A stretch of DNA of 37,101 nt from Syntrophorhabdaceae bacterium (lineage in GTDB: Bacteria; Desulfobacterota; Syntrophorhabdia; Syntrophorhabdales; Syntrophorhabdaceae), in contig JAOAGQ010000024.1 in assembly GCA_026415675.1 (NCBI GenBank), forward strand, positions 1 through 37,101. Reading direction: 5' to 3'. The notes beneath the pieces were generated by a model, which saw nothing but the letters and a program-made list of their open reading frames with translations, was not told where the DNA came from and did not search any database. Each line of letters begins with the position of its first letter. Position 1 is the stretch's first letter. This document shows positions 1-37,101 of the stretch, one piece after another. The position numbers and the translations under genes are program-made.

Positions 1-1
1 A

Positions 2-367
2 TCTATTGAAATTGCAAAGAAAAAATGGGAAATGAGAACCTTAAAGGACTCATATTTTATATCGAATGAAGAGGAGATGCAAAAAAGAATAGCCTTTTTT
101 AAAACAAAAAAAGAGTTAAATGAATTAGTTGCAGACTTTGAGAGAATTACACGGGTTGAAGATATAAGAGGGGCTTTTGATATATTATACAAAATAGGAA
201 AAAATTTAGGTGTTAATATCGAAAAACAGTCATTTAGCGTCCAGGGCTTTTTAAACTTGGCAGAGATTATAGGTAAAGTTTTCATAGAAAGGGGGGAGAA
301 GATCTTAGCCCAACAGTTGTTATCATCCGCTATAAATTCTGTTATTTCAAAAGCACATCGTCCCTAA
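2..367 (+). CDS. Hypothetical protein, probably 5'-truncated by the window edge
   Basis: I do not recognise this protein. The reading frame is open from the first bases of the window to the TAA at 365-367. An in-frame ATG lies at 32 but has no usable Shine-Dalgarno sequence (GGGA sits only 2 bases before it), so the true start is probably to the left. The visible 111 residues after that ATG are charged and helical (many Lys/Glu), with no Cys cluster, signal peptide or membrane segment. The gene is clearly more A+T-rich than the operon that converges on it from the right, which may mark a boundary between segments of different history. The 177-base gap that follows (368-544) shows no convincing gene or terminator. 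Confidence 0.5.
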   Translation, partial: SIEIAKKKWEMRTLKDSYFISNEEEMQKRIAFFKTKKELNELVADFERITRVEDIRGAFDILYKIGKNLGVNIEKQSFSVQGFLNLAEIIGKVFIERGEKILAQQLLSSAINSVISKAHRP

Positions 368-544
368 AATTCAAGGATACAATTTGTAAAAAGAGTTTTA
401 TACCTCTATGGTAGAATCATCCGCCTTACGATATATCAATTCTGTTGCATTTAATCAACCCCCTTTTCAATAGGGTATGAAGTCTGCTTTTTTCCGTATC
501 CGTGTTTTATCGTCACAGGGTGGATGTATCATTCAGCCTTGATT

Positions 545-1120
545 TTACCTTAACCCATCTTCACCCTTTGCCTCTTCTTTTTTTAAACCTCCAACCCTCG
601 GATGGGGTCTGCCACCGTCTGTGACGGCGATGGCCACGAGTATCTCATCGGATTTCGGGGCATCGGAGACGGAGACCGTCATTGCATCGAAATGGGACCT
701 TACGAAGGCCGCATCCTTATAATGGAGAGGTATATCTATCGGGGTACCCATACCCCCTATCTTTTTCGCAGAGGGGATGATAGCCTTTCCACCCCCTACC
801 GCATCCCTCAGGGGTGTACCCAGTTTTGGATGGAGTATGGCGGCCAGATGCTCGAGTTCGCCCTTCTCTCCGACTACCCCTGCCTTGCCGTAGCTCTCAA
901 CAGGTCTCTCTTTACCGAGGGCTGCCACCGCCTTCTCCCCGAGGAGTCTCCCCAAGGCCTCCCCTGCCTCGATGAGTTCGTCGAGGTTCTCTTTATACAC
1001 ACCGGAGAAGGGATTTTTTATGACTGCCACTGCCGCTACCTTTTTTATGGGTCTCTCAGCCTTCTTCTCCCCGTCTATGAAGACCTCCTCAACTATAGTG
1101 ACTATTTTTCTTATCTCCAT
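545..1120 (-). CDS. AA_synth (DUF1185) family protein, last gene of the nicotinate operon
   Basis: A 191-residue protein that I match by its overall pattern to the AA_synth/DUF1185 family, whose biochemical role is not established as far as I know. Recognisable stretches are the N-terminal MEIRKIVTIVEEVF strand, the central region ending LHPKLGTPLRDAVGGG, and the C-terminal DEILVAIAVTDGGRPHPRVGG. The start at 1120 is chosen because GGAGG lies 6 bases upstream; a longer frame from 1153 has no such site. It overlaps the end of the UPF0280 gene by 32 bases, so the two are probably translationally coupled. No signal peptide or membrane helix is seen, so it should be cytoplasmic. The family name implies amino-acid synthesis, but here it ends an operon for nicotinate ring cleavage. 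A catalytic or chaperone role in that pathway is more likely; this is inference from context. Confidence 0.8.
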   Translation of the reverse strand: MEIRKIVTIVEEVFIDGEKKAERPIKKVAAVAVIKNPFSGVYKENLDELIEAGEALGRLLGEKAVAALGKERPVESYGKAGVVGEKGELEHLAAILHPKLGTPLRDAVGGGKAIIPSAKKIGGMGTPIDIPLHYKDAAFVRSHFDAMTVSVSDAPKSDEILVAIAVTDGGRPHPRVGGLKKEEAKGEDGLR

Positions 1121-1937
1121 CCTGCACCTCCAATTTAATATCGCATTTTCCATCTATGGTTGTAACCATAGAATTATCGAGAATGATGATGGCGTCGTAG
1201 ATCACACCATAGGTCTTTAATCTTTCTGCCCATGATAAACCATTTCTCAGAGCCTCTTCCTTTTCCTTATCCGTAAGGCTGCCTATTTCAACAGTTACAA
1301 AATCATCGGGTATATCTGTTATGGGGTCTATCTCTATAGCCCTTTTCCTTAACACACGGGTCGATCCCACATTTGTCATATTACATATGAAAGTCGCTGC
1401 TGCATCCGCTATGGCCCCTGTTTTTGCGATGACGGTTGCCATATCCGCGAGGCCGAGGGTAAAACTTTTCCCCCCGAATCCGCTTGTGGCGATGCCAACA
1501 TCTTTAAATCCTTCTATTTTGAGGATAAAGGGTGATGGATTCCCCCTTTTAATCTCTATAAGGCCCACCCTTATGGCCTTTTTACTGCCGTTGAATATGG
1601 ATATGTCTCCCCCGTTATTTATAGCGATAAAATCGATACCATCCTCTTTCAGCCTTTCCTTTAGCCCATCTGCCACTGCCCCTGCAACGGCGGCCATAGG
1701 GGTTAATGTTTTCTCATCCACGATTTTTACCGCCTCGACCATTTTGCAGGGGATCTCCGGCAGGCCTTTTGTGTTTATTATCCTATGTGCCCTCTGCTTT
1801 AAAACGGGAAGGGATTCGGCTAAGTCCCCTAAAATGGAGTTTAATATCCCTTCAACCCTTTTCCTTTCAAACTCAAAGGGCACACCGTACCTTTTTGCAT
1901 CAATAGACATACCAACAGGTCCGACCTCGATATACAT
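1089..1937 (-). CDS. UPF0280 family, ApbE-like protein; candidate flavin transferase
   Basis: A 282-residue protein of the UPF0280 family, which belongs to the ApbE-like superfamily. ApbE proteins transfer FMN from FAD to a Thr/Ser of a target protein. Features that recall ApbE are NNGGD at residues 107-111 (nucleotide-binding loop), GIATSGF at 148-154, and GAIADAAATF at 175-184 (ApbE has a similar ADALATA element). The ATG directly follows the TAG of the 6-hydroxynicotinate reductase gene, and the 3' end overlaps the next gene by 32 bases, so it is firmly within the operon. E. barkeri 6-hydroxynicotinate reductase is reported to carry covalently bound flavin, and this protein is the only ApbE-like candidate in the window. 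The flavin-transferase role is inference; the family assignment is fairly secure. Confidence 0.82.
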   Translation of the reverse strand: MYIEVGPVGMSIDAKRYGVPFEFERKRVEGILNSILGDLAESLPVLKQRAHRIINTKGLPEIPCKMVEAVKIVDEKTLTPMAAVAGAVADGLKERLKEDGIDFIAINNGGDISIFNGSKKAIRVGLIEIKRGNPSPFILKIEGFKDVGIATSGFGGKSFTLGLADMATVIAKTGAIADAAATFICNMTNVGSTRVLRKRAIEIDPITDIPDDFVTVEIGSLTDKEKEEALRNGLSWAERLKTYGVIYDAIIILDNSMVTTIDGKCDIKLEVQDGDKKNSHYS

Positions 1938-3458
1938 CTATCCGTCGCCCTTCGATTCTTTCAGTACCTCTTCTAAGGGTCTTATCGCATCTATATGACC
2001 CCCTATTGCTTTGAATGTCTCGTACGTCATCGTGTACTCAACGGGGAGTACAAAAGAGGGCGTAGGAGAAAGGTATATGCTTCCATATCTGATCTTTGAA
2101 ACATCGACGAGGAAATTGATACCACCTCCGGGGAAGATAAAAGGTTCTGCCCCGCCTATGGTCACCTTGACCTTTCCCTCATGGACGGCCCGGGTAAGCT
2201 TAATGGGATTCTTTGTAACCCCTGCCCTAGCTGAACCTCCAACCCCTGCGGCAAAGATGCCACTTGTCTTTGATGGTTGACAGGAATCCTTAAGGACATT
2301 TATAAATTGAGCCGCCTCCTGGGTTAATCTCTCTTCTACAAATTCACCGTTTACCATCCTGAAGAAGGCCACTTTTTGCCCTGTAGTCTCTGTGATAAGA
2401 AGGGTCATACCTTCGTATGCCTTATCCCTATCTATCTCTTTTATCACGTCGAGGGGGTTATGGATATTCGTTCCTCCCCATCCATCTCCTTTTTCGAGAA
2501 AGTATCTCCCGTCGGTACTCTTCTGCCCCTTTATCTGTATGCAAGACCTCTTCTTTTTTAGGTATTTTCCTGCAGGATGCTCACTGAAGAGGGCCGTTAT
2601 ATGGCCATCGAGCACTATCACCTCATCCGCTGCGTTGAACATGTAGGGGGCAAAAAGGCCGGATGTGGCACTGCCGCATCCCACCCTCATCTTCTCCTCG
2701 ATAATTCCGTTTATAACAGGGGCCTCACCAAGGGCAAACTCTACTTTTGCTCCGTCCTCTATTTCGATCTCAACCCTTTTCCCCCTCAAGAGTTCATATA
2801 TCACCCTTGCCGCAAACTGGCCATCCTTAGAGGTGAGGATATTTACCCCCCCTAAGGAGAGCATCTTGGAGCCATACTCCTCTGTACAGAGATGGCCTAT
2901 GGTCCGTCTCCCTTTTCTTTTTACATACACCCTTTTCCCTTCCGTACCGAGATAAAGATCAGAATCTATCTTCACCTTCAAACCACTGTAACTCAAAGGG
3001 GCCTCTGTGACAACGGTCACGATGTCTATTCCTTCCCTTACACCCTTCACTATGAAAGGAGAGGGGATGAAATCGGGGTATGTGGTACCGGAACCTATGC
3101 CGGTGATTAGGGGTCTTTCTATAGACGGGTCATGACCCGATTTAACTATCGATTCAACCTCCTCGTATGTATGAAGCCTCTCTTTTCGCACAATCTTCCC
3201 ATCTTTATTGTAGTATCTCATACAGGCGCCAAAGCCCCCTTCGGGAATCCTACATAGGATGGGGCAAGATGAACATTGGGGTCTCCGATCTATAATACTC
3301 AGGATTAAGGCATTCTGGGGACACATTTTCATACAGGTCTTACACTCCACACAGCCGTCTTCTATAAAGGCCTTCTTCTCCTTAAGCCTTATGACCCCTA
3401 ATGGGCATATCTCCTCGCATATGCCACAACCTTTACATCTATCTAAATCGACCTTCAT
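1938..3458 (-). CDS. hnr: 6-Hydroxynicotinate reductase
   Basis: Catalyses ferredoxin-dependent reduction of 6-hydroxynicotinate to 1,4,5,6-tetrahydro-6-oxonicotinate in the cytoplasm. The 506-residue protein starts with two [4Fe-4S] motifs (C8, C11, C14, C18 and C36, C39, C42, C46). A third Cys set follows, C62-x2-C65-x3-C69-x9-C79. The E. barkeri enzyme has two [4Fe-4S] clusters, one [2Fe-2S] cluster and a covalent flavin, so the third set may hold the [2Fe-2S]. A GSATSG stretch at 262-267 resembles the Thr/Ser-rich sites flavinylated by ApbE enzymes. AGGAG lies 6-7 bases before the ATG at 3458. Enamidase, the next pathway enzyme, ends 2 bases upstream and the UPF0280 gene starts right after the stop. 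The assignment rests on the cluster arrangement plus the very clear enamidase neighbour; I could not align it to a reference. Confidence 0.88.
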   Translation of the reverse strand: MKVDLDRCKGCGICEEICPLGVIRLKEKKAFIEDGCVECKTCMKMCPQNALILSIIDRRPQCSSCPILCRIPEGGFGACMRYYNKDGKIVRKERLHTYEEVESIVKSGHDPSIERPLITGIGSGTTYPDFIPSPFIVKGVREGIDIVTVVTEAPLSYSGLKVKIDSDLYLGTEGKRVYVKRKGRRTIGHLCTEEYGSKMLSLGGVNILTSKDGQFAARVIYELLRGKRVEIEIEDGAKVEFALGEAPVINGIIEEKMRVGCGSATSGLFAPYMFNAADEVIVLDGHITALFSEHPAGKYLKKKRSCIQIKGQKSTDGRYFLEKGDGWGGTNIHNPLDVIKEIDRDKAYEGMTLLITETTGQKVAFFRMVNGEFVEERLTQEAAQFINVLKDSCQPSKTSGIFAAGVGGSARAGVTKNPIKLTRAVHEGKVKVTIGGAEPFIFPGGGINFLVDVSKIRYGSIYLSPTPSFVLPVEYTMTYETFKAIGGHIDAIRPLEEVLKESKGDG

Positions 3459-3460
3459 CT

Positions 3461-4606
3461 TTACTCCTGAACTATAAGGGCTTTTCTCACCGGAGGGGGT
3501 GTGTTCCTACTAACCTGGGTCTTTATCTCTCCATCTATGAGCACCATGGCAATCCCCGGGATATCCCCTACCTCTATGGCGGATTTCGCATCCTTTCCTG
3601 CCGAGCCCATAGGGGCATCTATGATCTGTAAGTCTGCCCCCATACCCTCTTTGATCGTACCGTGATTAAGCCCAAAGGTCCTCTGGGTGTTCCCTGTGGC
3701 GCAGCATACGGCGACCTCTGCGGGGATACCGCACAAGGAAGAGATGTAGTTCACCATCCTCCAGATACCAAGGGGTATTACCCCTGTTCCCGATGGGGCA
3801 TCGTTACCGAGGATGAGCCTCGAGAGCATACCCTTGTTCTTCAGGTATCTCCCAATCTCGAAGGCGGAGAGGGGGTTTCCGCAATGGACGAGTTCTATCG
3901 CACACGATGTCCTGTCTATTACCCTGTATGCCTCCTCGATAGGGATACTCGTAGGGCCTCCGTTTAAATGGCAGGCAACGGTGGGATCCGCTGTGATTAC
4001 ATCGTCGCATGTGACGGTTGAGCTTCCGGGGATGGATGTTCCCCCTACGTGCATCAGGACCTTCATCCCGTATTTTTTTGCCCATCCCACCATCTGCTTT
4101 GCATCCTGGGCGCTCTTTACACTTCCAAGCCCTATCTCTCCTACAAGCCATACCCCATCTTGGGCAAGCTCTCTGAAATCCTCCTCCACGAGACCCTTCT
4201 CAAGGATCAGGGCCCCTCCGTAGACTTTCACCCCTGAGGGTCTGAATCTCGCAAAGGATTTATGGGCAAGAACCGCAAGGGCCTTTGTACCCTTTGGGTC
4301 TACAGGTCTTCCGGGCAGATGGACCTCCCCGGCGGATATCATCGCCGTTACCCCACCGTGGAGACTGCTATCTATAAAACCAAGCTGATTCTGTCTTGGG
4401 GTAAAATCGCCGAATACAGGATGGGCATGGGAGTCTATAAAACCGGGGCATACGGTCATCCCTGCCGCATCGATCCCCTTTCCCTTAACATCTCCCCTTT
4501 CAATGGCTTTTATCTTCCCTTCCTCGATGAGAATCGATACAGGGCCTTCGATTAAGGGGTTATCGATATCCCCTGTAAAAATGGAGCCGATATTTCTTAT
4601 TACCAT
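3461..4606 (-). CDS. ena: Enamidase (1,4,5,6-tetrahydro-6-oxonicotinate hydrolase)
   Basis: An amidohydrolase-superfamily enzyme that hydrolyses both the enamine and amide bonds of 1,4,5,6-tetrahydro-6-oxonicotinate to give ammonia and 2-formylglutarate. The 381 residues match my recollection of E. barkeri enamidase along their whole length, including LHGGVTAMISAG, HLPGRP, GGALILEKGL, GGTSIPGSSTVT, GNDAPSGTGVIPLG and VSRNTPPPVRKA. Likely metal ligands by analogy are H60 and H62 (DSHAH), E157 (GEIGLG), H186 (LMHVGG), H213 (CHLNGG) and D269 (GNDAPSG), as expected for the binuclear Fe-Zn site. The ATG at 4606 is preferred over a GTG three codons upstream because GGGAGG lies 8 bases before it and because it aligns with the known N-terminus. 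It lies between the molybdenum hydroxylase and 6-hydroxynicotinate reductase genes, with spacings of 24 and 2 bases. Confidence 0.95.
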   Translation of the reverse strand: MVIRNIGSIFTGDIDNPLIEGPVSILIEEGKIKAIERGDVKGKGIDAAGMTVCPGFIDSHAHPVFGDFTPRQNQLGFIDSSLHGGVTAMISAGEVHLPGRPVDPKGTKALAVLAHKSFARFRPSGVKVYGGALILEKGLVEEDFRELAQDGVWLVGEIGLGSVKSAQDAKQMVGWAKKYGMKVLMHVGGTSIPGSSTVTCDDVITADPTVACHLNGGPTSIPIEEAYRVIDRTSCAIELVHCGNPLSAFEIGRYLKNKGMLSRLILGNDAPSGTGVIPLGIWRMVNYISSLCGIPAEVAVCCATGNTQRTFGLNHGTIKEGMGADLQIIDAPMGSAGKDAKSAIEVGDIPGIAMVLIDGEIKTQVSRNTPPPVRKALIVQE

Positions 4607-4630
4607 CGCTTCCACCTCCCTTATATTGCT

Positions 4631-6760
4631 TCACAAAAGCTTTTTTAGCCTTTCCAGATCACAGGGTAGCTCATAAGGTCTTACACCAACTGCGTCCGTA
4701 ATTGCATTCGCTATGGCTGCCGCCTGGGGTATCAGGGCGGGCTCCCCCACACCCTTTGCACCGAATGGCCCTGTTGGCTCCTCATCTTCAACGATGAAGG
4801 CCTCCATGGCAGGCATATCCATGGATGTGGGTATATAATAATTATCGAGGGATTCGGTCTTGCCGGGGATGAACTCCTCCATCAGGGCAAACCCAATACC
4901 CATTGCAATGCCACCGTATACCTGACCTTTTATGTTTTTTATGTTTATGGCCTTACCCACATCGTGGGCTGCATAGACCCTTAATACCTTCACATATCCT
5001 GTAATTCTGTCCACCTCCACCTCGGCCATATGGGTTGCATAGGCGTAAGTGGCATAAGGTTTTCCCTTGGCCGTATCCATATCGAGGGCCTCTGTGGGTG
5101 GGTCGAAATATCCTTCGAATGGAGGAAAACCCCTATCTCGATAAGACCTGTAAATCTCCGATATACCTCTTCCTCTATAAAACCCCTCTTTCTCGAGATA
5201 GGCCCTCAGATTAAGTGCCGCTAACTGCACCGCCTTCCCCGATATATACGTCTGCCTGCTTGCGGAGGTGGAACCTGCATCCCCCGTTAAATCCGTATCT
5301 GCCCTGACCAAAAGCACATCCTTTCCATCCACGTCGAGGGTTTCGCAGAGTATCTGTAAAAGAACTGTATCCGAACCCTGGCCTATATCACATGCCCCTG
5401 TATGGAGGGCTATCTTCCCCTCTTCTGTAAGGGTGATCCTTGCAGAGGAGGGGTTTGAGATACCTGTATTCCCCATACCGTAGAACATGGAGCCAAGACC
5501 GAATCCCCTTGTCCCCGACTTTTTCCTGCCCTTCCAGAAAGGTTCGATCGCCTTTAACGTCTCTATGAAACCCACAGATGTCCCAAGCTCCTGGGAGGTA
5601 GCGGTCTTTGAACCTCTTTTAAGGGCGTTTTTTATTCTTATCTCGAGAGGGTCGATATTTAGCTCCTTCGCCATTATATCCATCTGGGACTCATGGGCAA
5701 AGGCGATCTGGGGGACACCAAAACCCCTCATGGCGCCGGATACAGGGTTATTTGTGTATAGCATCCTGCTCTCCGCATACACATTGGGCACCTCATAGGG
5801 CCCCGTGGCATGGACAGCAACCCTCAGGCATACGGTAGAACCGTATGAGGCATAGGCCCCTGTATCCCCTGTAACATCCACCTTTACGGCCTGGATTGTG
5901 CCGTCCTTTTTTGCCCCGGTTTTATAATGTATGAGTAATGGATGTCTTTTTGTGTTTGATAGAAAGCTCTCCTCCCTCGTAAATCTTATAAGGACCGGTC
6001 TTTTCGTATGATAGACCGAAAGGGCCACATATCCTTCCACCGTCATATCGAGCTTTCCCCCAAAACCACCCCCTGTTGTCGCCTGGATGATCCTTATACG
6101 CTCCTCAGGGATGGCGAGGAGGCGGGATATCTCGTTTCTCTTGTAATGGACGTTCTGGGTGGATGATGTGATGATGAGTCTACCCTTTTCATCCATATAA
6201 CCTAAGCCTGCCTCGGGCTCAATATATGCATGGTCGAGCCATGTCGTCCTGTATGTTCTCTCAACGATCACATCCGATTCACGAAAACCCCTATCTATGT
6301 CACCTTTTATGACCTTCCGGTGGGATAAAAGGTTGCCGTCATCGTGCAGTTTAACCCCTCCGTTCATGGACTGAAGTGGATCGGAAACAACATCCATCTT
6401 TTCGTATTCTATCCGTATGAGATGGGATGCCCTCCTTGCGATGGATTCATCCTCCCCGAGGACAATCGCTACAGGTTCACCTATATACCTTACCCTCTCT
6501 TTTGCGAGTAAAGGCTGGTCCTTCTTTATGATCCCGTATACATTCTCCCCCGGTATGTCCTTTTGCGTGAGAATTTTAATGACCCCCTTATACGTAAGGG
6601 CCTTATCAAAATCGATATTCTTTATCCACCCATGGGGGATTGAACTTCTCACAATTACGCCATAGAGCATACCTTCTATATGTATGTCTCCTGCATATTT
6701 AGCCTGTCCCAAGACTTTCTCTATGGCATCGATCCTATCCATGTATCTCTTAATGGGCAT
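4631..6760 (-). CDS. Molybdopterin-binding subunit of the predicted nicotinate dehydrogenase
   Basis: Large subunit of a xanthine-dehydrogenase-family hydroxylase, predicted from context to hydroxylate nicotinate at C6 using water. The 709-residue protein has the family signatures intact: TTGGGFGGK at 228-236, AMRGFG at 343-348, GQGSDT at 460-465, and GAKGVGEP at 667-674 with catalytic Glu673. The start at 6760 is chosen for a GGGAGG 5 bases upstream; it overlaps the stop of the FeS/FAD gene by 11 bases, and the longer frame to 6817 lies inside that gene. E. barkeri nicotinate dehydrogenase splits this subunit into two proteins (NdhL/NdhM) and carries labile selenium; here it is a single chain and selenium cannot be judged from sequence. 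The nicotinate substrate is inferred from the enamidase and reductase directly downstream. Confidence 0.86.
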   Translation of the reverse strand: MPIKRYMDRIDAIEKVLGQAKYAGDIHIEGMLYGVIVRSSIPHGWIKNIDFDKALTYKGVIKILTQKDIPGENVYGIIKKDQPLLAKERVRYIGEPVAIVLGEDESIARRASHLIRIEYEKMDVVSDPLQSMNGGVKLHDDGNLLSHRKVIKGDIDRGFRESDVIVERTYRTTWLDHAYIEPEAGLGYMDEKGRLIITSSTQNVHYKRNEISRLLAIPEERIRIIQATTGGGFGGKLDMTVEGYVALSVYHTKRPVLIRFTREESFLSNTKRHPLLIHYKTGAKKDGTIQAVKVDVTGDTGAYASYGSTVCLRVAVHATGPYEVPNVYAESRMLYTNNPVSGAMRGFGVPQIAFAHESQMDIMAKELNIDPLEIRIKNALKRGSKTATSQELGTSVGFIETLKAIEPFWKGRKKSGTRGFGLGSMFYGMGNTGISNPSSARITLTEEGKIALHTGACDIGQGSDTVLLQILCETLDVDGKDVLLVRADTDLTGDAGSTSASRQTYISGKAVQLAALNLRAYLEKEGFYRGRGISEIYRSYRDRGFPPFEGYFDPPTEALDMDTAKGKPYATYAYATHMAEVEVDRITGYVKVLRVYAAHDVGKAINIKNIKGQVYGGIAMGIGFALMEEFIPGKTESLDNYYIPTSMDMPAMEAFIVEDEEPTGPFGAKGVGEPALIPQAAAIANAITDAVGVRPYELPCDLERLKKLL

Positions 6761-8087
6761 ATGATCCTCCCAGTATATCCGATAAAAGACCCATAAGGAC
6801 AGGGAGCTTATACACATAAGAAGGTCTCATCCCGCTTTTATCTACTATACCGTCTATGATGGATTTGATCCCCTGGGCTATAGTAGACTCATCCCTACTT
6901 TTGCCCTTTAAGTATCCTTCCCCATCGTAAGCCCTAAACGGCATGGGGGTACATGAGCCTATGGCGAGCCTTACATCCTCTATAATGCCATCCTTCTCCT
7001 TTATCGCATAGGCGATCGATAGACGGGCAATGGCAAGGGCTGCCCTTTTTGCCACCTTTATATAACCCTCTCTGTAGCCATTAAGGGGCAGAACCTTTAT
7101 TGCTGTTAATATCTCCTTTTTTCCCAGCTGGGTCTCATATGGGGCTACAACGAATTCAGATAATGGCACTTCCCTTATCCCCTCTTTCGATTCGAGGATA
7201 CATACCCCATCGTGGACGAGTAAGGGGGGTATGGAGTCCGCGGCAGGGGAGGCGTTTATGATATTGCCCCCTATGGTGCCCATATTTCTTATCTGGGGAC
7301 TACCGATAAGGCCACAGGCGATGGACAGGCTTTTTACCTTACCGGTTATAATCGGATCTCTTTGAATCTCTCCGTGCGTTGTCGTTGCCCCTATAATCAC
7401 CCTTCCATCCTCTTCCCTTATGCCTTTTAGTCCATTAATGGAAGTCACATCAATATAATCGTTGTAAACCCCTTTCTTTCTCGCCTTTACGAGAAGGTCC
7501 GTGCCTCCTGCTATGATCCTCCCATCTTCTTTCTCATAGAGCATATCGAGGATCTCTTTTATCCCTTTCCCCTCAGGGGGGCTTCTTCTCTTTTCTACTT
7601 TCCGTCCATTACCTTCCCCTCCAAACTTACCGTTCTCTGCCGCATCTTTAATAGCCTCAACAATCTGCTGATAGCCTGTACACCTGCAGAGATTTCCGCT
7701 TATGGCCTCTTTTATCCCCTGTATATCGAGTTTTTTGCCCTTAAGGAGAAGACTATACGCTGAGAGTAACATCCCAGGGGTACAAAACCCGCACTGTACG
7801 GCCCCTGCCTTTATGAAGGCCTCCTGGAGAGGGTGGAGGTTGCCGTTTAAACTCAAAAACTCTACGGTCTTTACATCGTGACCGGATATTTTGGTCGAGA
7901 GGGTAAGACACGAATAGTGGGGTTCGTCATCGATTAAGACCGTGCACGTCCCGCACTCCCCTATCCCGCAACCCTCCTTTACACTCGTGATCCTGAATCG
8001 TACCCTCAGGGTATAAAGGAGGACCTCGTCCCCCTCGACCTCACAGGATACGCTTTTACCGTTTAAAATAAAATCTATCCTTTCCAT
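6750..8087 (-). CDS. Fused 2[2Fe-2S]-FAD subunit of the predicted nicotinate dehydrogenase
   Basis: A 445-residue fusion of two electron-transfer modules that are often separate proteins. Residues 1-150 are the small [2Fe-2S] subunit type, with a plant-ferredoxin-like cluster (C40, C45, C48, C60) and an alpha-helical cluster (C99, C102, C134, C136). Residues about 172-445 are the CoxM/XdhB-type FAD domain, with IAGGTDLL at 192-199 and NMGTIGGNI at 268-276. A hydrophilic linker of about 20 residues (EGNGRKVEKRRSPPEGKG) joins them. It passes electrons from the molybdenum site to an acceptor such as NAD(P)+. It overlaps the Mo subunit gene by 11 bases and follows dctM by 30 bases. An artefactual frame fusion is unlikely, because both halves and the linker are in one uninterrupted frame. 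Confidence 0.87.
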   Translation of the reverse strand: MERIDFILNGKSVSCEVEGDEVLLYTLRVRFRITSVKEGCGIGECGTCTVLIDDEPHYSCLTLSTKISGHDVKTVEFLSLNGNLHPLQEAFIKAGAVQCGFCTPGMLLSAYSLLLKGKKLDIQGIKEAISGNLCRCTGYQQIVEAIKDAAENGKFGGEGNGRKVEKRRSPPEGKGIKEILDMLYEKEDGRIIAGGTDLLVKARKKGVYNDYIDVTSINGLKGIREEDGRVIIGATTTHGEIQRDPIITGKVKSLSIACGLIGSPQIRNMGTIGGNIINASPAADSIPPLLVHDGVCILESKEGIREVPLSEFVVAPYETQLGKKEILTAIKVLPLNGYREGYIKVAKRAALAIARLSIAYAIKEKDGIIEDVRLAIGSCTPMPFRAYDGEGYLKGKSRDESTIAQGIKSIIDGIVDKSGMRPSYVYKLPVLMGLLSDILGGSYAH

Positions 8088-8117
8088 GGTCGGCCTTTTA
8101 TTTCTTCTTCTCCTCTA

Positions 8118-9425
8118 TCATCTCCCCATCAATCCTGGTAAGAAGAGGGCAAGTTTAGGAAATATGGTGAGAATTACCGCAACGGCGATGATCGCAATGA
8201 GAAAGGGCACAGAACCTCGGAATATCTCCGCCATCGGAATGTCTTTTGCGATACCGGCAAGGGTGTAAACGTTTAGACCCACAGGGGGTGTGATAAGGCC
8301 TGCCTCCATCATGAGTACCGCCACAACGCCGAACCATATGGGGTTAAAATTAAGGGCAACTACAACGGGGAATATCACAGGGAGGGTGAGGACCATCATC
8401 GATACCGCGTCGAGAAAACATCCGAGGAGAAAATAGATCCCTATTATGATGGCGAGTATCAGATACCTCGATATGGCAAGACCGGCAATCCAGTTGGATA
8501 CGACGGTAGGTATGGTGGACAGGGCAAGGAAATAACTGAAGACCGTTGCCCCCGACACAAGGAACAAGACCATAACGGATATACGGGTCATCTCGATGAG
8601 GGCATTGAATAGGCCCTTCAAGGTGAGCCTTCTCTTTATCAGCACAATTATCAGTAAAGCCGTTGCCCCTATAGCCCCTGCCTCTGTAGGGTTTATAAAA
8701 CCGAGGTATATACCCCCCATGACGATAAAGAATACAAGTAAGGTCTCCCATATGCCTTTTAAGGCGTATAATTTCTCTTTTAACGGGACGCTCCCCGGGG
8801 TCTTCGGGGCAAGGGACGGGTCTATCTTGACCTGGATGATCACGATTACAATATAGGCAATGGAGAGTAAAATTCCCGGTATAATCCCCGATATCAATAG
8901 CTTTCCTATGGACTGTTCTGTGAGCATTCCGTATACGACAAAGCCGAGGCTCGGAGGTATGAGAAAACTCAACGTCCCCCCGGCTGCAATCACCCCTGTT
9001 GCGAGTCTTGGATGGTAGTTGAACTTTCTCATCTCGGGGAGGGCGATATTCCCCATCGCTGCGGCAGCGGCGACAGATGAACCGCTCACAGCGGCAAAAC
9101 CTGCACAGGCAGCGATCGTTGCCACCCCGAGCCCGCCGGGGAGTCTTCTAAACCACTTATCGAACGTGTTATAGAGTTCCCCTGTTATCCCTGCTGTAGT
9201 CGCAAAGCCACCCATCAGTATAAAAAGGGGTATGATCGTGTATGGATAGTTTGAGGCCACCTCATACAATGTCTTCGCCACAACAGGTAATGCGGCATCA
9301 AGGGAGGTCAATGTCCATATACCAAAGAATCCGACAAACATCATGAGAAAGGCGATAGGCATACCGAGTATGAGAAGGAGTATCACAAGGCCACAACCGA
9401 TAATTCCGACAAGGACAGGGCTCAT
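8118..9425 (-). CDS. dctM: TRAP transporter large permease, DctM type
   Basis: The large membrane subunit of a tripartite ATP-independent periplasmic transporter, which drives uptake with an ion gradient. The 435-residue protein is hydrophobic throughout and has the family pattern: GMPIAFLMMFVGF near the N-terminus, PLFILMGGFATTAG, and a C-terminal GLITPPVGLNVYTLAGI segment typical of DctM. About a dozen membrane helices are visible. A TTG codon immediately precedes the ATG at 9425; I take the ATG, with GGAG about 9 bases upstream. The TGA of dctQ ends 3 bases before, so the two permease subunits are probably coupled. The likely cargo is nicotinate or a related pyridine carboxylate, because the transporter sits between nicotinamidase and the ring hydroxylase; this is inference. 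Confidence 0.92.
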   Translation of the reverse strand: MSPVLVGIIGCGLVILLLILGMPIAFLMMFVGFFGIWTLTSLDAALPVVAKTLYEVASNYPYTIIPLFILMGGFATTAGITGELYNTFDKWFRRLPGGLGVATIAACAGFAAVSGSSVAAAAAMGNIALPEMRKFNYHPRLATGVIAAGGTLSFLIPPSLGFVVYGMLTEQSIGKLLISGIIPGILLSIAYIVIVIIQVKIDPSLAPKTPGSVPLKEKLYALKGIWETLLVFFIVMGGIYLGFINPTEAGAIGATALLIIVLIKRRLTLKGLFNALIEMTRISVMVLFLVSGATVFSYFLALSTIPTVVSNWIAGLAISRYLILAIIIGIYFLLGCFLDAVSMMVLTLPVIFPVVVALNFNPIWFGVVAVLMMEAGLITPPVGLNVYTLAGIAKDIPMAEIFRGSVPFLIAIIAVAVILTIFPKLALFLPGLMGR

Positions 9426-9428
9426 CAA

Positions 9429-9917
9429 TCACTCTCCACTTTTTGTAAAAACGTTTTTAATGTGCGTCATGAGATCCAAAAAAAGTTCAAGCCAAAGCAG
9501 TATTCCCCCAACGGTCACAAGTAGACGGAAGGGCCTCTGGGGAACCCTCAGCATATCCGATACGGTTTTCTCCTGGATCCCTTCCATATAACCTTGCCAT
9601 ACTATGATGGCGACTATAAACATCGATGCAAGGGTCGTTATGATACCGATCATATCCCTTTTTCTCTCGGAAAACCTCTTTGTGAGGAAGTCTACCCCCA
9701 CATGGCCTTTAACCTGCTGGGTGTATGCGGCACCCAAAAGGATCATGATGGAGAGCATATACTCCGAGAGCTCTATGGTACCGGGGAAGGGTTTATCGAA
9801 TAGACCCCTCCCGATGGCATCTAAGGTGGTGATAAGCATAAGGGGTATGGCAAAAAACATACCCCCGTAGCAGAAACCCCTTGTTATCTTTCTGATGACG
9901 TGATGAAAACCTTCCAT
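9429..9917 (-). CDS. dctQ: TRAP transporter small permease, DctQ type
   Basis: The small membrane subunit of the TRAP importer. The 162-residue protein shows four hydrophobic segments (around residues 17-35, 50-65, 88-108 and 130-148) and family features such as LDAIGRGLFDKPFPGTIELSEY and QVKGHVGVDF. It pairs with DctM to form the membrane complex and is encoded between the binding protein and DctM in the usual P-Q-M order. Spacing is 17 bases from dctP and effectively zero to dctM. The Shine-Dalgarno sequence before the ATG at 9917 is weak (AGG about 12 bases upstream), consistent with translation coupled to the gene before it. Confidence 0.9.
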   Translation of the reverse strand: MEGFHHVIRKITRGFCYGGMFFAIPLMLITTLDAIGRGLFDKPFPGTIELSEYMLSIMILLGAAYTQQVKGHVGVDFLTKRFSERKRDMIGIITTLASMFIVAIIVWQGYMEGIQEKTVSDMLRVPQRPFRLLVTVGGILLWLELFLDLMTHIKNVFTKSGE

Positions 9918-9934
9918 ATCTTATCTACCTTAAA

Positions 9935-11026
9935 TCACACCTTTTTAAACTCAGGGGGACAAGCGACAAGGTCTATCTTCCTCTTTTCACACTCCTCATT
10001 CATGATGGCAACGGCCTTTCTCGCAGGGAGACCCTTTGCCTCGAGGTCTTTCACCCATGTCCTTGTCACATCCTGGAATTTCTTATACCACTGCTCAGCC
10101 TCAGACTTTGGCAGGTCTATAAATTTTACCCCTGCATCCGCTATCCTCTTCATCAATTCGTTCTTATAGACGTCCCTTGTGAGGCCCCCGGTATATTTAA
10201 AGGGGTTTGTGCAGACCTCCTCTATGAGTTTCTTCTGGTCTTCAGGGAGCTTCTCCCAAGATTTCAGATTCATCACCACCCCTTCGGATACGCAGCCGAA
10301 GGTAAGTACCGTCCCATACTTGGCCACCTCATAGAGTTTGAAACCCTCGATCAAGGGGGCACAGGTGACAAGGCCGTCAACGGTGCCTGTCTCCATTGCC
10401 ATATACACATCCCCTAAGGGCATAAAGACAGGCTCAGCCCCTAAGGCCTTTATGTAGTTTGTCTGATGGCCTCCTGGGGAACGGAGTTTCATCCCTTTTA
10501 GGTCCGCCATCTTGGAGACAGGTTTTTTTGTCCATATGAAGGACTGGATACAGCCGTTTAGTTCAAGGACCTTTACATTTTTGAACTCATCCTTCAGTAT
10601 CCTGTTATAGACGGCATTCCCTATGTCCGCGGCGAGTTCTTTACCGTCCACCCAGACGGCAAGGGAGAGCACATCCGTTAAAGGGAACTTTCCCGGTGTC
10701 CATGTGGCGGTAAAATACCCCATATCGGAGAGACCCTTTGCCACTATATCGAAATGCTCAGGCCCTTTTCCCAGGGCAGCCCCAGCATACATCGTATAGT
10801 TAATCTGTCCTTTGCTTTTTTTCTTCAACTCCTCAAGCATGGGGATCCAGACGGTCTTCACCTCTTTGCCAACAGGGGGATGCCATGTACTGAACTTGAT
10901 GTTCGTCGACTGGGCGTTGAGAATACGGATACCGCCGTCGAACATACCCATCCCAACGGCAGCCCCGCCGATAAGCATGGTCTTTAAAAAACCTCTCCTC
11001 GTAAGTTCGTTACATGCTTCACACAT
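9935..11026 (-). CDS. dctP: TRAP transporter solute-binding protein, DctP type, with a Tat signal
   Basis: The periplasmic substrate-binding component of the TRAP importer, 363 residues. The N-terminus has a twin-arginine motif (TRRGFLKT, R10-R11) followed by a hydrophobic stretch, so export is probably through the Tat route. Two Cys (C2 and C5) precede it, outside any lipobox. The body shows DctP features: FSTWHPPVGK, KLRSPGGHQTNYIKALGAEPVFMP and DVYMAMETGTVDGLVTC, the last being the helix around the conserved MxxGxVDG element. GGAGGAG lies 6-8 bases before the ATG. It is spaced 27 bases from the nicotinamidase gene. The ligand is inferred to be nicotinate or a related aromatic carboxylate; DctP proteins usually bind the ligand's carboxylate through a conserved Arg. 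Confidence 0.9.
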   Translation of the reverse strand: MCEACNELTRRGFLKTMLIGGAAVGMGMFDGGIRILNAQSTNIKFSTWHPPVGKEVKTVWIPMLEELKKKSKGQINYTMYAGAALGKGPEHFDIVAKGLSDMGYFTATWTPGKFPLTDVLSLAVWVDGKELAADIGNAVYNRILKDEFKNVKVLELNGCIQSFIWTKKPVSKMADLKGMKLRSPGGHQTNYIKALGAEPVFMPLGDVYMAMETGTVDGLVTCAPLIEGFKLYEVAKYGTVLTFGCVSEGVVMNLKSWEKLPEDQKKLIEEVCTNPFKYTGGLTRDVYKNELMKRIADAGVKFIDLPKSEAEQWYKKFQDVTRTWVKDLEAKGLPARKAVAIMNEECEKRKIDLVACPPEFKKV

Positions 11027-11053
11027 AACCGCTCCTCCTTCCTTTTATTTTTA

Positions 11054-11707
11054 TCAGAGGGCGTTGATGTTTTCTATATCAAGCCCTTCAATGATACGAA
11101 TGCCCATATCTTTCATCTCTTTTATCGCATTTCGGGTCGTATCTTTTCCTACACCTCTACTTAGCCCCTCAATGAATACGACTCTATAGCCATTCTCCTT
11201 TGCATCCTTTGCCGTTGCAAACACACAGTAATCCGTTGCAAGGCCAAAGAGAATCACCCCTTCAATATGGGATGCCCTTAATACCTCATCCATTTCTGTT
11301 TTTTTACCCCCATCGTCCTGAAAACCCGAGTAGCTGTCAAAATGGGGGTCCTGTCCTTTTTTTACGATGGCATCAAAGAGTTTATTCTCTATCAATATCT
11401 CCGCACCATAAGTTCCCATCACACAGTGGGGAGGCCAGAGTACCTGTTTTCTTCCATTTACATCGATTACATCAAAGGGGTTTTTCCCGGGATGGTTAGT
11501 GTAAAAGGATACATGGTCAGGGGGATGCCAGTCCTGGGTGGCATAGACCTTACACCCCTTCTCCTTAAGGGTCCTTGTTGCATGCTCAACACTCTTTATA
11601 TAGGCCCCGTCGGTACCCTCTACCGCAAGGGCCCCTCTCTTCCATGTAGTAAAATCGCCCTGTATATCCACAACGATAACCCCGGTTTTTTTAATGTCTA
11701 AACCCAT
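11054..11707 (-). CDS. pncA: Nicotinamidase
   Basis: Hydrolyses nicotinamide to nicotinate and ammonia. The 217-residue protein is of the isochorismatase/cysteine-hydrolase fold with the full nicotinamidase set: catalytic D14, K117 (KKGQD) and C161 (GLATDYCV); metal ligands D59, H61 and probably H94, with H65 in the DWHPPDHVSF motif; and the WPPHCVMGTYGAE segment. DSYSGF at 124-129 is also typical. The start overlaps the end of the aldehyde dehydrogenase gene by 10 bases, so the gene is embedded in the operon. Nicotinamidase normally serves NAD salvage. Co-transcription with a nicotinate importer and ring-degrading enzymes suggests that here it feeds nicotinamide into catabolism; that role is inferred from position. 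Confidence 0.93.
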   Translation of the reverse strand: MGLDIKKTGVIVVDIQGDFTTWKRGALAVEGTDGAYIKSVEHATRTLKEKGCKVYATQDWHPPDHVSFYTNHPGKNPFDVIDVNGRKQVLWPPHCVMGTYGAEILIENKLFDAIVKKGQDPHFDSYSGFQDDGGKKTEMDEVLRASHIEGVILFGLATDYCVFATAKDAKENGYRVVFIEGLSRGVGKDTTRNAIKEMKDMGIRIIEGLDIENINAL

Positions 11708-13182
11708 CTCAACGTCACCGTCTTCTCATCGAGGAAGAGTTTAACCGAATCCATCCTTGACTTTGCAGACCCGAAGAAGGATTCCTTTTTTGAACCAAGA
11801 CCGAAAAATGAGTACGGCTGGGGTATACCTGCGTTGACACCAACGTTACCCACTTCGCACTCCCTTATGAACTTACGGGCTGCCTTACCGCTCTCCGTTA
11901 CTATACAGGCAGAATGGCCATAGTTGGAACTATTTATCCATTCTATGGCCTGATCCAGGCTTTCTGCCTTAATCAGATTGCATATAGGGCCAAAGGACTC
12001 TTCCTTTGCAATCGTCATACCCACATGGACATCCTCAAAGATCGTCGGGCCCAAGAAATACCCCTTCTCATATCCCTTTATCTTAATCTCCCTTCCATCG
12101 AGTATGATTTTTGCCCCTTCCTTGATCCCCCTCTCTATAAAATCTTCCACCTTTTCTTTCCCCGATTTTGTCGTAAGGGGTCCCATCTCCGTTGATTCAT
12201 CGAGGCCATACCCGATAACCATCTTTTTTGAGGCCTCAAGCAGCCTCTCCTTTATCCTATTATAGACATCCCCAACGATTACCACATTGTCAGAACCGAG
12301 ACACCTCTGTCCTGTCATCCCGAAGCATCCCCTCATGATATACTGAACGGCGTTTTCGACATTCCCATCGGGCATAACGACGATATGGTTCTTTCCGTTT
12401 CCGTTCAATGAGGACCTTTTGCCCAGTCTTCCACAGGCCTCAAAAAGGCCCTTTGCCACTTGCGTTGAACCTATGAAACCGACACCCTTAACCTTCGGGT
12501 TTTCAAGGATGTGGGTATTTATGTGGAATTCCTTATTGATATGGATCAGGTTTAATACCCCTGGGGGGAAACCCACCTCTTCAGCTACTTTTGTAACCGC
12601 ATCGGAGGAAACGGGGCACTGCCAGCTCGGGGAGACGATTACAGTACAGCCACAGGCAAGGGCATAGGGCACAAAGGATGACCAGGCGTGCATCGGTATA
12701 TTGCCAGGGGTCATGATCAGAAAGACACCAACGGGTTCTCTTATCTGGTAGCAGTCGATCCCATTTGCAAGTTGTTCCACGTGTTCCCCTTTGTAGAGGC
12801 TATACATGGAACTCCCTGCGGCCTCTATGTTTTCAACGCAACGGGATATCGTACCCCTTCCATCATCTATGGTGGAGCCGTGGTCCTGGACGAGGATACG
12901 GGCGAGTTCTTCGTGATGTCTCATAAAGGCATCCCTTAAGTTGAAGATAAGTTTTGCCCTGTCCCTAAAGGGTACATCCCGCCATCTTTTATAGGCATTC
13001 CAGGCAGCCTCAACGGCCATATCGGCGATCTCTTCTGTGGCGACAGGGGCCTCTGCTATCACCTCATCTGTTGCGGGGTTTGTGGTCTCGAAATAAAGGC
13101 TATCGTCAGGGACAAACCATCGCCCATCTATATAATGCTTTAATCTTCCGTAGTTTTTCGATATTTCTGTTAGAACCGCCAT
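11698..13182 (-). CDS. CoA-acylating aldehyde dehydrogenase of the methylmalonate-semialdehyde type
   Basis: A 494-residue aldehyde dehydrogenase closest in pattern to methylmalonate/malonate semialdehyde dehydrogenase (MmsA/IolA). It shows NPATDEVIAEAPVAT, LNGNGKNHIVVMPDGN, GMTGQRC with catalytic C294, and EESFGPI. As in MmsA, Asn replaces the usual general-base Glu before the KNH motif, which fits thioester release to CoA rather than hydrolysis. Two Arg that hold the substrate carboxylate in MmsA seem conserved: R114 (ISRCVENIE) and R293 just before the nucleophile. MmsA enzymes oxidise 2-substituted 3-oxopropanoates with loss of CO2. 2-Formylglutarate, the enamidase product, is such a compound, so the predicted product is glutaryl-CoA. 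GGAGG precedes the ATG at 13182. The family call is strong; the substrate is inference. Confidence 0.9.
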   Translation of the reverse strand: MAVLTEISKNYGRLKHYIDGRWFVPDDSLYFETTNPATDEVIAEAPVATEEIADMAVEAAWNAYKRWRDVPFRDRAKLIFNLRDAFMRHHEELARILVQDHGSTIDDGRGTISRCVENIEAAGSSMYSLYKGEHVEQLANGIDCYQIREPVGVFLIMTPGNIPMHAWSSFVPYALACGCTVIVSPSWQCPVSSDAVTKVAEEVGFPPGVLNLIHINKEFHINTHILENPKVKGVGFIGSTQVAKGLFEACGRLGKRSSLNGNGKNHIVVMPDGNVENAVQYIMRGCFGMTGQRCLGSDNVVIVGDVYNRIKERLLEASKKMVIGYGLDESTEMGPLTTKSGKEKVEDFIERGIKEGAKIILDGREIKIKGYEKGYFLGPTIFEDVHVGMTIAKEESFGPICNLIKAESLDQAIEWINSSNYGHSACIVTESGKAARKFIRECEVGNVGVNAGIPQPYSFFGLGSKKESFFGSAKSRMDSVKLFLDEKTVTLRWV

Positions 13183-13241
13183 ATATCCTCCATGTTATGT
13201 AATAAATTCGTCTATTATGAAAAATGTCGATTGCGTATAGG

Positions 13242-13436
13242 TCATAAAACATCCAGAACAGGGAAGGGTATCTTTATCGCCGAACAGGGACAGACATCGG
13301 CACAGAGGCCACATTCTTCACAGTATTCCTCCTCAAGTTTTACGGTGTCCTTTTCCATAGACAGCGCCTGGGCAGGACAGACATGGGTGCACTGACTACA
13401 CCCCGTACATCTTTCTATGTCTATCTCAGGTATCAT
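13242..13436 (-). CDS. Small 2[4Fe-4S] ferredoxin
   Basis: A 64-residue bacterial-type ferredoxin with two complete motifs: C10-T-G-C13-S-Q-C16-x3-C20-P and C39-E-E-C42-G-L-C45-x3-C49-P, plus an extra Cys51. It should act as a soluble low-potential electron carrier in the cytoplasm. It lies 2 bases downstream of the OYE-like flavoenzyme gene and 59 bases upstream of the aldehyde dehydrogenase gene. 6-Hydroxynicotinate reductase (EC 1.3.7.1) uses ferredoxin as donor, so this protein is a natural partner for it; it could equally serve the adjacent flavoenzyme. GGAG lies about 8 bases before the ATG at 13436. Confidence 0.92.
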   Translation of the reverse strand: MIPEIDIERCTGCSQCTHVCPAQALSMEKDTVKLEEEYCEECGLCADVCPCSAIKIPFPVLDVL

Positions 13437-13438
13437 CG

Positions 13439-15379
13439 CTAAATCTCCATTCCAAGACGATAACCGTCATGTATGGCATTTAATAGCCTTCTCGGTCTTT
13501 TCGCATCTCCAATGAGAAACACGTCTATGCCCATGTTTTTTATGCCGCCTACCAGTTCTTCAGAGGACTCCCTCTCTGTCATGATAAGGCTGTCAAAATT
13601 TATCTTCTCAACCCTATCTTTGGCTGTGATCTCGATCTCTTTTTCTTCAAAGGAGAGGACATTTGCCATTTTATATATGGGTATGCCCTTTTTTTTCATA
13701 AGCTGGAGGTGTCTCCATAGATAAAAAGGGCTTATGTCCCTGCCGAGCACCCCCGTTTTTTCTATGACCACAAGCTGGGATAGGCCCTTTTTTATGAGAA
13801 AGATCGCAACGGATAGGCCAACGGACTGACCCCCTATGATTGCTATACGGCCCTGTGGTTCAATACCCCTCATGATAATATCATAGGGGGTATATACCTT
13901 ATCGTTAGGGATACCTTCGGGGGCTTTAATCTTTGCCCCTGAGGCGATTACAACGGCGGATGTGTCTTCTTTTTCCCACATTTCCATATCCCATTCGATA
14001 CCGAGCCTCAAATCTACGCCATTTCTTTCACACTCCCCCTTGAGATAAGAGATGGGTCTTAAGAGTTCCTCTGCCCCTTCCTCTATTCTGCTGGCGAGAA
14101 GGATGTTACCGCCCGGTTGGTCTTCTTTCTCGTAGAGTATTACCCTGTGCCCCCTCTTTGATGCTACCGAAGAAAACTGCAAGCCCCCAGGGCCTCCCCC
14201 GATCACGGTTATCGTCTTTCTCTTTTTAACGATAGAAAAACCGTAATAACCCCACTCTGCCTCAGCCTCATGGCCGAGCGATGGCCTTACCGTACACATG
14301 ATAGGCTGATGGTGGTAGAGACGGGAGAAACATTCGTTACAGGCTATACAGGGTATGACCTCATCCTCCCTGCCTTCTTTTGCTTTGATGGGTAAGGCAG
14401 GGTCGGCAATCATAGGACGACAGACCTCCCAGAAGTCTATCTTGCCCTCGGAAATGGCACGTTCAGGTATCTCCGGGAGAAACTGACGAAATGCCATCAT
14501 GACAGGTACCTTTACATGCCTTTTCACCATCTCCGCCACATAGAGCCAGTGACCCATGGGTACATCCCTTGTTATGACCGATTGGGAAGATTCATGCCAC
14601 CCTATGGTGACACTTAAAAAATCTGCCCCTGCCTCTTCGGCGAGTTTAAAACTCTCGATGCTCTCCTCAACGGAGTTCCCCCCTCTATCATCGAGGAGCT
14701 CGAGTCCACAGAGTCTTATCCCAACAGGAAAGTCTCCTCCCACCTCTTCCTTTACGGCATGGATAATCTCCATCATGAGGCGGCATCGTGCCTTAATGTC
14801 ACCGCCGTAATGGTCCTGTCTTTTGTTTGTATAGGAGGAGATGAACGTGGATATGAGATACCCTACGATCCCCGAGAGTTCTATCATATCATAACCTGCG
14901 TCAAGGGCCCTTCTCGCAGCCCTCCTGTGGTCGTAGATGGCGGATTTTATTTCCTCATCCGTCATCACCCTCGGTTTTTTAAAATAGGAGAGCCTCTGGG
15001 GCACATAAGAGGGCATAAGGCAGTAATCGAGGTCCACCCCGCCTTCCCTTCCGCAGTGGAGTATCTGTATGCAGGAGAGGGCCCCATGTTTTTTGATCGC
15101 CTCTGCGATTCTTGCAAGACCGGGGATAAATCTATCATCGGCTATGGACATCATACCCTTGAAACCTTTGCCCTCCCCCTTTGGATCCGGATATGCCCCC
15201 TGGGTGGTCACGATGGCGGCTCCCCCTCTTGCCTGGGCCTCCATGTATGCAACCTCTCTATCGGAGACGTACCCATTGCCATAGTTGAAGTTCGTTTCGG
15301 TGGCAGCGTATTTGATACGATTTTTTGTCTTGATAGGGCCTATCTGGCCTGGGGAAAATAGGTGGGTATATTTCTCCAT
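13439..15379 (-). CDS. Old-Yellow-Enzyme-like iron-sulfur flavoenzyme (2-enoate reductase / dienoyl-CoA reductase family)
   Basis: First gene of the operon, 646 residues. Residues 1-340 form the FMN-binding TIM barrel (LFSPGQIGPIKTKNRI, ILHCGREG, HYGGDIKARCR). A [4Fe-4S] motif follows at C344-x2-C347-x2-C350-x11-C362. Then come an FAD domain (VIGGGPGGLQ, 392-401) and an NAD(P) Rossmann motif (IIGGQSVGL, 514-522). The Cys spacing is the trimethylamine-dehydrogenase-like form CxxCNxC rather than the CxxCNQGC of most enoate reductases. No Cys equivalent to the flavin-linking Cys of trimethylamine dehydrogenase is seen. The domain architecture is that of 2-enoate reductases, which reduce activated C=C bonds with NADH. 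The true substrate is unknown: it may handle a pathway intermediate or side product, or move electrons to the ferredoxin encoded next. The start at 15379 has GAGG about 10 bases upstream. Confidence 0.85.
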   Translation of the reverse strand: MEKYTHLFSPGQIGPIKTKNRIKYAATETNFNYGNGYVSDREVAYMEAQARGGAAIVTTQGAYPDPKGEGKGFKGMMSIADDRFIPGLARIAEAIKKHGALSCIQILHCGREGGVDLDYCLMPSYVPQRLSYFKKPRVMTDEEIKSAIYDHRRAARRALDAGYDMIELSGIVGYLISTFISSYTNKRQDHYGGDIKARCRLMMEIIHAVKEEVGGDFPVGIRLCGLELLDDRGGNSVEESIESFKLAEEAGADFLSVTIGWHESSQSVITRDVPMGHWLYVAEMVKRHVKVPVMMAFRQFLPEIPERAISEGKIDFWEVCRPMIADPALPIKAKEGREDEVIPCIACNECFSRLYHHQPIMCTVRPSLGHEAEAEWGYYGFSIVKKRKTITVIGGGPGGLQFSSVASKRGHRVILYEKEDQPGGNILLASRIEEGAEELLRPISYLKGECERNGVDLRLGIEWDMEMWEKEDTSAVVIASGAKIKAPEGIPNDKVYTPYDIIMRGIEPQGRIAIIGGQSVGLSVAIFLIKKGLSQLVVIEKTGVLGRDISPFYLWRHLQLMKKKGIPIYKMANVLSFEEKEIEITAKDRVEKINFDSLIMTERESSEELVGGIKNMGIDVFLIGDAKRPRRLLNAIHDGYRLGMEI

Positions 15380-15403
15380 GGGCTCTATACCTCGATTATT
15401 GTT

Positions 15404-15431
15404 GTTATCATAGTTAGGAAGGCGATGTCAA
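15404..15431 (-). promoter_or_regulatory. Predicted sigma70-type promoter of the nicotinate operon
   Basis: On the minus strand TTGACA (15426-15431) is followed after 16 bases by GATAAC (15404-15409; four of six consensus bases). Transcription would start near 15397, giving a short leader of about 18 bases before the ATG at 15379. It is the only good candidate upstream of the 13-gene operon. Confidence 0.5.
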
Positions 15432-15480
15432 CAAAACCTTAAAATGTATACAACCTTCAGATGAATAAACCGGTTGACAT
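15425..15480. promoter_or_regulatory. 8-bp inverted repeat spanning the divergent promoter region
   Basis: ATGTCAAC at 15425-15432 and GTTGACAT at 15473-15480 are exact inverted copies, 40 bases apart. Each contains a TTGACA facing outward, towards the nicotinate operon and the PP2C gene respectively. A GTATAC palindrome lies between them at 15446-15451. AACCTT is repeated directly at 15435-15440 and 15452-15457. The arrangement may simply be two mirrored -35 boxes or may include regulator sites. Confidence 0.5.
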
Positions 15481-15499
15481 GAAAGGGGATTTGTACAAT
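15474..15499 (+). promoter_or_regulatory. Possible promoter of the PP2C phosphatase gene
   Basis: TTGACA (15474-15479) and TACAAT (15494-15499) lie 14 bases apart, shorter than the usual 16-18. Both hexamers are close to consensus and are well placed for a start at about 15506, just before the ATG at 15518. That would leave only a very short leader. The short spacer lowers confidence. Confidence 0.35.
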
Positions 15500-15517
15500 A
15501 CTTTTTTTTGGTGCCCT

Positions 15518-16231
15518 ATGAGAATCATCACAAGGACAGACAAAGGGATGGTCAGATATAACAACGAGGACAGTCTCCTTGTCAATGAAGAGATGGGTAT
15601 CATCCTTATAGCTGACGGTATGGGAGGCCATCAGGCAGGGGAGGTGGCAAGTGCCCTCGCCGTGAACATTGCCTACCGGTTTCTCGAAGAAGGGCTAAAA
15701 AAGGGTATAAAAGAGATAGGGCCTCTCATATATAACGCTATGCTTGAGGCAAACAAAGGGGTATTGGAGGAGGCGGAAGGGAACCCCGGGCTTAAAGGGA
15801 TGGGGACAACATTGATTATCGGTATTATAGAGGAAACATCCCTTTATCTATGCCATGTTGGGGATAGTAGGGTCTATATCATCGATGGTGGCATAAAACA
15901 GGTAACAAAAGACCACACGGTAGGGGTTTATCTCCTGGAACAGAAACTCATGGAAAAACATGAGATCCCTCCCTATAAATGGCATACGCTGACACAGGCG
16001 GTAGGGATATCTCAAGATATAGCCCCTGAGATGCATAGAATAGAGTTAAAAATAGGGGAGGTGGTACTTTTCTGTACGGACGGCCTGACGGAGATGCTCG
16101 ATGACGAAGAGATAAGGGATATCATTGTGAGAACAGGTTTTGACCTCGATGTTTCTGCCTCGGCCCTTGTTGAAAGGGCCAACAACAAAGGGGGATACGA
16201 TAATATTTCCATTGTGCTTTTAAAAATTTAA
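15518..16231 (+). CDS. PP2C-type serine/threonine protein phosphatase
   Basis: A metal-dependent (PPM/PP2C) phosphatase of 237 residues that removes phosphate from Ser/Thr of target proteins. The full bacterial motif set is present: RYNNED near the N-terminus, LIADGMGGHQAGEVAS, GMGTTLI, HVGDSRVYII, KDHTVG, CTDGLTEML and GGYDNISIVLL. The ATG at 15518 is preferred to one at 15461: family members start at MRIITRTDKG, and the extra 19 residues would overlap the predicted promoter. Only a weak GGTG lies upstream. No partner kinase is in the window. It is divergent from the nicotinate operon and followed 18 bases later by an iron-sulfur flavoprotein gene. No link to nicotinate use is evident beyond the shared upstream region. 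Confidence 0.93.
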   Translation: MRIITRTDKGMVRYNNEDSLLVNEEMGIILIADGMGGHQAGEVASALAVNIAYRFLEEGLKKGIKEIGPLIYNAMLEANKGVLEEAEGNPGLKGMGTTLIIGIIEETSLYLCHVGDSRVYIIDGGIKQVTKDHTVGVYLLEQKLMEKHEIPPYKWHTLTQAVGISQDIAPEMHRIELKIGEVVLFCTDGLTEMLDDEEIRDIIVRTGFDLDVSASALVERANNKGGYDNISIVLLKI

Positions 16232-16249
16232 TGAGAAAGGTGAGGCGAT

Positions 16250-16969
16250 ATGAAGGTTCTTATTCTCAACGGAAGCGCAAGGGGTAAGAAAGGGGTTACC
16301 GGAAGGGTATTGAGACCCTTTATAGATGGTTTGGTTGAAAATGGGGTGCAGGTAAAGGAGATGGAGGTAAGCAACATGAACATCTCACCCTGTATCTCCT
16401 GTTTTTCATGTATGCACAAAACCCCTGGGGTGTGTTCGATAAAAGACGACATGGCCGGTATCTACAAAGAACTAAAGGAATCGGATATCCTCGTTCTGGC
16501 AACCCCTGTGTATGCGGATAATATGAGTAGCCAGCTTAAGGCGGTGATAGACAGATGCATCTGCTCCCTCGAACCGTACCTCAGGAAGGATGAGTACGGG
16601 AGGGTGAGGCACTCCTATGTATGGAGGATGCCCCCGAAGGTACTCCTCATCGCCGTCTCCGGTTTTCCCGAGATGGAAACATTTGGGCCCATAATAGCCA
16701 CATTCAGAGCCCAGGGGAGGAATTACGGGGTTGAGACGATCGGTGAGATCTGTATACCAGGCTCAATAGCCCTACAGGTGGAACCGGAGAGGCTTAAAAA
16801 CCATATTGAACTCCTCCATAGGGCAGGGGAGGAGTTATCAAGGGAGGGAAGAATAGGGAATGAACTCTTAGGTAAATTGAACGTGCCTCCTTTGAGTGTT
16901 GAAGAATACCTCTCTATATCCACCCGTTATGAGATGTGGTGTCGAAAGAGGTTAAAGCAGAAGAAATAG
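16250..16969 (+). CDS. Iron-sulfur flavoprotein / NAD(P)H-dependent FMN reductase family protein
   Basis: A 239-residue flavodoxin-fold protein. The N-terminal LILNGSARGKKG loop binds FMN phosphate, and a compact Cys motif C48-x2-C51-x2-C54-x7-C62 fits the [4Fe-4S] site of archaeal and clostridial iron-sulfur flavoproteins. The LATPVYADNMSSQLKAVIDR segment (about residues 84-103) is typical of the family and forms part of the flavin pocket. Such proteins move electrons between ferredoxin, flavin and acceptors including oxygen species; the specific partner here cannot be read from the sequence. The C-terminal 60 residues extend past the core fold. It probably shares a transcript with the PP2C phosphatase gene (18-base gap). 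AAAGGTGAGG lies 6 bases before the start. Confidence 0.85.
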   Translation: MKVLILNGSARGKKGVTGRVLRPFIDGLVENGVQVKEMEVSNMNISPCISCFSCMHKTPGVCSIKDDMAGIYKELKESDILVLATPVYADNMSSQLKAVIDRCICSLEPYLRKDEYGRVRHSYVWRMPPKVLLIAVSGFPEMETFGPIIATFRAQGRNYGVETIGEICIPGSIALQVEPERLKNHIELLHRAGEELSREGRIGNELLGKLNVPPLSVEEYLSISTRYEMWCRKRLKQKK

Positions 16970-16972
16970 CTC

Positions 16973-16994
16973 GGGAATCCGATTGGATTATCCC
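16973..16994. terminator. Possible bidirectional hairpin between convergent genes
   Basis: GGGAATCC (16973-16980) can pair with GGATTATCCC (16985-16994), with a two-base bulge and a four-base loop. It fills the 27-base gap between the convergent stop codons of the flavoprotein and nucleotidyltransferase genes. No clear U-tract follows on either strand. Confidence 0.4.
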
Positions 16995-16996
16995 TA

Positions 16997-18358
16997 TCAG
17001 GAATTACCCATCAACTCCCCTGCATAGGATAGGGCCTCCTCCCGGGTAGAGATCTCCCCTGTTATCTGTTTTTCTTTAATCATGTGGAGTATCCTCCCTA
17101 TCTCGGGCCCCTCTACTACCCCGAGGTTCAAAATATCATGGCCGTTTACAAGGCGAGGGAGGGGTTTCTTCTTCCACTCCAGATACATCTCCCATATCTC
17201 CCCACACCTCTTTTTCACCCGTTCGGTGGAGGGGTTTTCCATCCCCTGGGAACTTCCGTACATATCACAGAGGGTATGGACTATAAGGGAAGGGGTCATA
17301 TCCTCCAGTTTGAATATGATCCTTCTTAAGGCCCTCTCTGTAGGTTCATCCCCGCTTATGAGGAATATCCTCATGTGGCTCTCTATGATCCTCTTTATGG
17401 ATCTTATTTCACTCTGACTGAATCGGAGCCTCTCCATGATAATGGTTGCAATATCGTTTGAAATCTTTTCATGGTTGAAGAAATGGACGACCCCTTTATG
17501 GCTGTCATAGGAGAAGGTATAGGCCTTACCGAGATCATGGAATAGAAGGGCGTACCCTGTATCCTTTAACGCCTTCTCTTCGAGATGGAAACTCTCTCCA
17601 TACTTTTTTAAATACTTAAAACCCTCTATTGTATGGCCGAAGGTCTCAAGGGAAAACCCCTTTTCCTTATCCATCTGCTTTAATCCTTGGAGTTCGGGAA
17701 ATATCACGAAAAGGAGGCCTGTGGATTCTAGAAATGTTAATGCTTCATAGACCCTGTCGGAGATAAGGATACGGTCCATCTCGTACTTTACCCTCTCCGG
17801 GGCTGTCTTTATAATATGGCCTTTTAACGTCCCTATTGAGGCCATCAATTCTTTATGGAGGATAAAACCTTCAAGCATTCCGTAGTGTCTTATCGCCTTT
17901 AACATCCTTAAGGGGTCTTCTTTTAAATTTTCTATATTAGGACACCTAATGATGCCCCTTCCTATATCCTCCAAGCCTTTTAGTGGATCCACAAGCCTGT
18001 CGTTATGGATGTCATAGGCTATTCCGTTCATGGTGAAATCCCTTCTCGCAAGGTCTTCTTCTATGTTGCCGTTTAAGAAGGTGATATCGATCGTGAGGCC
18101 TTCTTTGACTATCCTGAACGTCTGGATGGGTTTTTTCCCGAGGACAAAGGCTTCTGTGTTGTATAAGGATTCAAGCCTTTTCAGGTCATCCTTATCCGAC
18201 AGGACTATATCGTAATCATTAGGTTTTTTATCGAGGTATATCTCCCTTATAGCACCGCCTACGAGATACACCTTACCGTTAAAGGTGGTGTTTCTTAAGT
18301 CTTTTACGACCCGTTCCCTTTTGATATGTTCCTTTAATCTATGTAGCGGACCATCCAA
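16997..18358 (-). CDS. CCA-adding / poly(A) polymerase family tRNA nucleotidyltransferase with HD domain
   Basis: A class II nucleotidyltransferase of 453 residues that probably adds or repairs the CCA end of tRNA. The head domain has VGGAIREI at 33-40, the paired metal-binding Asp in DYDIV (D48 and D50) and a third Asp in TIDITF (D91). The neck carries RRDFTMNGIAYD at 105-116 and KEDPLRMLKAIRH. A C-terminal HD phosphohydrolase domain is marked by LLFHDLGKAYTFS, with further His residues downstream. Poly(A) polymerases of this family are hard to tell apart from CCA enzymes by eye, and CCA-only or A-only specialisation is possible. It starts 2 bases after the stop of the upstream helical hypothetical gene and appears to be transcribed with it. 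Confidence 0.88.
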   Translation of the reverse strand: MDGPLHRLKEHIKRERVVKDLRNTTFNGKVYLVGGAIREIYLDKKPNDYDIVLSDKDDLKRLESLYNTEAFVLGKKPIQTFRIVKEGLTIDITFLNGNIEEDLARRDFTMNGIAYDIHNDRLVDPLKGLEDIGRGIIRCPNIENLKEDPLRMLKAIRHYGMLEGFILHKELMASIGTLKGHIIKTAPERVKYEMDRILISDRVYEALTFLESTGLLFVIFPELQGLKQMDKEKGFSLETFGHTIEGFKYLKKYGESFHLEEKALKDTGYALLFHDLGKAYTFSYDSHKGVVHFFNHEKISNDIATIIMERLRFSQSEIRSIKRIIESHMRIFLISGDEPTERALRRIIFKLEDMTPSLIVHTLCDMYGSSQGMENPSTERVKKRCGEIWEMYLEWKKKPLPRLVNGHDILNLGVVEGPEIGRILHMIKEKQITGEISTREEALSYAGELMGNS

Positions 18359-18360
18359 TG

Positions 18361-18945
18361 TTACATCTTTGATATGAAATCCATAACCCCCCGGGCCAGA
18401 CGTTTCATCGAGTCCATGACCTCTATATATAGATAGGAGGCTTTAGGCATACATATACCTGTTATAAGTCTGTTCTGGTGAACGATCTCATAGTCCGTAA
18501 TCGTGTTTATGAGCTTCTCCCTGTTATCATCGACACTCTTCTTAAGCAACGAATTTTTTGTAATGATATAGTCCCTCCCATCTTTCATTATGGCCTTTAT
18601 GATCTCATACACATCTTTTGTCTCATCTACGGCCTTTTTACTGAAGAGGACATTCGATTCCACTTTAGACTGGACTCTGTTTATCAGGTTTTCAACGGCA
18701 AGTAGAATCTGCTGGAAAGAAAGAAGAAGGGTCACGTACTTTTTTTCTACCTCATCTTTATCTTTCTTCTCTACAAGCCTTTCCGCAAAGGACAACCTTG
18801 TTTTTACGCCTTCATAAAATCTCTTCTTTGCCTCTTTTATGTTACTATCTTTGTTGTTTATAAAACCCTTCCAGAGTATATCGAGTATCTCCTCTATATC
18901 CCGAAACATCTCTTGAAAATCCTGAACCAGCACTTTCTCTTCCAT
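18361..18945 (-). CDS. Helical hypothetical protein upstream of the nucleotidyltransferase
   Basis: I do not recognise this 194-residue protein. It is rich in Lys, Glu and Asp, with long amphipathic helices (for example residues 4-60 and 95-145), a single Cys, and no membrane segment or signal peptide. It looks like a soluble coiled-coil or helical-bundle protein. GGAGG lies 6 bases before the ATG at 18945, and a strong promoter lies about 40 bases further up, so this is the first gene of a two-gene transcript with the CCA-adding-type enzyme (2-base gap). That pairing hints at a role connected to RNA processing or cell growth, but nothing in the sequence proves it. Confidence 0.75.
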   Translation of the reverse strand: MEEKVLVQDFQEMFRDIEEILDILWKGFINNKDSNIKEAKKRFYEGVKTRLSFAERLVEKKDKDEVEKKYVTLLLSFQQILLAVENLINRVQSKVESNVLFSKKAVDETKDVYEIIKAIMKDGRDYIITKNSLLKKSVDDNREKLINTITDYEIVHQNRLITGICMPKASYLYIEVMDSMKRLARGVMDFISKM

Positions 18946-18981
18946 GGGCCCTCCTCGATGATTTTATCTTTGCCGTGACTA

Positions 18982-19010
18982 ATTATAGCATACAAACCTT
19001 ATCATGTCAG
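18982..19010 (-). promoter_or_regulatory. Strong sigma70-type promoter for the hypothetical-nucleotidyltransferase transcript
   Basis: On the minus strand CTGACA (19005-19010) and a perfect TATAAT (18982-18987) are separated by exactly 17 bases (18988-19004). This is the best consensus promoter in the window. The start would be near 18975, leaving a leader of about 30 bases. Confidence 0.7.
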
Positions 19011-19081
19011 CGAAGAAACCTTGATACAGTGTGCAAAAAGGGTATTTCAAATTCATCACTTTTCTGTTAAACTTTAAGATT

Positions 19082-20977
19082 ATGGAGAAGAAAAAATCGA
19101 GACAGGAAAAAAAGAAACAGAAGAACATCTTTATTGAATTGAAAGAGCAAAACAAGTCTAAAGAGCAGAAGACAAAGAATTTCACCTTCCTCTACTTTAT
19201 TATCGGTTTTATCCTGGTTGTCGTGATAAATACCTATCTTTTTACAGGAGAGATCAAGAACATACCATACAGTGAATTCAAAGAGATGATAAACAAGGGA
19301 AAGGTAAGCGACCTGATCATCGACCAGGAGACGATTCAGGGGGATATGTTAACCGAATCGGGGAAGAAGGTAAAATTCTTAACGAGCAGGGTGGAAGACC
19401 CTGATCTTGTGAAGGAACTCCAGCAAAGGAATATCAAGTTTGCCGGGAGATATGAGAACAAGATAGTAAAGGCCCTTGTATCATGGGTTCTGCCCTTTGC
19501 CATCATATTTCTCATATGGAATCTGCTTTTGAGAAAGATGGGAGGGGCCCCGTCAAGTGTCCTTAATTTCGGCAAAAGCAGGGGAAAGATATACGGTGAG
19601 GATGAGATAAAGATCACCTTTGAGGACGTTGCCGGGGTCGATGAGGCAAAGGAGGAGTTGAAGGAGATCATAGAATACCTGAAGGTACCGGAGAAGTTTC
19701 TCAATATAGGGGGTAAGATACCAAAGGGGATACTTCTCGTCGGCCCTCCTGGAACGGGAAAGACTCTCCTCGCAAAGGCGGTGGCAGGAGAGGCTAAAGT
19801 ACCTTTTTTTAGCATGAGTGGGTCAGATTTCGTTGAAATGTTTGTAGGTGTTGGGGCATCGAGGGTGAGAGACCTCTTCTCCCAGGCCCAGCAGAAGGCG
19901 CCTTGTATAATATTCATCGATGAGCTTGATGCCCTTGGAAAGGCAAGGGGTATTAACCCCCTTTCTTCCCACGATGAGAGGGAGCAGACGTTAAACCAGC
20001 TTTTGGCCGAGATGGACGGTTTCGACACAAAGACTGGGGTGATCATCATGGGTGCTACCAACAGACCCGAGATACTCGATCCGGCCCTTCTTAGGCCAGG
20101 GAGGTTTGACAGACATATTCTCGTTGACAGACCGGATATCAAAGGAAGGGAAGAGATCCTCAAGGTCCACACAAAAGGGGTAAAAATGGGAAAGGATGTG
20201 GATCTCAAGGTTGTGGCCGCCCGTACCCCCGGTTTTGTCGGTGCTGACCTTGCAAATCTTGTGAATGAGGCTGCCCTTCTTGCCGCCAGAAAGGGAAAAA
20301 AGGCGGTAACAATGGAGGAGTTCGAGGAGGCAACGGATAGGGTGGTAGCAGGTCTTGAAAAGAAGAAAAGGGTTATGAGCAGAAAAGAGAAGGAGATCGT
20401 TGCCTACCACGAGACAGGTCATGCCTTGATGGCAGAATTTCTCGAAACCACAGACCCCGTTCACAAGATATCCATCATACCGAGGGGTATTGCCGCCCTT
20501 GGGTACACCCTCCAGTTACCTACGGAAGACAGGTACCTAATGACTAAGAGAGAACTCCTCGACAGGATGTGTGTCCTTCTCGGGGGACGGGTCGCGGAGG
20601 AAATCGTGTTTGGAGAGATATCGACAGGGGCCCATAACGACCTCTTCAGGGCAACGGATATTGCAAAGTCAATGGTCAAAGAATACGGGATGAGTGAAAA
20701 GCTGGGGTATGTTACCTTTGAGCAGAACAGGAAGCCCTTGTTTCTCGATATAAACCCGGGCTATGGCACCAAGGAATACAGTGAAGAGACCGCAAGGGAG
20801 ATAGATGGAGAGATAAAAAGGATAGTTAATGAGTGTTACGAGAAGACAAAATCTATACTGATGGAAAAAAGGGCGATTCTCGATAAGGTTGCGAATACGC
20901 TCCTCGAAAAGGAGTCGATAGACGGGGAAGAATTGAGAAGATTGCTGAAAGAAGAAGACCAGGGAACGGAAGGATGA
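19082..20977 (+). CDS. ftsH: ATP-dependent zinc metalloprotease FtsH
   Basis: A membrane-anchored AAA+ protease that extracts and degrades membrane and short-lived cytosolic proteins. Counting from the ATG at 19082 (631 residues), two membrane segments lie at about 34-54 and 131-150, flanking a periplasmic domain. Walker A GPPGTGKT is at 221-228, Walker B IIFIDELDA at 276-284, the second region of homology ends at RPGRFDRH, and the zinc-binding HETGH is at 443-447. A GTG at 19031 would add 17 residues; neither start has a good Shine-Dalgarno sequence, and I prefer the ATG because the basic Lys-rich segment it begins is normal for FtsH. The stop overlaps the next gene (ATGA). It heads a plus-strand run with a hypothetical gene, an fmdB-like gene and tilS. 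Confidence 0.97.
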   Translation: MEKKKSRQEKKKQKNIFIELKEQNKSKEQKTKNFTFLYFIIGFILVVVINTYLFTGEIKNIPYSEFKEMINKGKVSDLIIDQETIQGDMLTESGKKVKFLTSRVEDPDLVKELQQRNIKFAGRYENKIVKALVSWVLPFAIIFLIWNLLLRKMGGAPSSVLNFGKSRGKIYGEDEIKITFEDVAGVDEAKEELKEIIEYLKVPEKFLNIGGKIPKGILLVGPPGTGKTLLAKAVAGEAKVPFFSMSGSDFVEMFVGVGASRVRDLFSQAQQKAPCIIFIDELDALGKARGINPLSSHDEREQTLNQLLAEMDGFDTKTGVIIMGATNRPEILDPALLRPGRFDRHILVDRPDIKGREEILKVHTKGVKMGKDVDLKVVAARTPGFVGADLANLVNEAALLAARKGKKAVTMEEFEEATDRVVAGLEKKKRVMSRKEKEIVAYHETGHALMAEFLETTDPVHKISIIPRGIAALGYTLQLPTEDRYLMTKRELLDRMCVLLGGRVAEEIVFGEISTGAHNDLFRATDIAKSMVKEYGMSEKLGYVTFEQNRKPLFLDINPGYGTKEYSEETAREIDGEIKRIVNECYEKTKSILMEKRAILDKVANTLLEKESIDGEELRRLLKEEDQGTEG

Positions 20978-21885
20978 CAAACCTTGAGAAAAGGCAGATA
21001 GACCTCATAAAAGAAACGATATGCGTCTATGAGAAATGCCTTGAATGTAAGAGGCTGTTTCAGAATAATTCCCTGTGCTTTGCTAATGTAAGAGAGTTTG
21101 TCGATGACAAGGGGGAGAGTTGTCTTTTTCGGTTAAAGGAGATGTGCCATTCATTATATAAAGACACAGATGCTACTGATTACAAGGAGAAATTGTTTGC
21201 GATCACGGTGGGTTACATCTTCCACGAAGCGATGATTTTAAGAGAAAACCTCTATCAACTCGAGTTCTATAAGCCCCATTACGAAAGGGTGACCGGGGAA
21301 TTAACAGGGGTCGAGAAGAAGATCGTGAACGAAATCTGGGCCCTTACGAAGAGGGCGGAGAAGAGACTGGGCGTTGGGATGGAAGAGGTAAAGCGACTCG
21401 TAAAAGAACTCGTCGTGCAGTTGAAGGACCTTATCAAAATGTACAAGGAAAACTATCTATTACCCCGTTTTATCTTTGACAACAGAAAATCCTTTATAAG
21501 GATTTACGGGAAGAAAGGTTTTGAGAAACTCCTAAACGAAATGTATAGCGATGGGGAGGTAGGATTGACCTTAAGGGCGGCAAAGAGCTACTTGGAAAGC
21601 GAATATTATGATATTGCAAAGAAGATTTTAAGGGGTATTACCCACAAGACGAAAGGGAATAGCGAGGCGGTTTTTCTTTATATGTATGCGAGTGCTTTCC
21701 ATCACTTCTTGAAGAACAGATTTTCCAAGGCCATCATGTATGCGATGAGGGCCTGTGAGGTAAGTACAGACGATAAGGAGCTGGAGAAGGTGAAGGAAGC
21801 ATTGAAGACACTCATAAAAGAGATTAAAAAGGAATTGAGAAATAAAAAAGGCAAAAAGGAGGTATTGGTGGATGCCAATCTATGA
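20974..21885 (+). CDS. Helical hypothetical protein coupled to ftsH
   Basis: I do not recognise this 303-residue protein. The N-terminal third has several Cys (C17, C22, C25, C34, C50, C63) without a standard metal-cluster spacing. The rest is charged and alpha-helical, and the segment from about residue 195 to 280 reads like two or three TPR-type helical hairpins (alternating small and aromatic residues, then lysine-rich helices). No signal peptide or membrane helix is apparent. Its ATG overlaps the ftsH stop by 4 bases and its end overlaps the zinc-ribbon gene by 14 bases, so all three are translated from one message. A role as an adaptor or helper near FtsH is possible but unsupported. Confidence 0.8.
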   Translation: MTNLEKRQIDLIKETICVYEKCLECKRLFQNNSLCFANVREFVDDKGESCLFRLKEMCHSLYKDTDATDYKEKLFAITVGYIFHEAMILRENLYQLEFYKPHYERVTGELTGVEKKIVNEIWALTKRAEKRLGVGMEEVKRLVKELVVQLKDLIKMYKENYLLPRFIFDNRKSFIRIYGKKGFEKLLNEMYSDGEVGLTLRAAKSYLESEYYDIAKKILRGITHKTKGNSEAVFLYMYASAFHHFLKNRFSKAIMYAMRACEVSTDDKELEKVKEALKTLIKEIKKELRNKKGKKEVLVDANL

Positions 21886-22096
21886 ATTTGTATGTAAAGC
21901 ATGCGGGAATGAGTTTGAGATGATTCTATTTAGAGAGGAAGAGGCGGTATGCCCTGCCTGCGGCGCGAAGGAACCTACAAAGAAGATGTCATCTTTTGGA
22001 TTCTCTGTAGGCTATAAGTTTAAGGCGGCATCATCGGGCGGTTCAAAATCTTCATGTGCAGGATGCGGCTCCTCCAACTGCTCGAGTTGTTCATAA
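21872..22096 (+). CDS. FmdB-type zinc ribbon protein
   Basis: A 74-residue small regulatory-type zinc ribbon protein. It begins MPIYEFVCKACG with the first Cys pair (C8, C11), followed by CPACG (C27, C30) to close the zinc site. The tail from residue 55 is Gly/Ser/Cys-rich (SSCAGCGSSNCSSC), a feature often seen in this family. Members are found widely in anaerobes and their function is not settled; the FmdB name comes from a putative regulator of amide use. GGAGG lies 9 bases before the ATG, which sits 14 bases inside the preceding gene. tilS follows after 6 bases. Confidence 0.9.
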   Translation: MPIYEFVCKACGNEFEMILFREEEAVCPACGAKEPTKKMSSFGFSVGYKFKAASSGGSKSSCAGCGSSNCSSCS

Positions 22097-22102
22097 AAAG
22101 GG

Positions 22103-23533
22103 ATGGGCTTTCTCTTCAAGGTAAGAAAGACTATAGAAGAGGAGGCCCTTATACAGAAGAAAGAGAGGGTACTCGTCTGTGTTTCGGGGGGTATAGACTC
22201 TACGGCCCTCCTGTTTGCCCTTAATGAAATCTCAAAGATATTAGACTTTACCATCGGTATAGCCCATGTGAACCACGGGTTGAGGGGCTATGAGTCTGAC
22301 AGGGATGAAAAATTCGTCGAAGAGCTTGCTGTCAGGCTTTCTCTACCTTTTTTTACATCAAAATTCGATGTAAGGGAATATGCAAAGAGGAAGGGCATCT
22401 CCCTCCAACATGCAGGAAGGGAGATAAGGTACGATTTTTTCGAAAAGATCGCCCAATCCCACAATTTCGACAGAATAGCCATAGGTCACAACGGGGATGA
22501 CCAGGTGGAGACCTTCTTCCTCCGTGTTCTAAAAGGTACAGGTATCAAAGGACTATCCGCCATCCCCATCAAAAGGGGTAAGATAATAAGACCCTTTTTG
22601 CACATATACAGGTCTGAGATAGAGGCCTATGTGAGGGAGAACAGGATAGATTATGTCCATGACTCGTCGAACGACAAGCTGCATTACGAGAGGAACTATA
22701 TAAGAAAGGAGATCATACCGAGGATTGAGGCCTTCAACGTCCGGGCAAAGGAGAAGGTATTAAACATCCTCGAAGAGGTGGCGGCGATAAACGAGATGTT
22801 TGACAATAAGGCCGATGAATTTATCGCCAGGGAGTTGCGATACAACGGGGATGATATATATTTTTCCCTATCGAGCTTTAAAGGGATAGATGAGGAGGTA
22901 AGATTCAGGGTAACCATAAAGACCCTGGAAAGGATGGGGGTTGATCTCATACCCTTACGGGAACATATGAGACAGATCAAAAACGTGATGACAGGGGATA
23001 GGCCGAACCTCAGGGTCTCTCTCCCGAAGGGGGTTAGAGTAAAAAGGGTTTATGATCAGATAATCTTTTCAAAAAGAGGAGAGACCGAAAGGATAGAGGG
23101 GGTCTTCCCGTTATCGATGGGCGAGAATATGTTATATCCCTTTGGCATAAGGTTATCCATATCCTATATGGATAGGGGTGAGGTAGACCCTTTTACTTAC
23201 GATACACATATAGCCTTTCTCGACGGGGAAGGGGTTAAAGGGATGTACGTGAGGACGTTTAGGGAAGGGGACAGGTTCTATCCGCTGGGCATGGAGAAGG
23301 CGGTGAAGTTGAAGGATTTTTTTATCTCAAAGAGGATTCCGAAGGAGTTAAGGAGAAATATACCTCTCCTTGTTGGAGATATAACAGGTCTTACCGATGA
23401 TAGGGGGGATGGGGAAGACAAGGGTTCGAAGGAAGAGATCCTATGGGTTATAGGATTAAGGATCGATGAGAGGCATAAGGTGAAGCAGGGCACAAAGAAG
23501 GTGATAAAGGTGGAGGTAAATCCTATCCGATGA
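22103..23533 (+). CDS. tilS: tRNA(Ile)-lysidine synthase
   Basis: Attaches lysine to C34 of the CAU-anticodon isoleucine tRNA, using ATP, so that it reads AUA. The 476-residue protein has the PP-loop SGGIDS at 28-33, then HVNHGLRGYESDRDE, GHNGDDQVETFFLRVLKGTG and YVHDSSNDKLHYERNYIRKEIIP, all standard for TilS. The C-terminal substrate-binding domain is visible as RTFREGDRFYPLGMEKAVKLKDFF followed by SKRIPKELRRNIPLLV. tilS and ftsH are neighbours in many bacteria, usually with tilS first; here the order is ftsH, hypothetical, zinc ribbon, tilS. AAAGGG lies right before the ATG. Confidence 0.95.
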   Translation: MGFLFKVRKTIEEEALIQKKERVLVCVSGGIDSTALLFALNEISKILDFTIGIAHVNHGLRGYESDRDEKFVEELAVRLSLPFFTSKFDVREYAKRKGISLQHAGREIRYDFFEKIAQSHNFDRIAIGHNGDDQVETFFLRVLKGTGIKGLSAIPIKRGKIIRPFLHIYRSEIEAYVRENRIDYVHDSSNDKLHYERNYIRKEIIPRIEAFNVRAKEKVLNILEEVAAINEMFDNKADEFIARELRYNGDDIYFSLSSFKGIDEEVRFRVTIKTLERMGVDLIPLREHMRQIKNVMTGDRPNLRVSLPKGVRVKRVYDQIIFSKRGETERIEGVFPLSMGENMLYPFGIRLSISYMDRGEVDPFTYDTHIAFLDGEGVKGMYVRTFREGDRFYPLGMEKAVKLKDFFISKRIPKELRRNIPLLVGDITGLTDDRGDGEDKGSKEEILWVIGLRIDERHKVKQGTKKVIKVEVNPIR

Positions 23534-23573
23534 AGGCACAGAATTTTTCACACCTATATTCCCCTGTGATTTT

Positions 23574-24446
23574 ATGGTAATCCCCCACCCCAATAGCAGA
23601 ACATGGGTAATTTTTATCCATGGCCTCGGTGTCACGGAAAAAATCTGGTTTGACCCCCTCAAGGAAAAGACGAATTTTATCTCTTTTAAGACCCTTCTCA
23701 AGGACGAGAGAGATGTGACCCCCCTTGCGGAGAGATTGAAAGGGGGTTTCAATATTGGGGGCTTTACCCAGAGCCCTTTAAGCGGTATCGATGAGGCTGC
23801 CGTTGAACTCAAATCCTTTTTGCTTGACATTTTCAAAGACATGAAGAACATAGGTGAATCAGAAATAGTATTCATAGCCCACTCGAGGGGTGGTCTCGTT
23901 GCAAGAAGGGCGATCCAGCTCTTCGATTTTAAACCAAAGGCATTGATATGTCTATCCACCCCCCACTACGGGAGTGGTCTTGCCGATTTTGTTGAAGGCC
24001 ATTTCCATTCGATATCGTTTATACTCCCTTTCCTTAAGCCTTACAGAAAGGCAATCTCTGAGCTTTGCAAAACATCTTCCCTCATCATGGAGATAAACGA
24101 CCCGGCAAACGTTGAAAGGGAGAGGGGTATACCCCATTTCGATATAGTAGGCACTTCAACCCATTATTTTACCGTAGGGTTTGACATGTTAAAGAGGAGG
24201 GTTGACATCATCCGTGTCCTCGATTCGATCGAAAGATTATTTTCGGGTACGATGTTACCTGAACTGAAGAGAGGTTATGGAGACGGTTTTGTCACTATAG
24301 ATGCATCGAGATCACCTGCGACCCCGAAGGAGAACTTTTTCCTTTTACCAGTTAACCATGCAAATATTTTGATTGACAGCGGTATGTGGTCTATATTAAA
24401 AAATATCATCAAAGTTGTCCTCAACCTTGATAATCTGTATCCGTGA
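23574..24446 (+). CDS. Alpha/beta-hydrolase, lipase or esterase-like
   Basis: A 290-residue alpha/beta-hydrolase. FIHGLG at 14-19 gives the oxyanion loop, AHSRGG at 102-107 contains the nucleophile Ser104, and GDGFVTIDAS and NHANIL near the C-terminus supply the probable Asp and His. The layout recalls PGAP1-like and bacterial triacylglycerol lipases. There is no signal peptide, so it should be cytoplasmic. The start is uncertain: the ATG at 23574 lacks a Shine-Dalgarno sequence, and a 16-codon frame (ATG 23530, overlapping the tilS stop) ends just past it and could carry ribosomes to it. The substrate is unknown. Confidence 0.85.
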   Translation: MVIPHPNSRTWVIFIHGLGVTEKIWFDPLKEKTNFISFKTLLKDERDVTPLAERLKGGFNIGGFTQSPLSGIDEAAVELKSFLLDIFKDMKNIGESEIVFIAHSRGGLVARRAIQLFDFKPKALICLSTPHYGSGLADFVEGHFHSISFILPFLKPYRKAISELCKTSSLIMEINDPANVERERGIPHFDIVGTSTHYFTVGFDMLKRRVDIIRVLDSIERLFSGTMLPELKRGYGDGFVTIDASRSPATPKENFFLLPVNHANILIDSGMWSILKNIIKVVLNLDNLYP

Positions 24447-24457
24447 GGGGTGAAACT

Positions 24458-25648
24458 ATGCTATCAAAAAGAGCGGAATCTTTGAAACCTTCACCGACCC
24501 TTGCCATCTCCGCAAAGGAGAAGGCCCTTAAAGCACAGGGACTGGACATTGCAGGCTTCGGCGCAGGGGAACCGGACTTCGATACCCCATCCCATATAAA
24601 GGATGAGGCGATTAAAGCGATCAAAGAGAACTTCACAAGGTATACCCCTGTTGGGGGTATAGACCCTCTTAAGGATGCGGTCATTGAAAAATTCAAGAGG
24701 GACAACGGACTCGAATATAAGAGGGATGAGATACTCATCTCCTGTGGCGGTAAGCATGCCCTGTACAACCTTTTTCAGGCCATATTCCAGGAGGGAGATG
24801 AGGTGATAATCCCCGCCCCGTACTGGGTCTCTTATCCTCCTATGGTTGAACTTGCAGGGGCAAAACCTGTGATCATAGATACAAAGGAAGAGGAAGACTA
24901 CCAGATCACGGCAGAGATGTTGAAAAAGTACATAAATAGCCGCACAAAGGGGATCATCCTTAACTACCCCTCTAACCCCGTTGGGTCTATTTTTTACAGG
25001 GAGAACCTCGAGGAGATTGGGAAGCTTGCGGTTACGCATGATTTCTATATCGTCTCCGACGAGATATACGAGAAGATAACCTATGACGATTATATACATG
25101 TGAGCATTGCCTCACTGGATCCGGAATTTAAAAAGAGAACCATCATATGTCACGGTGTCTCAAAGACATATGCGATGACAGGGTGGAGGATAGGGTTTAC
25201 CGCAGGACCTGCGGCAATCGTGAAGGCCATGAACAACATCCAGAGCCAGAGTACTTCCAACCCCACCTCCATCTCCCAGATGGCCTCCATTGCTGCCCTT
25301 ACAGGGCCTCAGGATAGTATAGCCGTCATGGTGGGAGAATTTAAAAAGAGAAGGGATTTTCTCGTCTCCGAACTTAAATCGATACCTGGTGTCTCATGTT
25401 ACCTTCCGAAAGGGGCCTTCTACGTTTTTCCGAACTTCAACGCCTTTCTCGGCAAAAGGCTAAACGGCAAGGAGATAAAGGATTCTTCGACCTTAACGGA
25501 GATACTCCTTGAGGATTACCATACCGCTGTTGTCCCTGGAGTTGAGTTTGGGAAAGAGGGTTATCTGAGACTCTCCTTTGCCACCTCCATGGATGTGATA
25601 AAAAAGGGTGTGGAGAGGATAAAAAAGGCCGCCGCCTCCGTCGTATAA
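24458..25648 (+). CDS. aspC: Class I aminotransferase, aspartate aminotransferase-like
   Basis: A pyridoxal-phosphate enzyme of 396 residues, probably moving amino groups between aspartate and 2-oxoglutarate, although related enzymes act on other acids. Signatures are GAGEPDFDTP, SCGGKHALYNL, NYPSNPVGS (PLP ring contacts), SDEIYE, and SKTYAMTGWRIG with the PLP-binding Lys236. The C-terminal LRLSFATS contributes the carboxylate-binding Arg. The ATG at 24458 is preferred over a GTG at 24443 because AGGGGTG lies 5 bases before it. It ends the plus-strand run and converges with the SAM hydrolase gene. Confidence 0.92.
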   Translation: MLSKRAESLKPSPTLAISAKEKALKAQGLDIAGFGAGEPDFDTPSHIKDEAIKAIKENFTRYTPVGGIDPLKDAVIEKFKRDNGLEYKRDEILISCGGKHALYNLFQAIFQEGDEVIIPAPYWVSYPPMVELAGAKPVIIDTKEEEDYQITAEMLKKYINSRTKGIILNYPSNPVGSIFYRENLEEIGKLAVTHDFYIVSDEIYEKITYDDYIHVSIASLDPEFKKRTIICHGVSKTYAMTGWRIGFTAGPAAIVKAMNNIQSQSTSNPTSISQMASIAALTGPQDSIAVMVGEFKKRRDFLVSELKSIPGVSCYLPKGAFYVFPNFNAFLGKRLNGKEIKDSSTLTEILLEDYHTAVVPGVEFGKEGYLRLSFATSMDVIKKGVERIKKAAASVV

Positions 25649-25650
25649 GT

Positions 25651-25681
25651 GAAATAGGGGACCCTTTTTGGTGTCTATTTC
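25651..25681. terminator. Hairpin between convergent genes
   Basis: GAAATAG (25651-25657) pairs exactly with CTATTTC (25675-25681), and ACC/GGT adds a second short helix beneath a CTTTTT loop. It spans the gap between the aminotransferase stop and the SAM hydrolase stop, which lies within the right arm. It may act as a weak shared terminator. Confidence 0.4.
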
Positions 25682-26445
25682 AACTCAATAGTCACCTGAT
25701 CCCCTTTCTTTATATTTTTGGTCTCTGAGAAGTTTCCCATATATCGGCCGAATTCAAGGTAATTTGAGCTTCCAAAGAGACAGACGAATTCGTTTTCGTA
25801 GTAACTCCTGTTTATATTTGGGAAAACCATATCGCCTATCCTTACAGTAAAGCCCCTTCCCTGTACAAACCTGTTAAAATCATGGTATCCGATGTTTGTT
25901 ACCGCATTTCCGTACCTGTCTATCTTTACGATTCTGCCGATAAGGGAGGTCTCTTTAAATTCGGGGTGTAAATCCTTTAGTATCACAGGGTCATTCAAAG
26001 AAGGGCCCAAGCGGCTCGGGGGGACCCCTGATGCGATATAGGCTGCGGCAGGGGAGAAGACATCCCTTCCGTGAAAGGTGTTACTTATCTCCCTTAGCAT
26101 AAAATGGCTGTTTTCGATTATGTAGACATCCCTTTCGCCTTTTAAGATGAGGGAGAATATACCGTTGTCAGGACCGACGAATATATACCCATCCTTGCAT
26201 ACCACAATCGGCAACCTCTCGCTCCCCACATTCGGATCCACAACGGCGATGTGGATCGTCCCCTTTGGAAAAAATCGATAATACCCCTCTATGGTGAAGG
26301 CGGCCTCAACGATATCCTGAGGGGAGATTTCATGGGTGATATCGACGATATAGGTATTAGGGGCAATGGAGAGGATCACCCCCTTCATAGTCCCCACATA
26401 GGCGTCCTTTAAACCAAAGTCTGTGAGAAGGGTGATGGCCTTCAT
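25675..26445 (-). CDS. SAM hydrolase (S-adenosylmethionine hydroxide adenosyltransferase, DUF62 family)
   Basis: A 256-residue enzyme that uses hydroxide to split S-adenosylmethionine into adenosine and methionine. The conserved Asp-Arg-His triad of the family is seen as D70 (VVDPNVG), R77 (GSERLPI) and H125 (NTFHGRDVF). Other family marks are LLTDFGLKDAYVGTMKG at the N-terminus, FVGPDNGIFS, and KIDRYGNAVTNI. The related fluorinase and chlorinase carry an extra loop that is not apparent here, so simple hydrolysis is expected. It is the last gene of a gatB-mtnA-SAM hydrolase string, 6 bases after mtnA. The Shine-Dalgarno sequence is weak. Both mtnA and this gene process SAM-derived compounds, so their pairing may reflect SAM by-product recycling. 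Confidence 0.9.
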   Translation of the reverse strand: MKAITLLTDFGLKDAYVGTMKGVILSIAPNTYIVDITHEISPQDIVEAAFTIEGYYRFFPKGTIHIAVVDPNVGSERLPIVVCKDGYIFVGPDNGIFSLILKGERDVYIIENSHFMLREISNTFHGRDVFSPAAAYIASGVPPSRLGPSLNDPVILKDLHPEFKETSLIGRIVKIDRYGNAVTNIGYHDFNRFVQGRGFTVRIGDMVFPNINRSYYENEFVCLFGSSNYLEFGRYMGNFSETKNIKKGDQVTIELK

Positions 26446-26451
26446 CTTTTT

Positions 26452-27480
26452 CTATCGGTGGAGCAACTTTATGTATCTTTTAAAGGGTCTCACAACAATA
26501 CCCTTCTCTGTGATAAAGGAGGTGATATACCTGCTGGGAGTTATATCGAAGGAGTAATACCTTGATTTGATCTCATCGAGGGTTATAGGGGTATTATATA
26601 TATACTTCACCTCATCTCCCTTTCTCTCTTCGATAGGTATGGATGAGCCATCCTTTGTATCTCCGTCAAAGGTAGAGATAGGAGCGGCCACATAGAATGG
26701 GATTTTTGCATGATAGGCACATAGGGCAATGGTGAAGGTCCCTATCTTGTTTGCCGTGTCACCGTTTAACGCAATCCTGTCGGCCCCGACTATCACCTTC
26801 TCTATCTGTCTTCTTGAGAAGAGAAATCCCACATGGTTATCCGGTACAAGCTCGACCTCTATGCCATCGTTATAGAGTTCCCATGCGGTAAGTCTTGCCC
26901 CCTGGAGGTACGGTCTTGTCTCCGTAGCGATAACCCTTATCCTCTTTCCCGATTCATATGCAGCCCTTATCACCCCCAGGGCCGTTCCATATCCCCCTGT
27001 TGCGAGGGCCCCTGCATTGCAGTGGGTGAGTATTGTATCACCGTCTTCTATGAGTTCTGCCCCGAAGAGGGAGAGCATCCTATTTTTCTCTACATCCTCT
27101 ACATGGATGGTGATGGCCTCTTTTAGAAGGGAATCGAAGACCCCTTCCTTTCTTCTTGAACCATCAAGGGCTGACCTCATCCTCTTTAAAGCCCAGAAGA
27201 GATTTACCGCGGTAGGCCTTGTCATTTCCAGTCTTTTCCATATGTTTTCGATATCCCTCTCGGTGATACGTTTTTTTGTTGAGAGAACTTCCCTCACCCC
27301 TATGGCACATCCGTATGCCGCCACTATCCCTATGAGGGGAGCCCCTCTTATAGCCATACCCCTTATCGCCTCCACTACATCATCGAGGGTACGGCAGGTT
27401 ATATACACCTTTTTAAAGGGGAGAAGTCTCTGGTCTAACAGAAATAAGGCATCGTCCTTCCAGAAGATATGTCTCAGCAT
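26452..27480 (-). CDS. mtnA: S-methyl-5-thioribose-1-phosphate isomerase
   Basis: Converts methylthioribose-1-phosphate to methylthioribulose-1-phosphate in methionine salvage; related enzymes also act on 5-deoxyribose-1-phosphate. The 342-residue protein shows MAIRGAPLIG near residue 42, THCNAGALAT with catalytic C154, ETRPYLQGARLTAWEL, and VGADRIALNGDTANKIGT with catalytic D234. These match C160 and D240 of the B. subtilis enzyme. GGAG lies 3 bases upstream of the ATG, and the gene starts 6 bases after gatB ends. No other methionine-salvage gene (mtnB, mtnK, mtnN) is in the window. Disposal of deoxyribose phosphates left by radical-SAM enzymes is therefore a realistic alternative role. Confidence 0.93.
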   Translation of the reverse strand: MLRHIFWKDDALFLLDQRLLPFKKVYITCRTLDDVVEAIRGMAIRGAPLIGIVAAYGCAIGVREVLSTKKRITERDIENIWKRLEMTRPTAVNLFWALKRMRSALDGSRRKEGVFDSLLKEAITIHVEDVEKNRMLSLFGAELIEDGDTILTHCNAGALATGGYGTALGVIRAAYESGKRIRVIATETRPYLQGARLTAWELYNDGIEVELVPDNHVGFLFSRRQIEKVIVGADRIALNGDTANKIGTFTIALCAYHAKIPFYVAAPISTFDGDTKDGSSIPIEERKGDEVKYIYNTPITLDEIKSRYYSFDITPSRYITSFITEKGIVVRPFKRYIKLLHR

Positions 27481-27486
27481 GATCTC

Positions 27487-28935
27487 CTATGTCTTCAGTC
27501 TCTTCAAAAGGAGCTCGTTTAGCATCTTCGGGTTTGCCTTTCCCTTTGTCTCTTTCATCACCTGACCGACAAAAAAACCGAGTAATTTCTCTTTCCCGAA
27601 TCTATACTCCTCAACTTCCTTCGGGTATAAGGAGATGACCCTATCGATAGCAGAGGCAATCTCGGCCTCATCGGAAATCTGGATCAGCCCCTTCTCTTTT
27701 ACAAAGGTCTTAGGGGAGACCCCTTTGTCCATGAGTTCGGGGAATATGTCCTTTGCGATCTTTATGCTTATCGTACCGTCCTTGACGAGGGTGAGGAGTT
27801 CCCCGAGATACTGAGGGGATAGGGGTGCTTCAAAAGGTTTGATATTCCTCTCTTTCAGTTCCCTCAAAAGCTCTGTCATGATCCAGTTGCTCACCGTTTT
27901 CGGTTCGGGAAAGGTCTTCACAGTCTCTTCAAAATAGTATGAGAGGTCTTTATCGGAGACAAGGATCTCAGTATCGTATTTCGGAAGACCGTAGACCTCT
28001 ATAAAACGTTTCGTTTTCTCTCCGGGTAGCTCGGGAAGCACAGACCTTATCTCTTCTATCCATTCATTGCTAATGATAAGGGGGAGCAGATCCGGTTCGG
28101 GAAAATACCTGTAATCATGGGCCTCCTCTTTTCCCCTCATGGAGTAGGTGATCCCCTCGTCCACATTGAAGAGCCTCGTCTCCTGGATCACCCTTCCCCC
28201 TGCCTCTATGAGTTCTATCTGTCTTCTGATCTCGTAATTGAGAGACTTTTCAATATGTTTGAAGGAATTGAGGTTTTTAAGTTCGGTCCTTGTGCCAAGC
28301 TCCTTTGACCCCTTTTTTCTAACGGATACATTTGCATCACACCGAAAACTCCCCTCTTCCATGTTCCCATCGCATATCTCGAGATAGAGGAGGATATCCC
28401 TCAATGTCTTTAAGTAGGCCACCGCCTCTTCAGGGGTTGTGATATCCGGTTCACTTACTATCTCCAGAAGGGGTATGCTTGACCTGTTGTAATCTACAAG
28501 GCTATAAGTGCTCGTCTCGATCGTATGCTCATGGACGAGTTTCCCCGCATCCTCCTCCATGTGGATCCTCTTTACCCTTATCCTTTTCTCTTGACCCCCT
28601 GCCTCAATATCGATAAAACCGTCCTCACATATGGGCTCTTCATACTGGGATATCTGGTATCCCTTCGGGAGGTCGGGATAATAATAATTCTTCCTCGCAA
28701 ATATACTCCTTCTGTTGATCCTGCAATTTAAGGCAAGGCCGAGTTTTATGGCAAAGTCCACCGCCTTTCTGTTAAGTACGGGGAGGGCCCCGGGTAGGCC
28801 CATGCAGGTTGGACAGGTATGGCTATTGGGTTCGGCCCCGAATCTTGTTGAACACTTGCAGAAGAGTTTGCTCTCCGTTAATAGGTGTGCGTGCACCTCA
28901 AGCCCTATTACGCCTTCGTAATCCGTGTTACCCAC
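27487..28935 (-). CDS. gatB: Aspartyl/glutamyl-tRNA(Asn/Gln) amidotransferase subunit B
   Basis: The tRNA-binding kinase subunit of the GatCAB complex, which converts Glu-tRNA(Gln) and often Asp-tRNA(Asn) to the amidated forms. The 482-residue length is normal. Visible features are [16 protein letters not shown], a zinc site in [13 protein letters not shown]...[31 protein letters not shown], and [18 protein letters not shown], with the C-terminal YqeY-like tail ending in [17 protein letters not shown]. The start codon is GTG at 28935, supported by AGAGGTG 5 bases before it. gatA and gatC are not adjacent. It appears to be the first gene of the gatB-mtnA-SAM hydrolase transcript. Confidence 0.97.
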
Positions 28936-28970
28936 TTATCACCTCTTTTACAACTTATAAAGACAGTAGT

Positions 28971-28976
28971 ATTATA
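28971..28976 (-). promoter_or_regulatory. Candidate -10 box for gatB
   Basis: On the minus strand a TATAAT lies 35 bases before the GTG start of gatB in an AT-rich stretch. No good -35 hexamer is found at the right distance, so this is only a tentative promoter. Confidence 0.3.
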
Positions 28977-29039
28977 TACAATACTCCATGAAAAATAGCA
29001 AAAAAAGAGAGTGTTTCTGGAGAGGATAAAATACTTTTG

Positions 29040-29053
29040 TTCACTATAGTGAA
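29040..29053. promoter_or_regulatory. 14-bp perfect palindrome upstream of the second Mo-hydroxylase operon
   Basis: TTCACTATAGTGAA is a perfect palindrome and fits the T-N11-A form of LysR-type regulator boxes. It lies in the 292-base intergenic region 28936-29227, about 85 bases upstream of the best -35 box and 15 bases before a lone TATAAT at 29068-29073. A DNA-binding role is inferred. No regulator gene is adjacent. Confidence 0.5.
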
Positions 29054-29139
29054 TTTAAAATTAATCTTATAATCTTTTAAAATAATGTATTTTGTGTGAT
29101 AGAAGTTTATTATTGTAAATTAAGTACTGAAAAATTAGC

Positions 29140-29166
29140 TTGACTTTTTTGCGTGTTTTGTAATAT
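29140..29166 (+). promoter_or_regulatory. Candidate promoter of the second Mo-hydroxylase operon
   Basis: TTGACT (29140-29145) and TAATAT (29161-29166) are 15 bases apart. The hexamers are fair and the spacer is short. Transcription would start near 29173, about 55 bases before the first ATG, placing the GTAAC dyad inside the leader. Confidence 0.4.
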
Positions 29167-29192
29167 TTTCATCTGTAAAATAAACAAAAAAG

Positions 29193-29210
29193 GTAACAGG
29201 TAACTGTTAC
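29193..29210. promoter_or_regulatory. GTAAC dyad in the leader, possible operator
   Basis: GTAACAG (29193-29199) and CTGTTAC (29204-29210) are exact inverted copies with a 4-base spacer. A third GTAAC half-site (29200-29204) bridges them, so there are three GTAAC/GTTAC units in 18 bases. The site lies 17 bases before the first ATG and just upstream of the AGGAG ribosome binding site, a suitable place for a repressor or for an RNA hairpin that masks translation. Confidence 0.5.
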
Positions 29211-29227
29211 TTGATCAGGAGTGTTCT

Positions 29228-29536
29228 ATGGCAAAAGTTAAGATGGCATGCCCTATATCAAAGGGGCCGTGTGTAGACTGCGCGATATACAGGGGAAGGC
29301 ATTTCTATCTCTGTTTTTCAAAGGAATATAGAGGCGTTTCCCTCGGCCTGGACCAGATTGAGGAGCTAAAGGCCCAGTACAAGAAAGACAAAAACGGACA
29401 GGATAAGATCGAGGTATCGGAAGATATAATGAAGAGCCCCAACTGGATAGAGGATGTGGAAGATCTCGTGGAAAGAATGGATGATTTAGGGGTGATTGAA
29501 GAAGTCAACAGAAGGCTGGAAAACTTAGCAAGGTAA
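29228..29536 (+). CDS. Small Cys-motif protein, first gene of the second Mo-hydroxylase operon
   Basis: I do not recognise a named family for this 102-residue protein. The N-terminus has four Cys (C8, C15, C18, C29) in ACPISKGPCVDCAIYRGRHF and LCF, a plausible zinc or iron-sulfur site. The rest is acidic and helical (IEDVEDLVERMDDLGVIEEV). AGGAG lies 7 bases before the ATG at 29228. It precedes the FAD subunit gene by 46 bases and is clearly on the same transcript. Its position suggests an accessory part: an assembly factor, electron carrier or regulator for the hydroxylase. No signal peptide is seen. Confidence 0.8.
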   Translation: MAKVKMACPISKGPCVDCAIYRGRHFYLCFSKEYRGVSLGLDQIEELKAQYKKDKNGQDKIEVSEDIMKSPNWIEDVEDLVERMDDLGVIEEVNRRLENLAR

Positions 29537-29542
29537 AAGGAG

Positions 29543-29586
29543 AAAGAAAGGAGAGGACAATGACAAAAGAAAGGAGAGGACAATGA
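29543..29586 (+). repeat. Tandem duplication of a ribosome binding site and start codon
   Basis: A 21-base unit containing AAAGGAGAGG and an ATG is repeated exactly at 29543-29563 and 29566-29586. The first copy opens an 8-codon frame (ATG at 29560, stop 29584-29586) whose TGA overlaps the ATG of the FAD subunit gene as ATGA. The second copy supplies that gene's own ribosome binding site. Confidence 0.85.
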
Positions 29587-30449
29587 TACACGATTTTACT
29601 TATCTAAAACCTGGCTCCCTCAAAGAAGCTCTCGCCATGTACGCTGAGCATGACGATTGTAAGGTCATCTGCGGTGGCCAGTCGCTTCTCATCGTTATGA
29701 GACAGGGCATGATCTCCCCAGAGTATGTGCTCGATATAAAGCACATAAAGGAACTTGATTATATCAAGTTCGATCCAAAGGATGGTTTGAGGATAGGGGC
29801 AACCACCACTCACCGTGAGATCGAAAAATCCGATGTTATAAAGAAGAATTACCCCGTTCTGGTCGAGATGGAGAGAAAGCTTGCCTCTGTTCAGGTAAGA
29901 AACTGGGGAACGATAGGGGGGAATCTTGCCCATGCAGATTCTGCTGGGGATCCCGCTCCTGTACTCATAGCCCTCGATGCGGAGATCACCGTGGGAAATA
30001 AGGATGGTCAGAGAACCATGCCCCTTGAGGATTTCTTTGTAGATTATTTTGAAACGGTACTGCAGAAAGGGGAGATCGTCCTTGAGGTCCATGTCCCTGC
30101 CCCTGCGGCTCGTTCTGCTGCGGCATATCAGAAGTTTAACCTCTTAGAGAGCGATATGGGGATTGTGGCCTCCGCCGCCTCTGTGACCCTTGATGAAAAT
30201 GGGGCGTGTAAGGATGTGAGGATCGTTCTGGGCAACGCCGGTCCCACCCCGAGAAGGGTAAAAAGGGCCGAAGAGCTCCTGAAAGGCAAAACTTACGATG
30301 AGGCCCTCTTTGCAGAGGCTGGAAAGATCGCATCTGAAGATTGTGAGCCTGTGTCAGATATACATGCATCTGAAGAGCATAGAAGACATGTCCTCGGTGT
30401 GTTGACAAAGAGAATGCTGAAGAAGGCCTGGGAACAAGCCAGAGGTTAA
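29583..30449 (+). CDS. FAD-binding subunit of a xanthine-dehydrogenase-family Mo hydroxylase
   Basis: The medium subunit (CoxM type, 288 residues) that takes electrons from the [2Fe-2S] subunit. FAD-binding motifs are [14 protein letters not shown] (about residues 31-44, replacing the usual AGGT) and [20 protein letters not shown] (about 113-132). There is no Cys-rich insertion of the kind that binds an extra [4Fe-4S] cluster in 4-hydroxybenzoyl-CoA reductase, so that specific enzyme is unlikely. The start follows a duplicated ribosome binding site, and the [2Fe-2S] gene follows after 17 bases. The C-terminal part ([18 protein letters not shown], then [11 protein letters not shown]) is normal for CoxM. 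Confidence 0.92.
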
Positions 30450-30466
30450 TAAAGGAGGGAAGGAAT

Positions 30467-30952
30467 ATGGAGAAAAAGGTAGTTGTGCTCAATGTAAACG
30501 GGATCGATTATGAGCTGTACATCAACCCTAAGACGCTCCTTGTGGAGGCCATAAGGGATTACATAGGGTTGACAGGTACAAAGAGGGGTTGTGATACCGT
30601 ATCCTGCGGTGCATGCACCGTATTGATAAACGGTATGTCGATAAAATCTTGTTCGGTCCTTGCGGTTCAGGCCGAAGGTTACAAGATCACCACGATAGAG
30701 GGACTTGAGAAGAACGGAAAGCTCGCCCCGATCCAGGAGGCCTTCCTCGACCAGGGTGCTTACCAGTGTGGTTTCTGTGCCCCGGGTATGATTATGTCCA
30801 GTCAGGCATTACTAAATGAGAATCCAAATCCAACAGAATGGGAGATAAGGGAAGGTATTGAAGGAAATATCTGCCGCTGTACAGGCTATAACAGCATTGT
30901 TAGGGCCGTCCAGGCCGTGGCATCTGGTAAATATACGGAGGTAAAGTCATGA
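30467..30952 (+). CDS. 2[2Fe-2S] subunit of the second Mo hydroxylase
   Basis: The small iron-sulfur subunit (CoxS type), 161 residues. The ferredoxin-like cluster is at C42, C47, C50 and C62 ([10 protein letters not shown], then SC), and the alpha-helical cluster is at C101, C104, C136 and C138 (CGFCAPGM and CRCTGY). It carries electrons from the molybdenum cofactor to FAD. GGAGGG lies 7 bases before the ATG. The stop overlaps the Mo subunit start by 4 bases (ATGA), so subunit synthesis is coupled. The separate small subunit contrasts with the fused FeS-FAD protein at 6750-8087, so the two hydroxylases in the window are not recent duplicates. Confidence 0.95.
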
Positions 30953-33261
30953 ATAAATATACAGTGATCAATCCACACGAGCCATTCAGGGTAATAAATA
31001 CCCACGTAAGGAATATAGACGGTATAGCTAAGGTCACAGGTAGGGCTGTATATACCTTTGATGTAAAGCTCCCGGGCATGTTATACGGTAAAATCCTGAG
31101 GAGCCCCCATCCCCATGCAAAGATACTGAAGATAGATTACAGCAAGGCCCTGGAAATACCGGGGGTTATGGGCGTTGTAACGGGGAAAGAGGACACCCTC
31201 GGAGTGAAACAGGGTATATGGCGTCGTTATAAAGACCTCTGCGATGAGCAGATACTCCCTGTGGATAAGGTACGCTACATAGGCGAACCGGTGGTGGCGG
31301 TTGCGGCCATAACAGAGGAGATAGCGGAGAAGGCCCTTGATTATATTGATGTGGAGTATGAAGTACTTCCTGCGGTCTTTGAGCCTATGGATGCGATAAA
31401 AAAGGATGCCCCTGAAATACATGAGGGCTTTGAGAGGAATATAAACGTAACCCGTCACATAGAGTGGGGTGATGTGGAAGAGGCCTTTGAAGAGGCCGAT
31501 TACATTAGGGAAGACTGGTTCAAGTGTGGTGGACAGGCCCATATGTGTATGGAGACAAGGTGTGCGGTATCGAGCTATACCCCGGACGGTAAACTGACGA
31601 TATACCACTCCAACCAGTCGCCTTACTATATGCAGGCATTGATGGCAGGTGTCCTCGGTATGAGGGAAGGGGACATCAGGATAATCTCCACCTATGTTGG
31701 TGGTGGTTTTGGCGGTAAGTTCGAGCTTGACGGTGCGATTTTCTGTTCCGCAGTCCTTTCAATCAAGCTGAAAAGACCTGTTAAGATCGTCTATACAAGG
31801 GAAGAGGATTTTATCGCCACAAAGAGACGTACCCCCATGTACTACTATACAAGGACAGGGGTAAAGAAAGACGGTACCTTCTGTGCCCGGGAAGCAAAGG
31901 TCTTTACAAACGGCGGGGCATACACAGGTATGGGTGCAACGGCCCTATACCTCACAGGGTTCTTCCATTCCTTCCCATACAAATGGAAGGCATACCGCTA
32001 CGATGGGTACAGGGTATACACAAACACACTGCCCTCCACCTCCATGAGGGGCTTTGGGGCACCTCAGGCCATGTGGTGTTCGGAGCAGCAGATCGAATGG
32101 ATAGCCGCAGATCTCGGCCTAGACCCCATCGAGATGAGAAGGAAGAACGCCCATGAGGAAGGGACGATCATTCCCGGTCAGGCAACAATAGCGAGCTGTG
32201 GTATCCAGCAGTGCTTTGATGAGATAAAGAAGTGGATAGACTCAAAGGGCCAGTTACCCCCCAACAGGGCAATCGGTATTTCCGCCTGCGGTTTTATGTC
32301 AGGAGGTATTTTTAACTGGTTCGATACACCCTATTCATTCTCTTCCGCTGTGGTCACCGTAAATCAGGACGGTACAGTGGAACTAAACGTAGGGGCCCAG
32401 GAGATAGGTCAGGGGTCTAACACAACACTGGCTATCATCTGTGCGGAGACCTTGGGTGTAAAGGTCGAAGACGTGAAGGTGCACTCAGGGGATACGGATT
32501 TCAACCCTGCAGACTTAGGGGCATGGGGTTCAAGACAGACCCTCATGGCAGGGAATGCGGTTAAGATGGCGGCAGAGGATGCAAAGAGGCAGATCCTTGA
32601 ATTCGCCTACGCCCAGTCAGGACTGAACATAGTCTATGACCTTGATATAAAAGACAGATGGGTTCATGCAATAGCCCGTCCGGAGAGGGGAGAGGATTTT
32701 GTTAAGGTGGTGAGAAGGGCGATCCGTGGAAAGGATGGCCAGAGGATAGTGGGTAGAGGGTACTATACCCCCCACAGAAAGGGTATGATCTCTCCTGCAT
32801 ATAGCTACATGCTCCAGGCGGTTGAGATAGAGGTTGATGAGGAGACAGGCAAGATAAGGCTCTGTGACAGCCTGACAGCCCATGATTGCGGTCAGCCCAT
32901 AAACCATCTCGGTCTAATCGGTCAGCTTGAAGGGGCCTTCTCAATGGCAGCAGGCTACGGTTATCTCGAGTACATGCCCTTTGAGGATGGAAAGCTCATG
33001 AACCCGAACCTTGTGGACTATAAGGTGATAAGGGCAACAGAGATGCCCCCGGCAAACATAGCGGAGGTCGATACATATGAGCCTGAGGGACCATACGGGG
33101 CAAAGGAAGCAGGGGAAGGTCTAACAAACCCGACGGCAGCAGCGATAGGAAACGCCTTGTTTAGACTATTTGGTATCCAGATCAAGGAGTGCCCTATAAG
33201 AGCGGAGATGATTTTAAAGGCCCTGAAAGAGAAAAGGGAGAAAGAGCAACAGGGAAAATAG
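30949..33261 (+). CDS. Molybdopterin-binding subunit of the second Mo hydroxylase
   Basis: The catalytic subunit of a xanthine-dehydrogenase-family enzyme, 770 residues. Family motifs are complete: GGGFGGKFE at 251-259, SMRGFGAPQ at 365-373, GQGSNT at 487-492, and GAKEAGEG at 717-724 with catalytic Glu723 (GAKGVGE is more usual). The loop before the first Mo motif is Cys- and Met-rich ([13 protein letters not shown], 193-205). It lacks the Ser-Arg-Cys active-site loop (AYXCSFR) of CO dehydrogenase, so CO is not a good substrate guess. The likely reaction is hydroxylation of an aromatic or N-heterocyclic compound, or dehydroxylation of a CoA thioester. The substrate cannot be assigned from sequence. 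No Tat signal is present, so it is cytoplasmic. Confidence 0.95.
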
Positions 33262-33276
33262 AAAAGGAGGAATAAG

Positions 33277-33516
33277 ATGAGCGATCAAGTAAATGATCCG
33301 GTACTCTGCCCTGTGTGTGGTAAAAAGGCCAAGACAGGCAGCGCAATTGACTGTGCAAGGCATATCTTCGGAACAGGAGATAAGCCCCACAGGGATTGGG
33401 TAAATGCCCAGGGACTGTCCTTTATTGATCTTTTGATTGAGCAGGCCACAACCCCCGGAAACAAGAGTTACCAGATACTCGCCGAGGTGATTGAGAAGGC
33501 AAGGGCAAAAAAGTAA
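33277..33516 (+). CDS. Small zinc-ribbon-like protein in the Mo-hydroxylase operon
   Basis: A 79-residue protein that I cannot place in a named family. CPVCGKKAKTGSAIDCARHIFG contains C11, C14, C27 and H30, a probable zinc (or iron) site of the CxxC...CxxH type. The segment after it (DKPHRDWVNAQGLSFIDLLIEQAT) suggests a compact folded domain with a helical end. AGGAGG lies 7 bases before the ATG. It sits between the Mo subunit and the CoxG-like gene, 15 bases after the former. An accessory role in cofactor insertion or regulation is plausible but unproven. Confidence 0.78.
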   Translation: MSDQVNDPVLCPVCGKKAKTGSAIDCARHIFGTGDKPHRDWVNAQGLSFIDLLIEQATTPGNKSYQILAEVIEKARAKK

Positions 33517-33556
33517 AAGGTCATAAGGCAGTTTAATCAAGAATTAGGAGGATGGT

Positions 33557-34009
33557 ATGATTATAGAGGGTAGTTTTACGGTTGAAGCACCGATCGAAAA
33601 GCTCTTTGATTTTATGTTAAAGCCCGAGAGCATAATGACCTGTGTCCCTGGTACAGAGTCTGTAAGGGTTATAGATGAAAACTCCTATGAGTGTATCGTG
33701 AAGCAGAAGGTGGGTATCATTACGGCCAAGCTCAAATTCATAAATAAGATGACGAAAGTTGAGAGACCGACCCATATAGAGATAGAGGGGGAGGGTGAGG
33801 ATGTCACAAAGCTCGGCCACTTCAAGAACAAGACCACGGTGGACTTAAAAGACATAGGTTCCGGAAAGGTAGAGGTCACATACAAATCGGACGTGAGTAT
33901 CGTAGGCAAACTCGCCATGTTTGGAGACAGGATCATGAGGGCAAAGGCAAAGGAGACGGAAAAGGAATTTACAAAGAATCTCCAGGAGAAGCTAAAGAGT
34001 ATCGCTTAA
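33557..34009 (+). CDS. CoxG-like SRPBCC-domain protein
   Basis: A 150-residue member of the SRPBCC/START-like family related to CoxG, which is often encoded beside Mo hydroxylases and linked to their maturation or membrane recruitment. The N-terminal IEGSFTVEAPIEKLFDFMLKPES and CVPGTESVRVID patterns are typical, as is the alternating beta-strand pattern up to DVSIVGKLAMFGDRIM and the long C-terminal helix. No membrane anchor is seen at the C-terminus, unlike longer CoxG proteins. AGGAGG lies 5-6 bases upstream. It is the last gene of the operon, followed by a strong terminator. Confidence 0.88.
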   Translation: MIIEGSFTVEAPIEKLFDFMLKPESIMTCVPGTESVRVIDENSYECIVKQKVGIITAKLKFINKMTKVERPTHIEIEGEGEDVTKLGHFKNKTTVDLKDIGSGKVEVTYKSDVSIVGKLAMFGDRIMRAKAKETEKEFTKNLQEKLKSIA

Positions 34010-34025
34010 GGAACAAAAAGGTATT

Positions 34026-34056
34026 AAAAAAGCCCCCTTTTAAAGGGGGCTTTTTT
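34026..34056. terminator. Strong bidirectional rho-independent terminator
   Basis: AGCCCCCTTT (34031-34040) and AAAGGGGGCT (34042-34051) form a perfect GC-rich stem. A run of six T follows on the plus strand and six A precede it, so the same hairpin serves the Mo-hydroxylase operon on the plus strand and the mvhD gene on the minus strand. Confidence 0.92.
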
Positions 34057-34095
34057 AATTGGTATAAAAATACTGAATCAGAGTGTTTCCCTCTT

Positions 34096-34938
34096 TCAGG
34101 CCACCTCTTTTTCTCTTTTCCTGGTAATTGCCCTTCTCTCTTCCGGGATAGGAGGGGGAACCGGTTGCCCTACGAGTTTTGTAACAGCCCCAAAACGGGG
34201 AGGACAGGCATCTAGGCATGTACCGCACTTTATACACTTTTCCTGATTGATGATATGGACCATGTTCTTCTTACTGTCTATCGCCTCGACGGGGCATCTC
34301 CTCGCACAGGTCATACAGGCCTGACACTTCTCGGGATCGATATAGTAGGAAGGCACCGTTGCAAACAATTCCTCTATCTCTTCCTTTGTGAAGTGGCCTT
34401 CCCAGTCTTTCGGGTCTTTAAGCCTTACCCCGAGTTTCTCCCTCTTTGCGATCTTTAGGTACGGCAGAAGTTTCATCACCTTTTCTATGCCACCGACAAT
34501 ACCCTCTTTGTCCAAACCTTCAACCTTGCCAAGAGGACCGAGTTCCCTTATCTTTTTTGTAAAGTCGTTAACCGTTTCTACAAACCTGTTCGCCTCAGCC
34601 CCTGACATAAACTCAATCCTTAACCTTTCGGGGTTTAGGCCGATATGTTCCATCAACCTTTTTGTGAAGAGTGTCATATTTAAGGCGTGGTAGTTGCCGT
34701 GGGTGATGTAGTTACATTCGTTGAGACGGCAACCTGCGATGTAGACCCCATCTATGCCGTTCATAAATGCCTTTAAAACAAAGGCAATATCCACCCTCCC
34801 ACTGCACATGATCCTTATTAACCTTATCTCATTTGTGTATTGTAGTCTGGAAACTCCAGCCAGGTCAGCAGCCCCGTAGCCTCACCAGTTGCACACGAAG
34901 CCGATTATTCTTGGTTTAAATTTCAACGCAGCACACAT
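34096..34938 (-). CDS. mvhD: Selenocysteine-containing MvhD/FlpD-type iron-sulfur subunit fused to a 2[4Fe-4S] domain
   Basis: Electron-transfer protein of the heterodisulfide reductase/hydrogenase type, 280 residues if the UGA at 34882-34884 is read as selenocysteine. The frame from ATG 34938 reads PRIIGFVCNW, then UGA, then GYGAADLAG; the family has Cys at this position (CNWC), so Sec19 replaces it. Further conserved Cys of the [2Fe-2S] domain are C16, C45 (MCSGR), C70 and C75. A C-terminal ferredoxin domain has C205, C208, C211, C215 and C235, C238, C241, C245. GGAGG lies 9 bases before the ATG. A shorter frame from an internal Met at 34809 lacks the N-terminal domain. It follows the hdrA gene by 20 bases and should pass electrons to or from HdrA. 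Confidence 0.9.
34847..34859 (-). promoter_or_regulatory. Candidate SECIS hairpin downstream of the mvhD UGA
   Basis: On the minus strand CTGGA-GTT-TCCAG forms a 5-bp stem with a short loop that begins with G. The loop starts 27 bases after the UGA codon, within the range of bacterial SECIS elements, where a G near the start of the apical loop is typical. A longer imperfect stem is not excluded. Confidence 0.6.
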
Positions 34939-34958
34939 CGTCTCTCGCCTCCTTTCTC

Positions 34959-37101
34959 TTATATATTCCCTACAGCCTTCTCTATCTCCGCTGCTATCTC
35001 CTTTTCTGGATTTGCAGCCTCGAGCTGGGCGATCAACTGCTCATCCTTATAGTGTCTCAGTTGTATCGCCCCTGTTGGACATTTGGAGTTGCATAGACCA
35101 CATCCCTTACATAGAACAGGATTCATCTTTGCCTTCTTTCCCTGCTTTGTCTCATATAGCTCTATCGCATTATATGTACAGGCCTCAACGCAGGCCCCGC
35201 ACCCCATGCACCTCTTCTCTTCTATGGTACATACAGAACCCGAGGCAATGACTGTATCGTGGGAGAGAAGGGTGAGAACCCTGCCGGATGCACCGAAGGC
35301 CTGATTTATGGATTCCTGGATATGCTTTGGGTAGTGGGCGGTTCCACAGAGATATACCCCGTCTGTGCCGAAATCAACGGGTCTTAACTTCACGTGGGCT
35401 TCCTTAAAGAAATTGTCAGGGCCAAGCTGGGCATTATAGAGGAGGGATACCTCGTTATTGCCCTCAGGGGGTATCACGGCGGCGGCGAGGGATACGATAT
35501 CCGCATCGATTTCGAGTTTTTTACCGAGGATATAGTCTACAACCGTTACCTTTAGCACCTGCTTCCCTGCCTCTTTTGCCGGTTTTATCTGGGGCATCTC
35601 CTGAGGTTCATACCTTATGAACCTTACCCCTTTTCCGGCTGCAAGCCTGTAATAATCTTCCCTGAAGCCATACGTCCTCATGTCTCTGAAGAGTATATAT
35701 ACATCCATGTTCGGGTTTATTTCTTTCAATTTTAGTGCATTCTTTATGGATTCGCTGCAGCATATCCTGGAGCAGTAATTCCTCTCCTCGTTCCTGCTGC
35801 CTACGCACTGTATCATCACAACGGTCTCGGCGTTTAACACCTTTTCGTCGCTTAAGGATATCTTTTCTTCGAGTTCGAGGTTCGTCATCACCCTCTCATC
35901 CTGACCGTAGAGGAATTCTTTCGGTTTATACTCCTCTGCCCCTGTTGCGATGATGGTGGCTCCATGTTTTATCTCCCCGATACCCCTATCGGACTCTACT
36001 GTGGTTACAAAATTACCGACATACCCCGTGGCCTTTACTATCTTCGCCCCGGTGTAAACGTGTATCAGGGGGTTACGGTATACCTTTTTGATGAGTTCGT
36101 TTAAGTATGCCTGAACATCGAGACCCTCTAATGTATAGTGGAGCTTCCTCGCCATACCCCCTAAGACCTTCTCTTTCTCGATGATGTATACCTCATGCCC
36201 CTGGTTTGCAATGCTCAAGGCACAGTTCATCCCTGCAATGCCCCCACCTACGATCAAGGCCCTCTTGTCTACAGGGAGTTCGAACTCCTGGAGGGGCTCT
36301 AAGTGGAGGGCCCTGGCGAGGGACATCCTCAATAGTTCTTTCGCCTTTTCTGTTGATTCTTCCTTTTCCTTTGAGTGGACCCAGGAGCAATGCTCCCTTA
36401 TGTTTGCCATATCCACAAAATACTGGTTTATACCCCCTTCCCTTAACGAGTCTCTGAAGGTGGGCTCATGGGTTCTCGGGGTACATGCGGCGACGATCAC
36501 ACGGTTTAGGCCGTGTTCTGTTATCGCATCGGTTATCTCCTTTGCCGAGTTCGTTGAGCAGGAGAATAGCTGTTCCGTTGCATATACCACATTGGGCAGG
36601 GACTTAGCATATTCAACGACAGAGGGTACACTTACCACACGACCTATGTTTGCCCCGCAGTGGCATACAAAGACCCCAATCCTCGGCTCTTCCTGGGTGA
36701 CATCCTTCTCCTCGGGATAGACCCTCTCAACGGTGAGTTTATCCCTTCTGTAGTCGAGGAGTTCCCCGGTCTGGGATGCTGCGCCGCTTGCCGTAAAGAC
36801 GGATTCGGGGATATCTAACGGACCCTGGAATGCCCCTGATACAAAGATGCCTGGTTTTGTTGTCCTAATCGGGTTTGATGGATCCGTCTTACAGAATCCA
36901 TGCTCATCGAGTTCGATGCCGAACTTCCTTGCAAGCTCTTCTGCCTCATGGGGAGGGTTTAGTCCCACAGAGAGGACGACCATATCGAACTCTTCCTCTT
37001 TCACACCCTCATCGGGGGTGGAGTACCTTATCACCACGTTCTTTGTCTCGGGGTTCTCCCTCGCTATCGTCACATAGCTTCTTATGAAACGGACTCCGGG
37101 T
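34959..37101 (-). CDS. hdrA: Tandem HdrA-family iron-sulfur flavoprotein, C-terminal part
   Basis: HdrA is the FAD-binding, electron-bifurcating subunit of heterodisulfide reductase-type complexes. The frame is open to the window edge; a GTG at 37073 is not the start, because the upstream codons (PGVRFIRSY) continue a known HdrA pattern. About the first 130 residues are the end of one HdrA unit. A second unit begins at PRIGVFVCHCGANIGRVV and contains an FAD Rossmann motif (LIVGGGIAGMNCA), the HdrA cluster CVGSRNEERNYCSRICC, and two C-terminal [4Fe-4S] motifs (CMGCGACVEAC, CKGCGLCNSKC). The full protein would thus hold two HdrA-type modules in one chain. It is followed by the selenocysteine mvhD gene. 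Partners such as HdrB/C, hydrogenase or formate dehydrogenase are outside the window. Confidence 0.9.
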   Translation of the reverse strand, partial: PGVRFIRSYVTIARENPETKNVVIRYSTPDEGVKEEEFDMVVLSVGLNPPHEAEELARKFGIELDEHGFCKTDPSNPIRTTKPGIFVSGAFQGPLDIPESVFTASGAASQTGELLDYRRDKLTVERVYPEEKDVTQEEPRIGVFVCHCGANIGRVVSVPSVVEYAKSLPNVVYATEQLFSCSTNSAKEITDAITEHGLNRVIVAACTPRTHEPTFRDSLREGGINQYFVDMANIREHCSWVHSKEKEESTEKAKELLRMSLARALHLEPLQEFELPVDKRALIVGGGIAGMNCALSIANQGHEVYIIEKEKVLGGMARKLHYTLEGLDVQAYLNELIKKVYRNPLIHVYTGAKIVKATGYVGNFVTTVESDRGIGEIKHGATIIATGAEEYKPKEFLYGQDERVMTNLELEEKISLSDEKVLNAETVVMIQCVGSRNEERNYCSRICCSESIKNALKLKEINPNMDVYILFRDMRTYGFREDYYRLAAGKGVRFIRYEPQEMPQIKPAKEAGKQVLKVTVVDYILGKKLEIDADIVSLAAAVIPPEGNNEVSLLYNAQLGPDNFFKEAHVKLRPVDFGTDGVYLCGTAHYPKHIQESINQAFGASGRVLTLLSHDTVIASGSVCTIEEKRCMGCGACVEACTYNAIELYETKQGKKAKMNPVLCKGCGLCNSKCPTGAIQLRHYKDEQLIAQLEAANPEKEIAAEIEKAVGNI

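Follow-up and report, generated by a model that had tools for sequence, protein, structure and literature searches.

We predict that an MmsA-type aldehyde dehydrogenase (ALDH), encoded among nicotinate-degradation genes of a Syntrophorhabdaceae bacterium, is a specialised MmsA that consumes the product of enamidase in the reaction 2-formylglutarate + CoA + NAD+ → glutaryl-CoA + CO2 + NADH, a reading to which we assign a probability of roughly three in four. Substrate, product, and the role of a residue signature described below are predicted from sequence, and the chemistry from the family. The prediction is supported by co-occurrence and synteny with enamidase, by the signature, by the enzyme's standing as the sole catabolic ALDH of its genome, by the fact that no methyleneglutarate mutase was recognised there, and by a candidate onward route encoded in the genome. 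We also think it probable, with slightly less confidence, that the enzyme represents a separate CoA-acylating, decarboxylating 2-formylglutarate dehydrogenase, set off by a clade and a signature of its own. Anaerobic nicotinate degradation by way of such an enzyme would be a distinct, B12-free pathway, common in Thermodesulfobacteriota and occurring also in Bacillota. This pathway would keep the energy of the aldehyde as glutaryl-CoA and could feed a sodium-pumping glutaconyl-CoA decarboxylase.

The gene lies in a nicotinate operon

The window (the whole stretch of DNA analysed, 37,101 nucleotides) carries the MmsA-type gene on the minus strand as 494 codons read from 13182 to 11698, with an ATG start and a good ribosome-binding site (GGAGGA); the plus strand across 11698–13182 is full of stops. 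The first-pass annotation had placed the gene at the same coordinates, to which we add the strand. All genes that follow are on the minus strand as well. The gene for a nicotinamidase-like hydrolase of the isochorismatase fold (11054–11707; 159 bits to PRK11609, cut-off 174) shares its first 10 nt with the last 10 nt of the MmsA gene. Beyond it lie the three genes of a TRAP transporter, encoding the substrate-binding protein DctP (9935–11026), the small permease DctQ (9429–9917), and the large permease DctM (8118–9428), and then a molybdenum hydroxylase made up of a fused FeS and FAD subunit, corresponding to the small parts of nicotinate dehydrogenase (6750–8087), and a large subunit (4631–6817) whose closest solved match is the Eubacterium barkeri nicotinate dehydrogenase 3HRD (410 bits; next 330). 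The enamidase, the enzyme that makes 2-formylglutarate, is encoded at 3461–4615 and matches the solved structure 2VUN with 441 bits, the next family reaching 35 bits. Beside it is a candidate 6-hydroxynicotinate reductase (Hnr; 1938–3458) with an N-terminal 2x[4Fe-4S] part; there being no solved Hnr for comparison, it was assigned by its fixed place beside enamidase, which it almost always adjoins in relatives. The series closes with an ApbE-like protein of the PRK04334 type (1089–1937), a core partner of Hnr and enamidase, and an AA_synth (PF06684) protein (545–1153), a core partner of enamidase. Because the intergenic gaps range from overlap to about 30 nt, we read the genes from about 13182 to 545 as one operon. 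A sigma-70 promoter scan gave no more matches than expected by chance. Upstream of the MmsA gene, also on the minus strand, are a 64-aa 2x[4Fe-4S] ferredoxin (13242–13436) and, on its far side, an OYE/BaiCD-type FMN-FeS-FAD oxidoreductase (13439–15379) whose membership in the pathway is uncertain.

An MmsA-type enzyme outside the standard family

The best family for the encoded protein is TIGR01722, the CoA-acylating methylmalonate-semialdehyde dehydrogenases (MSDHs; E 3e-124), yet its 415.3 bits fall below the curated cut-off of 448.5, and by sequence we would place it in a clade sister to the standard members. Its ten best matches among solved structures are all MSDHs (303–348 bits; 5TJR at E 7e-103, 1T90 at E 1e-94), with the next ALDHs at 221 bits. 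Cys294, Arg293, and Arg114 align with the same residues of the solved MSDHs, and Asn260 (Gln in the lineage that we call BC) stands where ordinary ALDHs have the general-base Glu; the MmsA-type residues named in the first-pass annotation are thus present. Since the protein shares with MmsA/ALDH6A1 (TIGR01722; 1T90, 5TJR, 9IZX) homology over the whole length, the catalytic Cys, the two carboxylate-binding Arg, and the missing Glu, the same chemistry is to be expected. It differs from them in forming a separate clade, in scoring under the family cut-off, in carrying His423/[KR]465/R476 and, in its own lineage, the HAWSSF motif (165–170), and in its linkage to nicotinate genes.

In the mechanism that we propose, Cys294 would attack the aldehyde of 2-formylglutarate to give a hemithioacetal, from which hydride would pass to NAD+. 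The resulting 2-carboxy acyl-enzyme thioester, its carboxylate held by Arg114 and Arg293, would then lose CO2, and CoA would take up the glutaryl group for release as glutaryl-CoA.

Two variations on this scheme have to be weighed. In one, 2-formylglutarate decarboxylates beforehand, spontaneously or on another protein, so that the enzyme merely acylates glutarate semialdehyde to glutaryl-CoA; 2-formylglutarate is a 3-oxo acid, and by established chemistry such acids can decarboxylate by themselves, while the Azorhizobium route, according to PMC3511419, which cites Kitts 1992, passes through glutarate. We consider this unlikely, as the pair that binds the alpha-carboxylate, Arg114 and Arg293, is kept in 60/60 operon-type enzymes and the conserved cluster holds no decarboxylase gene. 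In the other, CoA takes no part, and oxidation of the pathway aldehyde yields 2-carboxyglutarate or glutarate as the free acid. Many hydrolysing ALDH families do score well against the protein, and free glutarate is an Azorhizobium intermediate in the same source; the absence of the general-base Glu, as in acylating MSDHs, and the fact that every one of its closest solved structures is an acylating MSDH make this reading distinctly improbable.

A clade with its own residue signature

The operon-linked MmsAs, which are 38–73% identical to the window protein, all grouped into one clade (support 98/95) in a maximum-likelihood tree; some long branches of the tree meet. Neither the solved canonical MSDHs nor the MmsA paralogues found in related genomes fall within this clade. 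Across 81 sequences, His423, Lys or Arg465, and Arg476 occur together in 60/60 nicotinate-type MmsAs and in 0/21 other MmsAs, of which one has Arg465 alone. These positions fall in the C-terminal part of the protein, which borders the active site in ALDH structures. We propose Lys465 and Arg476, perhaps with His423, as a candidate site that would hold the second, distal carboxylate of 2-formylglutarate, since two new basic residues are what the extra carboxylate would call for. The first-pass annotation had suggested looking for a basic residue in this role, and Lys/Arg465 and Arg476, specific as they are to the nicotinate-linked MmsAs, are sequence-based candidates for it.

Co-occurrence with enamidase

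The MmsA of the operon type and enamidase keep company across genomes. Among 60 genomes (that of the window and its relatives), 29 encode the MmsA, 30 enamidase, and 28 both. Extending the survey to 395 genomes of the phylum gave enamidase in 60, the operon-type MmsA in 50, and both in 49 (Fisher p 1e-50, a value that ignores shared ancestry). For this count, lineage A was defined by 52% or more identity to the window MmsA (37/395 genomes) and lineage BC by 58% or more identity to the protein of locus L070, a record named as Thermodesulfobacteriota (13/395 genomes). We take the phylum to be Thermodesulfobacteriota, because one of its genomes, G251, has an MmsA with 100% identity to the L070 protein. 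The two genes share a contig in 38/49 genomes, 0.6–8.3 kb apart. In the one carrier in which enamidase was not found (G237), the MmsA gene adjoins AA_synth at a contig end, and most of the clusters in the 11 genomes with enamidase and no MmsA likewise stop at a contig end; in two clusters (L280 and L284) the MmsA is missing and a cut in the contig is not obvious. The same gene set, MmsA included, is found in a Bacillota cluster (L071). Gene order varies among groups (the neighbour of MmsA may be DctP, AA_synth, enamidase, Hnr-ApbE, or nicotinamidase), yet the set of genes remains the same, which argues that the partnership reflects function and not only the inheritance of one block.

These data also bear on whether the enzyme could be an ordinary methylmalonate- or malonate-semialdehyde dehydrogenase of valine or beta-alanine breakdown, present here by chance. 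TIGR01722 is indeed its best family; given a score under the cut-off of that family, a clade that takes in neither the canonical MSDHs nor the paralogous MmsAs of related genomes, and enamidase in 49/50 carriers, we hold such an explanation to be very improbable and retain a nicotinate-linked role as the preferred one.

In aerobic proteobacterial enamidase clusters (L073–L131), no close MmsA was found. A few of them contain a class III CoA-transferase, which would be consistent with a route through glutarate as in Azorhizobium.

One relative (G016) encodes, at 11558–13060 of locus L031 on contig C92, an MmsA that is 73% identical to the window protein and falls inside the nicotinate clade, in a genome where enamidase is absent. 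The genes around it, which encode a TctABC transporter, an amidohydrolase, and DapA-like and flavin-reductase-like proteins, may provide the same aldehyde, or one like it, by a different way. An enzyme of the clade can thus serve another source or substrate.

The rest of the genome

The window genome, 99.07% complete, was searched family by family. Only two ALDH-family genes were found, the operon MmsA and ProA, which adjoins ProB; there is no other catabolic ALDH. Its B12-domain proteins comprise two small subunits of the methylmalonyl-CoA mutase (MCM) type, two corrinoid proteins, a regulator-like protein, and radical-SAM proteins (a weak match on contig C56, below the cut-off, was left out of this reading). 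Each of the MCM-type small subunits adjoins an MCM large subunit. The 10 B12-domain matches included no candidate for methyleneglutarate mutase, in a search for which a mutase sequence was absent as positive control. This agrees with the first-pass proposal that the mutase route is bypassed. It could still be imagined that the route of E. barkeri, in which 2-formylglutarate is reduced to 2-hydroxymethylglutarate and the B12 mutase then acts, is encoded elsewhere and that the enzyme handles a side aldehyde, as B12 proteins do exist in the genome; with none of them resembling the mutase, the two mutase-type subunits standing next to MCM large subunits, and a genome that is 99% complete, we give this very little credence and continue with direct formation of glutaryl-CoA.

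From there, the first-pass annotation had the product join the known route from glutaryl-CoA to crotonyl-CoA. Candidate genes for such a route lie elsewhere in the genome. The carboxyltransferase of glutaconyl-CoA decarboxylase, GcdA, matches 1PIX with 757 bits (next family 141), and there are two membrane proteins of the OAD_beta/GcdB type. A protein resembling glutaryl-CoA dehydrogenase (GCDH) is represented by its C-terminal 191 aa only, at a contig end (L157 9651–10223, contig C28), and is 88–90% identical to acyl-CoA dehydrogenases of close relatives. The best solved match of these GCDH-like relatives is the Desulfococcus glutaryl-CoA dehydrogenase 3MPI (371 vs 300 bits), which we take to be non-decarboxylating; they score about 412–447 against an NCBIfam cut-off of 470 and carry Gly where 3MPI has the key Arg. 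The NCBIfam model GlutCoADH_Des had no match above cut-off in the window genome, the near-cut-off protein being traced to the contig end. With the gene truncated by the end of the contig and the key Arg replaced by Gly in its orthologues, the dehydrogenase step is not certain. A single classical decarboxylating dehydrogenase is the less likely form of the onward route: it is more likely that glutaryl-CoA would be converted to crotonyl-CoA by the GCDH-like enzyme, acting as a non-decarboxylating dehydrogenase, together with a biotin-type glutaconyl-CoA decarboxylase.

The GCDH-like fragment begins with RGLGDVYKRQ at the contig end, which looks like sequencing-adapter read-through. An HGD-D pair, resembling 2-hydroxyacyl-CoA dehydratase and benzoyl-CoA reductase, was considered as a pathway step and not adopted: it stands beside mmsA in one genus (L035 11787–14182), and in the window genome a similar pair lies on a different contig (L191 7911–10257) with no characterised family above cut-off.

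Relation to known nicotinate pathways

The nicotinate fermentation of E. barkeri, according to PMC9304392, proceeds through nicotinate dehydrogenase, 6-hydroxynicotinate reductase, and enamidase to 2-formylglutarate. The window operon has the same first three enzymes and would produce the same compound. In the E. barkeri work of Alhapel 2006, 2-formylglutarate is reportedly reduced and then passed to the B12-dependent methyleneglutarate mutase; the MmsA-type enzyme would take the place of both steps. The aerobic pathway of Azorhizobium caulinodans (Kitts 1992) goes through free glutarate, as stated in PMC3511419; Kitts 1992 is also cited in PMC9304392. That pathway resembles the predicted one in its ring-reducing opening and, reportedly, in having glutaryl-CoA as a later intermediate. 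The glutaryl-CoA of Azorhizobium is said, from the work of Kitts 1992, to arise by succinyl-CoA-dependent CoA transfer onto glutarate. Azorhizobium thus differs in its use of free glutarate and CoA transfer, and the aerobic clusters differ in lacking a close MmsA near enamidase.

Our literature search, with most subscription journals outside its coverage, returned no paper linking MmsA to the breakdown of nicotinate, or enamidase to glutaryl-CoA. The first-pass claim of novelty narrows: the direct step from 2-formylglutarate to glutaryl-CoA was not found in the literature searched, while glutaryl-CoA as a destination was already known from Azorhizobium, where it is reached via glutarate. The upper pathway and the chemistry of MmsA are known, as is the occurrence of glutaryl-CoA among the intermediates when nicotinate is degraded; what would be new is only the direct decarboxylating, CoA-acylating step, with a clade of enzymes for it.

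What is known of the anaerobic breakdown of nicotinate (vitamin B3) comes mainly from a single fermenting species and involves an unusual radical mutase that depends on B12. If the prediction is true, a few CoA-ester steps complete this breakdown in place of the longer B12-dependent route, and the MmsA family gains a new substrate. The residue signature would then tell nicotinate-type enzymes from the MmsAs of the valine pathway, with which they are likely annotated alike, and the route from nicotinate through glutaryl-CoA to crotonyl-CoA becomes a testable prediction for many uncultured anaerobes.

Accessory genes

A conserved XRE-cupin (PuuR-like) protein is often encoded directly upstream of mmsA in relatives (L033 2878–3417, L040 1299–1838, L044 15534–16073) and is likely the regulator of their nicotinate operons; it was not seen in the window, where the 64-aa ferredoxin occupies the upstream place. 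The AA_synth (PF06684) and ApbE-like proteins accompany Hnr and enamidase in groups ranging from Bacillota to Rhodobacterales, and two copies of AA_synth are frequent in aerobes.
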